The notes under the pieces: generated by a model
The model's input: the letters and a program-made list of their open reading frames with translations, nothing else
What the model was told of the DNA's origin: nothing
Database searches by the model: none
Position numbers and translations under genes: made by a program
In this document: piece after piece, positions 1 through 64,000 of the stretch
Numbering within the stretch: position 1 is the stretch's first letter
How the letters are laid out: every line of letters begins with the position of its first letter
Assembly (NCBI RefSeq): GCF_007860095.1
Contig: NZ_SJPT01000002.1
Coordinates: forward strand, 186,001 to 250,000
Source: Novipirellula galeiformis
GTDB lineage: Bacteria; Planctomycetota; Planctomycetia; Pirellulales; Pirellulaceae
Length of the DNA stretch: 64,000 nucleotides
Direction: 5' to 3'

Positions 1-2
1 GG

Positions 3-2648
3 ATGCGGCTGGAGCAGTACGACGATGCGATCGAGGTGCTCAAGCAAATCCAAGAACCCGATTCGCTATGGGGAGTGTGGCCCTCGTTGGCGATTTGTTA
101 TACGAACCTTGGCGACATCGACGAAGCGCAGTTGGCACTTCAGAAAGCCCAGCAGCAATCTCCCAATCATCCCAATGGATTTTGGATCGCTTCGTTGATC
201 CATGACCACTTGGACCGTGATGACGAAGCAGCGGTCGCCGTGCTCAGGGCCTTGAAAATATGTCCCCGCGATCCTGATATGTTTTATTCCGTGCTGCGTC
301 GTCGCCGCGTTGAGGACTTGCCGCCATTGTTGGAAATCGTGATCGACAACCATGACGAACTTCAATGGACGTCATTGCTGAACCACGCATCGAGCTCATC
401 CCAGGCGTGGGGGCAAGGCTTGGTCGAGGAACTCAAACGACACCCAAATTCGCCGCTGGGGCTGGTGGAAATCGCCCAAGGTAAGCTTGACTGGCGGAAC
501 GAAGAGTTCAACGCCGCAGCCCAGCACTTCTTGGCGAGTGAAGCGGTTGCGGAAACGGAGTTTATTAAATCGATTGCGCGGGACAATCTCCTCGAAGTTC
601 GCTTGGCCGACAATCAATTTGACGCCTTGTTCACAGATGCGAGCGACCCCGATTTGCTCCTACGTGATCTCGTGCTACGGGCCTTTGAAGATGAACTTTA
701 TTGTGATGCGGAGAAACTATTGGCCGCGCTCGATCACCATGCCAAGAATGCGAATTCAGCATGGGACGAGGCACTCAAAGGATGGGCATTACACTCCATC
801 GGTGACTGGGACAAATCGATCCCACGATTCGATGCCTTCCTGGCTTGGCGCGAGCAACAAGCCACTCGTTCCGCGGATGCCCCGAATGAGTCGCTCGATG
901 CAACCGGCGGTGCTGCGGAAGAGAACCCGTCGGCTGAGGAAGATGGATGGCTTGATGACACCGCAGCATACTATCTTTGCGACGCGCTGCTTGAACTGGG
1001 GCGCGCGAGCGAAGTTGTCGAACGTTGGCCCGATGACCTATGGAAACACGATCAAGTGGGCGATTTTCTGTTACAGGATCACCATGCCAGCAAGGTAGCT
1101 GCTTTTTTACAATCCACCGAGGACAACGTTTCCGATTCGCTTCGAATTCAACGTTGGCGGGCCCAGGCCCACCAGGCGATGTTGCGAGGGGAGACGGAAC
1201 AGGTCGATTCGATGCATCTCGCTGCCATTGAGTTGGCAAGATCCGTGTACGGCGCTGACGACAATTACTTTACCTACAAACTCGTGCGTGAACGGGCCCG
1301 AGACTTAGTTCGCAACCGAACCCTCCGCGATCCAGAGAGTGTCAATCGTGACAATCTAGGCGATGACGCTTTGCACCCAATTTTGGTGCACGCGGCAATC
1401 CGTGAAGCGATACGCTTGGGCGACAACCAGCAACTTGCACTTTGGCGAACCATAATCGATGAAGCGGAGATGGAGCCCTCCGACGGCGATGCCGCTTTGC
1501 ACTATGAATTGGGGGACTACTATCGATCTTTGGATGAGATGGATCAAGCGATTCGGGCGTACCAAGTGTGTCTCCAACACGCTGACGAAGCTTGGTGGAA
1601 CAGGACGCGGTGCATCCAAGGGGCGGCGTATGCGATGCTCGAGGCTGGAAACGTGGATGCCGCGAAACAGTGGTTCGCGACAAACCCCATTCCCAATAGC
1701 AATGTCGAGTCGGAAGCGTTGATCGATCTCGCCACCGGCAACGTGGACTCGTTGACCCGTCATCTCGAGGATGCCGGTAAAATCAACGCGACCGATTGGT
1801 TGAACCAACACCTTGAAGCCGCGACGTCGCTCAACCAGCTCGAGCAACCCAGGTTTCGATCGCTGTTGGAAACCTATCCGCTGGAGATTCCGTCTCTCTC
1901 GCCTCCGGCATCGGGATTCCTAATACAGAGGGAAGCGGGGCCATTGGATCCCCAGCAAATCAGCACGCAATTGCAAGGCTTGTTCGGCGAGCGGTTTGAG
2001 TTCGTGGCGGTCGAGAACGACGCGAAAGAGCCCGATTCGAGCGACGACGATATGCAAGCCTATTTGTTTCGATCGGAAAGGGGGCAACGCATTTTATTCA
2101 GCTCGGGCAAGCCGCAATACCGCGTCGATGGCGTTTCCCGGTGGCTTGCCGAGCGTTTGAATGCTCCGGTTGAGCGGACGACGGTCGCGATTTTGGACCA
2201 CCGTCCCCATCCTAAACGACGTTTGTTTCGCATCGCCGAGGAACGAGCCGATGCGGACGCGATCGCGTTCAGCGGCTCGGGTGAAACGCGTATCTGGAGC
2301 GGCCCAGAGTTAGAACGTCGGTTAACCTGGAACGATCGAAAGCCGATCTCGCCCGCCGCAATGCAGCCCGCTCTCGAAGAGATGCCGCGTCCAGATGCGG
2401 TTCCCATTGAAACTCAATATGTTGAGATTGAGCGATGGGACAGCCAGTTGAAGGAGGCCGGCGGCAGTTTGAATGTGACGTTGACGCTCGCGGTGGGTAA
2501 CACGCGCGAGCGGATCGCTTGCGAGTTATTCAAGGTCGATCCAGAGGAGTACGACCTGTACATCCGGCCGCAACGCGACAGCGTGCTGATACCGATCGTC
2601 AAAGCGGGTACGGCCTACACGTGCGGACCGAGTTTGTTGTCATTGTAA
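3..2648 (+). CDS. TPR-repeat protein, 5'-truncated by window edge
   Basis: The open frame reaches the left edge with only two bases before its first ATG, so the true start is probably outside the window. The visible 881 residues begin inside tetratricopeptide-like helical pairs (roughly residues 1-110: AICYTNLGDIDEAQLALQKA and similar), with further TPR-like units near residues 490-540 (LGDYYRSLDEMDQAIRAYQV). The C-terminal 250 residues are not repeat-like and I do not recognise them. No signal peptide or membrane segment is visible in the part present. TPR arrays usually mediate protein-protein contacts; no specific partner can be inferred. It converges with the DUF2059 gene, and a short hairpin lies between them. 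The reading frame is secure; the function is not. Confidence 0.85.
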   Translation: MRLEQYDDAIEVLKQIQEPDSLWGVWPSLAICYTNLGDIDEAQLALQKAQQQSPNHPNGFWIASLIHDHLDRDDEAAVAVLRALKICPRDPDMFYSVLRRRRVEDLPPLLEIVIDNHDELQWTSLLNHASSSSQAWGQGLVEELKRHPNSPLGLVEIAQGKLDWRNEEFNAAAQHFLASEAVAETEFIKSIARDNLLEVRLADNQFDALFTDASDPDLLLRDLVLRAFEDELYCDAEKLLAALDHHAKNANSAWDEALKGWALHSIGDWDKSIPRFDAFLAWREQQATRSADAPNESLDATGGAAEENPSAEEDGWLDDTAAYYLCDALLELGRASEVVERWPDDLWKHDQVGDFLLQDHHASKVAAFLQSTEDNVSDSLRIQRWRAQAHQAMLRGETEQVDSMHLAAIELARSVYGADDNYFTYKLVRERARDLVRNRTLRDPESVNRDNLGDDALHPILVHAAIREAIRLGDNQQLALWRTIIDEAEMEPSDGDAALHYELGDYYRSLDEMDQAIRAYQVCLQHADEAWWNRTRCIQGAAYAMLEAGNVDAAKQWFATNPIPNSNVESEALIDLATGNVDSLTRHLEDAGKINATDWLNQHLEAATSLNQLEQPRFRSLLETYPLEIPSLSPPASGFLIQREAGPLDPQQISTQLQGLFGERFEFVAVENDAKEPDSSDDDMQAYLFRSERGQRILFSSGKPQYRVDGVSRWLAERLNAPVERTTVAILDHRPHPKRRLFRIAEERADADAIAFSGSGETRIWSGPELERRLTWNDRKPISPAAMQPALEEMPRPDAVPIETQYVEIERWDSQLKEAGGSLNVTLTLAVGNTRERIACELFKVDPEEYDLYIRPQRDSVLIPIVKAGTAYTCGPSLLSL

Positions 2649-2708
2649 CCCAATACCGCTGTTTTGAAGTTGCGTGTTTGTATGGCGGGGCAAAGCCTCG
2701 GGAGGTTT

Positions 2709-2734
2709 GCCTAGCCAGGCCCGTGGGGCTAGGC
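2709..2734. terminator. Hairpin between convergent genes
   Basis: A perfect 8-bp inverted repeat (GCCTAGCC at 2709-2716, GGCTAGGC at 2727-2734) with a 10-base loop lies between the converging TPR and DUF2059 genes. No T-tract follows on either strand, so intrinsic termination is only possible, suggested mainly by position. Confidence 0.35.
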
Positions 2735-2764
2735 ACGGCAACTTCACCTCGCATTGACGGCGAC

Positions 2765-3364
2765 TTACTTAGGCTGCAATTCCTTAGGTTGCAGTTCGGC
2801 TTGACGCTTTAGAATCGCTTGCTGCAGTTCGCCCATGTTGGCTTGCACCCGTTGCATTCCAATTTGAGCCCCGGCGGCAGAAAGCGTCGGCAGTTTCTCG
2901 ATCGCTTTCTTGCCCACGGGCGTGCTGTAGAAAGCGGTTAGCTCTTTGATTTCGGGCTCGGTGAACTCGTTCTTATACAGTTTCACCAACTCGGGCTTGA
3001 GCGATTGAAAGGAGAGATGTTTATGAAGAAACGCTTGCATCACATCCTTAAAGGCCGCCATTTGGGGTTGCTGCTGAATCTGCATCGACAACATCTGGTC
3101 GACCATTTGCTCGGTCGTGTCCTTCAAGTTCATCGCTTCAAGCAACGCTTCGACGGCAAGCGTGTGGGAATCCTGTTCGACTTCCGCTTCTTCGCTGGCC
3201 GCTGTTTCGTTGGCCGCTTCTTCGCTGGCCGCTGAATCCGTTTTCACCGCCTCGGCGACCGGGGGTGTTTCTTGAGCGTAGACTTGGCCACCCGCCGCTA
3301 GGGCCGCTAGGCATGTGGCGGACATGAAACCGAACAAGATGGCGGGACGCAAACAGACTTTCAT
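2765..3364 (-). CDS. Exported DUF2059 domain protein
   Basis: A 199-residue protein. I chose the ATG at 3364 because it gives a clean Sec signal peptide (MKVCLRPAILFGF... ending near VYAQE); the frame stays open 23 codons upstream to an ATG at 3433. After an acidic, Ala/Glu-rich spacer, residues about 70-190 match the DUF2059 pattern: helical, with LLEAMNLKDTTEQMVDQML and, further on, LTAFYSTPVGKKAIEKLP, the latter being typical of the family. DUF2059 proteins are small periplasmic helical proteins of unknown biochemical function. The C-terminus carries a short duplication (LQPKELQPK). It is likely monocistronic: the next minus-strand gene ends 103 bp upstream. Confidence 0.8.
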   Translation of the reverse strand: MKVCLRPAILFGFMSATCLAALAAGGQVYAQETPPVAEAVKTDSAASEEAANETAASEEAEVEQDSHTLAVEALLEAMNLKDTTEQMVDQMLSMQIQQQPQMAAFKDVMQAFLHKHLSFQSLKPELVKLYKNEFTEPEIKELTAFYSTPVGKKAIEKLPTLSAAGAQIGMQRVQANMGELQQAILKRQAELQPKELQPK

Positions 3365-3467
3365 CGATAGCTCTACGATACGATTTGGACACTGGGTTCC
3401 GGTGGCATCGATGCCACCAGATGAAGAAGCCATTGTATCGCAACGGTCCGCCTAACGGGGGCGAAAA

Positions 3468-4736
3468 CTAGTTGACGTCGTATTGGATTCCAGGCGGAAC
3501 CAAACTGTAAATGCCATTGGTAAACACCTGTTGAACCCAATTGTCGAATCGCACAATCGAGCGTTCTGGAATAATGATCACGTCGCCGTCGCGAACCCAG
3601 ATCTCGTCGGCCGGGGTGGGGCGTTTTCCGTACACTGCAGCCTGCAGGTCGAGCATGGTCGAAATCATCCGCCAATCCTCGGCACGACGGAAAATCACCA
3701 CTTGGCGGAGGTTTCCACCGGGTAAATGGCCTCCGGCCGAGGCGATCGCTCCAAGCACGGTCGTCGGACCGTCGAGCTGGATGCGGTTTGGATTACCAAC
3801 CTGACCGAGCACGTGGACGAAGTGGGGAGCCTGGGCGGCTAAGACTGGTTCGACGTCGAGTCCGACGACGATCTCGCGATAACGGAGATTGATTTCTTTC
3901 TTTAATTCGTTCAACGAAAATCCTTGCACACAAACTTCGCCAATCCCCGGCAAACGGATTTTCCCGTCGGGCATCACGGTGACCGTGGCCGATTGTTGGC
4001 TAAAGCCACTGAGACCTCCGACCGCGGCGCGAATGTCTTCGGCGAGCGTGTTCGTTCGAACCGGCGTTACGTCGATTGCCGGTTTGGGATAGTACTTCAT
4101 GTAGCGGTCATTTAGCACTTCACGCAGTTGATCGACCGTCATGCCGGTGACTCGAATTTGCCCGAGCAAACGAACCGAGATGGTTCCATCAGGCTGAATC
4201 ACCAAGCCGTTCTCAAGCGTTCCGCGGTTCAATTCGGCATCCGCGAGCGACTCGATCAAAATCGAATCACCAGGCGTCAACCGGTAGAGGCCGGACGACT
4301 GAGAACGTGTGACTAAGTAGAAGGCTTGAATTTGATCGCCGGGACGCAAGCGATATTCACCAAGGTGCGATAATCGCGACGGGCCCGCGTACTCACCAGG
4401 GCCATAGGCGTCAAACGGCATTCGCCGCATGTCGTCCCACCTCGCTTCGGCACCGTTCCCATCACGGCAATCGACGCCCATCATGCACTTGCGACATTCT
4501 CCGCGACAGGGATAGCCACCGGGAACATTCCGGCAACCACAATCGCTCGATTGCGGCTCGACCTCGGCGGCCAACAAATTCCTTTCACGCGATGTATCGG
4601 CTTCGATCACCGACACCCCTGCGTCAAGGTCTTGAGCGTGGGCGGTGATTGAGAACACCGCAACCATCCCCGTGATCAGCAAATAAAGCATGCCGATGCG
4701 ATGGTTTTGTTGCCGAGTGATTTCGTGCATGTTCAT
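3468..4736 (-). CDS. Polysaccharide biosynthesis/export protein (Wza-like, SLBB)
   Basis: A 422-residue outer-membrane polysaccharide export (OPX) type protein. The ATG at 4736 is preferred; an upstream GTG at 4832 would add 32 residues and run back over the end of the TPR gene. A hydrophobic signal segment spans residues 16-34. Residues 66-90 hold six cysteines (CGC...C...C..C.....C), an unusual cysteine cluster before the export domain. The Poly_export core follows: YRLRPGDQIQAFYLV, then a second LTPGDSILIESL, IQPDGTISVRLLGQIRVTG and VMPDGKIRLPGIGEVCVQG, then an SLBB-like part (VHVLGQVGNPNRIQLDGPTT) and a terminal VRDGDVIIIPE. The family forms the outer-membrane exit channel for exopolysaccharide. 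No Wzx, Wzy or glycosyltransferase gene is nearby, so the polymer is unknown. The TPR gene lies 68 bp upstream on the same strand, a likely operon. Confidence 0.88.
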   Translation of the reverse strand: MNMHEITRQQNHRIGMLYLLITGMVAVFSITAHAQDLDAGVSVIEADTSRERNLLAAEVEPQSSDCGCRNVPGGYPCRGECRKCMMGVDCRDGNGAEARWDDMRRMPFDAYGPGEYAGPSRLSHLGEYRLRPGDQIQAFYLVTRSQSSGLYRLTPGDSILIESLADAELNRGTLENGLVIQPDGTISVRLLGQIRVTGMTVDQLREVLNDRYMKYYPKPAIDVTPVRTNTLAEDIRAAVGGLSGFSQQSATVTVMPDGKIRLPGIGEVCVQGFSLNELKKEINLRYREIVVGLDVEPVLAAQAPHFVHVLGQVGNPNRIQLDGPTTVLGAIASAGGHLPGGNLRQVVIFRRAEDWRMISTMLDLQAAVYGKRPTPADEIWVRDGDVIIIPERSIVRFDNWVQQVFTNGIYSLVPPGIQYDVN

Positions 4737-4804
4737 GGTAGAAGCGTGAGATCGTAGCATTTCAAAATGACCGTTTTGCGAAGCGTGTATTTTCCGGGGG
4801 CGTG

Positions 4805-6463
4805 CTACCACAAATTGCGTACCGAGTTCCACGTACGACGCATCATCGATGGTTGGACCTCGACTTCGCCTTGGTTATCCGCAGCGGATGGCGGAATGGG
4901 TTGCCGGTTGCTCGACATATCGGTGTAGATCGTGTTGGGACGTGTGGATTCCGCGGCCTGGTTCGACGTGCGATCGAGTCTTGCCGATGCGACGGTCGCG
5001 GGCACGCGGTTACCGGTTTGCGGAGGGCCCGTATTCGCAGGCATCACCGAATTGGAAACCGCCGCAAACTCGGCGGGGCTAAGTTGGATTACCTCAGGGA
5101 GTCGAATGCGTGTGGGATATCCGGTCGTCGGATAGTTCGCCAGTTGCAGTTCGGCTTGAATTTTCGCGGCCTGTTCGTTCTGGCCCAGTTGCTGCAGAAC
5201 TTTCCAAAGCGTTGCTTGCGTTGGGTGATCGTTTTGGATCGCAAGGGAATGTTCCAAGACCCGACGCGCCTCGACCAACATTCCAACTCGGGCTAGCTGC
5301 GTGCCGAGATTCGTGGCCAACGTCGCGTTCTGGGGTTGCCCCTCGAGGGCGGCGCGGCGGAGACAAAGTGACGTGCTACTGGGAAGCGTGCTGGGGTCGT
5401 TACGGCTCAGGTAGATGGCTGCCAAGAGATCCATTGCTTCGGCTGCCTGGACGCTGGCGCCGGCTAGTTTCGCAAACGTTCGTCTCGCTTCATCGAGATA
5501 AGCCTCAATCGCCTTGGTCGATGACATGCCTTCGAGGTCGACATCATTCAGCGTTTTGGTGCGATGCGAGCGAACGATGGTGCTCATCTCAATCTGGCTA
5601 GCCGAAGTCGACTGTTCGGCAAAGTCACGAACTTCCATCAAAGCGGCCCGTGCTTGTTGCAAATCGAGCAACGGATCGCGGTCATCACCGAGTTCATGGG
5701 ACGCTTCACGCTTGGCAATCTGGATCCCTTCGACCGCCTGCGTCAATGCAGCCCAGGTCGAGGTCTCGGCGGATAACCAAGCCTTGACGCGAAATTCATG
5801 CGACGCTTGATCGAGTAACTCACGGCATTTCAGCTGTGACTCCATCGAAGTGGTGTAGGGCAACGTGCTCGCAGACTTCACACGCTGCGAAGGTAACAAC
5901 GGCAGGCTCGATGGCTGCGAATTGGAAACCGGAGTGACCCGATTGTCCATCGACGGATGACGGGCAAGTTTGGCTGGGATCGTTGCATTCGTGGCGAACC
6001 CATCGTGACTCGATTCAACCGCAGTACGATTGAACACAAAGGATGCATTGGCGGATGTCTTCGCGGTGCCCGCACGCTTGGGCTCACGCTCGATCATGTT
6101 TTCGGAAGTCAGGCTGTCTTTGGAGGGGGGCGTGTTTTCGGCTAAGACCAATTGAATGACATCGCCGGCCTCTTCGGTTTGAGAGAGCGCAGTCGAATCG
6201 ACGCCATTCTCCTTTGTTGGTGCTGCACGACTGAACTCGCTCGATTCCGGGCTCGAGCTGGCGTTTTGATTGGCTTGCCGATGCGGTGCATTCGCCGGTG
6301 GCAACGAAACGCTCGATTGACGATAAGCCATCCAGCGATCGGCGATCACCAATGTGCAAAGCAGGACACACAACACAAGCACCGAAATTCTCGCCGGCGC
6401 AGTGCGTTGGCGACTCGCGTTGACGCAAGATGAGTCGATTTTCACGTGCTTGATTCCGTGCAT
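4805..6463 (-). CDS. Membrane-anchored TPR protein beside the export gene
   Basis: A 552-residue protein counted from the ATG at 6463; the frame is open to a GTG at 6517. One transmembrane or signal-anchor segment lies near residues 22-42 (ISVLVLCVLLCTLVIADRW), preceded by basic residues, so the bulk should be periplasmic. A long Ser/Thr/Pro-rich low-complexity stretch follows. From about residue 300 there is a TPR-like helical array (AMDLLAAIYLSRND, ATLATNLGTQLARVGMLVEA, TLWKVLQQLGQNEQAAKIQA). The C-terminal 100 residues are polar and probably disordered. It sits immediately upstream of, and co-directional with, the Wza-like gene, so an accessory role in polysaccharide export is plausible but is inferred only from position. 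Confidence 0.75.
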   Translation of the reverse strand: MHGIKHVKIDSSCVNASRQRTAPARISVLVLCVLLCTLVIADRWMAYRQSSVSLPPANAPHRQANQNASSSPESSEFSRAAPTKENGVDSTALSQTEEAGDVIQLVLAENTPPSKDSLTSENMIEREPKRAGTAKTSANASFVFNRTAVESSHDGFATNATIPAKLARHPSMDNRVTPVSNSQPSSLPLLPSQRVKSASTLPYTTSMESQLKCRELLDQASHEFRVKAWLSAETSTWAALTQAVEGIQIAKREASHELGDDRDPLLDLQQARAALMEVRDFAEQSTSASQIEMSTIVRSHRTKTLNDVDLEGMSSTKAIEAYLDEARRTFAKLAGASVQAAEAMDLLAAIYLSRNDPSTLPSSTSLCLRRAALEGQPQNATLATNLGTQLARVGMLVEARRVLEHSLAIQNDHPTQATLWKVLQQLGQNEQAAKIQAELQLANYPTTGYPTRIRLPEVIQLSPAEFAAVSNSVMPANTGPPQTGNRVPATVASARLDRTSNQAAESTRPNTIYTDMSSNRQPIPPSAADNQGEVEVQPSMMRRTWNSVRNLW

Positions 6464-6925
6464 TTCAAAGAAACCGTCGTAAGGTCGAGGTCGGCCAGAT
6501 TGGGGAGAGGCAATCACGCGATCGTCCGAGCATTCGCTACGATCTGATCCCCAGGTTCAAATCGGATAATCGGAACAGCCGCTGCCTGTCAAAGTGGCCC
6601 AGCGGAGGTGCAACCAAGCAAATGTCTTGGCAAATCCGGAATAACCGTCACGGTTTGACACGCGGGGGGGGGATAGACGAGTTTCACGGGCACAACCTCG
6701 TCCTGTGGGACGCCATCGCCGCGCCGCGTTATGCGACGTCCACGACATCGGCACTCAACCCTCGCGACGGTTGCGAAGGGGGCAACGCTCGTTCCTGAAC
6801 GCTCGTTCCTGATTGTGCGAACGACGGCCTACCGACGAGAGAGTGGGGCGCTTTTTTATCGGGTGGGGGACCTTGGTCCCAAAGAGGTGTTGTCCTTGCG
6901 GGCTCTGCTACGGACTCTGGCTGCT
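6464..6925. other. Non-coding gap, about 460 bp
   Basis: No convincing gene. It contains a G9 run near 6663-6671 and a perfect 14-bp tandem duplication at 6784-6811. Open frames here overlap the sulfatase gene antisense and look like shadows. Confidence 0.5.
6784..6811. repeat. 14-bp tandem repeat, 2 copies
   Basis: AACGCTCGTTCCTG occurs twice in direct succession (6784-6797, 6798-6811), in non-coding DNA downstream of the sulfatase gene. Confidence 0.85.
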
Positions 6926-8428
6926 TTACTGAGGAATGCGCGACATGTCGATCTTCTTTTTTTCCCAGTAGATGCCGTCAGCACGTTGTTCCAAGATGCG
7001 ATGGGCACTCCCCGTGGCCAAGCCCCGTTCGTTCTTAGGCAACCATGCACGGAGCCTGTGGACCACGCTTGCAAACTCAGCCCGCCCCGCTTCGGATGCC
7101 AGCAAATTGTCGAATTCATTGGGATCCTGTGCGACATCGTAAAGCTCTTCGCCGCCGTCGAGGTAGCGAATATAGCGCCATCGCGTGTCACAGACACTAT
7201 GATTGCCAGCATTGTGGGTACAGATCGCGGGGCGGTCACGCGGGGTGGTTGGATCGCTGAGTTGCGGTTCCAAGCTGATCCCTTGAACGCCATTTGGACG
7301 AGGCAGCCCAGCCAAGGAGGCTAGCGTCGGATAGAGATCCAATAATTCCGCCGGTTGGTTGCACTTTACATTCGCCGCGATGCCAGGCCCAGCGAAGATC
7401 AGCGGCACGCGTGTGGAACGAGCCCACAACGAATTTTTGCCGGAGATCGATTTTTCGCCGAGGTGGTAACCGTGATCGCTCCACAAGACAACGATGGTGT
7501 TGTCGGCGTAGGGTGAATTCTCTAACGCATCGAGAACGCGGCCGACTTGGCTGTCGACAAAACTGATCGAAGCCAAATAGGCACGGACAAGCGGCCGCAG
7601 CTGATCGTTCGCTGCGAGCCAATCGGTACGTGGTTCGGGGAGATTCCAGTGGAGGTACCAGGATGACTTTGGTGTGTCGCTGCGATCTCCGCTGGGCATC
7701 GGCGGCATCGTCAGGGAGTCTTCGGGATACAGGTCAAACCATTTTTGCGTTGCATAGCATGGCACGTGAGGCAAGAAGAAGCCGACCGACAGAAAAAAAG
7801 GTTTTTCCTCCTGCATTGATTCAATTTGCTGCACCGCCCAAGAGGCCACCTGCCAATCGCCTTTGTCTTGATCTCGATGCGGGAAGGTCCCCCAATCCAT
7901 CAGTGGATGGTTGCCATTGGGGGTGGGCGGGATCAATTTTTGCTCGGGCTTGGCGCCGACGCTGGCGTTGGGGCCCCAAACATCACACTCTTGCGGTGCC
8001 TTTCCATTGCGACCATACGCGCCATGAAAAATTTTGCCCCCGATCAGAGTATGGTAGCCGTGTTGATGAAAGTATTGTGGCAACGTCACATGAGCCTTGA
8101 ACTCCGGTAAGGTGCGAAACCACGGCGCCAATCCATAGACCCCCGTCGAGGTCGGCCGCAAACCGGTCATGATCGAAGTTCGACTGGGATTGCATAGGGG
8201 AGCTTGGCAATGCGCGTTCGTAAACGTGACGGCGCGGTGGGCCAACTTTGCCAGCGCCGGTGTTTTCACGTCAGGGTGTCCTTCGAGAGGCTCGACCCAA
8301 TCGTTCAAATCGTCGATGGCAATCATCAAAATATTAGGTCGATCGGGCGTCGGTTCTGCGGCGATCGACACTGACATCGTGACCCACAGCGCGGTCGAGA
8401 AGAAGACCAAGTTCGGGCGTGCAATCAT
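6926..8428 (-). CDS. Exported type I sulfatase (iduronate-2-sulfatase-like)
   Basis: A 500-residue sulfatase of the formylglycine-dependent alkaline phosphatase superfamily. It starts at the ATG at 8428 with a Sec signal (ending near SIAAEP). The metal-binding start PNILMIAIDDLNDWV is followed by the sulfatase signature with the CNPSR core, whose cysteine would be converted to formylglycine, then TSIMTGLRPTSTGVY. Downstream are GGKIFHG, the metal-site block VLWSDHGYHLGEKSISGKNS and the C-terminal DLYPTLASLAGLPRP. The DHGYHLGEK...LWARSTRVPLI block is typical of the iduronate-2-sulfatase-like subgroup, but the substrate cannot be read from sequence. It lies downstream of galM and a sugar-type symporter on the same strand, which fits desulfation of an algal or animal polysaccharide fragment. 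A four-copy 8-bp repeat sits just upstream of the start. Confidence 0.93.
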   Translation of the reverse strand: MIARPNLVFFSTALWVTMSVSIAAEPTPDRPNILMIAIDDLNDWVEPLEGHPDVKTPALAKLAHRAVTFTNAHCQAPLCNPSRTSIMTGLRPTSTGVYGLAPWFRTLPEFKAHVTLPQYFHQHGYHTLIGGKIFHGAYGRNGKAPQECDVWGPNASVGAKPEQKLIPPTPNGNHPLMDWGTFPHRDQDKGDWQVASWAVQQIESMQEEKPFFLSVGFFLPHVPCYATQKWFDLYPEDSLTMPPMPSGDRSDTPKSSWYLHWNLPEPRTDWLAANDQLRPLVRAYLASISFVDSQVGRVLDALENSPYADNTIVVLWSDHGYHLGEKSISGKNSLWARSTRVPLIFAGPGIAANVKCNQPAELLDLYPTLASLAGLPRPNGVQGISLEPQLSDPTTPRDRPAICTHNAGNHSVCDTRWRYIRYLDGGEELYDVAQDPNEFDNLLASEAGRAEFASVVHRLRAWLPKNERGLATGSAHRILEQRADGIYWEKKKIDMSRIPQ

Positions 8429-8441
8429 GATAGCATGGGGT

Positions 8442-8473
8442 CGAAGTAACGAAGTAACGAAGTAACGAAGTAG
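8442..8473. repeat. 8-bp tandem repeat, 4 copies
   Basis: The unit CGAAGTAA occurs three times, then once as CGAAGTAG. The array begins 13 bp upstream of the sulfatase ATG, where it could alter the leader of that mRNA. Confidence 0.9.
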
Positions 8474-8601
8474 AGATTTGAGGGCTGCGATAATGCGCGT
8501 TGGAAGTGCATGCCGCCCAAGACCATTGTACGCGGGCGTCCAATGGCGGTTTGGAGGGGGGGATTCAAGCGAAGCTCGATTCCCCCACCCTGCTCGAGTG
8601 A

Positions 8602-9729
8602 CTATTCGGCTGAGAATTTGAATGTCGTGGTCGTCCGATACTCATCCCCAGGCGAGAGAATCGTTGACGGGAACGCCGGTTGGTTAGGGCTATCGGGGTA
8701 GTGCTGAGTTTCGAGACAGAGCCCGCTTCGTTGGACGTAGGGCTTGCCCGATTTTCCGATCAAACGACCATCAAGAAAGTTGCCGCTGTAGAATTGCAGG
8801 CCCGGTTCGGTGGTGAAGACTTCAAGTTGGCGTCCCGAAGCCGGGTCTTTCAATCGAGCGGCGAGCGTCATCGCGTTAGGGTCGGCACCTTTGGCTAAGA
8901 CAAAATTGTGATCGTAGCCGAGACCGATTTTCAATTGTTCGTTCTCCGTCGAAATATCCCGTCCAATCGGTTTGGACGCACTAAAGTCAAACGGGGTGCC
9001 CCCGACGTCGGCCAATTCGCCCGTCGGAATCATGCTTTCATCGATGGGCGTGTATTGCTTTGCGTTGATCATCAATTCGTGATCAAGAATCGTCCCATTA
9101 CCTTCGCCCCGCAGATTGAAGTAGGTGTGCTGAGTGAGGTTGACTGGAGTCTTTTTGTCCGTGGTCGCAACGTAGTCGATCACCAACTCATTGGCATTGG
9201 TCAGTTTGTAGTCGACTTTCAGGTTCAAGTTGCCTGGGTAACCTTCTTCACGGTCCTTGGCGGTGTAGTGCAACTCGACGCCGCACCAACCATCGCCTTC
9301 GATGGGCTTGGCATCCCAAACCACTTTGTCGAAGCCGATCGCTCCGCCGTGTAGATGATTTGCGCCGTTGTTAACGGCCAACGGATACGTTTCACCATCA
9401 ATCGTGAATTTTCCTTTGGCGATCCGGTTTGCATAGCGTCCGACGACGGCGCCAAAGTAAGGCTTGTCCACCGCGTTGATATAGTCTTCAACACGGTGAT
9501 ACCCCAACGCGACATCCGCGAACTTACCCTCGCGGTCGGGAACGAGGATGGAGGTAATGATCGCCCCATAGTTAGTCACCGTGACGGTCATGCCTGCTTC
9601 GTTTTTCAACGTGTAAAGCTTGATGGAGTCAAAGTCGCCAACCGTCACGCCTGCACGCATTGGAGTCGGTGCAAGCGTGTGTAAGCCGATCGTGAACGCG
9701 GCAAAGATCAGGAAAGATTGTAAGTTCAT
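8602..9729 (-). CDS. galM: Aldose 1-epimerase (galactose mutarotase), exported
   Basis: A 375-residue protein with a Sec-type signal at the N-terminus (MNLQSFLIFAAFTIGLHTLA). It interconverts alpha and beta anomers of hexoses such as galactose or glucose. Family landmarks are all present: VVGRYANRIAKGKFTIDG, the substrate-binding NNGANHLHGG, the catalytic-histidine block LTQHTYFNLRG, GYDHNFVLAKG, and near the C-terminus EPGLQFYSGNFLDG with the catalytic-glutamate segment GLCLETQHYPDSPNQPAFPS. Length is normal for the family plus the signal. The export signal suggests a periplasmic mutarotase, a recurrent form in sugar-degrading bacteria. The symporter gene is 196 bp upstream on the same strand, and coordinate action in sugar uptake is a reasonable inference. 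Confidence 0.94.
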   Translation of the reverse strand: MNLQSFLIFAAFTIGLHTLAPTPMRAGVTVGDFDSIKLYTLKNEAGMTVTVTNYGAIITSILVPDREGKFADVALGYHRVEDYINAVDKPYFGAVVGRYANRIAKGKFTIDGETYPLAVNNGANHLHGGAIGFDKVVWDAKPIEGDGWCGVELHYTAKDREEGYPGNLNLKVDYKLTNANELVIDYVATTDKKTPVNLTQHTYFNLRGEGNGTILDHELMINAKQYTPIDESMIPTGELADVGGTPFDFSASKPIGRDISTENEQLKIGLGYDHNFVLAKGADPNAMTLAARLKDPASGRQLEVFTTEPGLQFYSGNFLDGRLIGKSGKPYVQRSGLCLETQHYPDSPNQPAFPSTILSPGDEYRTTTTFKFSAE

Positions 9730-9925
9730 CGGATGTGCCTATTCTTTCAAAACCAGCTACTTGGTAGATCAGCGAAGGGGGGGCTAAGTTGAACGCAGGT
9801 ATTCCTGTTTCGATTGTAAATCAAATCTCAATGACTGCATCACTTTAAATGATGCGTGGATAGCGCCAGCGTTTGTAATGAACCACGCGGCATTTCTCGT
9901 TTCGACGCTATCACATTGCCGCTCG

Positions 9926-11566
9926 TTATGAGCGTGGAAGCAGGACGCTAAAGTCAGCAAACGTGGTGTAGATCGCGATCACAATCACAATTAAGGCAAT
10001 TCCCGCTGGGGTCGCGTAACGCCACGGTGTCATATTCACCGCACCAACGTCTTGTTGCGTGAACTCGGTCTCGCGGGGATGAACCTCACCGATCACCAAC
10101 ATCAAAACGACCAACCAGGCGAACACCATGCCGAGGAAGTGAAAATCGTGGACCGATGCAACGATCGCATCAAACGGGCTGACGAAGTAACCGACCGCAA
10201 TGACCACGAATCCGGCAATTAAACCGATCTTGGCGGCAATCGCGGGAACCCGCCGGGTCAACATGCCGACGATCACGACCGCAAAGATGGGAATGAAATA
10301 CATCCCGTTCATTTTTTGCAGATACCCGAAGATGCTGGTCGTTTGAGCGAGCAAGGGGGCGAGCGTCATCGCCACAATGGCGACGATCCAGCCAAACCAT
10401 TTTCCCGAGCGAACGATCGTCGCTTCGGATGCATCCGGTTTGGCGACACTTTTGTACAACCCGAGACTAAACAGTGTGCACGCACTGTTGAGCGCAGAGT
10501 TAAAGCTGGAAAGAATTGCACCGATCATCACGGCAGCAAAGAATCCCGTTAACGGCCCCGGCAGCACTCGATTGACCAGCAACCCATACGCCTTGTCCGC
10601 CTTGATGTCCTCGCCCGCAAACATCGAATAAGCGATCATCCCAGGAACCACAAGGTACAAAGGCCCAAGCAACTTAAAGGCTCCCGTTAGAAGCACTCCC
10701 TTCTGACCTTCGGCCAAACTGCTCGCACCGAATGTCCGCTGGATGATCTGTTGGTTCGTGGTCCAATAAAACAGGTTGAGCAGAAAAATCCCGGCGAAAA
10801 TCGATCCGAAGGGGACCGATGAAGCATTGCTGCCCACGGAATTGAAACGATCTTTCTGGTCGGAGTAAAGCAAATCGGCACCCGCGAACACTCCCGCTCC
10901 ATCCCCCAGGATATTCAACGCGTAATAAGTGATCAGCAATCCACCGACGAGCAAACCGATGCCATTGAGCGTGTCGGACACGGCCACGGTTCGCAGTCCA
11001 CCGAACAAGGCATAGATCGAGCCGATGATCCCAACAAGCCAAACGATAAGCACCAACGAAAGCGTCTCTCGATCGACATTGAGTGTCTCCGGCAGCGATC
11101 CGAGCATGCTCGGCACATTCAGGATATCGAGCATCCCGCGAGCACCGGTGTAGAGAATGATTGGCAAGAGAATGCCGACATAGGCCACCAAGAAGATGAC
11201 GTTGGTGATCACCTGAGTTTGGTGATCAAAACGAATTTCGAGATACTGAGGTACCGTCGCCACGCCGCTTTTCAAAAATCGGGGCAGGAAGAACCACGCC
11301 ATGAAGACCAACGCGACCACGGCGACGACTTCCCACACCATCACGCACAACCCGTCGGTGAACGCGGCGCCGTTCAATCCGACCATCTGCTCGGTCGAAA
11401 GGTTCGTCAACAATAGTGAGCCTGCGATCAGCGGGAATGTGAGGGTGCGACCGCCCAAGAAATATCCTGAACTACTTTGGTGATCGTCTCTGCGAGTCAG
11501 CCACCAAGTCAGCACGCCCACGAGCGAGGTAAAGAAGAGAAACCAGAAGATTGTCAGAGCGTCCAC
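9926..11566 (-). CDS. Sodium:solute symporter (SSS family, SGLT-like)
   Basis: A 546-residue integral membrane protein with 13-14 predicted hydrophobic segments, starting at a GTG (11566) directly before the first membrane helix (MDALTIFWFLFFTSLVGV). SGLT-type landmarks are visible: SSSGYFLGGRTL, SLLLTNLSTEQMVGLNG in the sodium-site helix, GLRTVAVSDTLNG, and NLFYWTTNQQIIQRTFGA. The family couples Na+ entry to uptake of sugars, inositol or similar solutes across the inner membrane. The sugar-type motifs and the adjacent mutarotase point to a hexose, but the substrate is inferred. It is the first gene of a minus-strand series with galM and the sulfatase; a 1.27-kb gap lies upstream. Confidence 0.93.
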   Translation of the reverse strand: MDALTIFWFLFFTSLVGVLTWWLTRRDDHQSSSGYFLGGRTLTFPLIAGSLLLTNLSTEQMVGLNGAAFTDGLCVMVWEVVAVVALVFMAWFFLPRFLKSGVATVPQYLEIRFDHQTQVITNVIFLVAYVGILLPIILYTGARGMLDILNVPSMLGSLPETLNVDRETLSLVLIVWLVGIIGSIYALFGGLRTVAVSDTLNGIGLLVGGLLITYYALNILGDGAGVFAGADLLYSDQKDRFNSVGSNASSVPFGSIFAGIFLLNLFYWTTNQQIIQRTFGASSLAEGQKGVLLTGAFKLLGPLYLVVPGMIAYSMFAGEDIKADKAYGLLVNRVLPGPLTGFFAAVMIGAILSSFNSALNSACTLFSLGLYKSVAKPDASEATIVRSGKWFGWIVAIVAMTLAPLLAQTTSIFGYLQKMNGMYFIPIFAVVIVGMLTRRVPAIAAKIGLIAGFVVIAVGYFVSPFDAIVASVHDFHFLGMVFAWLVVLMLVIGEVHPRETEFTQQDVGAVNMTPWRYATPAGIALIVIVIAIYTTFADFSVLLPRS

Positions 11567-12131
11567 CGCTGCCTCGTTGTCGTTTGAAGTGGGAACGCGG
11601 CATCCATGTCGCGTCGAACTGTGAAATTGGGAAATGACGATGTTCGGCTGAGGCGAAACTACAGCGCTGCGACATGCGTGGGGGCATCAAGTTTGATTGC
11701 TCGCGGGACTCCAAATCGGAATGCCGTCCACGTGAAAACGGCTTCCCCCCACAGCGATGGCAACTTCCGCAATCGTCAACCACGGCGGCGCCGAGGCTCC
11801 CGTGGGCTGACACACTTTTAAAAGCGGAGCGTCGATATAGGTTGGATTTGTAATGGAATACGGGACGGGCGGTCTGGGAATGGGCGATCAGGGAATGGGC
11901 ACCGATGCAACGCCCATCCCTGCGGGGGCGGTCGAGTTCACTTGCTACTTGACGAAGGGGGCGGACGATGCAGGGCTGGTCCTGATCGGATGGGGAATCG
12001 GCTTTGCTCGGTAGAATGCATCGCGGATCGATTGCAGGCGGCCACTGTGAGGCCCCTTATTATGGGCGCCCACACGACGTGACACAATAAGCCGATCCTG
12101 TTCCTAGTTGAGGAATATTGCCAAAAACGTC

Positions 12132-12173
12132 CCCGCGTGTTCAAGCCCGCGTGTGCAAGCCCGCGTGTTCAAG
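12132..12173. repeat. 14-bp tandem repeat, 3 copies
   Basis: Unit CCCGCGTGTTCAAG at 12132-12145 and 12160-12173, with one substitution (CCCGCGTGTGCAAG) in the middle copy at 12146-12159. Confidence 0.88.
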
Positions 12174-12401
12174 GGAATCACTTCCGCAACGCCCGTTTCT
12201 CGTCGCTGACGAAAGAACGCATCGCAGGACGACCGAGCCGATCGATTTGCCAAGCGAGCCCCGGGGACCTCCGTGTTCACCCTACACCGTGATGGTGGCG
12301 GCGACCGTTCACGAAGCGACTTGAATTCTTTTGCCAGCGGAGTGACCGCGTCGCGCCCGCCGTTCTGAAGGAGCCATCTTGTCTCTTCCTCGGGAAATCA
12401 C

Positions 12402-12540
12402 AACCTGAATCGTCAGCGAGGGAGTGAGCCGAAATCGATTGTCCTTCGCTTAAACGCGTTGAATTTGCGTGTTTTCATAACCCGACGCATCAGCGAGGGA
12501 ATCACGCTCTTGGCTTGGTCCCGCGTTTGCGCGTCGGGTT
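12402..12540. repeat. REP-like palindromic elements, two adjacent copies
   Basis: The better copy spans 12479-12540, with outer arms AACCCGACGC and GCGTCGGGTT perfectly complementary and an internal GCATCAGCGAGGGA. A degenerate copy precedes it (CGTCAGCGAGGGAGTGAG at 12411-12428, with a weak right arm to about 12462). The same core recurs near 26379, 34735 and 54808, which identifies a dispersed family. Confidence 0.6.
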
Positions 12541-12838
12541 GTGATTTGCTCTGCGATACGGCGATACTACAACTTCAAAACGGACGTCTTTGGGAGAGGA
12601 GACAGGACGCGTCGGAGGCATGAAAGACGTGGAACTTCAAAACGATTGCCACAGGGTCAACGCATGATGTGCCGCTGCGGTGAACTTCGAAACGAACGGT
12701 GGAATATTGCCGGGCCAAGCACCCCCGATTGTGGCGGCGCGCCCCACGATCGTCTAACCTAATCCCGTCTCAGATGATTCACCTTAGCGGGATCGTTTGT
12801 TTTTATTCTCTGGGTTTGCTTAACGAGATGTCCAGCTT

Positions 12839-13234
12839 ATGTCACGAAAGAAGAATTTCACGATGGTTTACAGCATGCTTTTGGGAGCATCGATCTGTTT
12901 ACCGATTGTCGGCGCGAACGTAGCCATCGGAGAAGATGCACCGGAGGAAAAACCCTCGATCAAAGCGGTCATGAAAGCTTGCTTCAAAGGCCCGCTCGTC
13001 AAAAAGGTTGTCGCTGGAAAGGCGTCCGACGACGAGAAGAAAGAGTTGCATGCGATGCTTGTCGCGATGAGCGAAACGAAGCCACCGCGTGGCAGCGACG
13101 AAAGTTGGCAGAAGCTGAACAAGGCGCTGCGCGACGCAAGCGAGAAAATGCTCGACGGTGATGCCGCGGCAGCCAATCTGCTCAACAAAGCAGCGAACTG
13201 CAAAGCATGTCACAGCGAGCATAAACCGAAATAA
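12839..13234 (+). CDS. Small exported monohaem cytochrome c-like protein
   Basis: A 131-residue protein starting at the ATG at 12839, with a Sec-type signal (hydrophobic VYSMLLGASICLPIVGA, mature end near AIGED). The mature part is helical and lysine-rich. It ends with CKACH (CxxCH, the covalent haem c attachment motif) only 5 residues from the C-terminus. The size and C-terminal haem site resemble cytochrome c-prime or c556-like four-helix proteins, with the axial histidine in CxxCH. A role in periplasmic electron transfer or gas binding is inferred. It stands alone, 167 bp before the next gene; an imperfect GC hairpin follows at about 13263-13292. Confidence 0.75.
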   Translation: MSRKKNFTMVYSMLLGASICLPIVGANVAIGEDAPEEKPSIKAVMKACFKGPLVKKVVAGKASDDEKKELHAMLVAMSETKPPRGSDESWQKLNKALRDASEKMLDGDAAAANLLNKAANCKACHSEHKPK

Positions 13235-13401
13235 TTCGTTGACGAAATGGTGTTTTGCACTCACCGGGGCAGGGACAACGCCTGTCCCGGTGGAGAGTGT
13301 TAACAGTCTCTTGGTAAACTCGAACGCTTGTTGCGACGACCGCGTCGTGATTGACGTTCTCGTCTTCACCATCCACTTAATCTTTTGGAGCACTTGCACC
13401 C

Positions 13402-14241
13402 ATGACCTCTTTGACTCTTACGCGACGCGGTTTTCTGGCCGCCAGTTCGACGGTGGTAGCCGCAGCGACACTACCCTCGACCGCATTGGCGGCTCCCGCC
13501 AGCCGAGCGAAGCTTGGCATTCAGCTTTACTCGCTCCGTGGTTACAGCCTCGAGCAAGCACTTCAACACGCTAAAAACCTCGGTTTTGAGCAAGTGGAGT
13601 TTTACAGCGGGATGTTGCCCATCGATACAACGGCGGAAGATATCGCAGCGATAAAATCGAAGGTCGCTGACCTCGGTCTTTCGATTTCTTCTCACGGGGT
13701 GAATGGCTTTGGGGGTGACGAAGCTGCCAACCGAAAGGTATTCGAATTTGCCAAGGCGTTGGGGATCCCCACCATTACCGCCGACCCGGCGCCGGAGTCC
13801 TTTGACAATCTCGATGAGTTGGTCAAGGAATTCGACCTGCAAGTTGCGATCCACAACCATGGACCTGGGCATCGATACAACAAGGTGGTCGATGTTTTGA
13901 ATGCGATCCAGGGGCGGGACGAACGCATCGGTGCCTGTGCCGATCTGGGACACTACATTCGCTCGGGAGAGAACGCGACCGATGTGATTCGCTCGCTCAA
14001 AGGACGCTTGTACGGAATCCACTTGAAGGATTTTGCCGAGATGAAAAAGAAGGCCAAGGGGGTGATCCTGGGGCAAGGCCATCTCGATGTCGAAGGGGTT
14101 TTCTTCGCATTGGACGAAGTGGGCTTTCCCGCGAACGGGGCGCTCTCGCTCGAATACGAAGAGAACCCCAAGAATCCGCTAGCCGAAATCCGCGACTGCG
14201 TCACGGTGGCGAAGCAAGCGATGACGAAGGTTGCTGGTTAA
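13402..14241 (+). CDS. Tat-exported sugar phosphate isomerase/epimerase-like protein
   Basis: A 279-residue protein of the xylose isomerase-like TIM-barrel family (AP endonuclease 2 fold). The N-terminus has a twin-arginine signal (LTRRGFLAASS) with cleavage near ALAAP. The barrel opens with KLGIQLYSLRG and shows FEQVEFYSG, LSISSHGVNGFG, LQVAIHNHGPGHRY and IGACADLGHYIRSGE, where the His, Asp and Glu positions usually bind the divalent metal, and near the end LSLEYEENP. Such exported family members are abundant in planctomycetes and act on unidentified sugars. No operon partner is evident; a strong hairpin follows the stop codon. Confidence 0.88.
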   Translation: MTSLTLTRRGFLAASSTVVAAATLPSTALAAPASRAKLGIQLYSLRGYSLEQALQHAKNLGFEQVEFYSGMLPIDTTAEDIAAIKSKVADLGLSISSHGVNGFGGDEAANRKVFEFAKALGIPTITADPAPESFDNLDELVKEFDLQVAIHNHGPGHRYNKVVDVLNAIQGRDERIGACADLGHYIRSGENATDVIRSLKGRLYGIHLKDFAEMKKKAKGVILGQGHLDVEGVFFALDEVGFPANGALSLEYEENPKNPLAEIRDCVTVAKQAMTKVAG

Positions 14242-14259
14242 CGATTCGAAATCGGCATA

Positions 14260-14289
14260 CCCGAACGAACTCGGTTGAGCTCGTTCGGG
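14260..14289. terminator. Hairpin between convergent genes
   Basis: CCCGAACGAACTC (14260-14272) pairs with GAGCTCGTTCGGG (14277-14289) with one G-U pair and a 4-base loop, between the converging isomerase-like and EF-hand genes. No T-tract follows on either strand, but the stem is long and the placement fits a bidirectional terminator. Confidence 0.55.
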
Positions 14290-14310
14290 GCGGGGGGGCC
14301 ATCGAATCGA

Positions 14311-15243
14311 TTATTCGTCGCCGGATTCTCCGTCCGGTTTGCTGTCGGACTTGCTGTCCTTTTTGGAGGGAGGACGGCGAGGAGTTTTACCGCCTTCTTC
14401 TGCGCGGGGTTGTCCTTGGCCCGACATCCGCTCTCGGTTGCGTGGGCCTTTCGCGTCGGGGCCATTTCCATCACGCATTCGCTTCATTGCGGTTAACAGC
14501 TCTTCTCGCGAAACCGATTGGTCCGCGTTGCTGTCGATCCGCTCCAAACGTGCTCGCATCGGCTCGGGGATCTCGTCGCCGGTAAGCGCATCGTCGGAGT
14601 TGGCGTCCCGCCGCTGGAAAATCATGCGGACGAATCGTTCAGGGTTTTCGCTCGCCTCGGGTGGGACCCCGTCCCGACGCTCACGTTGAGTGGGAGCGTC
14701 ATCGCCACGTTTGGCTCCTTCGCGATCGGAATCGGGACGGCGCATACGTGGACGATCACCGCGGTCACCCTCGCGGCTACGACCGGGGAAATCTGCTTGC
14801 GGACGCAGTTCATCGAACGTCAGTGATCCGTCCTCGTTTTTGTCCAATTTTCGCAGCGCCGCGGATGCGTTGTCGAGTTCTTCCTCGGAGATCGTCCCGT
14901 CTGCGTCCGCATCCAAGGCAGCCAGAATTGGCATCCGTTGCATCATCTCTTTAGGAGAAGGTCTACCCGGTCCGCGGTCCCCATCGCCCCGCTCACGCGC
15001 GTCTCGATCGCGAGGGCCTCGCCGTTCGCCATCACGCTCACGCGGACCGCGATCCCGGGCCGCCTGTTCGCTGCCGTCTCGTTCGCTGCTGTCTCGATCG
15101 CGTGGGGGGTGTGCGTGACCAAACTCGATGCTTGCCAGGCTCAGGGAGCCAGTGATCAAGAGCATCCCGGCAACACGTTTCCAGGGAAAGAAGGGGGGCG
15201 TGGTTGTTGTTTCTACACACAACAAGTGTTTCGCTTGAGTCAT
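14311..15243 (-). CDS. Exported EF-hand calcium-binding protein
   Basis: A 310-residue protein. The ATG at 15243 is chosen over the adjacent TTG because an AGGTGG lies a few bases upstream. A hydrophobic signal segment (VAGMLLITGSLSLASIEFG) is followed by a highly charged, low-complexity Arg/Asp/Glu/Gly region of RD repeats. Four EF-hand loops are visible: DADADGTISEEE, DKNEDGSLTFDE, DANSDDALTGDE and DSNADQSVSREE, in two pairs separated by another charged stretch. The C-terminus is basic and polar. The family binds Ca2+; such RD-rich EF-hand exported proteins are common in planctomycetes and their role is unknown. It is monocistronic. Confidence 0.88.
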   Translation of the reverse strand: MTQAKHLLCVETTTTPPFFPWKRVAGMLLITGSLSLASIEFGHAHPPRDRDSSERDGSEQAARDRGPRERDGERRGPRDRDARERGDGDRGPGRPSPKEMMQRMPILAALDADADGTISEEELDNASAALRKLDKNEDGSLTFDELRPQADFPGRSREGDRGDRPRMRRPDSDREGAKRGDDAPTQRERRDGVPPEASENPERFVRMIFQRRDANSDDALTGDEIPEPMRARLERIDSNADQSVSREELLTAMKRMRDGNGPDAKGPRNRERMSGQGQPRAEEGGKTPRRPPSKKDSKSDSKPDGESGDE

Positions 15244-15409
15244 CAATTACCACCTATAGAAAAGAAGAAATTTGGGGGGCCACTCAAATAAACCCCTGGG
15301 ATATCGCTGGGTTCCGCGGGAATTCAAATCCAGATGTGAAATGGATCCAGGCCGCGTGTTATGATGGTGCGGACCGATGAACCACGATGACTTTCACGAG
15401 ATAATTTTC

Positions 15410-16459
15410 ATGCGACAACGATTAACGGCTTTGGCGGTGTTCACCCTAGGCGTGGCTCTTCTCTCGGCTCAGCACAGCTTTGCCGAAGATGGGCCTTTGG
15501 TTTACCAAGGTGACAGCGGGATCGGCTCAGGCAAGCATCTCGTTTTTTTAGCGGGGGATCATGAATACCGCAGCGAGGAAGCCTTGCCCGCTCTGGCACG
15601 AATCCTGGCCAAACGCCACGGTTTCAAATGCACGGTCCTATTTAATCTCGATCCGAAAACGGGATTCATCTTGCCGGGCAACAGTCACATGCCGCATACC
15701 GAGGTGATCGACTCCGCCGATCTGTTGGTTTTCGGGTTACGCTTCCAAAACTTTCCCGCTCCGCAAATGCAACCGATCGTCGATTACCTGAAACGTGGCG
15801 GTCCGGTGGTAGGAGTACGAACCAGTACACATGCGTTCAAGATCCCCACGGACTCGCCGTTTGCAAAGTACGATTTCCAGTACAAGGGCGCTGAGATGAA
15901 GGGGGGCTTTGGTCGGCAAGTGCTTGGGGAGACTTGGGCCGGTCACTACGGCAAGAATCATGTGATGAGTACGCGTTTGGAAATCGTTCCTGAAAACGCC
16001 GACCACCCCATCCTACGTGGGGTCAAAGATCTTTGGGTGCAAGCCGGTGGCTACTGGACCGATCCCGAGGCGAACTGCGTTGTGCTGGCTAACGCCCAAC
16101 CCCTACAAGGAATGGCTCACGATTCTCCCCCTGCGAAAGACAAACAACCTTGCCCGGGCGCCTGGGTGCGCACCTACCAAAGTGAAAGCGGAACCGCAGG
16201 ACGTGTCTTCACCACCACCTACTGTGCTTCCGAAGATATCCTTAACGATGGATTTCGCCGGTTGATGATCAATGGATGTTTGTGGGCATTGGGCAGTGAA
16301 GACAATATCACCGACGACTTGAATGTCGAGTTTGTGGGGCCCTACGATCCTTCGACGTTTAGCTTTGAAGGGCATCGTAAAAACGTCAAACCGCTCGACC
16401 TTTCTGGCTGGGATTCCCCCATCATGCCACGCCGAGAGGACGCCACCGAGGACAAGTAG
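15410..16459 (+). CDS. Exported ThuA-like domain protein
   Basis: A 349-residue protein. The ATG at 15410 is preferred because it begins the Sec signal (MRQRLTALAVFTLGVALLSA); an ATG at 15377 would add 11 polar residues. The mature part begins with HLVFLAGDHEYRSEEALPAL and continues as a class I glutamine amidotransferase-like (ThuA) fold: VIDSADLLVFGLRFQ, IVDYLKRGGPVVGVRTSTHAF, and later TTYCASEDILNDGFRRLMINGCLWALG. ThuA-like proteins are linked to trehalose or other sugar metabolism, but most planctomycete members have no assigned reaction. It has no same-strand partner within 200 bp. Confidence 0.8.
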   Translation: MRQRLTALAVFTLGVALLSAQHSFAEDGPLVYQGDSGIGSGKHLVFLAGDHEYRSEEALPALARILAKRHGFKCTVLFNLDPKTGFILPGNSHMPHTEVIDSADLLVFGLRFQNFPAPQMQPIVDYLKRGGPVVGVRTSTHAFKIPTDSPFAKYDFQYKGAEMKGGFGRQVLGETWAGHYGKNHVMSTRLEIVPENADHPILRGVKDLWVQAGGYWTDPEANCVVLANAQPLQGMAHDSPPAKDKQPCPGAWVRTYQSESGTAGRVFTTTYCASEDILNDGFRRLMINGCLWALGSEDNITDDLNVEFVGPYDPSTFSFEGHRKNVKPLDLSGWDSPIMPRREDATEDK

Positions 16460-16659
16460 CCGTCGGCAAAGAAAGCGGCAAGCGTCTCCCCGGATGCCGC
16501 GATTGAGCTGGTTTTCGTTTCTAGCAACGTCTTGATCGCTGGGATCACTCACTCGTGAATCCCGGGCGATCGTTGTCGTGTTCAAGGGGGGATGCAAGAC
16601 ACGATCCGCTGCTACAATCGCAGCTAAAACCTCTTACCTCGAATTACGATGGGAATCTG

Positions 16660-17151
16660 ATGAACGGAAAAGACGCGATTCGTTCGGCCATGAAGCTTAG
16701 TGACATGGTATTCCGCAGTTACATGAGCGATCTAGACGACGCCGAGATGATGCGGCGTCCCTGTGAAGGGTGCAACCACATCGCTTGGCAAACCGGGCAT
16801 TTGATTGCTGCGGAAGTCTCGATTCTCAACAGCATTGCACCGGGCGCGGGGGCTGAATTACCCGCGAAGTTCGCAGAAGCCCATTCGAAAGAGACCATCG
16901 CTTCGGACGACGCATCCGCGTTCCTCAGCCGTGAAGAATATTTGGCGTTATGGGACAACGTGCGGGCCGCGACGCTGCAGACTCTCGAAGCGATCAGCGA
17001 GGAGCAGTTGAATGCCGAATCGCCCGAGCATTTCCGTTCGTTCTGTCCCACCGTTGGCGATGTCTTTCTCTTGATTGGTACGCATCCAATGATGCATGCC
17101 GGGCAACTGGTACCCGTTCGCCGCCAGCTGGGAAAACCGGTACTGTTCTAG
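16660..17151 (+). CDS. DinB-like four-helix metal-binding protein
   Basis: A 163-residue cytoplasmic protein. The ATG at 16660 starts the conserved part (MNGKDAIRSAMKLSDMVFRS); a longer open frame reaches back to a GTG at 16555 but reads as a low-quality extension. The pattern of four helices with ICWQTGH-like HIAWQTGHLIAAEVSIL and a final THPMMHAGQLVPVRRQLGKP is that of the DinB/YfiT superfamily, whose histidines (here in TGH and MMHAGQ) bind a divalent metal. Family members include thiol-dependent S-transferases; the activity here is unknown. Confidence 0.8.
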   Translation: MNGKDAIRSAMKLSDMVFRSYMSDLDDAEMMRRPCEGCNHIAWQTGHLIAAEVSILNSIAPGAGAELPAKFAEAHSKETIASDDASAFLSREEYLALWDNVRAATLQTLEAISEEQLNAESPEHFRSFCPTVGDVFLLIGTHPMMHAGQLVPVRRQLGKPVLF

Positions 17152-17335
17152 CCATCGTTTAGTTGAATTCAAGACGTCGTCTACGATGGCGTCTTTCGTT
17201 GATGCACGCTTACGGCTCGAGTAATCGAGCAGCAGTGCCTCGTAGCGAAGCGGTTCCTTTTACTACGATGTCCGGTCGTAACAATCGCTCGAGCTGCGCA
17301 GCAGACCACCTAAGACCCGCTTGAGGTATCCACCG

Positions 17336-18817
17336 ATGAATTTGTCTCTCCGTATTGCCACATTGCTTTTAGCCGCATTTGCCGGAGCCGGGTTACAGGC
17401 CGAGGAAGCGGCGCCGCAGGGCGCACAAACCGCCAATGGCTACAAAGGCATCTGGTTTACGCTGGGGCAATTTTATGGCAAAGGCGAGGGGGATAATGTC
17501 TACGCAAAATCATCGCCCACGCCAACGTTCCCATACGGGGACAAGTACTCCGGCGGCTTGGGAACCTATACAGCCAAGCATACGCCGTTGGCCATCTACA
17601 GCAGCGAGGTCGACAAGACATTCTTTGTCTATGGCGGAACGACCGGCCCCCAAGAACGTCATCTGTTGTGCATGGTGTCGTACTACGATCACAAGACAAA
17701 TCAAGTCCCGCGGCCCGTCGTCGTGCACGACAAAAACGGCGTTGATGATCCACACGACAATCCGAGCCTTGCGCTCGACCAAAAGGGACACCTCTGGATT
17801 TTCATCAGTGGGCGCGGACAGAAACGACCAGGCTTCAAGTATCGTAGTGTGAAGCCCTACAGCATTGATGCCTTTGAGCAGGTCTCCGTCGAAGAGATGA
17901 CTTATCCGCAGCCGCATTACATGCACGAGTCGGCGGCGAACCAACGAGGGTTTCTGCATCTGTTCACCAAATACACCGGCGTTCGTGAGTTGTACTTTGA
18001 GCGTAGCGAGGATGGAGTGACTTGGACGGAGGACGCAAAGTTGGCGGGAGTTCGAGAAGCGGGACATTCACGAGGCGGTCACTACCAAACCAGCGCGAGT
18101 GTGGAAGGCAAAACAGGAACCTTTCTTAATCGCCACCCCAACGGGAACGTAGATCGACGGACGGATCTCTATTACGTCCAAACCAAAGACATGGGCCGAA
18201 CTTGGACGACCGTTGAGGGAACAAAGTTGGCGGTTCCGTTAGTCGATGTCGACAGCCCGGCGCGAGTGGTCGACTATGCCTCCCAAGGCTTGAACGTCTA
18301 CTTGAAAGACATGGGATTTGATGACCGGGGAAATCCCGTGCTGTTGTACGTCACCAGCCCGGGACACGAACCGGGGCCGCCAAACGATCCTCGTCATTTT
18401 CGGCTCACTCGCTGGGATGGAAATGCATGGAAAACGACGACGATTTGCACGACCGATCACAACTACGACATGGGAAGCCTCTATCTCGATAGGAACATTT
18501 GGACGGTGCGGATCCCCTCACAACCAGGCCCTCAGCCACATCATGGCGGTGGCGAAATGGTCGCGTGGACGAGCCGTGATCAGGGCGCCACGTGGTCGAT
18601 TGAGCAAACCATCACCCACGATAGCCCACGCAATCACAACTATGCCCGCCGTCCGCTTCACGCCAAAGATCCTTTCTACGTCTTCTGGGCGGATGGCGAT
18701 CCGACGAAGCTAAGCGAAAGCCATTTGTATTTCGCCAACGCCAAAGGCGACCAGGTTTGGCGTTTGCCCTACGAGATGAACGAGGCCCTAGCCACCCCCG
18801 AGCGCGTCGATCAGTGA
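17336..18817 (+). CDS. Exported BNR-repeat beta-propeller protein (possible polysaccharide-active enzyme)
   Basis: A 493-residue protein. The ATG at 17336 follows a GAGGT at suitable spacing and begins a Sec signal (MNLSLRIATLLLAAFAGA). The body looks like a BNR-4-type propeller: repeated Asp-box-like elements (SEDGVTWTEDA, TKDMGRTWTTVEG, SRDQGATWSIEQ) and conserved YKGIWFTLGQ, KYSGGLGTYTAKHTPLAIYS, HDNPSLALDQKGHLWIFISG, PHYMHESAANQRGFLHLF. BNR-4 proteins include several marine polysaccharide lyase-like and glycosidase-like proteins, so action on an algal polymer is possible but not shown. It has no operon partner, and a 410-bp gap follows. Confidence 0.8.
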   Translation: MNLSLRIATLLLAAFAGAGLQAEEAAPQGAQTANGYKGIWFTLGQFYGKGEGDNVYAKSSPTPTFPYGDKYSGGLGTYTAKHTPLAIYSSEVDKTFFVYGGTTGPQERHLLCMVSYYDHKTNQVPRPVVVHDKNGVDDPHDNPSLALDQKGHLWIFISGRGQKRPGFKYRSVKPYSIDAFEQVSVEEMTYPQPHYMHESAANQRGFLHLFTKYTGVRELYFERSEDGVTWTEDAKLAGVREAGHSRGGHYQTSASVEGKTGTFLNRHPNGNVDRRTDLYYVQTKDMGRTWTTVEGTKLAVPLVDVDSPARVVDYASQGLNVYLKDMGFDDRGNPVLLYVTSPGHEPGPPNDPRHFRLTRWDGNAWKTTTICTTDHNYDMGSLYLDRNIWTVRIPSQPGPQPHHGGGEMVAWTSRDQGATWSIEQTITHDSPRNHNYARRPLHAKDPFYVFWADGDPTKLSESHLYFANAKGDQVWRLPYEMNEALATPERVDQ

Positions 18818-19231
18818 ATTTTCCGTGAACTTCGCTTAAGAAATGGAGTGCGGCGGCCCCGAAAATCGCGTGTTTGACGTTCTCGCGAACCTTTGGGGAC
18901 CCAACATGCGTCTGACTGGGGACTTGCCTCATCGGGGGCGATCACGAATGATGGCGGTTGTTGCGTGAGGTTTTGAACACCTGTATAGGTGTAAACGCGG
19001 CAACTTTTCTTGAGTTCGGCGGGAATCCGCGGCAAATCTGGCCCAAATTTAGACTTTAATCATCCTCAATCGGGGGGCGATGGTGCCGGGAAACACGTGC
19101 TTTTTCACCTCAACCCGTTTCTAACCCAATGGGGAAAATGGCTCTTGTGGCATTTTTGCTTGCCTTAGGGTGGATTCAAGGCTAGAATCTCGGCAGCTAA
19201 CACGGATTGGACTGGTTCAAAGGATCTTATC
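18818..19231. other. Non-coding gap, about 410 bp
   Basis: No gene is supported and no clear hairpin is seen. The last 150 bp should carry the promoter of the zinc-ribbon gene; I cannot assign -35/-10 boxes with confidence. Confidence 0.4.
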
Positions 19232-19459
19232 ATGACCTCAAACAACAGCGTACGCTTTACGCAATCGTGCCCAAGATGCGGCAGACGCGTGGAAGTACGT
19301 GCTTCGCTGCTGGGTTGCACCGTTGCATGTCAACATTGCCATGCGGAGTTTGTTGCAAGCACAAATAGCGATGGCCCGCAACATATCGACCGCAGCATCG
19401 ATTTGCTTCAGCGAGTCGAAAGTGCCCTCCGGCGTGCGGACCAAGGAACCACCGTCTAG
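19232..19459 (+). CDS. Small zinc-ribbon protein
   Basis: A 75-residue protein starting at the ATG at 19232. It carries two CxxC knuckles (SCPRCGRRVEV at about residues 12-22 and VACQHCHAEFVA at about 31-42), a classic four-cysteine zinc ribbon, followed by a predicted helix (IDLLQRVESALRRA). There is no signal peptide, so it should be cytoplasmic. Comparable mini zinc ribbons are frequent in planctomycetes, sometimes as the N-terminal part of longer regulators. It may bind nucleic acid or protein; no function is assigned. Confidence 0.7.
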   Translation: MTSNNSVRFTQSCPRCGRRVEVRASLLGCTVACQHCHAEFVASTNSDGPQHIDRSIDLLQRVESALRRADQGTTV

Positions 19460-19609
19460 TTGCATCGTTGCTGCCCGAATGCATCTACAACGCACCAGCA
19501 AGGCCGCCACGATGGTTGGCTTGTCGGGCGATGCAATTTCCGTGCTTCCCCCAAACACGCGTCCCCGCACCCTCACACGCGTCCCCGCAAACTCACTCGG
19601 GCATTACGA

Positions 19610-20656
19610 TCACGCGGTGATCCATTGGTGCAAACGTTCGATCGGTGTGGGTTGAACGCTTGCGGTTACAGCCACCAAGGGTAACGTGACGGTGCCGTCG
19701 CCACGCACCACCACGGCGTCTCGATGGATACCAATCGTGGAGGCGGGCAAGAACACCTCCGCGAACGCTTTTCCCCGATCGATGCCGCCAATTTGCAGTC
19801 GCACCGGGCGAGCCCCGTCGGGCGGAGTGCCCAAACGAAGGTCGATTTTGCGAGTTTCGTTTCCTGCAATCGAAGAGATAACGGTGTTGGATTGCCACGC
19901 CGTCACGGATCGATTGGTGGCCGCGTCATCGAGTTGAAGCACCACGGCGCGACGTTTCTGATTCAGATGCCAAAGCAGTTTGCAGAGCATCTCTGCGGTC
20001 GCAGTCGCTTCGGAATCGACGAACGCATGTCGCCCCAGGATGATCGCGAGATAGGCCGACGCCCGAATCGCCTCGGTGACCGCAGTGCCGCTATCCTCGG
20101 GCACCGTCTCGGCGCGGATCGCAAACGCAATTTCAGCGAGGGATTCCGCATCGAGTGAACTCGATTGAACCCATCGTTTCTGATCGGCGTCGATGCGTTC
20201 TCGCAATCGGGGCGTTTCGGCGTCCACCTCTCCGATCGTCCAGAGCACGTCCGCATGGGTGCGAATATCCCCCAGCGTTGCGGCCAACGTTCCCTCGCGG
20301 CTGATCGCGGCACGCCACGCTTCGGCCGAAGCAGTCTCGTCAACGAGGACACGAATGCGTCCCGCCTCTTGAAGCTGATGCAATTGTTTCGCGGAGTCTA
20401 AGTCGGTCCCGGTGGTCACCAGAGAGTACGGGATTGAGCCGGAGAGCAGCGTTTGAGCGTGCTTGCTGGCCTCCATCGCCGTACAGCGATCGTCTCCGCA
20501 ACGCGCGTCCAGCGCGTCGCGAAATGCATGCTGGTAGCCCGCGGTGGCTCGGTCACAGGGAACGTTTGCGACCCAGCCGTGCTTCGCAACCTCATCAATG
20601 CGCACATCGTCGCAGTGGAGCGAACAGAATGGACAAATGTGCAGCGGTCGTGGCAT
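19610..20656 (-). CDS. fhcB: Formylmethanofuran dehydrogenase subunit B-like protein (FhcB)
   Basis: A 348-residue protein starting at the ATG at 20656. Its N-terminus, CPFCSLHCDDVRI, matches the cysteine-containing start of FwdB/FhcB proteins, and the rest resembles the molybdopterin-oxidoreductase-like fold of that subunit without an evident catalytic cysteine block, as in the bacterial FhcABCD formyltransferase/hydrolase complex. That complex releases formate from formyl-methanofuran in H4MPT-linked C1 metabolism, a pathway known in methylotrophs and planctomycetes. Its start overlaps the stop of the HemD-HemE gene as TAATG, so translation is probably coupled. No other fhc, mch or fae gene lies in the window. 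The family assignment is good; membership of an active complex is inferred. Confidence 0.75.
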   Translation of the reverse strand: MPRPLHICPFCSLHCDDVRIDEVAKHGWVANVPCDRATAGYQHAFRDALDARCGDDRCTAMEASKHAQTLLSGSIPYSLVTTGTDLDSAKQLHQLQEAGRIRVLVDETASAEAWRAAISREGTLAATLGDIRTHADVLWTIGEVDAETPRLRERIDADQKRWVQSSSLDAESLAEIAFAIRAETVPEDSGTAVTEAIRASAYLAIILGRHAFVDSEATATAEMLCKLLWHLNQKRRAVVLQLDDAATNRSVTAWQSNTVISSIAGNETRKIDLRLGTPPDGARPVRLQIGGIDRGKAFAEVFLPASTIGIHRDAVVVRGDGTVTLPLVAVTASVQPTPIERLHQWITA

Positions 20657-22590
20657 TAGCGTTGGCTCAATTCTTTGACCGATTCGACGAGCGCGATCAC
20701 GTTCTCGACCGGGGTCTCTTTCAAGACGCCATGGCCGAGATTGAAGATGTGGCCGGGACGTCCCTCGACCGATTGCAGCAATTGGTCGACCGTTTCCCGA
20801 ATCACATCAGGATCGGCTAACAACACCGATGGGTCCATATTGCCTTGGACCGCACAATCGTGGCCGATGCGTTGCCAGGCCTGATCAAGCGAAATACGCC
20901 AATCGACGCCCACCACGGTTCGGCGATCCCCGCGAAGCAGCGGCAGCAGCTCGGGGTTGCCGGTGGCAAAGTTGATCACGGGAACCGAAGGGTCGATCCC
21001 TGCAATGATCTGTTTCATCCAGGGGAGTACGAATTTGGTGTAGTCGGCTGGGGACAGGCAGCCGGCCCAACTATCGAACAATTGCACACATTGGGCACCG
21101 GCGGCGATTTGATGGTTCAAGTAAACGGTGATCGATTCGGACAACTTGTTCATCAAATCGGCCCAGGCACCGCCATCGCTGTGCATCAATTTCTTGGTGT
21201 GGGTGTATTGGCGACTGCCGCCACCTTCGATCGCATAGCTAGCCAGCGTAAACGGGGATCCGGCGAATCCGATCAAGGGGATTGATGCGGGTAAATCGGC
21301 GCGTGTTTGACGAACCGTTTCGTAGACGAAGTCGAGTGCCTCGGGGCGATCGAGCGGTCGGACGCGAGCCAAATCCTCACCGCTGCGGACCGGGTTGTGG
21401 ATGACCGGGCCATCGCCAGCAACAAACTCCAGATCAAAGCCCATCGGCACTAACAACGGCAGCAAGTCCGAGAAAATGATCGCGGCATCGACCCCGAGAC
21501 GATCCACGGCGGTGCACATCACCTCGCTACAAAGTTTCGGGTTGGCACACAGTTCGAGGAACGATTGCTTAGCCCGGACTTCGCGGTACTCGGCCATGTA
21601 ACGACCGGCTTGACGCATTAACCATACGGGAGTTCGCTCGGTCGCTTCACCGCGACACGCCTTCATGAACAAGCTGTCGTTGGACGGATGGAGGGGCATA
21701 TTTTCGCTCTGCGGCTTAGTTTCGTGAGACCATCGGATGGGTTTGACACGTCGTTTGGCTTGAACCAGTTCACTCGATTGACGTGCCGACTCGGTGACCA
21801 GATGGCCCATTTTGGGATGGGAAGGTTCAAAGTCAACGTGGAACTCGCATTCTTGTAGCATTTGGCTTGTCGTCGGGCCAATCGATGCGATCACGGTAGA
21901 ATGCAACCCGCGACGAAGATCGTCAACCAGCTCCATTTGCTCGGCCATGCGAAGCAGATTAACCACTTGGTGAGCACTGGTGACCAATAACAGATCACGC
22001 TGGCCGGCAGCCAGGGCACGCACGTTCTGCTGCAGCGGTTCGGTCGCTTCGGGAAACTCCCAACCGTACACACGGACGGGCTCGACCGTGGCGCCGCGGG
22101 CTTCCAAGCCAGCGACCAACGAAGTGTTGCTGACACCATACTCTTGTACCCCGACCACTTGGTTGGCGATCGACAGATTGGCGTCGATCGTTTGTAGCAA
22201 TTCACGCCACGTGTTGGGTTCGGGAACGCGGAACGTCGTCGTCACGCCGACCTCACGCATAGCCGCAGCCGGTTTGGGACCGCGACAAATGGTCGTGATA
22301 TCCGAGAGCGCGTCGAGGAACCGTTGTTGATCGAGATGCCGTTCGATCGCTTTTAGCAGATAACGGAATCCCACCCCGGTCATTACGATGACCACGTTAA
22401 CCTCGCCCGTCATGACGCGATAGGCAAAATCGATTGCCGCGCGATTCGGTTCGATCGGAACCTCTCGCATCGAGGGGCTGACATGGGCCACACCGTGATG
22501 GCGTGTGATCAGCCGTGTCATATCGTCGGCGCGACGACTTTCGAGCGCAGCGACATTCAATCCACCAAAATCGGCCGGTGCCTTTACCAT
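20656..22590 (-). CDS. hemE: HemD-HemE fusion: uroporphyrinogen-III synthase/decarboxylase
   Basis: A 644-residue protein joining two consecutive enzymes of tetrapyrrole synthesis. Residues 1 to about 285 resemble uroporphyrinogen-III synthase (HemD): GGLNVAALESRRADDM, VVIVMTGVGFRYLL, AALRGP-like TICRGPKPAAAMRE, and LLLVTSAHQVVNLLRM with VIASIGPTTSQML. After a short polar linker, residues 298-644 are a normal-length HemE: PVWLMRQAGRYMAEY (Arg326, Arg330), IIFSDLLPLL (Asp375) and FNLGHGVLKETP (His620), the known decarboxylase active-site residues. No stop or frame break separates the halves, but Met298 could serve as an internal start. The product would turn hydroxymethylbilane into coproporphyrinogen III. 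It is followed by fhcB with a 1-base TAATG overlap. Confidence 0.92.
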   Translation of the reverse strand: MVKAPADFGGLNVAALESRRADDMTRLITRHHGVAHVSPSMREVPIEPNRAAIDFAYRVMTGEVNVVIVMTGVGFRYLLKAIERHLDQQRFLDALSDITTICRGPKPAAAMREVGVTTTFRVPEPNTWRELLQTIDANLSIANQVVGVQEYGVSNTSLVAGLEARGATVEPVRVYGWEFPEATEPLQQNVRALAAGQRDLLLVTSAHQVVNLLRMAEQMELVDDLRRGLHSTVIASIGPTTSQMLQECEFHVDFEPSHPKMGHLVTESARQSSELVQAKRRVKPIRWSHETKPQSENMPLHPSNDSLFMKACRGEATERTPVWLMRQAGRYMAEYREVRAKQSFLELCANPKLCSEVMCTAVDRLGVDAAIIFSDLLPLLVPMGFDLEFVAGDGPVIHNPVRSGEDLARVRPLDRPEALDFVYETVRQTRADLPASIPLIGFAGSPFTLASYAIEGGGSRQYTHTKKLMHSDGGAWADLMNKLSESITVYLNHQIAAGAQCVQLFDSWAGCLSPADYTKFVLPWMKQIIAGIDPSVPVINFATGNPELLPLLRGDRRTVVGVDWRISLDQAWQRIGHDCAVQGNMDPSVLLADPDVIRETVDQLLQSVEGRPGHIFNLGHGVLKETPVENVIALVESVKELSQR

Positions 22591-22789
22591 GAAAATCTAT
22601 TCGTAGAGCGATGCGAGTGGGGGGGATGGGGACGCAGAATGCAAATGCCCCAAAACAATCGGTCATTGTAGAGATTTTGTGCTCGGTTACGATGTGAGGA
22701 CCGCAATTCAATCGTAGTTTCCTCAGCGGGGGCCCGTCTCGTCTCGAATCGGCGCCGCTGTAACCCTCCCTATAGTTGTAAGTTCGAAC

Positions 22790-23443
22790 GTGTCTCGAAG
22801 TCCCATTCGCCGTCCCCCAGCCAGTCTTGACCTCAGTAAAGTCTTTCGAGTGGTCGATCAGCTGCCCGAGCTGCTCACCAGCGAATCGATGTTTGACAAC
22901 ACCAAGCCGCTTGAAATGGAGGTCGGCTCGGGCAAAGGCTTGTTCATGGCGACCGCGTCGGTCGAAAACCCCAGGCATAATTTTGTCGGCATTGAGATTA
23001 ACAACAAGTGCGCCGAACACGCCGCCGGACGGCTTGCGAGAACGGAGGCCTGTAACGCCATCATGATTAGTGGCGACGCCGAACCGCTGTTCAACGAGCG
23101 AGTTCCGGCGGGAAGCCTCGAGGCGGTCCATGTTTATTTCCCCGACCCTTGGTGGAAAAAGAAACAACGCAAACGCCGGGTGCTGAACGAGCGAAGCATT
23201 TTGAACTTTTCCAAGGCGCTTCGCCCGGGAGGCCGGCTGCACGTTTGGACTGATGTGCTTGACTATTTTGAAGAAACCGTGGAAATCATCGCCGAAATCG
23301 CGCCGGAATTAGGCGTGCCGATTCCCGAAGAAGAGATCGAGGCCCAACACGATCTCGATTACCGCACCCACTTCGAGCGACGAAGTCGACGGTACCGCAT
23401 CCCCGTTTATCGCGTCCGCTATGAAAAACGGAGTAATGCTTGA
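22790..23443 (+). CDS. trmB: tRNA (guanine-N7-)-methyltransferase
   Basis: A 217-residue protein starting at a GTG (22790). It is a Rossmann-fold SAM methyltransferase of the TrmB family, which makes m7G46 in tRNA variable loops. The SAM-binding motif is LEMEVGSGKGLFM, followed by NFVGIEINNKCAEHA. The TrmB signature AVHVYFPDPWWKKKQRKRR, with its PDPWWKK core, is intact, and the C-terminal ...DYRTHFERRSRRYRIPVY is also family-like. It is divergent from hemE with 199 bp between; a hairpin that terminates the opposite gene lies after it. Confidence 0.95.
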   Translation: MSRSPIRRPPASLDLSKVFRVVDQLPELLTSESMFDNTKPLEMEVGSGKGLFMATASVENPRHNFVGIEINNKCAEHAAGRLARTEACNAIMISGDAEPLFNERVPAGSLEAVHVYFPDPWWKKKQRKRRVLNERSILNFSKALRPGGRLHVWTDVLDYFEETVEIIAEIAPELGVPIPEEEIEAQHDLDYRTHFERRSRRYRIPVYRVRYEKRSNA

Positions 23444-23483
23444 TCGGATCGGTATCGACTGAGACGTGAGGGGGATTGGAACA

Positions 23484-23523
23484 GATTAAAATAAGCCAGC
23501 CGCCTCGGGATGAAGCGACTGGC
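23484..23523 (-). terminator. Rho-independent terminator for the cysteine-rich gene
   Basis: Read on the minus strand, GCCAGTCGCTTC and GAGGCGGCTGGC (23523-23495) form a stem with G-U pairs, followed by TTATTTTAATC. It lies about 80 bp beyond the stop of the cysteine-rich gene and may also stop trmB transcription from the other side. Confidence 0.65.
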
Positions 23524-23601
23524 CGGTTTCTCATCGGATCAATGAGCGAGGTTGGGATGAACCCGTTACGTTGGTTTACTCAACCCATTGCGCTGGTTCA
23601 C

Positions 23602-24021
23602 TCAAACAGTGCAGCCGCACGGAGCTCCCACGCATCCACAATCGTCGGTGCATTCACAAACGTCGGTGCATTCACAAACGCAGTGGCACTCGCAAGGGTT
23701 ACCCTCGGCGATTGTGGCGTCCGAACCCTCGGCGGTAGTGGTGGCGCCCGAGTCGCCCCCAGCACATGATTCGCCCGTCGCACAACAGGCATTCACCTCG
23801 GCTCCGGCCGTAGTATCGCATCCACACGCGTCACAAACGCAGTCAGAGCAAACGCATTCGCTCCCGGCGCAGCAATCGCACCCTGGCTCACACGCTCCGC
23901 ACGGACACGCTGCGTCCATCTTGGCGTTCCCCGACACTCTCACGGGGCTGAAAGCCGACGCGACCGCAACGGTCATCATCGTTGCGACAACCAAGAGCCC
24001 AAACAATCGAAACATCTTCAT
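23602..24021 (-). CDS. Secreted cysteine-rich (metallothionein-like) protein
   Basis: A 139-residue protein. I chose the ATG at 24021, 7 nt after a GGAG; in-frame ATGs at 24039, 24027 and 24015 are alternatives. A Sec signal (MKMFRLFGLLVVATMMTVAVASA) precedes a mature part with 26 cysteines, in two dense blocks: CPCGACEPGCDCC...CVCSDCVCDACGCD, and, after a Thr/Ala/Gly spacer, CECHCVCECTDVCECTDDCG...CGC. The CxC and CC spacing resembles metallothioneins, but an exported position is unusual. Direct 18-bp duplications at 23644-23679 encode part of the second block. Metal binding in the periplasm or at the cell surface is inferred; a disulfide-rich structural protein is the alternative. It is co-directional with another Cys-rich gene 60 bp upstream. 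Confidence 0.75.
   Translation of the reverse strand: MKMFRLFGLLVVATMMTVAVASAFSPVRVSGNAKMDAACPCGACEPGCDCCAGSECVCSDCVCDACGCDTTAGAEVNACCATGESCAGGDSGATTTAEGSDATIAEGNPCECHCVCECTDVCECTDDCGCVGAPCGCTV
23644..23679. repeat. In-frame 18-bp duplication in the Cys-rich gene
   Basis: GTCGGTGCATTCACAAAC occurs twice in tandem (23644-23661, 23662-23679), followed by a partial third copy. On the coding strand it encodes a repeating C-E-C-T-D unit, so it expands the cysteine array six residues at a time. Confidence 0.85.
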
Positions 24022-24081
24022 CTTCATTCTCCAAAACATCGAATCTATCGTTCAATCACAAAGCGGACCTTCTTGCGAAGT

Positions 24082-24522
24082 CTATTTCCGCCAACGACAA
24101 AGACGGGCGCACTGTGCTTGCGCCGGGAGAAAAAGGGTCGGGGCGACAACGCGAGTTGAAAACGTTGTGCCCGACCAAGGATCATTCAATGAGGGTTCGG
24201 CCGCGTCCACCGCGAGCGAAATCGGATTGCCCGAGGGGACCGGAACGGGATGATGAGATTCGATTGGTCCCCAACAAGTCTCGCAGGGACATCGGTCTAT
24301 CAGTCCATCGGTTGTTGCGATGCAGTGGACATGATCCATTTGCCCCGCAACGTCGGTCGCACAACACGATTGAACATCGGATGTGCCCCCCTGGGACGCC
24401 CCGCACGCCTCGCACGCCCGGCAACTCGCACTTGCGACCGTGGGCGCAACCACCATCGTCCCCAAGGCGAGCAGAGCTAGCCAAGCGGTAACGATTTGCG
24501 GGAGGTGACGTTGGTTTTGCAT
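24082..24522 (-). CDS. Secreted protein with cysteine/histidine metal-site-like motifs
   Basis: A 146-residue protein from the ATG at 24522, chosen because it begins a Sec signal (MQNQRHLPQIVTAWLALLAL, cleavage near ASASC); the frame is open a further 106 codons upstream without family-like sequence. The mature N-terminus has CRACEAC, then CC, then DHVHC and CPCETC followed by HH, giving about 11 cysteines with histidines interspersed. This pattern suggests a periplasmic metal-binding protein. The C-terminal third is not cysteine-rich. I do not recognise a family. With the metallothionein-like gene 60 bp downstream it forms a probable two-gene unit. Confidence 0.6.
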   Translation of the reverse strand: MQNQRHLPQIVTAWLALLALGTMVVAPTVASASCRACEACGASQGGTSDVQSCCATDVAGQMDHVHCIATTDGLIDRCPCETCWGPIESHHPVPVPSGNPISLAVDAAEPSLNDPWSGTTFSTRVVAPTLFLPAQAQCARLCRWRK

Positions 24523-24885
24523 CAGTTTGCGGAGGCGAACAGGAAGTGATTTGGGAAGACACAGGAAGAGCGAAATCGGAACCGCCGTGGGCGCACCGTA
24601 ATCGGTGATTGCGTCCACTGCGTCTGGGAATGCTCTTATTTTAAGCAGGTTTGTCGAAAGCGTCTCGTTCAGAAAATGCACGACGCGTGGCTTCGTCCGC
24701 CAAGCATCCGGCAAAGTAAAAGTATCTGCCAAATCCCATTCACGCGACGACCGGCTACAGGGGACGGTTCCCCCCGAGAACCGCAAGCTTGTCGATGCTA
24801 GGAACTCGCTATGGTTTCGAACTTCCTTGCGATTCACCATACTTGCGTCGGTAGGTCACGAACGTCCCCCGCGAAGAAGAATGCA

Positions 24886-26163
24886 ATGAAACAACACTGG
24901 TCTGAATTTGGCGAACAGCTTTGTAGCGGCAGCGGTATCAGCGAGTTGATGGAGGATCTTGGACATGCGATCGCTAAGGGCGGCGATCAGATCTGCATGC
25001 TCGGCGGTGGACAACCTGCACACATTCCCGAGATGGACGCGTTGTGGCGAGAACGTATCACCGCGCTCGCAGCGGAGCCTGGGAAATTAGAGCATGCCTT
25101 GGGCAATTATGAACCGCCGTCGGGGAATCCCGGTTTTCGCTCGGCGTTGGCGGATTTATTCAAGCGACAATTCGGCTGGGACGTGGGGTCCGAGAACATC
25201 GGGGTGACCGCAGGCGGCCAATCCGCGTTCTTCATGCTCTTCAATGCATTGGCCGGCAAGTTCCGCGATGGTAGTCGCAAGAAAGTGTTGCTCCCGTTGG
25301 TGCCTGAGTATATCGGCTACGCAAACCAATCCGTCGATGGTGAGATGTTTCGTGCGGTCAAGCCGCGAATCGAAATTACCGGCGACCATGAGTTTAAATA
25401 TCGCGTTGATTTTGATGCGTTGGAAGTCACGGACGATATCGCGGCAATTTGTGTGTCGCGTCCGACCAATCCGACCGGCAACGTTTTGACCGATGCGGAA
25501 ATTCAACGTTTGACGGAAATCGCCGCCGCGCACCACATTCCGCTGATCATCGACAACGCTTATGGCGCTCCATTCCCGAACGCGATTTTCACCGCCTCGA
25601 CTCCGGTTTGGAACGAGCACATCATCCTGACACTCAGTCTGTCGAAGATTGGTTTACCAGGAACTCGGACCGGAATCGTCGTCGCCAATCCCGAGCTGAT
25701 TCGGTCGCTCTCTTCGATGATGTCCATCATCGGCCTCGCCAACACCAATATCGGGCAAGCGATTACAACTCCACTGATCCAAAGCGGCGAAATCTTGCGT
25801 TTAAGCAACGAGATTGTCCAACCGTTTTATCGCCAAAAGTCCGAACAAGCCCAAGGCTTCGTGCGAGAATTTTTTGATCCCCGATTGCCTTATCGAATTC
25901 ATCGCAGCGAAGGAGCGTTTTTCTTGTGGATGTGGTTCGAGGGGCTCCCCATCACGTCACGTGAATTGTACGAGCGGTTAAAATCGCGAGACGTGCTCGT
26001 CGTTCCTGGCAATTACTTCTTCTTCGGGCTCGAGGACGACCAATGGCGCCATCGCGACGAATGCATTCGAGTGACATTTACGATGCCCGAACATGCCGTC
26101 CGAAACGGATTTCGCATCATCGCCGAGGAAGTCGCCAAGGCTTATGCCTCGTCCGCGGTGTAG
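24886..26163 (+). CDS. avtA: Valine-pyruvate aminotransferase (AvtA type)
   Basis: A 425-residue PLP enzyme of aminotransferase fold type I. The ATG at 24886 begins the conserved N-terminus (MKQHWSEFGEQLCSGSGI); the longer open frame from 24811 is not conserved in character. Diagnostic elements are CMLGGGQPAHIPEM, LGNYEPPSGNPGFR, ITAGGQSAFF-like GVTAGGQSAFFMLFNAL, the PLP-phenol region SRPTNPTGNVLTD, DNAYGAPFPN, the Schiff-base lysine in LTLSLSKIGLPGTRTGI, and the C-terminal arginine in ECIRVTFTM. It transfers amino groups between valine or alanine and their keto acids. A two-codon reading frame (ATGCAATGA) overlaps the start and could tune translation. It is monocistronic. Confidence 0.92.
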   Translation: MKQHWSEFGEQLCSGSGISELMEDLGHAIAKGGDQICMLGGGQPAHIPEMDALWRERITALAAEPGKLEHALGNYEPPSGNPGFRSALADLFKRQFGWDVGSENIGVTAGGQSAFFMLFNALAGKFRDGSRKKVLLPLVPEYIGYANQSVDGEMFRAVKPRIEITGDHEFKYRVDFDALEVTDDIAAICVSRPTNPTGNVLTDAEIQRLTEIAAAHHIPLIIDNAYGAPFPNAIFTASTPVWNEHIILTLSLSKIGLPGTRTGIVVANPELIRSLSSMMSIIGLANTNIGQAITTPLIQSGEILRLSNEIVQPFYRQKSEQAQGFVREFFDPRLPYRIHRSEGAFFLWMWFEGLPITSRELYERLKSRDVLVVPGNYFFFGLEDDQWRHRDECIRVTFTMPEHAVRNGFRIIAEEVAKAYASSAV

Positions 26164-26659
26164 CAACGGGTTCGTCCGGTTTGTAGCGAATCAGACGCAC
26201 GACGGGGGATGGATTGGGCGTTTCAAATGCCCATCACGCCCCGGGATCTCACACGCGGCTGTCTGTGAATGCACGAAGCGTGCGTATAAAATGACGTGAT
26301 TGCCATTTTCCCATGGACGTCACAACCAGACGCGTCAGTGCGCAGGTTGCGTTACGGCCGTTTTTGCCGGCAAATCATACTCCGAAGCGTCAGCGACGGG
26401 ACCGAGTCTGGAGTGAGCTTCCCTCGCTTACACTTCGGAGTGTGAAAAACACGCGATTTCACATCGTGTCAGCGAGTGACCGAATGAAGAGTGCGATTTC
26501 TCTTGTTTGCAGGCCGGAGTGCAAATAATCCGGAGTGCAAATAATCCGGGGTAGAATTTTGGATGGGTTCGTCCCGCTTGTTGCAAGTGTGGAATTCCAT
26601 GCCAAGATCATCGCCCCGGCGGATAGCGGTACGGTGTGGCGGATGGGGATGGAGGTGAC
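26164..26659. other. Non-coding gap with a REP-like palindrome
   Basis: About 500 bp with no supported gene. It contains the palindromic element at 26379-26442, a half-copy just after it (GTCAGCGAGTGACCGA at about 26466-26481), and a short duplication CCGGAGTGCAAATAAT (26514-26529, 26530-26545). Confidence 0.5.
26379..26442. repeat. REP-like palindromic element
   Basis: The left arm ACTCCGAAGCGTCAGCGA and right arm CCCTCGCTTACACTTCGGAGT are largely complementary around a short centre containing GGGACCGAG. It belongs to the same family as the copies at 12402-12540, 34735-34795 and 54808. Confidence 0.65.
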
Positions 26660-27145
26660 ATGAGACCAGCGTACTATTTCTTCGCGATCCTAATGCTTGC
26701 CGCATGGTGCGTGATGACCACGACGCACGAACTTGGCCACTTGATCGGCGGATGGCTCAGCGGTGGAACCTTGCAACACGCTGAACTTTGTCCGTGGCGT
26801 TTGCCGCACAGTCACTTTGCTCCCGACCCGCACCCCTTGATCACCCTTTGGGCTGGCCCGCTCCTGGGCTGTGCGATCCCCTTGGCATTTGCATTGGCGA
26901 TTGGAAAACCGTCCACCTGGTTGGTCGCGAACTTCTGTGTTCTTGCCAACGGTGTCTACCTTGCGTTGGCTTGGTATTCGGGGGCCCCGTTTCTCGACAC
27001 CCCGCGACTGCTGGCGGCCGGAGCTTCACCGCTTTCGATTGCCGCTTATTGCGCCGTGACGATCGGTTGGGGCTATCCCGCATTGCGAGCCAGCATTGTT
27101 GACATTGTTTTCCCGAAACGGGGCGAAGGTTCCGGCAAAGACTAA
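26660..27145 (+). CDS. Small M50-type membrane metalloprotease
   Basis: A 161-residue membrane protein. The ATG at 26660 directly follows GGAGGTGAC, one of the strongest Shine-Dalgarno sites in the window, so the start is firm. The first helix carries the zinc-site motif THELGHLIGG (HExxH). Two further hydrophobic helices follow (LITLWAGPLLGCAIPLAFAL; WLVANFCVLANGVYLALAW), and FLDTPRLLAAG is placed where site-2 proteases have the third metal ligand (LDG). The length is that of a bare M50 catalytic core with no PDZ domain. Intramembrane proteolysis is inferred; no substrate such as an anti-sigma factor is adjacent. Confidence 0.8.
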   Translation: MRPAYYFFAILMLAAWCVMTTTHELGHLIGGWLSGGTLQHAELCPWRLPHSHFAPDPHPLITLWAGPLLGCAIPLAFALAIGKPSTWLVANFCVLANGVYLALAWYSGAPFLDTPRLLAAGASPLSIAAYCAVTIGWGYPALRASIVDIVFPKRGEGSGKD

Positions 27146-27291
27146 GTCGAATCGCCTTCACGCATCTCGTAATGCGAGATGGCATTCCGAATGCAATCTT
27201 TGGCAACCGACTCGAGCAACGCGGATTGCTCGACGAGATGGGCGTCGTTGAGGGAGGCGAATTTGGTCGCACTCCCTGTGGGGAGAGCCAT
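27142..27291 (-). CDS. Possible small hypothetical protein
   Basis: A 49-codon frame from the ATG at 27291, reading MALPTGSATKFASLNDAHLV and on, ending in a charged helix-like tail. It has no long repeats and an ordinary composition, and the frame stays open upstream into the end of the HupE gene. It overlaps the M50 stop codon by four bases in the convergent direction. There is no recognisable family; it may be chance. Confidence 0.3.
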   Translation of the reverse strand: MALPTGSATKFASLNDAHLVEQSALLESVAKDCIRNAISHYEMREGDST

Positions 27292-27352
27292 CACGGCAAT
27301 GGAGCGGTGACGGGTCGGGCGCGACCACTTCCGCTGCTGCGTTAACGCTGCT

Positions 27353-27970
27353 TTAAAACAACATCAAAGCGATCGCGGCGGCGGTGAGCGAACCACCGAT
27401 GTAGCGACATGTCGTTGCAAAAGTCTCGTTGGAACGAGATCGTTCAACCCAACGCCCGGTCGCAATCACGGCAAGCATCACGCCGAGTGACGCAGCGATC
27501 AAGCCGCTCGCGTATAACGCCACTGCGGAGCTGCCGGTGAGTTCGCTGAAATGAGCACTGCCGTGGAAAAGTCCAAAAACGGTAATCGCCGTTAGCAAAA
27601 AGCGAGGCAGCGTGCGATGTAAAGCCAACGTGAAACCGCCGATCAAGACCGTTGCGACCACCATCGTTTGAGCCATTGGGAGAGACCAACCGAGTGCTGC
27701 AACTCCGCCGCCAACGACGCCCATCAAGAGGAACGCAGCGGGCACGGCCCACAATGCACGCCCTCCCAGGCGAACGGACAAGACCGCAACCGCGATCAAC
27801 GACAACAGGTGATCGATGCCGGTTAATGGATGCAGCAAGCCGTGAACCAAACCACCCAGTTCCTGTCCCGCTAAACCATGACCGGCGGGGCCGTGTCCGG
27901 GATGGGCAAACGCGATCGAAGGCAGGCTGATCACAACAACGACCGCGGCGAACGGCAACAATCGATTCAT
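27353..27970 (-). CDS. hupE: HupE/UreJ family metal transporter
   Basis: A 205-residue membrane protein starting at the ATG at 27970 with AGGAAAT upstream. The N-terminal hydrophobic signal segment is followed by a histidine-rich stretch (AHPGHGPAGHG) and the family motif HPLTGIDHLLSL, then five more hydrophobic helices including FGLFHGSAHFSEL with conserved histidines. HupE/UreJ proteins are thought to be secondary Ni2+ or Co2+ permeases at the inner membrane. No hydrogenase or urease gene is nearby. No riboswitch could be recognised in the 200-bp upstream region. Confidence 0.88.
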   Translation of the reverse strand: MNRLLPFAAVVVVISLPSIAFAHPGHGPAGHGLAGQELGGLVHGLLHPLTGIDHLLSLIAVAVLSVRLGGRALWAVPAAFLLMGVVGGGVAALGWSLPMAQTMVVATVLIGGFTLALHRTLPRFLLTAITVFGLFHGSAHFSELTGSSAVALYASGLIAASLGVMLAVIATGRWVERSRSNETFATTCRYIGGSLTAAAIALMLF

Positions 27971-28189
27971 CTTTCAAATTTCCTGGTAGGTAGATTTCCA
28001 TTTCGCAGCATGAAAGTAGGGTCCACGCTTGGCGTAGTGTATGCCAAAAGAAGCGGCGCCGTACATTGGGCTTGGGGGGCCTCGCTCACGCGGGGAGGTA
28101 CGCTCGTCTTTTTCGCAATTTGTGCCTTGCCACTTTCCTGAAAACCATCCTGAAAACTAGAGGGAAATCGATCGCGGCGGCCTCCTCGG

Positions 28190-28807
28190 TTACTCTTTTC
28201 CTTCCGCCTTAAGGTATTCAATCACTTTGGCTTCGAGGACCGACGCACGCATCCCCACTTGCTTCGCTTCGTTGCGAGCCTCTTCCACACTCAGATTGTC
28301 TTCCATGACACGGTAAGCCATCCATACCGGGCCCACGCGTCCGGCGACCGCGCAGTGCACCAACACCCCGTTGTCCTCCTTTGCGGCGCGCATCAATGCC
28401 AGACTCTCCTCGAGCATTTTCGGGGTCAAATCGTCCGGTCCTTGGATGGGAAGTTGAACAAAACGGAGCCCCGCAGCCTCGGCAACCTGTTTTTCGTCCC
28501 AGTCCAACTCAATCGTCTCACGCAATGAGAGCACCGTGGTAATCCCATGCTGCTTTAACTTGGCAAACATCGCTTGATCGGGCTGCCCCGCCAACACAAT
28601 GTTGCCAAAGCGATGCACACGTTCTGTATTGCCCAGTTCGTATGCTTCGAGTTTCACAGGGGCTGGTGAAGTTTTAGACGTGCTTGTCGACGCCCCCTCC
28701 TGGGCGAGCAAACGCGTGCATGGTGAGAGTCCAAGAACGGATAGCGTGAAGGTCACGATCGCAGCAAGGCATCCAAAGCGAACTGTCATGATCTTTAATT
28801 TGCTCAT
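28190..28807 (-). CDS. Exported DUF442-type phosphatase-like protein
   Basis: A 205-residue protein from the ATG at 28807. A Sec signal (VRFGCLAAIVTFTLSVLG) is followed by a dual-specificity phosphatase-like fold: NIVLAGQPDQAMFAKLKQHG and TTVLSLRETIELDWDE, then the P-loop VHCAVAGRVGPVW. The P-loop is C-x4-R, as in the DUF442/beta-lactamase hydrolase-like group, rather than the C-x5-R of classical tyrosine phosphatases; the usual SGxR is here VAGR. The substrate is unknown; periplasmic location is unusual for a phosphatase of this fold. It is monocistronic. Confidence 0.8.
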   Translation of the reverse strand: MSKLKIMTVRFGCLAAIVTFTLSVLGLSPCTRLLAQEGASTSTSKTSPAPVKLEAYELGNTERVHRFGNIVLAGQPDQAMFAKLKQHGITTVLSLRETIELDWDEKQVAEAAGLRFVQLPIQGPDDLTPKMLEESLALMRAAKEDNGVLVHCAVAGRVGPVWMAYRVMEDNLSVEEARNEAKQVGMRASVLEAKVIEYLKAEGKE

Positions 28808-29030
28808 CAAAGTAGGGGGGATGCGAAATCAAATTCACTCGGCTTCGCGGGGCTTTTAAAATTCGGGGCTTTCAAATTTCGTGGTGATCAAGTTGAGGCG
28901 ACATGATCGCTCACAGCCAATCACCGTGTAGCATATCAGGAATTCCAGTGGGGTTCGATTGTCGATCGCAGCCATGCCAGCGGAGCGATATCCCAAACCG
29001 TCTGCGCGTCCCCGTTTGGGTAGCCGCGTT

Positions 29031-29699
29031 TCAGTAGCCGCGTTTCAAGACCCAGCGGGTGGCATGTTGGACTAATTGGGTGGCATTGTCGACGTTCAAT
29101 TTACTTTTGATGTTCTCTTTGTGTCGTTCGATCGTCTTGACGCTGAGGAACAACGCGTCGGCGATTTCACGCGTGCTGCGGCCATTTCCAATCTGTTCAA
29201 AGACCTGTAATTCACGATTGGTCAACGATTCGAGACCTTGCATTGTCGCGGGCTTGGGATCACCTAGGCGGCGACGAATGAGGTTCTTTGTCACCGATTT
29301 GCTGAAGAAAAAGTCGCCACCCAGCAACGCGTGAATTCCTTCGATCAGCTTCTCGGGGGCTTCCTCTTTGTTGATATAGCCATGCGCTCCGGCGGCCAAC
29401 ACACGGTGTGCGAACAAGCTCTCGTCGTGGGCCGAGATCACCAAGATTTTGATCGCAGGACAGATTTTGATTGCCGATTGAACCAAGTCCATGCCGCTGC
29501 CCTCTTTGAGCGTCAGATCGACGATGACAAGGTCGGGGCTTTCACGAGAAAGAAACATGATTCCCTCTTGCTCGTTGCTGGCCAATCCACACACTTCCAT
29601 GTCGGGTTCTTGATTGATCAGTTGGGAATAACCAAATCGGACGATGCCGTGATCGTCGACGACGACAATTCGGGCGGCGGGGGAGATCGTTTGATTCAT
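29031..29699 (-). CDS. LuxR/NarL-type response regulator
   Basis: A 222-residue protein with an N-terminal receiver domain (VVVDDHG with Asp15-Asp16; phosphoacceptor Asp61 in DLVIVDLTLKEG; SAHDE and the conserved lysine in HGYINKEE) and a C-terminal LuxR helix-turn-helix (LTNRELQVFEQIGNGRSTREIADALFLSVKTIERH...). The ATG at 29699 overlaps the kinase stop codon as ATGA, so the two are translationally coupled and almost certainly form a pair. The regulator should bind DNA as a dimer when phosphorylated; its targets are unknown. Confidence 0.95.
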   Translation of the reverse strand: MNQTISPAARIVVVDDHGIVRFGYSQLINQEPDMEVCGLASNEQEGIMFLSRESPDLVIVDLTLKEGSGMDLVQSAIKICPAIKILVISAHDESLFAHRVLAAGAHGYINKEEAPEKLIEGIHALLGGDFFFSKSVTKNLIRRRLGDPKPATMQGLESLTNRELQVFEQIGNGRSTREIADALFLSVKTIERHKENIKSKLNVDNATQLVQHATRWVLKRGY

Positions 29700-31630
29700 G
29701 ATTGGCAATTCCTTTGGGGGATGGTCAAGGTGACGCTCGTTCCCTGGTTGGGAGCCGTGTCGATTTTTAATTCTCCACCGATCGACTCAGCGCGATATCG
29801 CATGATTCGCAGCCCGTGGGCGCTGGTTTTGTGTGCAGGTCCGGTGAAGGTGAACCCGACGCCGTCGTCTCGGACCGTCATCGCAAAATGATCCATGCTG
29901 CGAAGCTCGATCACAATTTGATTTGCTTGGGCATGCTTGATTGTATTATGGACCGCTTCACATGCGATTTGATAGATCACCAGTGCAACGGAATCGTTGC
30001 ACACGAATCCTTCGTCGAATCGATGATGATCAACGTCGCATTTCAAATGGAAACGATCCACCGTATCGGCGGCAAGCCCGTGTAGCGTCGGTAGTAGATC
30101 AACAGACTCGATCGGGCTTGGCAGCAGACCATTGGACAGTCGGCGTACGTCTTGGTGAGCCTGTTTCAAAATATCACTGAGGTGTTTGACATTTTCAAAT
30201 TGAGACTTCATCTGCTCCGGTAGGCTGCGACGAAGGGTTTCGGCAATCAATGCTCCCCCGGTCAATTGCTGGGCAATCCCATCATGCAGCTCACGACCGA
30301 TGCGTTGCTGTTCAGCGATCGCGATATTAGCGGCGATTGCTTCGAGCCGCTTGCGGGCGATCAGATGGCCAAGTTGAATTCCGATGTGGGGTAAGATTTC
30401 TAAGAAAAAGTGATTTCGGGAGAGGACGTGATCGGAAAGGAATTCCATGACGGCAACGATCTCGCCGTCGACGGTGATGGGAAACGCGATTGCGGCGCGA
30501 AAGCCGACGTCGGAGATGCGGTTTAAGAGCGGATCGAGAGTGGCATCTTCGACCCACTGAGGTTCATTGGTCTGCAGCACCCTCCCGATCATTCCTTGGC
30601 CGCTCGCAAAGCGTAGGCCGCCGCGAGTCTGCTGGAAATCGCCTAGCTTTTGGAGCGATAACGCAGCGTCCTTTCGCACATGCCATAATCCCGTGCTTTG
30701 CATCTGCCCGCTATCGTCGTCCGCCAAACGCCACACATGCCCGACCAACCATCCGTTGTACTGAGTGATTTGATCGAGCGTCACTCGCATTGCCATCTCG
30801 ACCGTTTTGGCTTCATTGGCGATACGGGTGATGTGTTGCAGAAGCTCGCGTAATTCGTTTCGTTGGATTGCTTGCTGTTCAAGCGTTTTGTTCAGCTCGC
30901 GGGTACTTTGCTCAGCCGCCTTGCGTTCGGTAATGTCGAGCAGCATGCCCACCGCAAAACGTGGTTGCAACTTCCCCTCTTCGTCAATCGCAAGCACTTT
31001 GCCACGATTTTCGAACCAGCGTATTTCGCCATTGCTGCGCACGATTCGAAACTCGGCGTGATAACCGTCCTCGTCGCATTCACGCAGCGACTTGTTGAGA
31101 TGGCTTTGGATGAAGGCGCGGTCTTCGGGGTGGATGAGCTGTCGTAGTCGCTCCAGGTTAAGCGGCTCATCAGGTCCCACTTGAACGATCGATCTCAATT
31201 CTTTGGACCAATAAATCTCTTCGCTCACCACGTCATAGGAGTACCAGCCCAATTTCGCCGCCGTCGATGCGGCACGTAGTTTCTCTTCGGCTTGTCGCAG
31301 TTCCGTTTCCACCCGCTTGCGTTCGCCGATATCAACGCAGTGCATGACGATGGTGCCATCTTCCAACGTGCAACCCGATTGGATCATCCAAAATTGTGAG
31401 CCGTCCTTACATAAGCACTTCATCTCATACGGCCCCACGTGGCCGCTTCGACGCACCGTCTCAAACAACGCCTCCATCGGCTTGCTCCACTCCGGCGGTG
31501 TCAATCGTGATGACGTCAGCGATCGTGTTTGCACGTCCTCGCGGGAGTAACTGGTTCGCTGGAGAAACCAATCGTTGCAATCCAAGAGCGTTGCATCGGC
31601 CGCGTAGAACAGAATGCCAATACCGTCCAC
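29696..31630 (-). CDS. PAS-PAS-GAF sensor histidine kinase (HisKA_3), start unclear
   Basis: A 644-residue kinase as read from a GTG at 31630. Domains in order: PAS (about 1-100), PAS with PAC (about 120-240), a coiled-coil linker, GAF (about 265-405), then a HisKA_3 dimerisation domain with phosphoacceptor His in ERGRELHDG-like RIGRELHDGIAQQL, and a HATPase with VIYQIACEAVHNTIKHA, VRDDGVGFTF and GLRIMRYRAESIGG. It has no membrane segment. The GTG lies inside the first PAS helix: the same frame continues upstream as SEERFRRAL, the usual start of a PAS domain, to a TGA at 31673, with no ATG. This suggests the kinase was once the C-terminal part of the CheB-CheR protein. It feeds the LuxR regulator downstream. 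Confidence 0.9.
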   Translation of the reverse strand: MDGIGILFYAADATLLDCNDWFLQRTSYSREDVQTRSLTSSRLTPPEWSKPMEALFETVRRSGHVGPYEMKCLCKDGSQFWMIQSGCTLEDGTIVMHCVDIGERKRVETELRQAEEKLRAASTAAKLGWYSYDVVSEEIYWSKELRSIVQVGPDEPLNLERLRQLIHPEDRAFIQSHLNKSLRECDEDGYHAEFRIVRSNGEIRWFENRGKVLAIDEEGKLQPRFAVGMLLDITERKAAEQSTRELNKTLEQQAIQRNELRELLQHITRIANEAKTVEMAMRVTLDQITQYNGWLVGHVWRLADDDSGQMQSTGLWHVRKDAALSLQKLGDFQQTRGGLRFASGQGMIGRVLQTNEPQWVEDATLDPLLNRISDVGFRAAIAFPITVDGEIVAVMEFLSDHVLSRNHFFLEILPHIGIQLGHLIARKRLEAIAANIAIAEQQRIGRELHDGIAQQLTGGALIAETLRRSLPEQMKSQFENVKHLSDILKQAHQDVRRLSNGLLPSPIESVDLLPTLHGLAADTVDRFHLKCDVDHHRFDEGFVCNDSVALVIYQIACEAVHNTIKHAQANQIVIELRSMDHFAMTVRDDGVGFTFTGPAHKTSAHGLRIMRYRAESIGGELKIDTAPNQGTSVTLTIPQRNCQS

Positions 31631-31632
31631 AC

Positions 31633-34425
31633 TCAGCGCGCGACGAAAACGTTCCTCGCTCGCAATTGTTCCTCACGTTGTTTTCTCGCTGTAATGTCGA
31701 TCATTGTCACGACAACGCCTCCCACCTGATCCCCATTCAACCGGTAGGGAATGACGCGACGCACGAAACAGCGGCCGTCACGACAATCGACTTCGTTTTC
31801 GATCGGCTGCAATTCGGCAAGCACTCGCTCACATTCCGCGGTCAAACTCTCATCTTGAAAATCGTGCGCGAGTTCACTCAGTGGTCGCCCCTTATCCGTA
31901 TCTCGAATCCGCACCAACGACTGAGCCGCTGGCGTGAACCAGCGGATGGTCAAGTCGATACCGAGGCAGATCGTGGGGATCTCGGTTGCGGAAATTAAGT
32001 TCTCCAAATCGGCATGCTTTCTTTCCAACTCCTCGACTTTGGAGCCTAACAATTGGTTGGTCGTTGCCAGTTCCTCGTTGAGCGATTGCAACTCCTCTTT
32101 GCTGGTTTCAAGCTCTTCGTTCGTGCTTTGCAATTCCTCATTGACACTCATCACCTCTTCATTGGAAGCCTTGTACTCTTCATGCGAGATTTCGAATTGT
32201 TCCAAAGAGCTTTGCAGTTCATCTTTCACTGCCGATAACTCATCCTCCAAATGGCGAATCGTCGACTCCGCCTCGGCGCTGAAGGGGCCCAGTACAGGCT
32301 CGTCGGGATAAACCGAGCTGGACGATGGCGGCGGCGAAGCTGAGGGTTCTTGTTCAGCGGCATTGTCGGTTGGCTCACGGAAAATGATGAGCGCAAGCGT
32401 TTGCTCGTTTTCATCGTCGTGAAGAGGGCGAACTTCGATGTCCAATTCCCCCGAGTTCGTTCCCTGGGCCAGCCGACACGACAGTCGCACCGGTTGCTGC
32501 TTTGCGAACGACCTTTGCACCGCTTCCTGCAAACGGGATCTCAAGTCACGCCGCAGTTTGCTGAGCAAATCATCGTTAGGGACCCCGGAGGTGTGTAAGA
32601 GAAACGGATTGACGTCGCCGTTGATATAAAGGATGCGCCAGTGGCGATCGATTAAGATCGCGCGAGGAGCCACGAGGTCGAATAATTTGTGCTGAATCAA
32701 ATGGGTCACTTTCTGATCGCGCCGGGGCAACGAGGATAAACGAGGAGGATTGCGGCGCACGCTGCCAGTGGAGATTGGTAAGGGAATGCCTTCGTCCGGA
32801 ATGGAGCCGATTCTACGAAAAATTCGCTGTTTCTTCTTTACCGTCTCGAACCGGTTCTGTTGACGTCCCACCGTTTCCGCGGTGCCCAGCATCAAGTAAC
32901 CAGATTTCCGGAGCACAAAGTGAAACAACTTGATGACCTTCTGTTGCGTTTCTGGATTGAGGTAGATCAAAACATTGCGACAACAAACCAAGTCGAGTTG
33001 GGAAAACGGAGGGTCGGAAATCAAATTCTGGTCCGCAAAAATCACCGTCTCACGCAGCGTTTTATTGACTCGGAATGGACCGTCACCCTCCTCCGAATCG
33101 AAGTAACGCTGGAGTCGCTCTGCGGAGACGTCGCTTTGGATGCTGCGAGGGTAACGCCCGATCCGAGCGTACTGAAGCGCGGCTTTGTCAATATCCGACG
33201 CGAATACCTGCACGGTACAACGCTTGTGTTGGGTGCGAAGTTCATCGAGGATCAGCATCGCGACCGTGTACGCTTCTTCCCCAGTGGCACAACCGGGAAC
33301 CCAAACACGAACGGCATTGTCCTTTATGATGGCGTCGTCGTTGGAGTCCAGGTTGTCCGTTTTGTTGGCCACGATCTTGTGGATCACATTGGTTGACAAT
33401 TCATCCCAGGCTTCGCGATCACGAAAAAAGTCGGTGACGCTAATCAGCAAGTCCTTCGCCAGTGCTGTGATCTCGTCGGGATTCTGTTTGAGATAGGCCA
33501 AATAGGTCTCGATATCCTCAATCTGATGCAGACACATTCGTCGCCGCGTTCGCCGTACCAGCGTGGCGTCTTTGTAGTTGCGAAAGTCGTGATTGTCGTG
33601 GTCTCGCAGCAGGGAGATCATCGCGTACAGCGAGTCGGACGATATCGCTGGCGTTGGAGCGTCCTGTTTCGTGGAGGATACTTGTTTCGTGGGTGAGTTT
33701 GGTTGCGGCGCTAGCGGCGTGCTCGGCTGAAGGTACGAATGCTGAGCGAAACGGGCAATCGCCGCTGGAATTTCCTGGGGGGATAGCACTCGATCGACCA
33801 CTCCCGATGCAATCGCACTCTCGGGCATCCCTGCAAATTCAGCAGTGCTCGGTTCTTGGACGATCACGAAACCGCCTGCTTCCTTGATCGCCTTGGCACC
33901 GCGTGTTCCGTCGCTGCCGGTTCCCGACAGGATGACGCCGATGGCGCACCGCGTTTGGTCCTTGGCAAGTGATTTGAAAAACAGGTCGACCGCGACCGGA
34001 GTGGTCCGCCCCCCTTCTATTTCGGTTAATTGCAACCGACCTTCCTGTATCCCCAGATAGCTTCCCGGCGAGATGATGTAGACGCAGTTGGGCCGCACCA
34101 AAGTCTCTTCGTGAACTTGACGCACCTCCATGGTCGTATACTTCGACAGTAGGGAGGGGGCGAGACTCGGCTTGTCACGGGCTAGATGCAGGATGATGAC
34201 AATGGCGAATTCCGGACGCTCGGGCATCGCTTCGAGCAGTTGACGCAAGGCGTCCAAACCGCCTGCCGACGCACCGACCCCCACAATCGGAAAATGATCA
34301 GCCTGTTGCGTTTCCGCCGTGGCGATGGCGATGGCGGAGGCGGTTGGGGATTCGTCCTGGCTACCCGGCGGTAACGAGTCGTCAGCGGATGCCGATGAAG
34401 TCTTTTTCTTTCGTTTTCTCGTCAC
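31633..34425 (-). CDS. CheB-CheR-PAS fusion receptor-like protein
   Basis: A 930-residue protein from a GTG (34425). Residues about 45-230 are a CheB methylesterase domain (VGVGASAGGLDALRQLL, ILSGTGSDGTRGAKAIKEAGG, DRVLSPQEIP) with no receiver domain in front. Residues about 265-535 are a CheR methyltransferase (LISVTDFFRDREAW, VWVPGCATGEEAYTVAM, VFASDIDKAALQYAR, DLVCCRNVLIYLNPETQ). A PAS-like segment, a long Glu-rich coiled coil (NEELQSTNEELETSKEELQS) and a PAS domain ending at ITARKQREEQLRA follow. Such CheB-CheR-PAS proteins are atypical sensors rather than chemotaxis adaptors. The end of the frame runs 14 codons past the PAS linker and stops where the kinase begins. Confidence 0.92.
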   Translation of the reverse strand: MTRKRKKKTSSASADDSLPPGSQDESPTASAIAIATAETQQADHFPIVGVGASAGGLDALRQLLEAMPERPEFAIVIILHLARDKPSLAPSLLSKYTTMEVRQVHEETLVRPNCVYIISPGSYLGIQEGRLQLTEIEGGRTTPVAVDLFFKSLAKDQTRCAIGVILSGTGSDGTRGAKAIKEAGGFVIVQEPSTAEFAGMPESAIASGVVDRVLSPQEIPAAIARFAQHSYLQPSTPLAPQPNSPTKQVSSTKQDAPTPAISSDSLYAMISLLRDHDNHDFRNYKDATLVRRTRRRMCLHQIEDIETYLAYLKQNPDEITALAKDLLISVTDFFRDREAWDELSTNVIHKIVANKTDNLDSNDDAIIKDNAVRVWVPGCATGEEAYTVAMLILDELRTQHKRCTVQVFASDIDKAALQYARIGRYPRSIQSDVSAERLQRYFDSEEGDGPFRVNKTLRETVIFADQNLISDPPFSQLDLVCCRNVLIYLNPETQQKVIKLFHFVLRKSGYLMLGTAETVGRQQNRFETVKKKQRIFRRIGSIPDEGIPLPISTGSVRRNPPRLSSLPRRDQKVTHLIQHKLFDLVAPRAILIDRHWRILYINGDVNPFLLHTSGVPNDDLLSKLRRDLRSRLQEAVQRSFAKQQPVRLSCRLAQGTNSGELDIEVRPLHDDENEQTLALIIFREPTDNAAEQEPSASPPPSSSSVYPDEPVLGPFSAEAESTIRHLEDELSAVKDELQSSLEQFEISHEEYKASNEEVMSVNEELQSTNEELETSKEELQSLNEELATTNQLLGSKVEELERKHADLENLISATEIPTICLGIDLTIRWFTPAAQSLVRIRDTDKGRPLSELAHDFQDESLTAECERVLAELQPIENEVDCRDGRCFVRRVIPYRLNGDQVGGVVVTMIDITARKQREEQLRARNVFVAR

Positions 34426-35205
34426 GACGATTCCAAGTAGGAGCTAATCAGAGGACGCAAATCCCGGTTCAAAATTCTGGTTTAACGCTGTTCCCTTTGA
34501 TTCGGACCATTCGGGATGGCGTGTCGCCAGCGGGGGGGCGACTCGATCGCGTCTTTCCTCGTGCATGATTCTACCATCCTGCGCGCGAACCCGGATGAGG
34601 CATCTGACGACTGGTTATTGCTGCAATCGGTTTGCTAACAACGGATTACCTGAGCGAATTTGAAAGCGAGTGCATGCCTTAACCCTCCGCCTTCGGTTGG
34701 AACGTGCGCTATTGCCGTATTCGCAGCAAATCGCAACCCCAAGCGTTAGGCGAGCGACCGGGGCAAGATTGAGACTCCCTCGCTGGCGCTGCGGTTAGGA
34801 AAACGTGCAACCTCTAAACTTGACTCGCCGGGTTGTGAATAGTCTAGGTGTGGGGCACCGTTCTCGATTGCCAAGAGAGTTACACGCACTGGGGGATTCC
34901 CCCAGAGTGAGATTGGGGATTCTCTACTATTGCCAGATAAGCGAGATGGTCAAAATCGGGAGATCAATGAGGACTTTTCTATTGAATTTGGCAAATACCT
35001 CGCCCTCAATCGCATGTAAGTGGAGCCTTACCTGCGATCCAATGAAATGGATTGCAACTACCCCAGTTCGCCAATTGAACGAATTCATTGACCTAGAGTG
35101 AACGCGAGCTAAATTCAAGTCGGATTCAATCGAGAGTCTCGAGCGATTCGCGACATTTGTCCGGAGCAAGATCAAGGCCCCGGAATCAACCACAGGAGGT
35201 TAATT
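34426..35205. other. Non-coding gap between divergent signalling genes
   Basis: About 780 bp without a supported gene. It holds a REP-like element (34735-34795) and a perfect small hairpin CTGGGGG-ATT-CCCCCAG at 34889-34905. It should contain the promoters of the CheB-CheR operon and of the two small plus-strand genes. Confidence 0.5.
34735..34795. repeat. REP-like palindromic element
   Basis: Left arm AACCCCAAGCGTTAGGCGAGCGACC and right arm CCCTCGCTGGCGCTGCGGTT, imperfectly complementary. It belongs to the family with the GCGTCAGCGAGGGACCGA core, here divergent. Confidence 0.5.
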
Positions 35206-35424
35206 GTGTATACCGACGATAGTAAAGAATGTCTAAGTGGCGGTGCCATTGATGATTTGCATCGTGTTGCAGCAGCGTTGGAAGCACTGGAACTCCAGAT
35301 GAGCGTGCTCAGTGTAAAGATGCATTACGATCAATCACCCCATTCCCCACAGGCGATGGAGTTGACTCGCAAGGTCGCCGAGATTCACCGACAGCTTGAC
35401 AATGTGCTGACGTTTGGGAGTTAG
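35206..35424 (+). CDS. Small hypothetical helical protein
   Basis: A 72-residue protein starting at a GTG (35206) preceded by a perfect AGGAGG seven bases upstream, which makes it a convincing translation start. The sequence is cytoplasmic and mostly helical (LHRVAAALEALELQMSVLSV, MELTRKVAEIHRQLDNVL), probably a two-helix hairpin. I recognise no family. The GAF-like gene starts 29 bp after its stop, so the two are likely co-transcribed, divergently from the CheB-CheR/kinase operon. A role with that signalling system is only a positional guess. Confidence 0.65.
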   Translation: MYTDDSKECLSGGAIDDLHRVAAALEALELQMSVLSVKMHYDQSPHSPQAMELTRKVAEIHRQLDNVLTFGS

Positions 35425-35453
35425 GTCTTCGCGTCGCAAAGGAAATTTTGGTT

Positions 35454-35954
35454 ATGGAACTGCGAGATCAAAGACTCACAAGTGTACTGGATGATCTTTT
35501 GTGCATGCAAAACGACCTTTCGATGCTTGGAGTGAATCAGACGCACGATGACGAGAGTCGTCGCGTTTTCAAATGGGTTACTGACTCGATGCATGCACGC
35601 AACGGTTCATTGTCCCTAGAGCACGAATTGGGAACGATCGTCGAAATGATCGTGCCGGAATTTTCGGACTCGTGCTGCATCGACTATTTTGCGTCTAGTG
35701 GATGCACACGACGTTTTGCTGCTTATGGGAGTGATGACTTGCTGTTGGCGACACCGATCCGGTCGCTGACGCTCGAGTTGGATCCCTCGCGACGATTCAA
35801 GGTCGCGTTAGCCGATGGCGTTAAGTTTTTGGGGGTAATCGAATTCACGCGTTCGCCCGATCACCGTTCTTTCTCGTCGGTTGAACGACTTGGCGCAAGC
35901 GTTTTTGCCAGCCGCATCTCGGCGAATATAACGAACGTGCTAAGCTCGCTTTAA
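35454..35954 (+). CDS. GAF-like sensory domain protein
   Basis: A 166-residue protein. The ATG at 35454 is chosen, with AGGAAA upstream; the TTG two codons earlier is an alternative. Residues about 50-165 resemble a lone GAF domain of the kind found in two-component proteins: EHELGTIVEMIVPEFSDSCCIDYF, then a short strand set, LADGVKFLGVIEFTRS and FSSVERLGASVFASRISANI. The paired cysteines (SCC) could be ligand or redox sites. There is no output domain, so it may act as a partner of another protein. It follows the 72-residue gene by 29 bp. Confidence 0.7.
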   Translation: MELRDQRLTSVLDDLLCMQNDLSMLGVNQTHDDESRRVFKWVTDSMHARNGSLSLEHELGTIVEMIVPEFSDSCCIDYFASSGCTRRFAAYGSDDLLLATPIRSLTLELDPSRRFKVALADGVKFLGVIEFTRSPDHRSFSSVERLGASVFASRISANITNVLSSL

Positions 35955-36650
35955 GATGCGTCGGCGTTTCCGCGAAAGGTCCGCAAAAGGATTGCGAATG
36001 GATGGAGTTCCGCTTGCATCCCTTCGGTAATCCAAGGCAAGCCAACTCCTGCTGAGCTAAGTGGGGTAATCCCGCTTCACGTAACGGACCAACGATGCAA
36101 CGGGCCCAACGATGGCAACGGGACTACGATGGCAATGGGCCTACGATGCAACGGGCCCGCTGGTAAGGCAATCGGCGGTCGTCACGGTAACGCCAATACC
36201 AATCACCAATAGGTTTGATAGCGCAAACGAGTTGGGCGGACGTGTTGTGGTTGGAGTGACTGCGGGGCTGGGCTTGCTCGTCTGCCGCCGAGGAAGACAC
36301 GGAGGAAGATGCCGAGTGACGACACGCGATGGCGGCCGCGACCGATCCCTTTGTCGCCCAAACGGCGGCCCCTTCCGGTGGGTGGTGCGTCGGTGCGGCG
36401 TTTGCTTGGCGGGCGGTTTGCGCTTGGCGGGGAGGAGGGGGCGCTGCGGCGTAAATCGTTAAAGAGGGGCGTGATGGATGGGAAAGACGCGATCAGGAAC
36501 CGATGGCCAGAATTGGGCTCAGAGTATAACCTGCATCCCCCGGCAACGAAGATCCCGCGTGATTGTGGGCTCGACGATAATGAGTCCTACGATGACGGGA
36601 TTGTGAACCGGTTCGCCACTGCAAATTCCCCACGCCCATCCTAGTTTCCC
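35955..36650. other. Non-coding gap with tandem repeat
   Basis: About 700 bp. It contains a four-copy 17-bp repeat at 36093-36160 and a GC-rich, G-heavy segment around 36290-36470. Open frames here are arginine/glycine-rich and look like chance. Confidence 0.45.
36093..36160. repeat. 17-bp tandem repeat, 4 diverged copies
   Basis: Units CGATGCAACGGGCCCAA, CGATGGCAACGGGACTA, CGATGGCAATGGGCCTA and CGATGCAACGGGCCCGC lie end to end. Length is constant while the bases drift. Confidence 0.88.
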
Positions 36651-39482
36651 GTGCCAAACTCTGACCCCGCCTGCAACGAATTTGACGCCCAACCGTCTCG
36701 CTACGTGGTCGGGATCGACTTGGGGACCACGAATTGTGCACTTTGCTTTATCGACACCGCAGCGACGTCATGGTCCACCGAGACGTTTCGAGTCCCCCAA
36801 TGGATCGATTTTGGTCAATGTGAGAGTCGTGAGACGTTACCGTCGTTTCACTATGAATTGACAAGCGACGAACGTTCCGCCGGCTACCGTTTGCCATGGC
36901 AAGACGACGTTTCGCCCACCTGCGTTGGGGTGTTGGCACGCGACGCAGGGCACCGTCATCCGGGGCGTCGGGCGGCATCCGCGAAAAGTTGGTTGTCACA
37001 TGAAGGGGTCGACCGCACCGCCGACCTGCTGCCATGGCACGGCGATGCCGAAGTGACGCGTTTGTCGCCGGTCGATGCATCGGCACGTTATCTGGATCAT
37101 TTGCGTTCGGCTTGGGATCACGCTCACCCTGACTTTCCACTGGCCGACCAAGACGTGGTGATTACTCTGCCAGCGTCATTTGACGAGGTTGCTCGTGAGT
37201 TGACCGTCGCAGCAGCGAAGCAGGCAGGGTTGTCGCGTGTCTATCTGATCGAAGAACCCCAAGCCGCCTTCTATGCTTGGATCGATCGGCAAGGGGATGA
37301 ATGGCAAAAAAGTGTTCAGCCCGGACAGCTGATTCTTGTTTGCGACATCGGGGGTGGGACCACTGATTTGACGTTGATCCGAGTTCGCGCGGCAGGTGAA
37401 TCAGGCGATCAGATCCAATTCCATCGCGTCGCAGTGGGGGATCACTTGATCCTCGGTGGCGACAACTTGGATCTCGCGATCGCCAAACTCGCCGAATCCA
37501 AAATCACGGCGTCAGAGGAGGGAAGTACGCTATCGCCGAGTCAATGGGACCGCTTGGTTCAAGTATCACGCACCGTCAAAGAAACGATGCTCACGACCGA
37601 TCGGCCGGATCAATATACGATCAACCTGCCCTCGGAAGGCTCGCGATTGGTCGGCGGCAGCATTCAAGTACAGATCGCGGCCGAAGAGATCGATGCGGTA
37701 TTGATGGATGGTTTTTTCCCTGAAGTCGATTTGAACAGTACAGCGATCGCTGGCGAGAGTGGCTTTCAAGAATTTGGTTTGCCGTATGCAGCCGATGCGG
37801 CGATCACACGTCACTTGGCTGAGTTTCTCAATACGCATCGCCGCACTGGACTCGATGAACAGGACGAGAACGATGCGGACCGTCCCGCTTTGGTGCTGTT
37901 TAACGGAGGCGTGATGTCGGCCCCGGCGGTGCGTGAACGGATTGTCACGATGTTGTCGCGTTGGTTCGCAGGCGATGATGTCGATTGGAAACCCCGCGTA
38001 CTCGATTCACCTCGGCTCGATTTGGCCGTCGCTCAAGGTGCCGCCTATTACGCTGGCGTGCGGCGCGGTCATGGGGTACGGATCGCTGCGAACTTGGGAC
38101 GATCCTACTACATGCAAGTCGCCGACCACCCGCCGCAAGGGTTGTGCTTGATTCCGGGAACCGCCGAAGCGGGCCAGCGTTTTCGCGCCGAGGGGCACCC
38201 CCTGGAATTGCAAGTTGGCTCGCCCGTGCAGTTTCCCCTGTGGGTTAGCAGCACGCGATTGGCCGATTCGGTGGGCGAATTGATTGAGATGGATCGTAAG
38301 GAAGCTTCGCCATTGCCGCCCATCTGTACAGCATTAGTCCAGGGCAAGCGACGCCAAAACGAAACGATCAATGTGGTCATCGAAGCCGAGTTGAGTGAGA
38401 TCGGAACCGTCGGTCTGTTTTGTGTGGATACCCAATCGAGCAAACGTTGGCGATTGGAATTCGATATCCGTAGCACGCTTGAAACCGATCGTGACGCTCA
38501 TACCGGAACCGGGGAAGCGGCCGGGATTGTCGATTCCGAAACGGTCGCCGAGTGTGCCGCAGCGATGGAAGGTGTGTTTGGAGATCGCAGTGGCGCGGGT
38601 TCACTGAAACCCAATCAATTGATCAAGCGATTGCAAACGATTACCGAAACGCATCGCAACGCATGGCCTCCGTCGCTGCTCCGCGACCAGTGGCAATTCT
38701 TGTTTGACCACCAACAAGGACGTCGTAAATCGGCGCAACACGAATCGCGTTGGCTGAACCATGTCGGTTTCTGTTTGCGGCCTGGATACGGTGTCGCGGT
38801 CGACGATTGGCGAGTATCGCAAGTTTGGCGAACGGTTCACAACAAATTGGCGTTCCCCGCAGCGTCATCGCGCACCGAATCGATGATTTTGTGGCGGCGT
38901 ATTGCGGGTGGATTGACCGCCGGTCAACAAGCACAACTCGCGGCCCCTTGGATCAGTGCCTTGAAGAACGGGACGCGAAAGATCGAAGCTCACGAGGCGT
39001 CCGAAGCATGGCGGTTGATCGGATCGCTCGAGCGGTTGGCGGTCCACGACAAGGTGACACTTGGTCGAGTCGCCATACAGGCTTTGTCGCAAAAGAAGCA
39101 CGAGAAGATTCGTCACGCGTTGCTATGGGCGATCGGGCGTCTGGGGAGCCGGCAACCACTTTACGGTCCGCTCAATGGCTGCGTTGGCTCGAGCGAGGCC
39201 GCTGGCTGGGCCGAGTCGTTGATGCGGTTTGACCGCAGCGTTGATGCGGGGGCTCATGACTCCGTGTGGACGTTGGCGCTTGTGCAAATCGTACGAATGA
39301 CCGGCGATCGCTATCGAGATCTGCCCGTGGCCATTCGCAACGAGGTGATCGATTATCTGGTGGCTCGATCGGCACCGACGCACTCGATCGACTTGTTGAA
39401 AAATGTGGGGCGTTTGCAAAGCGAAGAGGAAGCCGCGATCTTTGGCGATTCATTGCCGTTGGGAATTCGCTTGGTGAGATAG
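36651..39482 (+). CDS. Hsp70-family protein with C-terminal DUF3731-like region
   Basis: A 943-residue protein from a GTG (36651). The N-terminal ATPase domain has all the actin-fold landmarks of Hsp70: VVGIDLGTTNCALCFID (phosphate 1), VVITLPASFDEVARELT, LIEEPQAAFYAW, LVCDIGGGTTDLTLI (phosphate 2), GGDNLDLAIAKL and VLFNGGVMSAPAVRERI (adenosine). The substrate-binding part is not DnaK-like. From about residue 640 the sequence (LNHVGFCLRPGYGVAVDDWRV) resembles the DUF3731 tail found on a divergent Hsp70 branch. That branch often sits with a second Hsp70 and a DUF2760 gene; neither is next to it here. A chaperone role is inferred. A 14-bp tandem repeat begins in the last codons and covers the stop. 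Confidence 0.88.
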   Translation: MPNSDPACNEFDAQPSRYVVGIDLGTTNCALCFIDTAATSWSTETFRVPQWIDFGQCESRETLPSFHYELTSDERSAGYRLPWQDDVSPTCVGVLARDAGHRHPGRRAASAKSWLSHEGVDRTADLLPWHGDAEVTRLSPVDASARYLDHLRSAWDHAHPDFPLADQDVVITLPASFDEVARELTVAAAKQAGLSRVYLIEEPQAAFYAWIDRQGDEWQKSVQPGQLILVCDIGGGTTDLTLIRVRAAGESGDQIQFHRVAVGDHLILGGDNLDLAIAKLAESKITASEEGSTLSPSQWDRLVQVSRTVKETMLTTDRPDQYTINLPSEGSRLVGGSIQVQIAAEEIDAVLMDGFFPEVDLNSTAIAGESGFQEFGLPYAADAAITRHLAEFLNTHRRTGLDEQDENDADRPALVLFNGGVMSAPAVRERIVTMLSRWFAGDDVDWKPRVLDSPRLDLAVAQGAAYYAGVRRGHGVRIAANLGRSYYMQVADHPPQGLCLIPGTAEAGQRFRAEGHPLELQVGSPVQFPLWVSSTRLADSVGELIEMDRKEASPLPPICTALVQGKRRQNETINVVIEAELSEIGTVGLFCVDTQSSKRWRLEFDIRSTLETDRDAHTGTGEAAGIVDSETVAECAAAMEGVFGDRSGAGSLKPNQLIKRLQTITETHRNAWPPSLLRDQWQFLFDHQQGRRKSAQHESRWLNHVGFCLRPGYGVAVDDWRVSQVWRTVHNKLAFPAASSRTESMILWRRIAGGLTAGQQAQLAAPWISALKNGTRKIEAHEASEAWRLIGSLERLAVHDKVTLGRVAIQALSQKKHEKIRHALLWAIGRLGSRQPLYGPLNGCVGSSEAAGWAESLMRFDRSVDAGAHDSVWTLALVQIVRMTGDRYRDLPVAIRNEVIDYLVARSAPTHSIDLLKNVGRLQSEEEAAIFGDSLPLGIRLVR

Positions 39483-39541
39483 ACCTGGTGAGATAGACCT
39501 GGTGAGATAGACCTGGTGCGAAAGACTTGGTGCGATAAACT
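39472..39541. repeat. 14-bp tandem repeat, 5 copies, spanning a stop codon
   Basis: TGGTGAGATAGACC occurs three times (39472-39513), followed by TGGTGCGAAAGACT and TGGTGCGATAAACT. The first unit contains the last codons and the TAG stop of the Hsp70 gene, so the array is an expansion of the gene's 3' end. Confidence 0.9.
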
Positions 39542-39610
39542 CGCCAGCGCCCATCAGGGGGTGGCGTGGATCGCCCTCACGCCAAGCGGAGCTTCCGCGA
39601 TGGCGACGAA

Positions 39611-39814
39611 TCAACGGTTGTCGATTTGCATCGGTTCGGCCGCCTGTCTTCGCTCTCCGCCGCTACTGAGCAGCGCGATCGCGATGCTCCCCAGCACGAT
39701 CAAGACGGCGACCGAAAGGACGTGAGCTCGGTACTGCTGCCACATCGTTTGCGGGGGCTCAGCGGTCGGTTTCGTTAATCGAGTGCTTACTTGGGGACGA
39801 GGCGTTTTCATCAT
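39611..39814 (-). CDS. Small single-pass membrane protein
   Basis: A 67-residue frame from the ATG at 39814 (a second ATG follows directly). It has a basic, polar N-terminus, one clear transmembrane helix (VLSVAVLIVLGSIAIALLSSG) and a short polar tail, giving the composition of a real small membrane protein. It converges with the Hsp70 gene. No family is recognised. Confidence 0.45.
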   Translation of the reverse strand: MMKTPRPQVSTRLTKPTAEPPQTMWQQYRAHVLSVAVLIVLGSIAIALLSSGGERRQAAEPMQIDNR

Positions 39815-40002
39815 GCAAATCGCTGATACGGTAAGATGAGTCGAGATCGAGACGAGCAGCTCACTCAATCCTAATCCACACGAATCCATGGTGTCGACCG
39901 GTTACTTTGCTCGCTCCCAATCCTTCGATACGTCTGTCGATGCGGAATCGAAGCGTGGCCGCAAAACTGAAACCCAAAGTTCCCCTTGATCGAGTCCAAA
40001 GC

Positions 40003-41451
40003 ATGATGTGTTCTACCACCCCATTGGCTCCTCGCATTCTGGGCCTGTTTTTGGCATTCTGCGTTGCCGCTGAAGCCGCCGATGCGCTGACACAGGAGCG
40101 GCCCCACATCGTCTTGGTGATGACGGATGACCAGGGTTGGGGGCAGACGGGCTACTACAACCACCCCATCTTGAAGACGCCTCATTTAGATGCGATGGCC
40201 GAAGCGGGGCTGCGTTTTGATCGCTTTTATGCGGGGGCGCCGGTCTGCTCGCCAACACGAGCGAGTGTTTTGACCGGACGCTCTAACGACCGTACCGGGG
40301 TGAAGACGCATGGCTATGCACTACGGTTGCAAGAAACAACGATTGCCCGCGTGCTTAAGAACGCCGGTTACGCCACCGGCCATTTCGGGAAATGGCATCT
40401 CAACGGATTGAAGGGAGCGGGAGTGCCGATTCTAGCGTCCGACACTCACCATCCAGGCCATTTCGGTTTTGATCAGTGGGTTTCGGTGAGCAATTTCTTT
40501 GACCGCGATCCGCTGATGAGCCGGCAGGGAAAATTTGAAGACTTCGCGGGCGACTCGTCCGATGTCGTCGTCGCTGAAGCACTCGAGTTCATCTCGCAAC
40601 AAGCACACTCACAACAACCATCCTTTACCGTCATCTGGTTTGGATCGCCTCACTCGCCCTGGCTGGCCAGCGATCAGGATTTGAAGCCGTTCGAAGGATT
40701 AGACGAGTCATCAAAGCATCACTACGGTGAATTGGTTGCGATGGACCGTAGCATCGGAACCTTGCGTGATGGCTTGCAACGTTTTGGCATCGCCGACAAC
40801 ACGCTGGTTTGGTTTTGCAGCGACAACGGAGGGCTTCGTAAAATCAACCCTGGCACCACGGCCAGATTGCGAGGCAAAAAGGGCAGTGTTTATGAAGGTG
40901 GCTTGCGGGTCCCCGCGATCGTGCAATGGCCTGGTAAGATTAAACCAAGCGTGACCGATCATCTGGCGTGCACGATGGATATCTTCCCGACCTTGGTCGA
41001 CTTGCTCGGGCTCGACGATTCGGTTGCCCCAAATGAACTCGATGGCATTAGCCTCAAACCGCTGTTTAACGCCAAGGTTAAGCAGCGAGAAAAACCGATT
41101 CCATTTCGCTTTGAGAACCAAATCGCATTGATTGACCATCGCTTTAAACTGATGTCGCTTGATCGCCGGCAAGCATCGTTCACGCTTTATGACCTTCACA
41201 ACGATCCACGTGAAACGACGGACGTTGCCGCACAGCATCCCGAGGTGGCGGCGCGGATGCAGGAGCAATTACGGACGTGGAACGAATCGGTCCAAGCAAG
41301 CGCCGCGGGGAAGGATTACCCCAGCGGTAAAGTCGACTCAAACCATCCCGGAACTCGTGCCTGGACCGAGGTCGAAGCTTACAAGCCGTTCTTTCCCGAA
41401 TGGAGGCAACGCTGGGAATACGAGCGTTATTTCGCTCCACGACGCAATTGA
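40003..41451 (+). CDS. Exported type I sulfatase (arylsulfatase-like)
   Basis: A 482-residue sulfatase. The ATG at 40003 (or 40006) begins a Sec signal (PRILGLFLAFCVAAEAADA); the open frame to 39907 is not signal-like. The metal-binding start is PHIVLVMTDDQGWGQTG; the formylglycine signature has core CSPTR followed by ASVLTGRSNDRTG; then HFGKWHLNG, the metal-site FCSDNGGLRKI, GKKGSVYEGGLRVPAIVQWPGKI and DIFPTLVDLLGL. This subgroup is typical of planctomycete arylsulfatase A-like enzymes. The substrate is unknown and neighbours do not help. It is monocistronic, facing the RIO kinase gene. Confidence 0.93.
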   Translation: MMCSTTPLAPRILGLFLAFCVAAEAADALTQERPHIVLVMTDDQGWGQTGYYNHPILKTPHLDAMAEAGLRFDRFYAGAPVCSPTRASVLTGRSNDRTGVKTHGYALRLQETTIARVLKNAGYATGHFGKWHLNGLKGAGVPILASDTHHPGHFGFDQWVSVSNFFDRDPLMSRQGKFEDFAGDSSDVVVAEALEFISQQAHSQQPSFTVIWFGSPHSPWLASDQDLKPFEGLDESSKHHYGELVAMDRSIGTLRDGLQRFGIADNTLVWFCSDNGGLRKINPGTTARLRGKKGSVYEGGLRVPAIVQWPGKIKPSVTDHLACTMDIFPTLVDLLGLDDSVAPNELDGISLKPLFNAKVKQREKPIPFRFENQIALIDHRFKLMSLDRRQASFTLYDLHNDPRETTDVAAQHPEVAARMQEQLRTWNESVQASAAGKDYPSGKVDSNHPGTRAWTEVEAYKPFFPEWRQRWEYERYFAPRRN

Positions 41452-41466
41452 TTTTTGCGTTAGGTG

Positions 41467-42384
41467 TCAACCGTTGAACATTCGGTCCCGCCGTTCCTGT
41501 TCTTCGGCATGGGCAACATCGATGAGATGCAACACGGAATCGACATCGGCAGCCGCGGACGAAAACTCAAACGCCCCGGTTAGTTTCAAATCGGGGTGGA
41601 GTTCCCCCTTTTCGTGCAAATCCCAGATCTCTTCTGCGTAGTGGGTGTCTGCCAACTCGGGGGCATACTGCGAATAGTATTGGGTGATGTTACCGACGTC
41701 GCGCTGCAGCATCCTTTTGGCATTGTTGTTCCCCGCGGCATTGACGGCCTGCGGCAAGTCAATGATGACGGGGCCAACTTCGTTCTGAAGGACATTGAAT
41801 TCGGAAAGGTCGCCGTGCACCAGTCCGACGCACAACATGCGCAAGACATAGTTCATCACCGTCGTGTGATCTTTCACGGCTTGTTCGGCAGATAAGGTGA
41901 TGTCGTTCAGGCGTGGAGCCACTTCGCCATCCGCGTCGGTGATCAACTCCATCAGCAGCACGCCATCGCAGAAGCCATATGCCTTGGGGACGCGCACTCC
42001 CGCTTCGGCGAGCAGGTAGAGTGCGTCGACTTCGGCCCTTTGCCAAACCACCTCCTGTTGATCACGACCGAATTTTGAACGCTTTTCCATCGCTCGTTGT
42101 CGGCGGCTGTTGCGAATTTTCCGGCCTTCCTGGTACAGCACCGATTTCTTGAAGCTGCGATCGGCCACCTCCTTGTACACCTTGGCACAGCGAGTCTCGT
42201 CACCACAACGTACAAGATAGACTTGGGCCTCTTTGCCGCTCATCAAGGAACGCAGGACTTCATCAACCAAACCGTCATCGATCAGGGGCTGAATACGCTT
42301 GGGGGCTTTCAAAATGTTACTGCTTCGGGAAGATGGAAACTTCCACAGAAAAAGGAATCCGCTGTTAACGAGGTCACCGGGCAC
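41467..42384 (-). CDS. RIO1-family serine/threonine kinase
   Basis: A 305-residue protein as read from a GTG (42384); the true start may be slightly downstream, because conserved sequence begins near APKRIQPLIDDGLVDEV. The RIO fold is clear: MSGKEAQVYLVRCGDETRCAKVYKE (ATP loop and lysine), ALYLLAEAGVRVPKAYGFCDGVLLMELI, the catalytic loop GLVHGDLSEFNVL and the metal-binding IIDLPQAVN. This bacterial RIO1 form is found in proteobacteria and planctomycetes; its target is unsettled, with ribosome-related roles known for eukaryotic relatives. Confidence 0.9.
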   Translation of the reverse strand: MPGDLVNSGFLFLWKFPSSRSSNILKAPKRIQPLIDDGLVDEVLRSLMSGKEAQVYLVRCGDETRCAKVYKEVADRSFKKSVLYQEGRKIRNSRRQRAMEKRSKFGRDQQEVVWQRAEVDALYLLAEAGVRVPKAYGFCDGVLLMELITDADGEVAPRLNDITLSAEQAVKDHTTVMNYVLRMLCVGLVHGDLSEFNVLQNEVGPVIIDLPQAVNAAGNNNAKRMLQRDVGNITQYYSQYAPELADTHYAEEIWDLHEKGELHPDLKLTGAFEFSSAAADVDSVLHLIDVAHAEEQERRDRMFNG

Positions 42385-42490
42385 GTTGGCTAGGCATGTC
42401 CGAGGACACGCTCGCGGCGGTGGGGGGCCAGATCATTCAGTGGCAGCGGCGAGAATTTACGGTGAAGGTAAAACGCGGGCCGCAACTGGC

Positions 42491-42554
42491 GTGATGTGAA
42501 GGGACCGTGATGTGAAGGGACCGTGATGTGAAGGGACCGTGATGTGAAGGGAGG
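42491..42554. repeat. 16-bp tandem repeat, 4 copies
   Basis: GTGATGTGAAGGGACC is repeated three times exactly (42491-42538), then once as GTGATGTGAAGGGAGG. Confidence 0.92.
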
Positions 42555-42798
42555 TGGCACTTTGAAAGCCGCCCCACCGGTGGTTCATCGCGATTGCTCA
42601 CCGCGACTCGGCATGGTTGCGGAAGTTAGCACAAGGGGGCAACCGCCGCAATCGCCAACGAACGACGGCACCCACGAACCATTCGATCACGGTGGTTTTG
42701 CCGTGCTGCGACGTTACCGATCGCTCCGAGATGCTAGGTTGGAGCATCGTCAATGCTGGACTCTTTCATCAAGCCAGCGCGATCGACATTCGCTCGAT

Positions 42799-42873
42799 CG
42801 GGCGTGCACAGAACCGGGCGTGCACAGAACCGGGCGTGCACAGAACCGGGCGTGCACAGAACCGGGCGTGCAC
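42799..42873. repeat. 16-bp tandem repeat, 4.7 copies
   Basis: CGGGCGTGCACAGAAC is repeated four times exactly (42799-42862) with a partial fifth copy. It ends 16 bp beyond the stop of the downstream minus-strand gene. Identical units imply recent expansion. Confidence 0.92.
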
Positions 42874-42888
42874 GCGGCACGAAGTGGC

Positions 42889-43185
42889 TTAGGCTTCGCC
42901 GCGTTCTTCGAGTTGCTCGCGGAACGAGTCGCGTTCTCGACGGGTCGCTTCGAGATCAAAGATTAGATACTTCATATCCAAACGCAGTTGGGATAACGCT
43001 TCTTGAACCAAGTTCAGGATCCGGCGCCGACGGGTGCTGCACTCGACCACTCGCTGAAGGGACGGAGCGACTACATCGCGGTAGCGTGCCGGAAGCGAAT
43101 TGATCGCTTGGATCATCTCTTGAAGCTCAACCGGAGTGTCGTGGTTGAGCTGGTTGTTCGCGGTCGATCCAATGGTCTTAGGCAT
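42889..43185 (-). CDS. Small coiled-coil protein of unknown function
   Basis: A 98-residue protein starting at the ATG at 43185. After a polar N-terminus it is nearly all helical: VELQEMIQAINSLPARYRDVV, then an Arg-rich turn (ECSTRRRRILNLVQEALSQLRLD) and a charged terminal coiled coil (LEATRRERDSFREQLEERGE). No signal, no membrane segment. Composition and codon structure look real and similar to small planctomycete regulators, but I recognise no family. Confidence 0.65.
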   Translation of the reverse strand: MPKTIGSTANNQLNHDTPVELQEMIQAINSLPARYRDVVAPSLQRVVECSTRRRRILNLVQEALSQLRLDMKYLIFDLEATRRERDSFREQLEERGEA

Positions 43186-43632
43186 CTAGTCGTGCTCCGT
43201 AGAGTGAAATCAGCAAGGGTTGTTTTGGAATACTTTTGCTATCCATCGCATCTGCAGTGCCGATTCCCTGGCCGAGAGTCCTGATTCGAGCGTAAGGCGT
43301 TTAACCTCAAAGACTTAGGGTGATCCGAATGGGGCTGTTGTCAAAATGCAACGTTGCATTTTTTGAACAGACTTCCTCTTGGCTTCGGACTCTAAATCTT
43401 GGTATGGAAACGTTTTACGTTTGTAGAGAGGGCGTGCGACGTGAGGTGTTTTTTTTTCAACACGCTGTTGCATTTGCCCTACATCTCGGCTGTGAGTTGC
43501 TGGTAGCGAGTGATTGCGTGGGTGAACAGGTCACCGCTTGCAGGAGTCGAACGAGCAACTGTGGCTGATTGTTTCGTACCCGAGCTCGGTGGTCAACGAT
43601 CAATGTCTTTGCCAAGGCAATCCGAATTCAAA
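43186..43632. other. AT-richer gap with perfect palindrome
   Basis: About 450 bp with no supported gene. It is richer in A/T than its neighbours, contains a 20-bp perfect palindrome at 43343-43362 and a T9 run near 43449-43457, and probably holds the promoter of the 921-residue protein. Confidence 0.5.
43343..43362. promoter_or_regulatory. 20-bp perfect palindrome, candidate operator
   Basis: AAAATGCAACGTTGCATTTT is fully symmetrical with no loop, so it fits a dimeric protein-binding site better than a terminator. A related GTTGCATTTG occurs about 110 bp downstream. It lies about 270 bp before the start of the large exported protein gene. Confidence 0.35.
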
Positions 43633-46398
43633 ATGCCGCGGGTGATTCCGTCTTGGCAAAGCCTGCGCATTGTGCTTCGCGGATTGGTTTTCGCAGTTGC
43701 GGGATTCGCGTTAAGCGTGCCGCCACTTCATGCCCAGTTGTACGATTCGTTGGACGCGTATCCGCCCCGCTGGCACCTGGACACCTCGGATTGTGATGCC
43801 CGCATTGTGTCGCACAAGCATCTTGCCGACGGTGGCGTCGATGGGCGGGCGTGCGAAGTGGTTACGATGACCGCGTCAAACGGCACTGAGGTCGTATTGG
43901 CATATCCGATCGAGCCCCTCGTTCCCATTGATGGTTTGACAGCAAACCTTTCGGTCATGAGCGCGCGGCCGGGAGCACGGATTGGATTTCGCGTTCGCTT
44001 TCCTTACCTGCGCCCCGAACCCACGCGGCGGCCGGCGTCGGTGATTGTGTATGGAGCGAGCTATAAAAACTCAGGCGAGTTCTCGTCGATTGGCATCGGC
44101 ATGATCGAACGCCCGCTGCGGTTGAAGACGATGGCGCTGCGTGGTGAATACGGGGCGGACGCCAATTTGAAAGATCCGTATGTCGATGCTGTCGTGGTCA
44201 ACGCGTACAGCGGCGTCGGTGTCACAGCGCTGCGGCTCGATGAACTGCGAGTCGATGGAATCGTGAGCGTCAGCGATGTTTCGCGCGCGGTTCCGCATGA
44301 CGCTTCGGCCGGAACCGATCAAGCGGTTGCCAATCGAGTGGATGCCGACGAGCCCGCATCCGCTGCGAACAAGGACCGCGACAATGCGTTCCCCAATGGA
44401 AAAATCACACGAGTTTTGCAACACAATGGTGAACCGCTTTCATGGGTGCGGACTCTTGGCTTTGACGCCGTTTTATTATCGAAGCCGCCGGACGCTGCGA
44501 TCTTAAATGAAGCGATTCAAACCCGAGTTTCGATCTACGCACCGGCTCCCTCGGCTCCCGATCCATCATTGCAATCGCTGCTGCAACCGATCGCGGGTTG
44601 GTACATCGGACACAACGAAACGCTCGATGCGACACGAATCGAGAGTGTGGAAATGACATCGCGGCGTCTGCGTTCGCTTCCGAGTCAATGGCAGCGTCCG
44701 ATCATTGCAGCACCATCGGAAAGCTATCGACGTTACGTGACAATGATGGACGCGATGGTGCAAGACATGCCGATGCGCACGCGTGGCTTGACCGGCGACG
44801 AGGAAGTCCGTGAGTTAAAACGATTTGCCCATCGCGTAGGCGATCGTGTTCAGTTGGCCGCGGGGATCATGAGCACGCCACCGGAGCGAACGCTGCAGCA
44901 AAGTGAAGCGATCGCGGATTCGATCGGAGCGCCCCGGCCCAGCGGATTTCGATGGCACTCGATGTGGTTGCAAACGATGCGCAGCCTTGAGATGGCTCCC
45001 AACGCGATCGTTTTCCGCTCGACACGTTCGCTGGCTTCGGGAAGCGAACTCGATACGCAGCGTTCGATGGCACTGAGCTTCGTCAACCGGACGATTGCAA
45101 TGCTCGAGCCGTGGATAGCCGGAGCGACGCCGATCACGCCATTGCCAATCTCAGGAGCGCCGTATCGCTGTACGCATTTGGCTAAAGAGAACGTCGAAGT
45201 CATCCTGCTTACCTCCACCGCAGAGCGTGGTTCGGAAGTCCTTGCAGGCGATGGGCAAACACTCGACCTGTTGCTTTCGCCAACGGATTCCAACAAGACC
45301 GTGTGGCGATTAACGCATTTTTCAGCGGAGCGTTTGACCCCGGATGTGACCCCGAGCGGGACGCGAATTTCCATTGTTTCGCCCGATGCGGCGGAGATCA
45401 TTGTGATGAGCGGTGATCCGAGCGTCGGAGGTGATTTGAGTCAATTGGCCGGGCGTTACGCGCGGCAAGCCGCTCTGGATCGTTGGCAACTTGCGGGCGA
45501 CTTGGTTCGCCGCACCCGAATGCAATGGCAAACCGCAACCGCATCACGGATCGGCAATCGCCCAGCACCCAACGACTTGATCGGAGTTGCGGGCCAAACG
45601 CTTGCCGAAGCGGAACCGCTTTATCGTGCCGGCGACACCGACTCGACGCTACGCATGGCTCGGCGTGCCGATGCTTGGGCATTGCGCAGCGAATGGCAAT
45701 TGTCCGAAACGTTGATGCCCGATTGGCCGCGGCCGACCAGTTGTCCGCCGATCGATTGCGGTGCAGCGGAAGTTCAAACGGCGTGGTATCCGTTGATGCA
45801 AGAAAACGGATGGAGCCAGAATTATTTGACCACGGGGACGCTCGATCACGCCGAGTTATTAACCGAGAACCGTTGGAAGTTCGGCAAACGTTTGGAACAA
45901 CGCGCTAAGAGTGAAGTGGTGTTTGCCAATCGTGGATCTTATGCCGGTCCCGGCGCACTTTTGGCGCGGGCGGCCTCGATCTCTGACGATCCGCTATCAG
46001 GCGGCTATGAGGGCACGGTGATTCAAATCCGCAGCCCCACCGTCCGGGTCCCGGCAAACACCGCGGTCCGGATTGATGCCCTGGTGCGGACCATCGGCTT
46101 TGGCCAACCTCACCAAGGGACGCTCGTTTACGACTCGATCGGCGGTCAAGAAATGGGAGTTCTCGTACGAGGTCGATCGGCGTGGACGCCGGTTCGATTG
46201 TATCGTCAGGCGACCGAAGAGACCGAGTTGAGTGTGATGTTCGAGTTGATGGGCGATGGCGAAGTGATGGTTGATGAGGTGGAGTTACGCATCTGGGAGC
46301 CTGAGAAGTCGATCACACCACCGAAACCGTTTCGCCCTTTAAGCACCGCAGATTCGAGCGGGCGGGCTGATGCGATTGAAGAGGATGATCGTCGCTGA
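43633..46398 (+). CDS. Large exported protein of unknown function
   Basis: A 921-residue protein. The ATG at 43633 is preferred because it begins the signal region (RIVLRGLVFAVAGFALSVPPLHA); ATGs at 43603 and earlier are alternatives. The mature N-terminus (YDSLDAYPPRWHLDTSDCDARI) and following 200 residues look like a beta-sandwich. The middle has TIM-barrel-like stretches (SWVRTLGFDAVLLSKPPDAAIL, DRVQLAAGIMSTPPERT), and the C-terminal 150 residues again look like a carbohydrate-binding sandwich (VPANTAVRIDALVRTIGFG, LVYDSIGGQEMG). This suggests a decayed or divergent glycoside hydrolase-like architecture, but no catalytic motif is recognisable. It has no operon partner. Confidence 0.8.
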   Translation: MPRVIPSWQSLRIVLRGLVFAVAGFALSVPPLHAQLYDSLDAYPPRWHLDTSDCDARIVSHKHLADGGVDGRACEVVTMTASNGTEVVLAYPIEPLVPIDGLTANLSVMSARPGARIGFRVRFPYLRPEPTRRPASVIVYGASYKNSGEFSSIGIGMIERPLRLKTMALRGEYGADANLKDPYVDAVVVNAYSGVGVTALRLDELRVDGIVSVSDVSRAVPHDASAGTDQAVANRVDADEPASAANKDRDNAFPNGKITRVLQHNGEPLSWVRTLGFDAVLLSKPPDAAILNEAIQTRVSIYAPAPSAPDPSLQSLLQPIAGWYIGHNETLDATRIESVEMTSRRLRSLPSQWQRPIIAAPSESYRRYVTMMDAMVQDMPMRTRGLTGDEEVRELKRFAHRVGDRVQLAAGIMSTPPERTLQQSEAIADSIGAPRPSGFRWHSMWLQTMRSLEMAPNAIVFRSTRSLASGSELDTQRSMALSFVNRTIAMLEPWIAGATPITPLPISGAPYRCTHLAKENVEVILLTSTAERGSEVLAGDGQTLDLLLSPTDSNKTVWRLTHFSAERLTPDVTPSGTRISIVSPDAAEIIVMSGDPSVGGDLSQLAGRYARQAALDRWQLAGDLVRRTRMQWQTATASRIGNRPAPNDLIGVAGQTLAEAEPLYRAGDTDSTLRMARRADAWALRSEWQLSETLMPDWPRPTSCPPIDCGAAEVQTAWYPLMQENGWSQNYLTTGTLDHAELLTENRWKFGKRLEQRAKSEVVFANRGSYAGPGALLARAASISDDPLSGGYEGTVIQIRSPTVRVPANTAVRIDALVRTIGFGQPHQGTLVYDSIGGQEMGVLVRGRSAWTPVRLYRQATEETELSVMFELMGDGEVMVDEVELRIWEPEKSITPPKPFRPLSTADSSGRADAIEEDDRR

Positions 46399-46542
46399 GC
46401 AGACGACTACCACGCCCTCCTTCGCTTCAAGCTGTCACGCGTGTTTGCCTAGGGATGGTCGAAACCGGCTGCGAGATTCGCTACGCTATTGAGAACTCCG
46501 TTGCCTTTCCCCTTCGCCTTTTAAGAACATCCGAAGCTTCCC

Positions 46543-46761
46543 ATGCACCAAGTCAAAATCTTCAAAAGCGTTGACAGCGAGATCGCGGACATGGAATACC
46601 AGATCAATCGCTGGATGCGAAAGAGTGGGGCGCGAGTGATTTCGATCACCGGAAATCTCGCTTCATCGTCAAGTTCGTCGGGCAGTCCGTTGAGCAGTTT
46701 CGCGGCCAGCGACATCATGGTGATTGTGCTGTATGAAGTGGATCCACCTCAAAAAGGATAA
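46543..46761 (+). CDS. Small conserved hypothetical protein
   Basis: A 72-residue protein from the ATG at 46543. It reads as a helix (SVDSEIADMEYQINRWMRKSG), a strand (ARVISITGNLAS), a serine-rich loop and a final hydrophobic strand (SDIMVIVLYEVD), a compact alpha/beta unit without a signal. The pattern looks conserved in character and resembles other small planctomycete proteins, but no function is known. It lies 145 bp after the large exported protein gene. Confidence 0.65.
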   Translation: MHQVKIFKSVDSEIADMEYQINRWMRKSGARVISITGNLASSSSSSGSPLSSFAASDIMVIVLYEVDPPQKG

Positions 46762-46922
46762 CGCAACCACGCCGGGTTCCGTTTGCTCGGCAGCCCTCTC
46801 CACGCACCCGTACGGGGCGGGGGCCATGCGTTAGCGGTTGATGGCCGCGGTGTTGTAGGTTAACCTCCTTGCTCTCCTCGCGTCCGGTAACACTTTCCTC
46901 TGAGAGCGGAACACAGAGAAGT

Positions 46923-47354
46923 ATGAGCAGCCATGGAAGCGTCCCCCCCGATCAAATGCTGGCCAAGCAAACCGGCCCCACGACTCCCCCGCAGAGGGAG
47001 AGTCCAGGATCTGAAAAACCGTTGGTTGAACAAACCGTTTGCTGTTCAACGTCGCAGCTGAATTCTTTAAAAACAGCACGGCAATTGTCGGATGATCTTG
47101 TGGGCTGGATCAACGCGGCGCCCAAGCCGGAACCGGCCGCGAGCAAGCCCCGCCCCACCTTGAATCTCGATCTTGGGGATGTCGATTGGTTGAGCAGTGT
47201 CGGGATCAACGAATTGATCCAAGTGAATCGCAAGGCGCGTAAAGTCGGCGTAAAATTCGTCCTCACTGAGGTCGGAGACTCGGTACGCGAAGTCTTTGAG
47301 CTGACCCGACTCGAGCGAATGTTTCACGTCGTTTCGTCCGCTCCGGCCGATTGA
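46923..47354 (+). CDS. STAS-domain protein (anti-anti-sigma factor-like)
   Basis: A 143-residue protein from the ATG at 46923. A polar, Pro-rich N-terminal 40 residues precede a STAS domain: LNLDLGDVDWLSSVGINELIQV, with the serine position usually phosphorylated, KFVLTEVGDSVREVFELTRLERMF. STAS proteins of this kind bind anti-sigma kinases and release sigma factors in partner switching. No anti-sigma or sigma gene is adjacent. A separate STAS domain also ends the SulP permease 490 bp downstream. Confidence 0.82.
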   Translation: MSSHGSVPPDQMLAKQTGPTTPPQRESPGSEKPLVEQTVCCSTSQLNSLKTARQLSDDLVGWINAAPKPEPAASKPRPTLNLDLGDVDWLSSVGINELIQVNRKARKVGVKFVLTEVGDSVREVFELTRLERMFHVVSSAPAD

Positions 47355-47845
47355 AACGCTCGTCCAAACGAGCGAACCAGCAAGGCCCGGCTCAGGATGC
47401 GATCGCCGAGGCAGTGCTCGATCGCCGAGGCAGTGATCGATCGTGAACGGAATCCCGACGGGGGTTGTTCGCAGGCAAATTCGAGCCCACTGCGAAGTTT
47501 TCTTGCCGCGGATTTCGGGCGGCATCCCGCATCCCGCTAGCGATGTGTTAGGAACCGATACCGCCTGCATCACCGGGGTAACGGCCATGATCCGCACACT
47601 GATTGACGGGCACGTTTCGATGCGACTTTGCCGCGGCTCGGCAGGGGCCAGGAAGCGATGTTGACGGTATTCCCATGACGATTATAGTCCGCTCCTATTA
47701 AGTCGTATGGAGACTCTGCCTGCTGAGGGGGGCAGCTGGGCGATCATGGATGCCGCTGGTGGCCGTCCCTCCCCCCCTTTTTTCCAAGTCAACGGGTCGC
47801 TCGCGGCCTTCAAGCCTTACTCGCGGCCTTCGAAACTAAATCAGT
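47355..47845. other. Non-coding gap, about 490 bp
   Basis: No supported gene. It contains a 19-bp direct repeat at 47400-47437 and an imperfect 20-bp duplication (CTCGCGGCCTTC...) near 47808-47845, just before the SulP start. Confidence 0.45.
47400..47437. repeat. 19-bp tandem repeat, 2 copies
   Basis: CGATCGCCGAGGCAGTGCT (47400-47418) is followed by CGATCGCCGAGGCAGTGAT (47419-47437), differing at one base. Confidence 0.88.
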
Positions 47846-49630
47846 ATGTTAAACTTTTTCCGAACACGCACTGCGACAGCCAAGGATGACCTGCTTTCGG
47901 GTTTGACGGTTGCTCTCGCCCTTGTTCCCGAAGCGATTGCGTTTGCGTTCGTCGCAGGGGTCTCGCCGATCATTGGCCTGTACTCAGCATTTTTCATTGG
48001 ATTGATCACCGCCGCCTTCGGAGGTCGACCCGGTATGATTTCCGGAGCCACCGGAGCAATGGCTGTCGTGATCGTGGCGTTGGTCGCCACCCAGGGGGTC
48101 GAGTACCTGTTCCCGACGGTGGTGTTGTGTGGGATTATCCAGGTGTTGATCGGCGCGGCTCGGCTCGGGAAATTGATTCGCTTGGTCCCTCATCCCGTCA
48201 TGCTGGGATTTGTGAACGGATTGGCAATCGTCATTTTTACGGCCCAATTCGGCAGCTTTCAAGCGTTCGATCGCGCCAACAGTCAACTGACTTACCTCAG
48301 CGGCACCCCGTTAGTCGTCATGCTGCTACTGATCGGGCTGACGATGGGGATCATTTGGCTATTGCCGAAATTCACCAAGGCGATTCCCTCTTCGCTGGCG
48401 GCGATCTTAACGGTCACCTTCTTGTCACTGGCGATCAATCAATGGACGCAAACTGACGCTCAATCGGACGAAAACATGGTTGCCACGGTTGGCGACATGT
48501 TGACCACTCAGGCTCGAGCGAAGGCAGCCGCACAGAAAAACGTTGCCGCGATCGATTCGGAGGCTCCCGCGGGGGCGTCACTCGAGGTGACGATGGTAGC
48601 GATGGCCCAGGCGGAGATCGCCCCATCGGATGCGGCGCTGGGGGACGCAGGAGCTGCGGATACTTCCAGCGTGAATGTCGATGACGGCCAAGGTGAAGTG
48701 TCTGCTTCGATCAGCGGCGGATTGCCGCGTTTATTCTTTCTAGAGTACGACGCGATCCCGCCAATGAATTTCAAAACGCTGTGGATCATCTTTCCCTTCG
48801 CGATTACTTTGGCTGGGGTCGGATTGATCGAATCGCTGATGACGTTGACATTGATCGACGAGATTACCGAGACACGCGGACGCGGCAACCGTGAGTGCAT
48901 TGGTCAGGGGGCGGCGAATATCGTTTGCGGGATGTTTGGTGGGATGGGGGGCTGTGCCATGATCGGCCAATCGCTCATCAACGTGAACTCCGGCGGGCGC
49001 GGACGATTGTCGGGAATCACCGCAGCGGTTTGCCTCTTGATGTTCATTTTGTTCCTATCGCCGTTGATCGAGAAAATTCCGATGGCAGCCCTTGTCGGGG
49101 TGATGTTCATGGTCGTGATCGGAACGTTTGAATGGGCATCGCTGAAGATGTTCCGTCGCATGCCACTAAGCGACGTGATCGTGATGCTGCTCGTTGCAGG
49201 CTATACCGTCGTGATGCACGACTTGGCGACCGCCGTCATCTTGGGGGTGATTGTTTCCGCTCTCGTGTTCGCTTGGAAGCACGCAGCCAACCTGGGTGCC
49301 GACATCACCATCAACGAATTTGGAAGCAAGATTTACCAGCTGCATGGCCCGTTGTTCTTCGCTTCGGTTTCATCATTCAAGGATCTGTTCGATCCCGCAT
49401 CCGATCCGGATGACGTGGTCATCGATTTCTATTACACGCGTGTTTATGACCAATCGGGCTTAGAAGCCATCAGTGGGCTGACGGAGAAGTACGATTCGCT
49501 CGGCAAGCGATTGCATCTCACCCACTTGAGTGCCGAATGTCGTCAATTGCTTGACCGCGCCGGGGACTTCGTTGAAGTCAATGTTTCTGAAGACCCTCAG
49601 TACCATCTGGCAACGGATCGCTTGGCGTAA
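47846..49630 (+). CDS. SulP-family anion permease with STAS domain
   Basis: A 594-residue inner-membrane protein from the ATG at 47846. The SulP signature is clear: [51 protein letters not shown] and [14 protein letters not shown], and later [55 protein letters not shown]. About 14 hydrophobic segments precede a C-terminal STAS domain ([22 protein letters not shown]). Family members move sulfate, bicarbonate or organic anions. Residues about 205-300 form an unusually long, Ala/Asp-rich soluble insertion ([20 protein letters not shown]...) between membrane segments. The substrate is unknown. Confidence 0.93.
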
Positions 49631-50125
49631 TCCGCCACACCATGTGGCTGTTGCGAAGGAACGATCCATGGGCTGCAACGCCCATGTCAGCTTCGCAAAA
49701 GACGCCCACACGTCAACTTCGCAATGGACGGCGCGGTGCTAAGCGCCCAGGCAGGAGTCCATTCGCGGGATGAGCCGCATGGCGTTATTCGCGGCTCTAA
49801 CGTTGACACTCGATCGGCTGGTTTTAGGAGCCGTGTGGCGCGAGCCGTCCGGCGTTTTTCGAACGTTTGGCTCACTGCGACCGGGCGGCTCGCGCCGCAC
49901 CGCTACCCCGAGTTAGGGCCATTCGGTATTTGGGTGAGAGGGGCCGAGTCAATCTTGAGTAGATGCTTAACAGGTGGCTGGGGGTTGAGTTTCCTGCCGA
50001 ATTCCCATTAGCGGCTCAGCCGCCAAGCCCGACGAGCCGCCAAGCCCGTCGAGCGGCCCAGCCCGACGAGGCGTCGGGCTTGGCAAGCGAGGTTACGAAG
50101 AACGTGCGGTGGGTTCCACGCAGGC
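49631..50125. other. Non-coding gap, about 495 bp
   Basis: No supported gene. Contains a three-copy 17-bp repeat at 50020-50070 that runs into a perfect hairpin (AGCCCGACG 50060-50068, CGTCGGGCT 50072-50080), a possible terminator for the adjacent minus-strand gene though it has no T-tract. Confidence 0.45.
50020..50080. repeat. 17-bp tandem repeat with terminal hairpin
   Basis: Units CCGCCAAGCCCGACGAG, CCGCCAAGCCCGTCGAG and CGGCCCAGCCCGACGAG, followed by GCGTCGGGCTTGGC, which is inverted relative to the unit and forms the second arm of a hairpin. Confidence 0.85.
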
Positions 50126-51124
50126 TTATTTGTCAGCCAACAACTCGTCAGCTTCTTTTTCGGCGGCAGCCATTACGTCCGCGATGGTGACGTACTCGCC
50201 ACCCTGCTTTTTGCTTTCGTAGGCGGCTTGCATGAACGCGTAAAGCTCAATGGTTTCGCTCGCTTCGACGGGAGTCTTGCCGGTCCGAAAGAAGCTGGCG
50301 ATTTCAATCAGCAACGGCTTGTAGCCAGCGTAGGTGCCAATCGGCTGAATCTGTTTCTCACCGAACGCGGTTCCACCGTAGCCTGATTTTCCAGACTTGA
50401 TGCCGCGAAAGGTTGCCAAACGTTGACCTTCCCAGTGACCCACGGCGAGCTCCACGCCAGGCAATGATTCGTGTCGCACTTTTTCGCAACCTTCGCCCAT
50501 GCAGGCGTACAGAGCTTCGACGCCGTGGATGCCGTACCAATACAGATCGACATGCGACGGTTCGAGTGAGCAAGGGCTGTACGTTTCACAACCGAGAACC
50601 TTGCCGAATTTTGGATCGCGAATCGCACCGATATTGCTGATGAATCGCAACGATGAACTCGAGAACATTGGCACTTTGTACTTTTCCGCAGCGCGATAGA
50701 TCGCCACCACTTCACCAAGGTTTGAACCGACCGGTTTGTCGATGAAGACTGGTTTGCCTGCTTTGAAAACCTGAAGGGCTTGTTCAAAGTGAGGCTTGCC
50801 GTCATTGGTTTCAAGCAAAACGCAATCAACTTTGGCCAACAACGCGTCAATCGAATCGACAATCTCGACGCCGAGTTCACGGACCGTTTCGGTGTACTTT
50901 GGAATGCGATCGGTACTCGATGGAATATCACGACTGCCCCACGGATAGGCAGCGACGACGCGGCAATTCTTGTATTCAGGAAGCGCCTTCTCTTGGTTGA
51001 ATTCCTTCGTGAACGCGATGGAATGTGACGTGTCGAGTCCGATGATACCGATCCGCAGCGGTTCCTCCGCGATGGCGGTCAAGCTAGAAAACACGACAGC
51101 AACAATACTTAAACCTAATCTCAT
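50126..51124 (-). CDS. Exported Gfo/Idh/MocA-family oxidoreductase
   Basis: A 332-residue protein from the ATG at 51124, with a Sec signal (MRLGLSIVAVVFSSLTAIA). The Rossmann N-terminus begins LRIGIIGLDTSHSIAF, which lacks the standard GxGxxG of the family's NAD site (here GLDTSH), then VDCVLLETNDGKPHFEQAL and FKAGKPVFIDKPVGSNL, the KP pair of the family. The C-terminal half is the usual alpha/beta domain (YSPCSLEPSHVDLYWYGIHGVEAL). This GLDTSH subgroup is common in planctomycetes and its reaction is unknown. It is co-directional with a second Gfo/Idh/MocA gene 293 bp upstream. Confidence 0.88.
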   Translation of the reverse strand: MRLGLSIVAVVFSSLTAIAEEPLRIGIIGLDTSHSIAFTKEFNQEKALPEYKNCRVVAAYPWGSRDIPSSTDRIPKYTETVRELGVEIVDSIDALLAKVDCVLLETNDGKPHFEQALQVFKAGKPVFIDKPVGSNLGEVVAIYRAAEKYKVPMFSSSSLRFISNIGAIRDPKFGKVLGCETYSPCSLEPSHVDLYWYGIHGVEALYACMGEGCEKVRHESLPGVELAVGHWEGQRLATFRGIKSGKSGYGGTAFGEKQIQPIGTYAGYKPLLIEIASFFRTGKTPVEASETIELYAFMQAAYESKKQGGEYVTIADVMAAAEKEADELLADK

Positions 51125-51417
51125 GCGAGCGTCTCTTGGGTGGGGGGCATTGAAATGGAATGTTTAGGCCGGAGGTTGGCCAGGTGGCTGGATTAGCAAA
51201 ACCAGCGGAAGGTGGGGTTGCGATGCAACAGGTTGCGAAAGGGGCGGAACGGAGACGCGCGGCTCCGATCCGGCACCACTTCATTTGCGGAGAAGGCCGC
51301 TTCGATTCGGTGGCGTTTAGGAGATCCCAACGCACCTCATCCCCGAGCCCTGTCCCAGCACACGACGCGCCTCCGCAACGGAGACGCGTCATCGTTTCAG
51401 CTTGAGAACTTCAATCC

Positions 51418-52701
51418 TTAAGCGGTTTTGGGTTCCCAACCCTTGGCATATTCACGACTCCAAAGCTTGTTCGCTTCGTCGTTGTTTTCGATATGGCCAT
51501 TTTCGGCATTGGTCGTTAGTACCGCGCCGGTGCGGAACGCGATGTTTCCAAGGTGGCACATCAGCGTACTACGATGAGCTTCTTCGATATTCGAGTTCGT
51601 CAATCGAGGCGATCGTACGGCACCTAGGAAGTCCGCGAAGTGATCTTTGTCACCGGACGCACCGGTGCCAGTCGAGATCTCTTTGTTCTTCATGTCGTAG
51701 ATCGTGTATCCCGCTCCTCGCATGACCACGGAGCCTTCGGTTCCATGAATGCTGATCCCGAAACCGGTGTCGTGAGGACCCAGCGCTGACCAACTCAGAC
51801 CTTCCCAGGTGATCGTTTTCCCTTCGGGGAAATCGAACGTGGCCATCATGGTGTCGGGAGTTTCTTGGTCATCGTCGTGACGATACTTGCCTCCACCGGC
51901 CGTCACGCGGGTAGGGAACGCAACGTCCAATGCCCAACGAGCGACATCCAAACCGTGGATGCCGTTGTTGCCCATTTCGCCGTTACCCCAGTGCCAGTGC
52001 CAGTGCCAGTTGTAATGCAGGACGTTGTCCTTGAACTCACGACGAGGCGCGGGGCCTTGCCACAAATCCCAGTCCAACCAATCGGGAGTCGGAGCGACTT
52101 TCCCATGGCCAATCGAGGCGCGTCGATTGTTGTACCAGGTTCGAGCGTACAAGGTTTTGCCGATTTCGCCGTCCTTGATTTTCTGGACCGCTTCGATCAA
52201 CGCAGGCCACGAGCGGCGTTGATTGCCCATCTGTACGACGCGATTATTGCGCTCGGCGGCGGCAATCGCCCATTCGCCTTCGGCAGGCGTTTGGCTACAT
52301 GGCTTTTCGACGTAAACGTGCTTTCCAGCGTCGCAGCCTAAAATGGTCGCCGGGGCGTGCCAGTGGTTCGGAGCGGCACAAACGAGTGCATCAATATTGG
52401 CATCGTCGAGAATGTGCCGGAAATCGGTGACGACCTTGGGACGTGTCTTTTGCTTCTCCGCAACCATATCGGCAACGCGATTCGCTGCGCGTGAATCGAC
52501 GTCACAAACGATGTCGATTCGAGTATTGGGCTGGGCAAGCATCCCCGAGGTGATCGCTCGACCACGACCGTTCACACCCATCATCCCTAGAGAAACGGTT
52601 TCACTCGGAGTGGCATCGGCCGCTCGGAGCGTTTTATGAGCAGTCGCGGCAACGACGGCTGCAGCCGCGGTTGACTTTAAAAACAAGCGTCGATCATTCA
52701 T
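51418..52701 (-). CDS. Tat-exported Gfo/Idh/MocA-family oxidoreductase
   Basis: A 427-residue protein from the ATG at 52701. The N-terminus has a twin-arginine-like signal (NDRRLFLKSTAAAAVV) with cleavage near TLRAAD. The NAD(P)-binding part reads VSLGMMGVNGRGRAI, DIVCDVDSRAANRVADM and ALVCAAPNHWHAPATILGCDAGKHVYVEKPCSQTPAEG, with the family's EKP lysine. The C-terminal domain contains WHWHWGNGEMGNNGIHGLDVARWAL, a histidine/tryptophan-rich stretch typical of planctomycete members that act on sugars or cyclitols. The enzyme is probably exported folded with its cofactor. The second family member lies downstream on the same strand. Confidence 0.92.
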   Translation of the reverse strand: MNDRRLFLKSTAAAAVVAATAHKTLRAADATPSETVSLGMMGVNGRGRAITSGMLAQPNTRIDIVCDVDSRAANRVADMVAEKQKTRPKVVTDFRHILDDANIDALVCAAPNHWHAPATILGCDAGKHVYVEKPCSQTPAEGEWAIAAAERNNRVVQMGNQRRSWPALIEAVQKIKDGEIGKTLYARTWYNNRRASIGHGKVAPTPDWLDWDLWQGPAPRREFKDNVLHYNWHWHWHWGNGEMGNNGIHGLDVARWALDVAFPTRVTAGGGKYRHDDDQETPDTMMATFDFPEGKTITWEGLSWSALGPHDTGFGISIHGTEGSVVMRGAGYTIYDMKNKEISTGTGASGDKDHFADFLGAVRSPRLTNSNIEEAHRSTLMCHLGNIAFRTGAVLTTNAENGHIENNDEANKLWSREYAKGWEPKTA

Positions 52702-52954
52702 GAATATATTCTCCGGTGAGAGTAGTTGAGGTTCACAGTAAGGTGATTTGATAAATGAGCCTCTGCGGTCAATGGCTCAAACAATGGGCGGGGGGCCTGG
52801 ATCGTCGCGTTGCGAGGATCACGACAGATTCAGTGGGGGGAGGTGCTTAGGCAAGTAGATGGGTGAGTGGCGGCATGCTTGCATGCCATGCGGCGAATCA
52901 GAGGATGCCGGGCTGCGATGCCCTTCATCTACATCGGCTCTGAAGTGAGAGCAG

Positions 52955-53545
52955 CTACTTCAAACCTTTGACGACTTCAAGGATTTTCGCAGCATCTTGT
53001 TTTGCTTGAACTTTGTCATTTTTATAGGCAATCTTGCCGTCGCGATCGATCACGAACGTCCATCGTTTGGCGGTGACATCGCGATTCAGAGTGCGTTCGG
53101 TTCCCTCAATAATCGCTTTGACCGATTTGTCACCGCGTGTGACGGGAACCCCAAACTTCTCAGCAACGACACCATCGATGTCCGCGAGTAACGTGAAGTT
53201 TAGTTGATGTGCTTTCTTGAACCATTGGTGATTCTCAGCTGAATCGCCGCTAACCCCAATGATTTCAACATCCTCGGACTCGAGTTCACCTAACGAATCT
53301 CGGTAAGCACAGGCTTGGGCGGTGCAACCCCCGGTCATATCGGCCGGGTAAAAATAGAGCACCACCACTTTCTTGCCATAATGCTCGCCGGATTTCCATG
53401 GCCTTCCGTTGTCGTCCTCGACGGAAAATTGAGGCGCCTCGTCACCCACTTTCAAATTCACCGCATTTTCGTCTGCAAATGCCGGTTGCAAGACCGCGGA
53501 GCCAATAAGCAACACAACACAACAGGCAGCGTTAATTCGAAGCAT
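52955..53545 (-). CDS. Exported BCP-type peroxiredoxin
   Basis: A 196-residue protein from the ATG at 53545 with a Sec signal (INAACCVVLLIGSAVLQPAFA). The thioredoxin-fold peroxidase domain shows KVGDEAPQFSVEDDNGR, VVLYFYPADMTGGCTAQACAYRD and VEIIGVSGDSAENHQWF. The peroxidatic cysteine is in GGC and the second cysteine follows five residues later (CTAQAC), as in E. coli BCP, so it should work as an atypical two-cysteine thiol peroxidase. LADIDGVVAEKFGV and a conserved terminal RWTFVIDRDGKIAY complete the domain. Export suggests protection of the periplasm from peroxides. It is monocistronic. Confidence 0.92.
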   Translation of the reverse strand: MLRINAACCVVLLIGSAVLQPAFADENAVNLKVGDEAPQFSVEDDNGRPWKSGEHYGKKVVVLYFYPADMTGGCTAQACAYRDSLGELESEDVEIIGVSGDSAENHQWFKKAHQLNFTLLADIDGVVAEKFGVPVTRGDKSVKAIIEGTERTLNRDVTAKRWTFVIDRDGKIAYKNDKVQAKQDAAKILEVVKGLK

Positions 53546-53822
53546 TGGTGGGGTCTATCGAAGAAAAGTGGGAAGGTGGGGTGTTGTGGGCGATTATAAA
53601 CCATGTTCATCCAAACGTGTACACCTGAAACGTGTTCTGTTGCCGCAAGGCAATCAAGTTTTCCGCTGTAACGGGGGGTTTTAGCGTATAAGGGGGGCAT
53701 CAACTCGATCCGGTGACAAACCGACGGTCTCATCTGCTACACTCAATCACAGCTCCGGTGGGGGGATCCCCGGGGTTGAGCTCGACCGTTTTGAAAGCCG
53801 CCTCGACAGGGAGTTTGCTGAA

Positions 53823-54419
53823 ATGGACTGCGTCTTACGATTGGGTGTTTTGGTTGGGGTTTCGATCGCCAGCATCTTGGCGATGAACTCCTCGATCTCA
53901 TGGGCCGCAGAGAAAGCATCCACAACCGCCCCCCAGCGGAAAGGCTCTGCCGCCAACGCAGACGACACTGCAGCGGGAATCGAGTTGCAGGGGGAGCTTC
54001 CCGCCCCCGTGCCTCAGCGGAGTGGTGCCCAATCCCCGCCAAAAGTAGTGCCCATCCAAAGCCATTCTTCGCGACGCGAGGTGAACGCCAATCGGCCCCG
54101 GCTTGGAGTGAACGTTAACGCGCACAACGCATTCATCAACCGCGTTTATGCGGGTAGCGGAGCCGCGATTGCGGGCGTCATGCCGGGGGGACGCGTGATT
54201 GCGGTGGACGATACCACCGTGCTCACGACTGCGGATCTGAAGCGATTGGTTGCCGCACGGACGTCGAACGATACCGTCACATTGAAGGTTCTTTATCCTT
54301 CGTCGGACGGACAACCAAGCGACGATCGGAAACGTGGGACGGTGAAAACGTTTCGCGTTTCACTCGCCCCTGTGGAGGCACCCGTTGAAGAATTGCCGCC
54401 CCCTAGGCCAGCGAAGTGA
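53823..54419 (+). CDS. Exported PDZ-like domain protein
   Basis: A 198-residue protein from the ATG at 53823 with a Sec signal (LRLGVLVGVSIASILAMNSSI). A Pro/Gln/Ser-rich disordered stretch (about 35-85) is followed by a single PDZ-like domain: RPRLGVNVNAHNAFINRVYAGSGAAIAGVMPGGRVIAVDDTTVLTTADL in sequence order, ending TVTLKVLYPSS. The carboxylate-binding loop is RLGVNV. No protease domain is attached, so it may dock C-termini or act as a scaffold in the periplasm. The C-terminus is proline-rich. It is monocistronic. Confidence 0.78.
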   Translation: MDCVLRLGVLVGVSIASILAMNSSISWAAEKASTTAPQRKGSAANADDTAAGIELQGELPAPVPQRSGAQSPPKVVPIQSHSSRREVNANRPRLGVNVNAHNAFINRVYAGSGAAIAGVMPGGRVIAVDDTTVLTTADLKRLVAARTSNDTVTLKVLYPSSDGQPSDDRKRGTVKTFRVSLAPVEAPVEELPPPRPAK

Positions 54420-54574
54420 ATAAGGTGGGCGGAATCGTGGGCCAGGCGTGCTAGCCGAGGGAGCTCCAGCCCGCTGGGATGGACTGGGTAAACTTCCAGA
54501 GTTTTATCCTGGACTGCGAATACTTCGGGATTGAGACCGGAGTTACGTGCACGGCTTTTATTCCACGAAACGTT

Positions 54575-54614
54575 TCTTGGGATCTCAAAGCTCCTCTTGG
54601 GATCTCAAAGCTCC
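54575..54614. repeat. 20-bp tandem repeat, 2 copies
   Basis: TCTTGGGATCTCAAAGCTCC occurs twice without a gap (54575-54594, 54595-54614). Confidence 0.9.
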
Positions 54615-54807
54615 AAAAGTGCGGCGAGCCGGCCTTCGGCAATTCTCGGCTGCAACCCTGCGATAGCTTGTTGAACGTCGTTCGCTTAAGGGACAGGTCC
54701 AGCGCACGCGCAACCAGTCGCAATACCAATGTTTTAGCAAACCCGCGTTGTCTCTAAATACAACCGCGCAACTTCGAATCGCGTTGGCGCGCAAACATCA
54801 CGGTTAA

Positions 54808-54830
54808 CTCGGTCCCTCGCTGACGCGTGG
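54808..54830. repeat. Half-copy of the REP-like element
   Basis: CTCGGTCCCTCGCTGACGCG is the reverse complement of the left arm and core of the palindromic family (GCGTCAGCGAGGGACCGAG). The opposite arm is too degraded to recognise. Confidence 0.5.
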
Positions 54831-54939
54831 GGGAGCTGGTTCGCTGCAGAAAACGACGCTAACGCCATGTTTAAAACTGATTCGGAAGCGCTGACCTGCT
54901 TCCGTGGAAACAGTCGGGCGTTGCAAAAACTTCACACGC

Positions 54940-55965
54940 TTAGAACTGGCGCAAGAACCGGAGATCGCCGCTGTAGAGATCGCGAATGTCGGTAATGCCG
55001 TGGCGACGCATACAGAGACGCTCCACGCCCAATCCAAAGGCAAACCCGCTGACCTTTTCGGGATCATACCCCACCGCTTCAAAGACGGCCGGGTCGACCA
55101 TTCCTGCGCCACCAAATTCGATCCAAGTGCCATTCCAGAGGAAGTCCACTTCGACACTGGGCTCGGTAAACGGGAAGAATGACGGTCGAAAACGGATCTG
55201 AACATCGTCACCGAGGTAGTTGGTCGCGAAGACGCGAAGCACCGTTTTTAAGTTGGCCATCGTGACATGTTCGTCCACATACAACCCTTCCATTTGATGG
55301 AACATCGGGTAATGCGTCGCGTCGGGAGCATCGGGGCGATAGACACGCCCGAGCGAGATGACGCGGATCGGTGGTGCATGTTCTTCCATCACTCGAATTT
55401 GCACAGTGCTGGTTTGGCTTCGCAGCAATTGTGATCCTTCGCTGCCGGCTTGAGTCGCCGAGGCGGTGGCCAAATAGAAGTTATCGAGCGGGTCGCGGGC
55501 CGGATGATCCTCGGGAATGTTCAAGGCGACGAAGTTATGCCAGGGATCTTCAACCTCGGGTCCCTCGGCAGCCTCGAATCCCATCCGCCCCATGATCTCC
55601 ATCAAATGGTTGATGGTTTGCGTGATCGGGTGGATATGTCCGACGTTGGGGCGAATCCCCGGCAGCGTTGCGTCAAAGGTGGGGTCGCTGCACGCTGCAT
55701 CGCCTCCGCCAAGCCGCGATTGAGCTTGGTCGAACGATTCTTGGACCTTCGCCTTGAACTCATTCAGACGCATTCCTGCGGCTTTGCGATTGTCGGGGGC
55801 GATGCCGCCCATCAACTTCTGGACGTCCTTGAGCGCTCCCTTTTTAGCGCCTAGAAAGCGAACGCGAGTCGCTTCGACCGCGTCCGCATCCGCGGCCGCC
55901 TGGAACGAGTCGAGGGCGTCTTTTTGAAGTTGGTCGAGCGTGTGGATAAAGTGATCGAGTGACAT
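54940..55965 (-). CDS. pheS: Phenylalanyl-tRNA synthetase alpha subunit
   Basis: A 341-residue class II aminoacyl-tRNA synthetase subunit from the ATG at 55965. The N-terminal coiled coil that contacts tRNA is present (LDSFQAAADADAVEATRVRFLG, KGALKDVQKLMGGIAP), then the catalytic core: GHIHPITQTINHLMEIMGRMGF, motif 2 region VYRPDAPDATHYPMFHQMEGLYVD, IRFRPSFFPFTEPSVEVDF, and motif 3 GFAFGLGVERLCMRRHGI with the terminal DIRDLYSGDLRFLRQF. The length is normal. It pairs with PheT, whose gene is not in the window. A terminator after rplT suggests it has its own promoter within the 290-bp gap. Confidence 0.96.
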   Translation of the reverse strand: MSLDHFIHTLDQLQKDALDSFQAAADADAVEATRVRFLGAKKGALKDVQKLMGGIAPDNRKAAGMRLNEFKAKVQESFDQAQSRLGGGDAACSDPTFDATLPGIRPNVGHIHPITQTINHLMEIMGRMGFEAAEGPEVEDPWHNFVALNIPEDHPARDPLDNFYLATASATQAGSEGSQLLRSQTSTVQIRVMEEHAPPIRVISLGRVYRPDAPDATHYPMFHQMEGLYVDEHVTMANLKTVLRVFATNYLGDDVQIRFRPSFFPFTEPSVEVDFLWNGTWIEFGGAGMVDPAVFEAVGYDPEKVSGFAFGLGVERLCMRRHGITDIRDLYSGDLRFLRQF

Positions 55966-56182
55966 GATGCCGGGACACAGAGCGGATGAAAAACGCGAAA
56001 GACCTACGTCTTTTCAGCACTCGTTCGTCGCGACCCCACTCCCGCATTAGGATTGGCCGCAACTCGATGCGGCTCTCCTATAGCGGCGAGCGTGCTTTCC
56101 CGCTTCGGAAACCATGCCAAAAATTCGTTATGGAAAAATGCTTCACAGCGATGAACGTGATCGTCCCGCTGCGAGCAACCCA

Positions 56183-56220
56183 AAAATAAACCCAGAGCGC
56201 GACGGTCGCGGCTCTGGGTG
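56183..56220 (-). terminator. Rho-independent terminator after rplT
   Basis: On the minus strand, ACCCAGAGCCGCGAC pairs with GTCGCGCTCTGGGT over a 1-2 base loop and is followed by TTATTTTTG, a strong intrinsic terminator about 35 bp past the rplT stop. It separates rpmI-rplT from pheS. Confidence 0.8.
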
Positions 56221-56255
56221 ATGAAGTTCAACCCCTCAGGGGAAGGCACACGGAC

Positions 56256-56612
56256 TTAAGCTGCGAGAGCCTCTTTGACCTTGTCGCATACATCTTTGAA
56301 GCCCGATTTGTCGTTGATTGCCATTTCCGAGAGCATCTTGCGATCCAATTGGATACCGGCCTTGTTCAAACCGTAGATGAACTGGCTGTAGCGAATGCCA
56401 TGTTCGCGTGCGGCGGCGTTGATACGAACGATCCATAGACGGCGAAAGTCACGCTTGCGGACGCGACGATCACGGAACGCATAAACACCAGCCCGAAGCA
56501 ACGTTTCCTTCACGCTTCGGATTAATTTTCCACGTCCGCCACGAAAACCCTTGGCTCGCTTAAAGAGACGCTTCTTGCCTTGACGACGTGCTGAACCTTT
56601 GGTGGTACGCAT
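56256..56612 (-). CDS. rplT: Ribosomal protein L20
   Basis: A 118-residue, strongly basic protein from the ATG at 56612. It shows the L20 pattern throughout: [21 protein letters not shown], the conserved [51 protein letters not shown] and a C-terminal [12 protein letters not shown]. The extreme N-terminus reads [15 protein letters not shown]20 binds 23S rRNA early in 50S assembly. It is directly downstream of rpmI and followed by a strong terminator. Confidence 0.97.
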
Positions 56613-56807
56613 TGCAAATACTTCCTGTTGGTTTGGATCGAATGCTCGAACCTTCGCGTTTCGCGTTGGTTTCGTTTGAGCTTTTCGTCGCCTTTCTGGC
56701 TGCAGGCCCCCGTCAGTACAATGCTGCGGATGTTTTACCTAGCCAGATGGATACGGTTCGACTTTTTGGGTGCTGAGAAAAAAATAAGTGGGGTGCAGGA
56801 CTAAAGC

Positions 56808-57014
56808 TTAGTTGCTGTAGCCATTCAGTGCGGCGTGGATGGTCGATTCCATGCACTCGGCCAACGAGGTCGTTCCGCGAAGGTTACGACGACGCTTCTT
56901 GGTCAAACCTTTTGCCAAGTGACTTGTACCGCTCGAGCGATGCATTGCTTTACCTGTGGCCGACAAGCGAAAACGCTTTTTCGTGCCTTTGTGCGTTTTG
57001 ATTTTGGTACCCAT
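56808..57014 (-). CDS. rpmI: Ribosomal protein L35
   Basis: A 68-residue basic protein from the ATG at 57014. It has the L35 pattern: KIKTHKGTKKRFRLSATGKAM, RSSGTSHLAKGLTKKRRRNLR, and a C-terminal tail. L35 is part of the 50S subunit. It is followed by rplT 195 bp downstream on the same strand. In many bacteria infC precedes rpmI-rplT; here the upstream gene is pyrF, and no infC is present in the window. Confidence 0.96.
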   Translation of the reverse strand: MGTKIKTHKGTKKRFRLSATGKAMHRSSGTSHLAKGLTKKRRRNLRGTTSLAECMESTIHAALNGYSN

Positions 57015-57134
57015 GATTGATCCGCAAGGTTATAGGTAGGGGGTGTTTGTAAACGAGTTCGATCGAGAACTTCTATCCATATGCCTGATCGAACCGCGAA
57101 GCTTACCGAATCGCGTTTATTTCCGAAAGTCCTG

Positions 57135-58061
57135 CTAGGAAATTCGTTGGGCGAGCACGGCATTCATTTCGTCGGTGGCGGCTGAAACGGCATCTTGCCA
57201 ACGTGCATCACCGAATTTCTCAGCAAATTCGGGGCGACGGTGGGCAAAGATCAAATTTCGAGAGTTATTCACGATCGCGCCCATGCCTTGGTCGTCAAAA
57301 CCGGCAAGCACGTCCTGGGCGGTCCCCCCCTGGGCCCCAAAACCTGGGATCAAAATCCAGCTGGATGGCATCGCGGCCCGCATTTCAGCCAATTGTTCGG
57401 GATAGGTCGCTCCGACAACGGCTCCAATCGGCCCATAACCACTTTTTCCAATCCGCCCTTGATTCAATTCCTCGATCAATTCCGCGACCCGCGCGTATAC
57501 GGTTTGACCGTCGGTCAGGCGGTCTTGCAATAGCCCCCCACCTGGGTTAGACGTTTTCACCAAGACGAAGACGCCCGCCGCCCGCGCGTCACAGACCTCA
57601 ACGAACGGTTCGAGGCTATCACGCCCCAAGTAGGGGCTGACGGTGAGCGAGTCGCTCCCCCACGGGCTCGCCTCTCCCACGCCTAAATAGGCCTGTGCAT
57701 AAGCGGTCGCGGTGCTGCCGATGTCGTTGCGTTTGGCATCGGTGATCACCATCAAACCGGCGTCCGAGGCGTGGCGAATCACTTGCCCGAGCGAAACCAT
57801 GCCAGCGGGCCCGAGTTGTTCGAAGAAGGCCGCTTGCGGCTTCACGCAAGCGACCCGGTCTTTGACGACGTCGATCAATTCGCAACCAAATTGCGTGTAC
57901 GCAGCCGCTTGGGCGTCGAGAGTACCGTTGTCGGCGATCCTTTGGATCGAGGCGGGCAATTGCTCTAGGCGAGGATCGATCCCGACACAGGTTACCGAAC
58001 CGGTACGCCGAACCGCATCCGCAAGGCGGTCAGCAAAGGAAGCGATTTCGTTGTGGCTCAT
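57135..58061 (-). CDS. pyrF: Orotidine-5'-phosphate decarboxylase, type 2
   Basis: A 308-residue protein from the ATG at 58061 (a TTG at 58079 is an alternative). It carries out the last step of UMP synthesis. The family landmarks are VTCVGIDPRLEQLP, VACVKPQAAFFEQLG, the catalytic LMVITDAKRNDIGSTATAYA with Asp-Lys...Asp, VSPYLGRDSLEPFVE, and the phosphate-binding end LIPGFGAQGGTAQDV with IVNNSRNLIFAHRR. Its length and organisation match the longer type 2 (PyrF2) group. It lies 120 bp upstream of rpmI on the same strand; co-transcription is possible. Confidence 0.96.
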   Translation of the reverse strand: MSHNEIASFADRLADAVRRTGSVTCVGIDPRLEQLPASIQRIADNGTLDAQAAAYTQFGCELIDVVKDRVACVKPQAAFFEQLGPAGMVSLGQVIRHASDAGLMVITDAKRNDIGSTATAYAQAYLGVGEASPWGSDSLTVSPYLGRDSLEPFVEVCDARAAGVFVLVKTSNPGGGLLQDRLTDGQTVYARVAELIEELNQGRIGKSGYGPIGAVVGATYPEQLAEMRAAMPSSWILIPGFGAQGGTAQDVLAGFDDQGMGAIVNNSRNLIFAHRRPEFAEKFGDARWQDAVSAATDEMNAVLAQRIS

Positions 58062-58267
58062 CGGGCACGTCTCGATCAAAAAGGAGAAAACAAATGGAAG
58101 GCTTCATTTTCTGATTCCTGCGTCGCGTTTCGTCAAGGATGGAAGCGGGCACCGCCACGCGTTACGATTGATCATAACCCGCCCTGACTCCGACCCGAAC
58201 ACGCATCCGTTGTCCGCCGGGGCTGCGTTTACCGCGGAGTCGTAAGCCTTTCCTTTACGAAAACATC

Positions 58268-59083
58268 ATGACAAAATTCAAGCGTTTTCTATCCTTTGCT
58301 GTTTTTACTCTCTCGTTTGTCGCCGCAGGGTCGCTCGCCTCTGCAGCCGATTCGCCCGTGGCCGTGGCGGAAAAGCCAGCGACCGCGTCGAACGCAGCGA
58401 CTGCCTCCGCCCCGCAACCTCCCTCCGCACAGGAACAACGAGTGCTACGACATGCTGTCTTTTTCTCGTTCAAACCATCATCCTCGCAACAGGATATCGA
58501 CGCGGTCGTGAAGGCCTTTGTCGCCTTGCCCGCGAAAATTGATTCGATCGTCGATTTCCAATGGGGCGTCAACAATAGTCCCGAGGGACTCGATGACGGT
58601 TTCACGCACTGCTTCTTGCTGTCGTTTGCTGACGAGGCGGGCCGCGACAAGTATTTGCCACATCCCGCACACAAAGCCTTCGGCAACACGCTCCGCCCCC
58701 ACATGAAGGATGTGTTTGTCATCGACTATTGGGGTCTCGATGATGCGGATGATGATCAAGGCGACGACAACGATGATGACGAAGAACTAAAGCATGCGGT
58801 CTTTTTCAAGTTCAAAGACGATGCTTCGAAAGCGGATGTTAAAAAAGTGGAGCAGGCATTCGCCGCCTTGCCCGCCAAAATTGATTCGATCACCGAGTTC
58901 GAATGGGGAACCAACAACAGCCCCGAAACTCATGACGATGGATTCACGCATTGCTTTATGGTGACGTTTGCCGATGACGCGGGCCGCGCCAAGTACTTGC
59001 CCCACCCCGATCACCAAGCGTTTGTCGAAGTGCTCAAACCCATCCTTGATAAAGTGCGTGTTCTCGATTTCACGTCGAAGTGA
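58268..59083 (+). CDS. Exported protein with two Dabb domains
   Basis: A 271-residue protein from the ATG at 58268 with a Sec signal (LSFAVFTLSFVAAGSLASA). After an Ala/Pro-rich spacer there are two copies of the stress-responsive alpha-beta barrel (Dabb) domain: the first starts RHAVFFSFKPSSSQQDIDAV, the second KHAVFFKFKDDASKADVKKV, and both contain ALPAKIDSI, NNSPE, DDGFTHCF and KYLPHP. By eye about 60% of aligned positions are identical. They are joined by a very acidic linker (about 12 Asp/Glu in 16 residues). Single Dabb domains normally dimerise; here one chain would carry the pair. Function unknown. Confidence 0.85.
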   Translation: MTKFKRFLSFAVFTLSFVAAGSLASAADSPVAVAEKPATASNAATASAPQPPSAQEQRVLRHAVFFSFKPSSSQQDIDAVVKAFVALPAKIDSIVDFQWGVNNSPEGLDDGFTHCFLLSFADEAGRDKYLPHPAHKAFGNTLRPHMKDVFVIDYWGLDDADDDQGDDNDDDEELKHAVFFKFKDDASKADVKKVEQAFAALPAKIDSITEFEWGTNNSPETHDDGFTHCFMVTFADDAGRAKYLPHPDHQAFVEVLKPILDKVRVLDFTSK

Positions 59084-59308
59084 TTTTACGGTCGCCGTTT
59101 TCAGAGTGGGGCTCCGTGTGGGCTGGCAAAACGCGGGACTGCGAAACGGACGAATCGTGTCACGACGATGGCGACCGACAGGGCGGTCCAACGGGCTAGG
59201 CCGCGGCAACAATCACGCGGCTTGATTTGTCCCCTCTCCTCTCCGCTGTAACGAAGCTCGCCTCGCCTCGCCCCGCACCCCGTCATTCTCATTACTCAAT
59301 TGATCGCT

Positions 59309-59695
59309 ATGGCAATCCTTGGCATTGGAACCGAAATCGTCGAATGCGTTCGCATCGCAAAGATGATCGAGGCGCACGGCGAACAATTTTTGGAGCGTGT
59401 CTACTCCGCCAACGAAATCGAGTACTGTATCCAAAACGCCAACACGTCCCAGTTGTTTGCGACGCGTTGGGCGGCGAAAGAGGCCGCGATGAAGGCGATG
59501 CGGTGCCGCTACCAAGGGGTTCGTTGGACGGACATCGAAATCGTTCTTCACATCGGTGAAGGTCCCACGATACTGTTGACCGGTGCGGCATCCCATTGGG
59601 CGGCACAGCGGGGTATCGAAAAACTACATGTGTCCCTTGGCGCTTGCCGCACCCACGCGACCGCTTACATCATTGCAACTGACGAATTGGATTAG
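59309..59695 (+). CDS. acpS: Holo-[acyl-carrier-protein] synthase
   Basis: A 128-residue protein; the ATG at 59309 is preferred over a TTG three codons upstream. It transfers the phosphopantetheine arm of CoA to apo-ACP. Landmarks: AILGIGTEIVECVRI at the start, RVYSANEIEYC, then FATRWAAKEAAMKAM with the metal-binding Glu, and the C-terminal KLHVSLGACRTHATAYII. At the first metal ligand position the common GTD is GTE, a conservative Asp-to-Glu change. It lies 6 bp before the symporter gene, so the two are probably co-transcribed. Confidence 0.93.
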   Translation: MAILGIGTEIVECVRIAKMIEAHGEQFLERVYSANEIEYCIQNANTSQLFATRWAAKEAAMKAMRCRYQGVRWTDIEIVLHIGEGPTILLTGAASHWAAQRGIEKLHVSLGACRTHATAYIIATDELD

Positions 59696-59701
59696 ACTTC
59701 T

Positions 59702-61177
59702 ATGTTTCGGCTCGCTCTTCATTGGCAACTTTTAATTGGGATGATTTTCGGATCGGTCCTCGGTGTCTCGCTTAACGTTACCAGCTCCGCACGCTCGACC
59801 ACGCTGACGCGTGACGACGCTTCGCAGCAACGATTGCCCGGGGGCATCGTGTCCGCCGTGATCGAGGACTCCAGCGCCTCGACCGTGATCGAGTACATCG
59901 ATTCCAATGGGAATTCAATCAAACGCGAGGTTGACCCGGTCAGCGTGGAACAAGGGGTCTTTCGTTCGATGGAGGCGTTGGCCGCGGTGGACCCTGCGGC
60001 CGTCAAAATATACGAGACTCATGGAATGAGTTTCGCCAAGCGAGTGGGCGCATGGCTGCAACGTATCGGCAGTCTGTTTTTGCGTATGCTGCAAATGGTT
60101 GCCGTCCCCTTGATCGTGACCTCCCTGCTAACCGGCGTGCTCGGGCTGGGATCGTCCCAAGGCATTGGGCGAATGTTTCGGCGCACCATCTTCTATTATG
60201 TTTGCACCAGTATGTTGGCGATCACCACCGGGTTGTTGGTCGTCAACGTGGTTCGTCCGGGGCTAAGAGAAAATCAAGTCCAGCACGTCCATACCGACAC
60301 GACCGAGGCGGAATCGCTCGTCAATGTGCTGTTTGCACAATTGGAGGCAATGATCCCGAAGAATCCGTTCTCGGCGCTCGCCGAACCGAATTTCCTCTCC
60401 GTGATTGCCTTCACGATCGCCTTTGCTTTGTTCACGATTTCCGCTGGTGGCAAGACGGCTGAACGAATCAGCAGCGCTGCCACCGCTGGATTTAACGTGA
60501 TGATGGCCATGACGATGGCGATCATCAAACTAGCCCCGCTTGGCGTTTTCTTTTTGATTGCCGCCGTTACGGCGACTCAGGGCACGAGCGTCTTCAAGGC
60601 GCTCGCATGGTATGTCGTGGCCGTCGCTGTCGCGTTGGCAATTCACGCGACCATCATCTTGCCGTTGATCCTCAAGTTCGTTGCCAAACGCAGCCCGCTT
60701 GACTTTGCCAAGGCGATGTCACCCGCACTGTTGACGGCGTTTAGCAGTGCCAGCAGTAACGGAACGCTTCCGTTGACGATGTCCTGTGTCGAGGAACGAG
60801 CCGGGATCAGCAACCGTACCGGTTCGTTTGTGCTGCCGTTGGGGGCGACGATCAATATGGACGGCACGGCGCTCTATGAAGCGGTCGCGGTGCTATTCAT
60901 TGCTCAGATGCACTTTGAACGCAATTTGGAGTTCAGTGAGCAAATCGTGGTGGCGTTAACCGCGTTGTTGGCCAGTGTGGGGGCGGCGGGGATCCCGCAC
61001 GCCGGCTTGGTGATGATGGCGATCATCTTGAACGCCGTTGGCTTACCGCTGGAAATGCAAGGCGTTATTTTGGCGGTCGACCGCGTGCTAGACATGTGCC
61101 GCACCTCGGTCAACGTTTGGAGCGACTCCTGCGGCTGTGCCGTTGTCGAGGCCTTCGAACGGGCCGACACCGCTTGA
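59702..61177 (+). CDS. Dicarboxylate/amino acid:cation symporter (DAACS)
   Basis: A 491-residue inner-membrane protein from the ATG at 59702. The GltP/GltPh-type core is evident: LLIGMIFGSVLGV (TM1), LFLRMLQMVAVPLIVTSLLTGV, HP1-like LLTAFSSASSNGTLPLTM, the TM7 motif LPLGATINMDGTALYEAV, and HP2-like LLASVGAAGIPHAGLVMMAIIL with DRVLDMCRTSVNVWSDS. It takes up dicarboxylates or acidic amino acids with Na+ or H+. Between TM1 and TM2 there is an extra soluble segment of about 90 residues (from TSSARSTTLTRDD to IYETHGMSF) that lies on the periplasmic side. It follows acpS by 6 bp. Confidence 0.94.
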   Translation: MFRLALHWQLLIGMIFGSVLGVSLNVTSSARSTTLTRDDASQQRLPGGIVSAVIEDSSASTVIEYIDSNGNSIKREVDPVSVEQGVFRSMEALAAVDPAAVKIYETHGMSFAKRVGAWLQRIGSLFLRMLQMVAVPLIVTSLLTGVLGLGSSQGIGRMFRRTIFYYVCTSMLAITTGLLVVNVVRPGLRENQVQHVHTDTTEAESLVNVLFAQLEAMIPKNPFSALAEPNFLSVIAFTIAFALFTISAGGKTAERISSAATAGFNVMMAMTMAIIKLAPLGVFFLIAAVTATQGTSVFKALAWYVVAVAVALAIHATIILPLILKFVAKRSPLDFAKAMSPALLTAFSSASSNGTLPLTMSCVEERAGISNRTGSFVLPLGATINMDGTALYEAVAVLFIAQMHFERNLEFSEQIVVALTALLASVGAAGIPHAGLVMMAIILNAVGLPLEMQGVILAVDRVLDMCRTSVNVWSDSCGCAVVEAFERADTA

Positions 61178-61789
61178 CCTAACCGGACCGGAAAGTCCGG
61201 GCCGGCTCAGACTTCCAAGCTGGCCTCACGTGTCCTGCTTTCCAATTTTCAATATAACTTTTTCAATCGCGTTTCAACATTCTCCCTCTCCGGCGCGAAG
61301 CACCCCCGTGCGGCGACACTCGCTGGGTTAGGCTCCAGGGCAAGGGCAAGCTTGAGGCGATTCCTGCTGTGGCTGAGAATGGGCATCGCGGCAGTTCGGC
61401 ATGAAGAGAGGTCACTCCACGAGAACGAGTCTAATTCCCACTGCAGCAACATCAGTTCTGGCATGGAGGAAGTTGCGAGGTCGAATCAGTGCGAGTGATC
61501 TGCGCGGTCGATGAATCGTTTGTGGTGTCGCGATATGGACGTGTATTGTCGTTTCCGTTCTCAACGAACACGGTGATGCGAGGTCGGATTGAACAGGAGG
61601 TCGCAGAGTAAACGGAGGCGATGATCGATTCCCCTCAGTTCTCTCCGTTTCCTCGCGGTCATTGATTTCTTCTTGTGAGATGTGTCTACGTAGAGAGCCG
61701 CTAGGCGGCTGCGACGGGCTCAGGCATTGGGGCCAGTCGTTCTGAAGGGGAGCAAGTCAACTTTCACCGCTCGACGAATTTTAAACGTG
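61178..61789. other. Non-coding gap with dispersed repeat copy 1
   Basis: About 610 bp with no supported gene. It contains one copy of a dispersed repeat (about 61590-61695) related to a second copy beyond the hydrolase gene. Confidence 0.5.
61590..61695. repeat. Dispersed non-coding repeat, copy 1
   Basis: Contains ATTGAACAGGAGGTCGCAGAG, then AAACGGAG, CTCTCCGTTTCCTCGCGGTC and GATTTCTTCTTGTG before GTGTCTACG. It is an imperfect palindrome: GGTCGCAGAGTAAACGGAG (61599-61617) pairs with CTCCGTTTCCTCGCGGTC (61643-61660). The order of elements matches copy 2 at about 62972-63076. Confidence 0.6.
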
Positions 61790-62659
61790 ATGCATCGACC
61801 ATTAAAAATATTTCACGCCCTACTCGCACTTAGCTTGTTGTCGTTTATTCCGGCTGGCGTCCGTGCCGATCACAAACCGGCCACGAAGGACCTCGTCACA
61901 CCCGAAATGACCGAAGAGTCACCCGCCGCTGGACGGCGCGTTCGTCAAGTCGCCCCGGAGTACAAAGGCACCGAGGTATACCACGCCTTGTATTTACCTA
62001 CGGATTGGAAATCGGGCGGCAAGTACTCGGTGATCGTTGAATACACAGGCAACCAATTCGCCGAATCGGGTTCGACCGGTGAAGTCAAAGACGCGAACCT
62101 CGGCTACGGCCTCACGGGAGGTATCGGCTTCATTTGGGTCTCAATGCCTTACATCGAAAAAGGCGGTAACGAGAATGCAGTGAGGTGGTGGGGTGACAAG
62201 CAAGCGACCGTCGACTATTGCAAAACGAATTTACCGAGAATCTGCGAACAGTTTGGTGGCGATCGGGAAAGTGTCTTCATCTGTGGCTTCTCACGCGGCG
62301 CGATCGGAGCCAGTTACATTGGCTTGGCGGATGATCCGATTGCATCATTTTGGAAGGGAATGATGACGCATGATCATTTCGATGGCGACAAAACGTGGGG
62401 CTACGCTGAGAGCGATCGCAAGTCCGCACTTGTCCGTCTGACTCGCCTGAAAGGCCGACCGGTATTGGCATGCGGTGGAGGAACGGATTTCCTGCGTGAC
62501 CATCCGGAGTTGGCGAAGGTCACCATTCTACGACCGCCCGTGGCGAAGATCTTCACGATCCCCGAGGGAAAGGTCATTCATCCGCACACCGATTTATGGA
62601 TGCACCGCGACAGCGAATACCGGGACGAAGCGCGTCAATGGCTGGCCAGGCACAAGTAG
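61790..62659 (+). CDS. Exported alpha/beta hydrolase-like protein
   Basis: A 289-residue protein from the ATG at 61790; the frame is open to 61727 but the signal peptide (LKIFHALLALSLLSFIPAGVRA) begins here. It has an alpha/beta-hydrolase pattern: KYSVIVEYTGNQFAES, GIGFIWVSMPYIEKGG, then the nucleophile elbow ICGFSRGAIGASYIG (GxSxG with Ser), LKGRPVLACGGGTDFLRDHPEL and a likely catalytic His near KVIHPHTDLWMHRD. Likely an esterase or peptidase-like hydrolase of the periplasm; the substrate is not inferable. Both flanks carry copies of a dispersed repeat. Confidence 0.78.
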   Translation: MHRPLKIFHALLALSLLSFIPAGVRADHKPATKDLVTPEMTEESPAAGRRVRQVAPEYKGTEVYHALYLPTDWKSGGKYSVIVEYTGNQFAESGSTGEVKDANLGYGLTGGIGFIWVSMPYIEKGGNENAVRWWGDKQATVDYCKTNLPRICEQFGGDRESVFICGFSRGAIGASYIGLADDPIASFWKGMMTHDHFDGDKTWGYAESDRKSALVRLTRLKGRPVLACGGGTDFLRDHPELAKVTILRPPVAKIFTIPEGKVIHPHTDLWMHRDSEYRDEARQWLARHK

Positions 62660-63427
62660 CCGTCAGTCGCGATTGATGCTCGCGTTGCCTAACAAACGCA
62701 ACCGGTAGAGGAAACGCATCGCGGCGGCACACAGCCATGAGACCACTGCGTGCGGGGCCGACACTGGGGCGATTCGTTGCGAGGACGCAAGCCGTGGCCA
62801 ACGCTCTGCGAACGAAGTAATGGTTCCAAACAAAACCGTTCTAGGAACCGATTCTGCGACAAAACAACGTTTCCCGGGGGCGTTCCCGCATTCACACTCG
62901 CGGTAGCGTGGGCGATGTTTTGATTGGGCATTCCGATGTTGATGTTCGTTATCGTTTCAGCTCATAACGCTCGAGGTGGGATTGAACCGGAGATCGCACA
63001 GCAAACGGAGAGAAGGTCCGATTCCACTCTGTTCTCTTCCATTCGTTGATTTTCTGTTGTGGGGTGTGGCTACGCAGGGTGCAGCTTAATGGCGGCGTCG
63101 GGAACACGTTTTGTGTTCGCTTTTTACAAGGAGCTGCGGAGCGAATGGCAACGCCGTGATGCAAGAGAGTGCACGCCGCGAAGATTCGGCTTCAGAATGG
63201 TGCACCAGAGTGATTTTTCCGGAAAGTTCAGCGCTGCGCGGCAAGGTTCCAGCAAAAGGTTCTTGCAGAATGCGCCGCAAGGGAAATCCAAACGCCGTTG
63301 GTAGGCAACAAAGGTTGACAGCCGTGCTGTGGGTATCTAGTCTGGCCCGGGTTCCGCAGTGGGGGCGGCGAATAGTTCCTTCACTGTCTTTATGTTCATC
63401 TAGTTAATTCTCCTAGAAAGATAAGCG
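62660..63427. other. Non-coding gap with dispersed repeat copy 2
   Basis: About 770 bp with no supported gene. It contains repeat copy 2 (about 62972-63076). The rest has no clear structure; the promoter of the DUF1559 gene should lie in the last 150 bp. Confidence 0.5.
62972..63076. repeat. Dispersed non-coding repeat, copy 2
   Basis: Reads GAGGTGGGATTGAACCGGAG, ATCGCACAGCAAACGGAG, CCGATTCCACTCTGTTCTC, CATTCGTTGATTTTCTGTTG and GTGTGGCTACGCAG, collinear with copy 1 (ATTGAACAGGAG, TCGCAGAG-AAACGGAG, GATTCCCCTC, GTGTCTACGTAG). Confidence 0.6.
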
Positions 63428-64000
63428 ATGAAAAACTCTCAACCGATCCGCCCCGGCTTTACGCTGGTAGAACTACTCGTTGTCATTGCCATTATTGGAG
63501 TACTCGTTGGATTGCTTCTGCCCGCGGTACAAGCAGCTCGTGAAGCGGCGCGGCGGATGCAGTGCAGCAACAATCTCAAGCAGCAAGGACTCGGCCTGCA
63601 TACTCACCACGATACCTATCAAAACTTCCCAAATGGGGCGCCGAGATCACATGGGCCCAACTGGCGTTTCGAGATCTTGCCGGGACTCGAGCAGGGAAAT
63701 ATTTACGATCAAGTTGATCGGAGTCTTCATGTCTTCTCGGGTTGCACCTCAAGTAGCACCTACGGCCAGCAGGCTACAGGCAATAATTTGATTTTGATCG
63801 ACTTGATGGTGCCTACTTATAAATGTCCCTCAAGTGCCTTGCCTGCGAACGCGCCGGGAGGCGCCATGTGTAATCATGACCGCCTGCAAACCCACGATTA
63901 TGTCGGCGTCAGCGGCGCGTTTCCTGATCCGGCGGGTCGTGCGAATGTTTGTTCTACAGGGACAAATTACGGCGTGTACTGTAACACCGGCGTGCTCGTC
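63428..64000 (+). CDS. DUF1559 protein with prepilin-type N-terminus, 3'-truncated
   Basis: I translated 191 codons from the ATG at 63428 to the window end with no stop. The N-terminus is a type IV prepilin-like signal: [20 protein letters not shown], with cleavage expected after the glycine before FTLVE, and a hydrophobic helix continuing [18 protein letters not shown]. The [26 protein letters not shown] block and [20 protein letters not shown] are the DUF1559 signature. DUF1559 proteins are present in large numbers in planctomycetes, may form pseudopilus-like or surface structures, and are otherwise uncharacterised. The C-terminal half lies beyond the window. Confidence 0.93.

Follow-up and report, generated by a model that had tools for sequence, protein, structure and literature searches.

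A CheB-CheR-kinase hybrid receptor gene of Novipirellula galeiformis, probably split by the recent loss of four bases

A 64,000-nucleotide stretch of the genome of Novipirellula galeiformis, hereafter the window, contains a pair of overlapping reading frames in which chemotaxis-type domains are followed by a histidine kinase. The question raised by this locus is whether the pair represents two genes or the pieces of one. Judged from comparison with related genomes, the two frames are most probably a single hybrid receptor gene that was divided by a recent four-base deletion.

The features concerned are collected in Table 1, with positions counted from the first base of the window. In the N-terminal frame, Pfam matches above the cut-offs identify CheB, CheR_N, CheR and PAS domains (PF01339, PF03705, PF01739 and PF13596, respectively). 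The frame continues to ...KQREEQLRA and then through seven more codons, RNVFVAR, to a TGA at 31635–31633. The kinase frame is limited upstream by a TGA at 31675–31673; from its opening it reads GTIASEERFRRALSVDG, and the stretch after this TGA can be quoted as ...SEERFRRALSVDGIG... Its ATG, GTG and TTG codons are, in order, GTG 31630, TTG 31585 and GTG 31534, with the first ATG at 31477, inside the first PAS domain. GTG 31630–31628 lies two bases past the stop of the first frame and is residue 15 of the kinase open frame, in which the Pfam PAS_9 match begins at residue 19. No Shine-Dalgarno-like sequence is found upstream of this codon at the usual spacing. The layout thus bears out an earlier note on this DNA, which had described a CheB-CheR frame ending in REEQLRA plus seven codons and a stop, a kinase with no ATG and only a GTG, and a TGA at 31673 closing the kinase frame.

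Table 1. Features of the receptor locus in the window
Feature	Position	Strand	Basis or remark
Response regulator, receiver and LuxR-type DNA-binding domain	29031..29699	-	ATG overlaps kinase stop codon
PAS - PAS - GAF - HisKA_3 - HATPase_c open frame	29696..31672	-	Pfam; C-terminal part of split receptor
Overlap of the two frames, 40 bases with stop codon counted	31633..31672	-	
CheB - CheR_N - CheR - PAS frame	31633..34425	-	930 aa, GTG start; N-terminal part of split receptor
GCGA-GCGA tandem repeat, site of four missing bases relative to both congeners	31656..31663	-	DNA alignment

The frame is broken in an interdomain linker. From GTG 34425 to the stop at 29696 there are 4730 bases, and the addition of four makes a multiple of three, equivalent to about 1577 residues. 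The window lacks the one continuous frame of a CheB-CheR-PAS-HisKA_3 hybrid receptor, which is present in the genomes G001, G002 and G193. It also lacks what marks a two-gene receptor/kinase pair, namely a kinase gene equipped with a start codon and a ribosome-binding site of its own.

Within the genus, three genomes were available, the window's own (G000) included, so that the congeners are G001 and G002 only. In both, the receptor is one uninterrupted frame (1585 codons in G002 and 1576 in G001). The kinase occurs at full length once per genome in all three, and no second match is found in the window's genome at E <= 1e-20. Identity to the window over the kinase half is 58% in G002 and 56% in G001. 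Synteny with the window holds in G002 for the genes that flank the receptor on either side and for its response regulator; the contig of G001 is too short for such a comparison. In the more distant G193, CheB through kinase again occupies one frame, of 1446 codons, with an intact regulator adjoining. The homologues joined as one protein that the earlier note had proposed to look for are therefore found in both congeners and in G193.

Beyond the genus, a family survey at 1e-60 recovered the kinase half in 11 of 241 genomes, the window's own included, and ten regions from eight genomes outside the genus were inspected. CheB through kinase is encoded in a single frame in G193, G020, G064 and G237. 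The kinase of G109 and three kinases of G009 have no CheB-CheR in the same frame, with two of the three G009 frames touching contig ends. A distant homologue in G226 (locus L167, contig C9 8000-15631; 1915-6991) is arranged as two overlapping genes, one for CheB-CheR-PAS and one for GAF-kinase, the second with its own ATG. The frame relation of this pair differs from that of the window, and neither PAS query from the window matched the N-terminal portion of the kinase protein. Two separate genes with an ATG start for the kinase and the same frame relation, which the earlier note had named as evidence against a split, are absent in both congeners. A search of 396 genomes from the larger group, at the level of the order, gave eight with a match at 1e-75; judged by frame length only, the matches include frames of 1756 (G299), 1565 (G310) and 810 (G307) codons. 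A first contig search with the kinase query returned no relative. A second, with an alignment query, returned 36 loci, among which only Rhodopirellula maiorica SM1 exceeded 32% identity.

The nature of the break is apparent from a DNA alignment of the junction in the three congeners, in which, besides substitutions, there is a single internal gap; it is four bases long, affects only the window and lies at GCGA-GCGA. At the repeat position, the sequence of G002 is GCGAGCGAACGA, with two GCGA units followed by ACGA, and that of G001 is GCGATCAAGTGA, which is without a GCGA repeat there. On the assumption of four missing bases, the linker aligns with that of the relatives without a difference in length; with one missing base, it is one residue short. 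A single-base deletion at the junction is thus ruled out by the alignment gap and the shortened linker. The earlier description of the second half as "one base out of frame" holds for the frames, which differ by one, but not for the loss relative to the relatives, which is of four bases. Slipped-strand replication is a classical route to the loss of one short tandem-repeat unit. The ancestor would have carried three GCGA units, and the loss is explained most simply by replication slippage. Across 449 kb of this genome, GCGA is never repeated three times in a row.

Since both congeners have one frame and four bases are missing at the junction repeat, the ancestral gene would have been a single CheB-CheR-PAS-PAS-PAS-GAF-HisKA_3 kinase receptor of about 1577 residues, with the response regulator directly after it. 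The four bases would have been lost from the GCGA tandem repeat by slipped-strand replication, such that the first protein would now terminate just past its PAS domain. It is possible, if doubtful, that the kinase half is still weakly produced by reinitiation at GTG 31630, with the PAS core kept and the linker helix lost. The deletion appears to be real in cells and recent, with loss of the full-length receptor; both halves have remained open without accumulating extra changes, which argues for a recent split. Among the options of the earlier note, a recently split receptor is accordingly the one best supported by the single-frame congeners and the four-base gap.

Whether the assembly is prone to frameshifts was judged from the rest of the genome. 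Frameshifts were sought by tblastn, and a frame was scorable if its best piece had at least 45% identity and there was either 70% query coverage or a two-frame split. When frames of G002 were compared with 449 kb of the window's genome, 178 had matches and 64 were scorable, and this receptor was the only split detected by a scan that is blind to frameshifts with short tails. The other 63 scorable frames represent 39 distinct places and 49 kb of alignment after removal of overlapping and antisense frames. In the reverse scan, 118 frames had matches and none of the 58 scorable (41 distinct places) was split. A sequencing or assembly error, with the gene intact in the organism, is conceivable for a draft assembly of 30 contigs (PMC12910023 gives 40 contigs for the N. 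galeiformis Pla52o genome). It is nonetheless unlikely, as four bases are gone at a tandem repeat rather than one from a homopolymer, and the lack of another frameshift in 39 distinct comparable places makes poor assembly improbable.

The age of the break was approached through relative-rate counts, in which changes unique to G000 are set against those unique to a congener, for each half. With G193 as the outgroup, the CheB-CheR half gave 73 for G000 vs 86 for G001, and 65 vs 100 for G002. The corresponding counts for the kinase half were 33 vs 38 and 33 vs 37. Other outgroups agree with G193; for instance, G029 gave 81 vs 88 (G001) and 74 vs 101 (G002) for the CheB-CheR half. An old pseudogene is unsupported by these counts, in which the window's copy has no excess of changes. 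This lack of acceleration implies either a recent break or one that arose as an artefact, in the culture that was sequenced or in the assembly.

A break in a linker would also be expected of a split that is tolerated and functional, which is a counterpoint to an accidental one. The two proteins could then be stable products, with termination at the TGA at 31635–31633 followed by reinitiation at GTG 31630 to make the kinase. The domains retained in both frames, the closeness of the GTG to the stop, the start of the PAS_9 match just after it, and the two-gene arrangement in G226 all fit such an organization. However, the GTG has no Shine-Dalgarno-like sequence before it, the receptor is fused in both congeners, and the G226 pair differs in frame relation and in the N-terminal part of its kinase, leaving a functional split improbable. 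A frameshift that joins the two halves, the other biological option of the earlier note, fares worse. Relative to the first frame, the second lies at -1 across the 40-base overlap, as programmed -1 ribosomal frameshifting into a fused protein would demand, but of the 14 heptamers read in frame within the overlap not one fits X-XXY-YYZ, and its longest homopolymer is TTTT. Furthermore, the RNA past the junction folds in an ordinary way (z -0.38; 69 of 200 shuffled sequences were as stable or more so), a protein joined by a -1 shift would have a linker shorter by one residue, and the frame does not change in G001, G002 and G193. Programmed frameshifting is thus very unlikely indeed.

If the gene is split by deletion, consequences may extend to the regulator. 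The regulator begins with an ATG at 29699 that shares bases with the kinase stop (ATGA, 29696–29699), an arrangement also seen in G001, G002 and G193 and absent in G029, and the overlap probably couples regulator translation to that of the kinase. Ribosomes would stop at 31633, so that production of the kinase would depend on their reinitiating at GTG 31630 or on starts further downstream, and the regulator could be affected by the frameshift too. Downstream of the regulator, window positions 28190–28810 encode a protein in which Pfam PF22785 (2.8e-08) marks a domain resembling dual-specificity/tyrosine phosphatases; this protein has a counterpart in the syntenic region of G002. No Rfam match reaches the gathering score in 28500–36700. 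For annotation, the lesson is that the two gene calls at this locus are most likely pieces of one receptor that is intact in sister species, and that neither is to be taken for a natural stand-alone gene.

A second broken copy of the system occurs in G029, a single-contig genome from another genus of the family. In its orthologous receptor and response regulator (together in locus L168, contig C1 1094000-1106000, 3271-8286), the frame shifts within the GAF domain of the former and in a T7 tract of the latter. According to tblastn, both genes lack a single base. In 406 kb of G029, splits were seen in one of 47 scorable G002 queries (the regulator) and in two of 12 scorable G000 queries (regulator and receptor), with no others, the covered queries being 25 and 9 distinct places, respectively. 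These separate frameshifts, the only splits in that region, raise the prospect that small indels repeatedly remove, or reversibly switch on and off, a two-component system that serves as a contingency or culture-adaptive locus in planctomycetes of this family. Such a role is quite improbable, as the GCGA repeat is very short, G001, G002 and G193 are intact, and the changes in G029 are of single bases, one of them in a homopolymer, which may be sequencing errors. With two GCGA units only, the locus also lacks the long simple repeat tract of phase-variable genes. The G029 breaks offer a modest hint of relaxed selection, switching being less likely, and the receptor/regulator system may be dispensable, although two cases are too few for more. 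If it is true that the system has been repeatedly broken across genera, this signaling pathway would be dispensable or selected against in culture.

A literature search of titles and abstract openings found no publication on this receptor locus. The domain order is that of the CheB-CheR-PAS-histidine kinase hybrid receptors in this planctomycete family, the difference here being the division of the gene between two frames. Among 27 loci chosen, out of 46 places listed, for their match to a CheB-CheR-kinase model, the longest frames contain CheB, CheR_N, CheR and PAS in 27 of 27 by Pfam, HisKA_3 in ten and HisKA in six, several of these frames being cut by the end of the locus. Fusion of CheB and CheR in one protein is described for RC1_3878 of Rhodospirillum centenum (PMC2890560), in a passage that mentions no attached kinase; the likeness is one of description. 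A further counterpart is the receptor of Rhodopirellula (Novipirellula) maiorica SM1 on NZ_ANOG01000875, the reverse complement of which is the G001 contig C874. It has the same domain order and 56% identity over the kinase half and, unlike the split frames of the window, is one open frame of 1576 codons. Most likely, then, the N. galeiformis locus encodes a receptor of a known kind that was split by an ordinary recent mutation rather than by a new mechanism.
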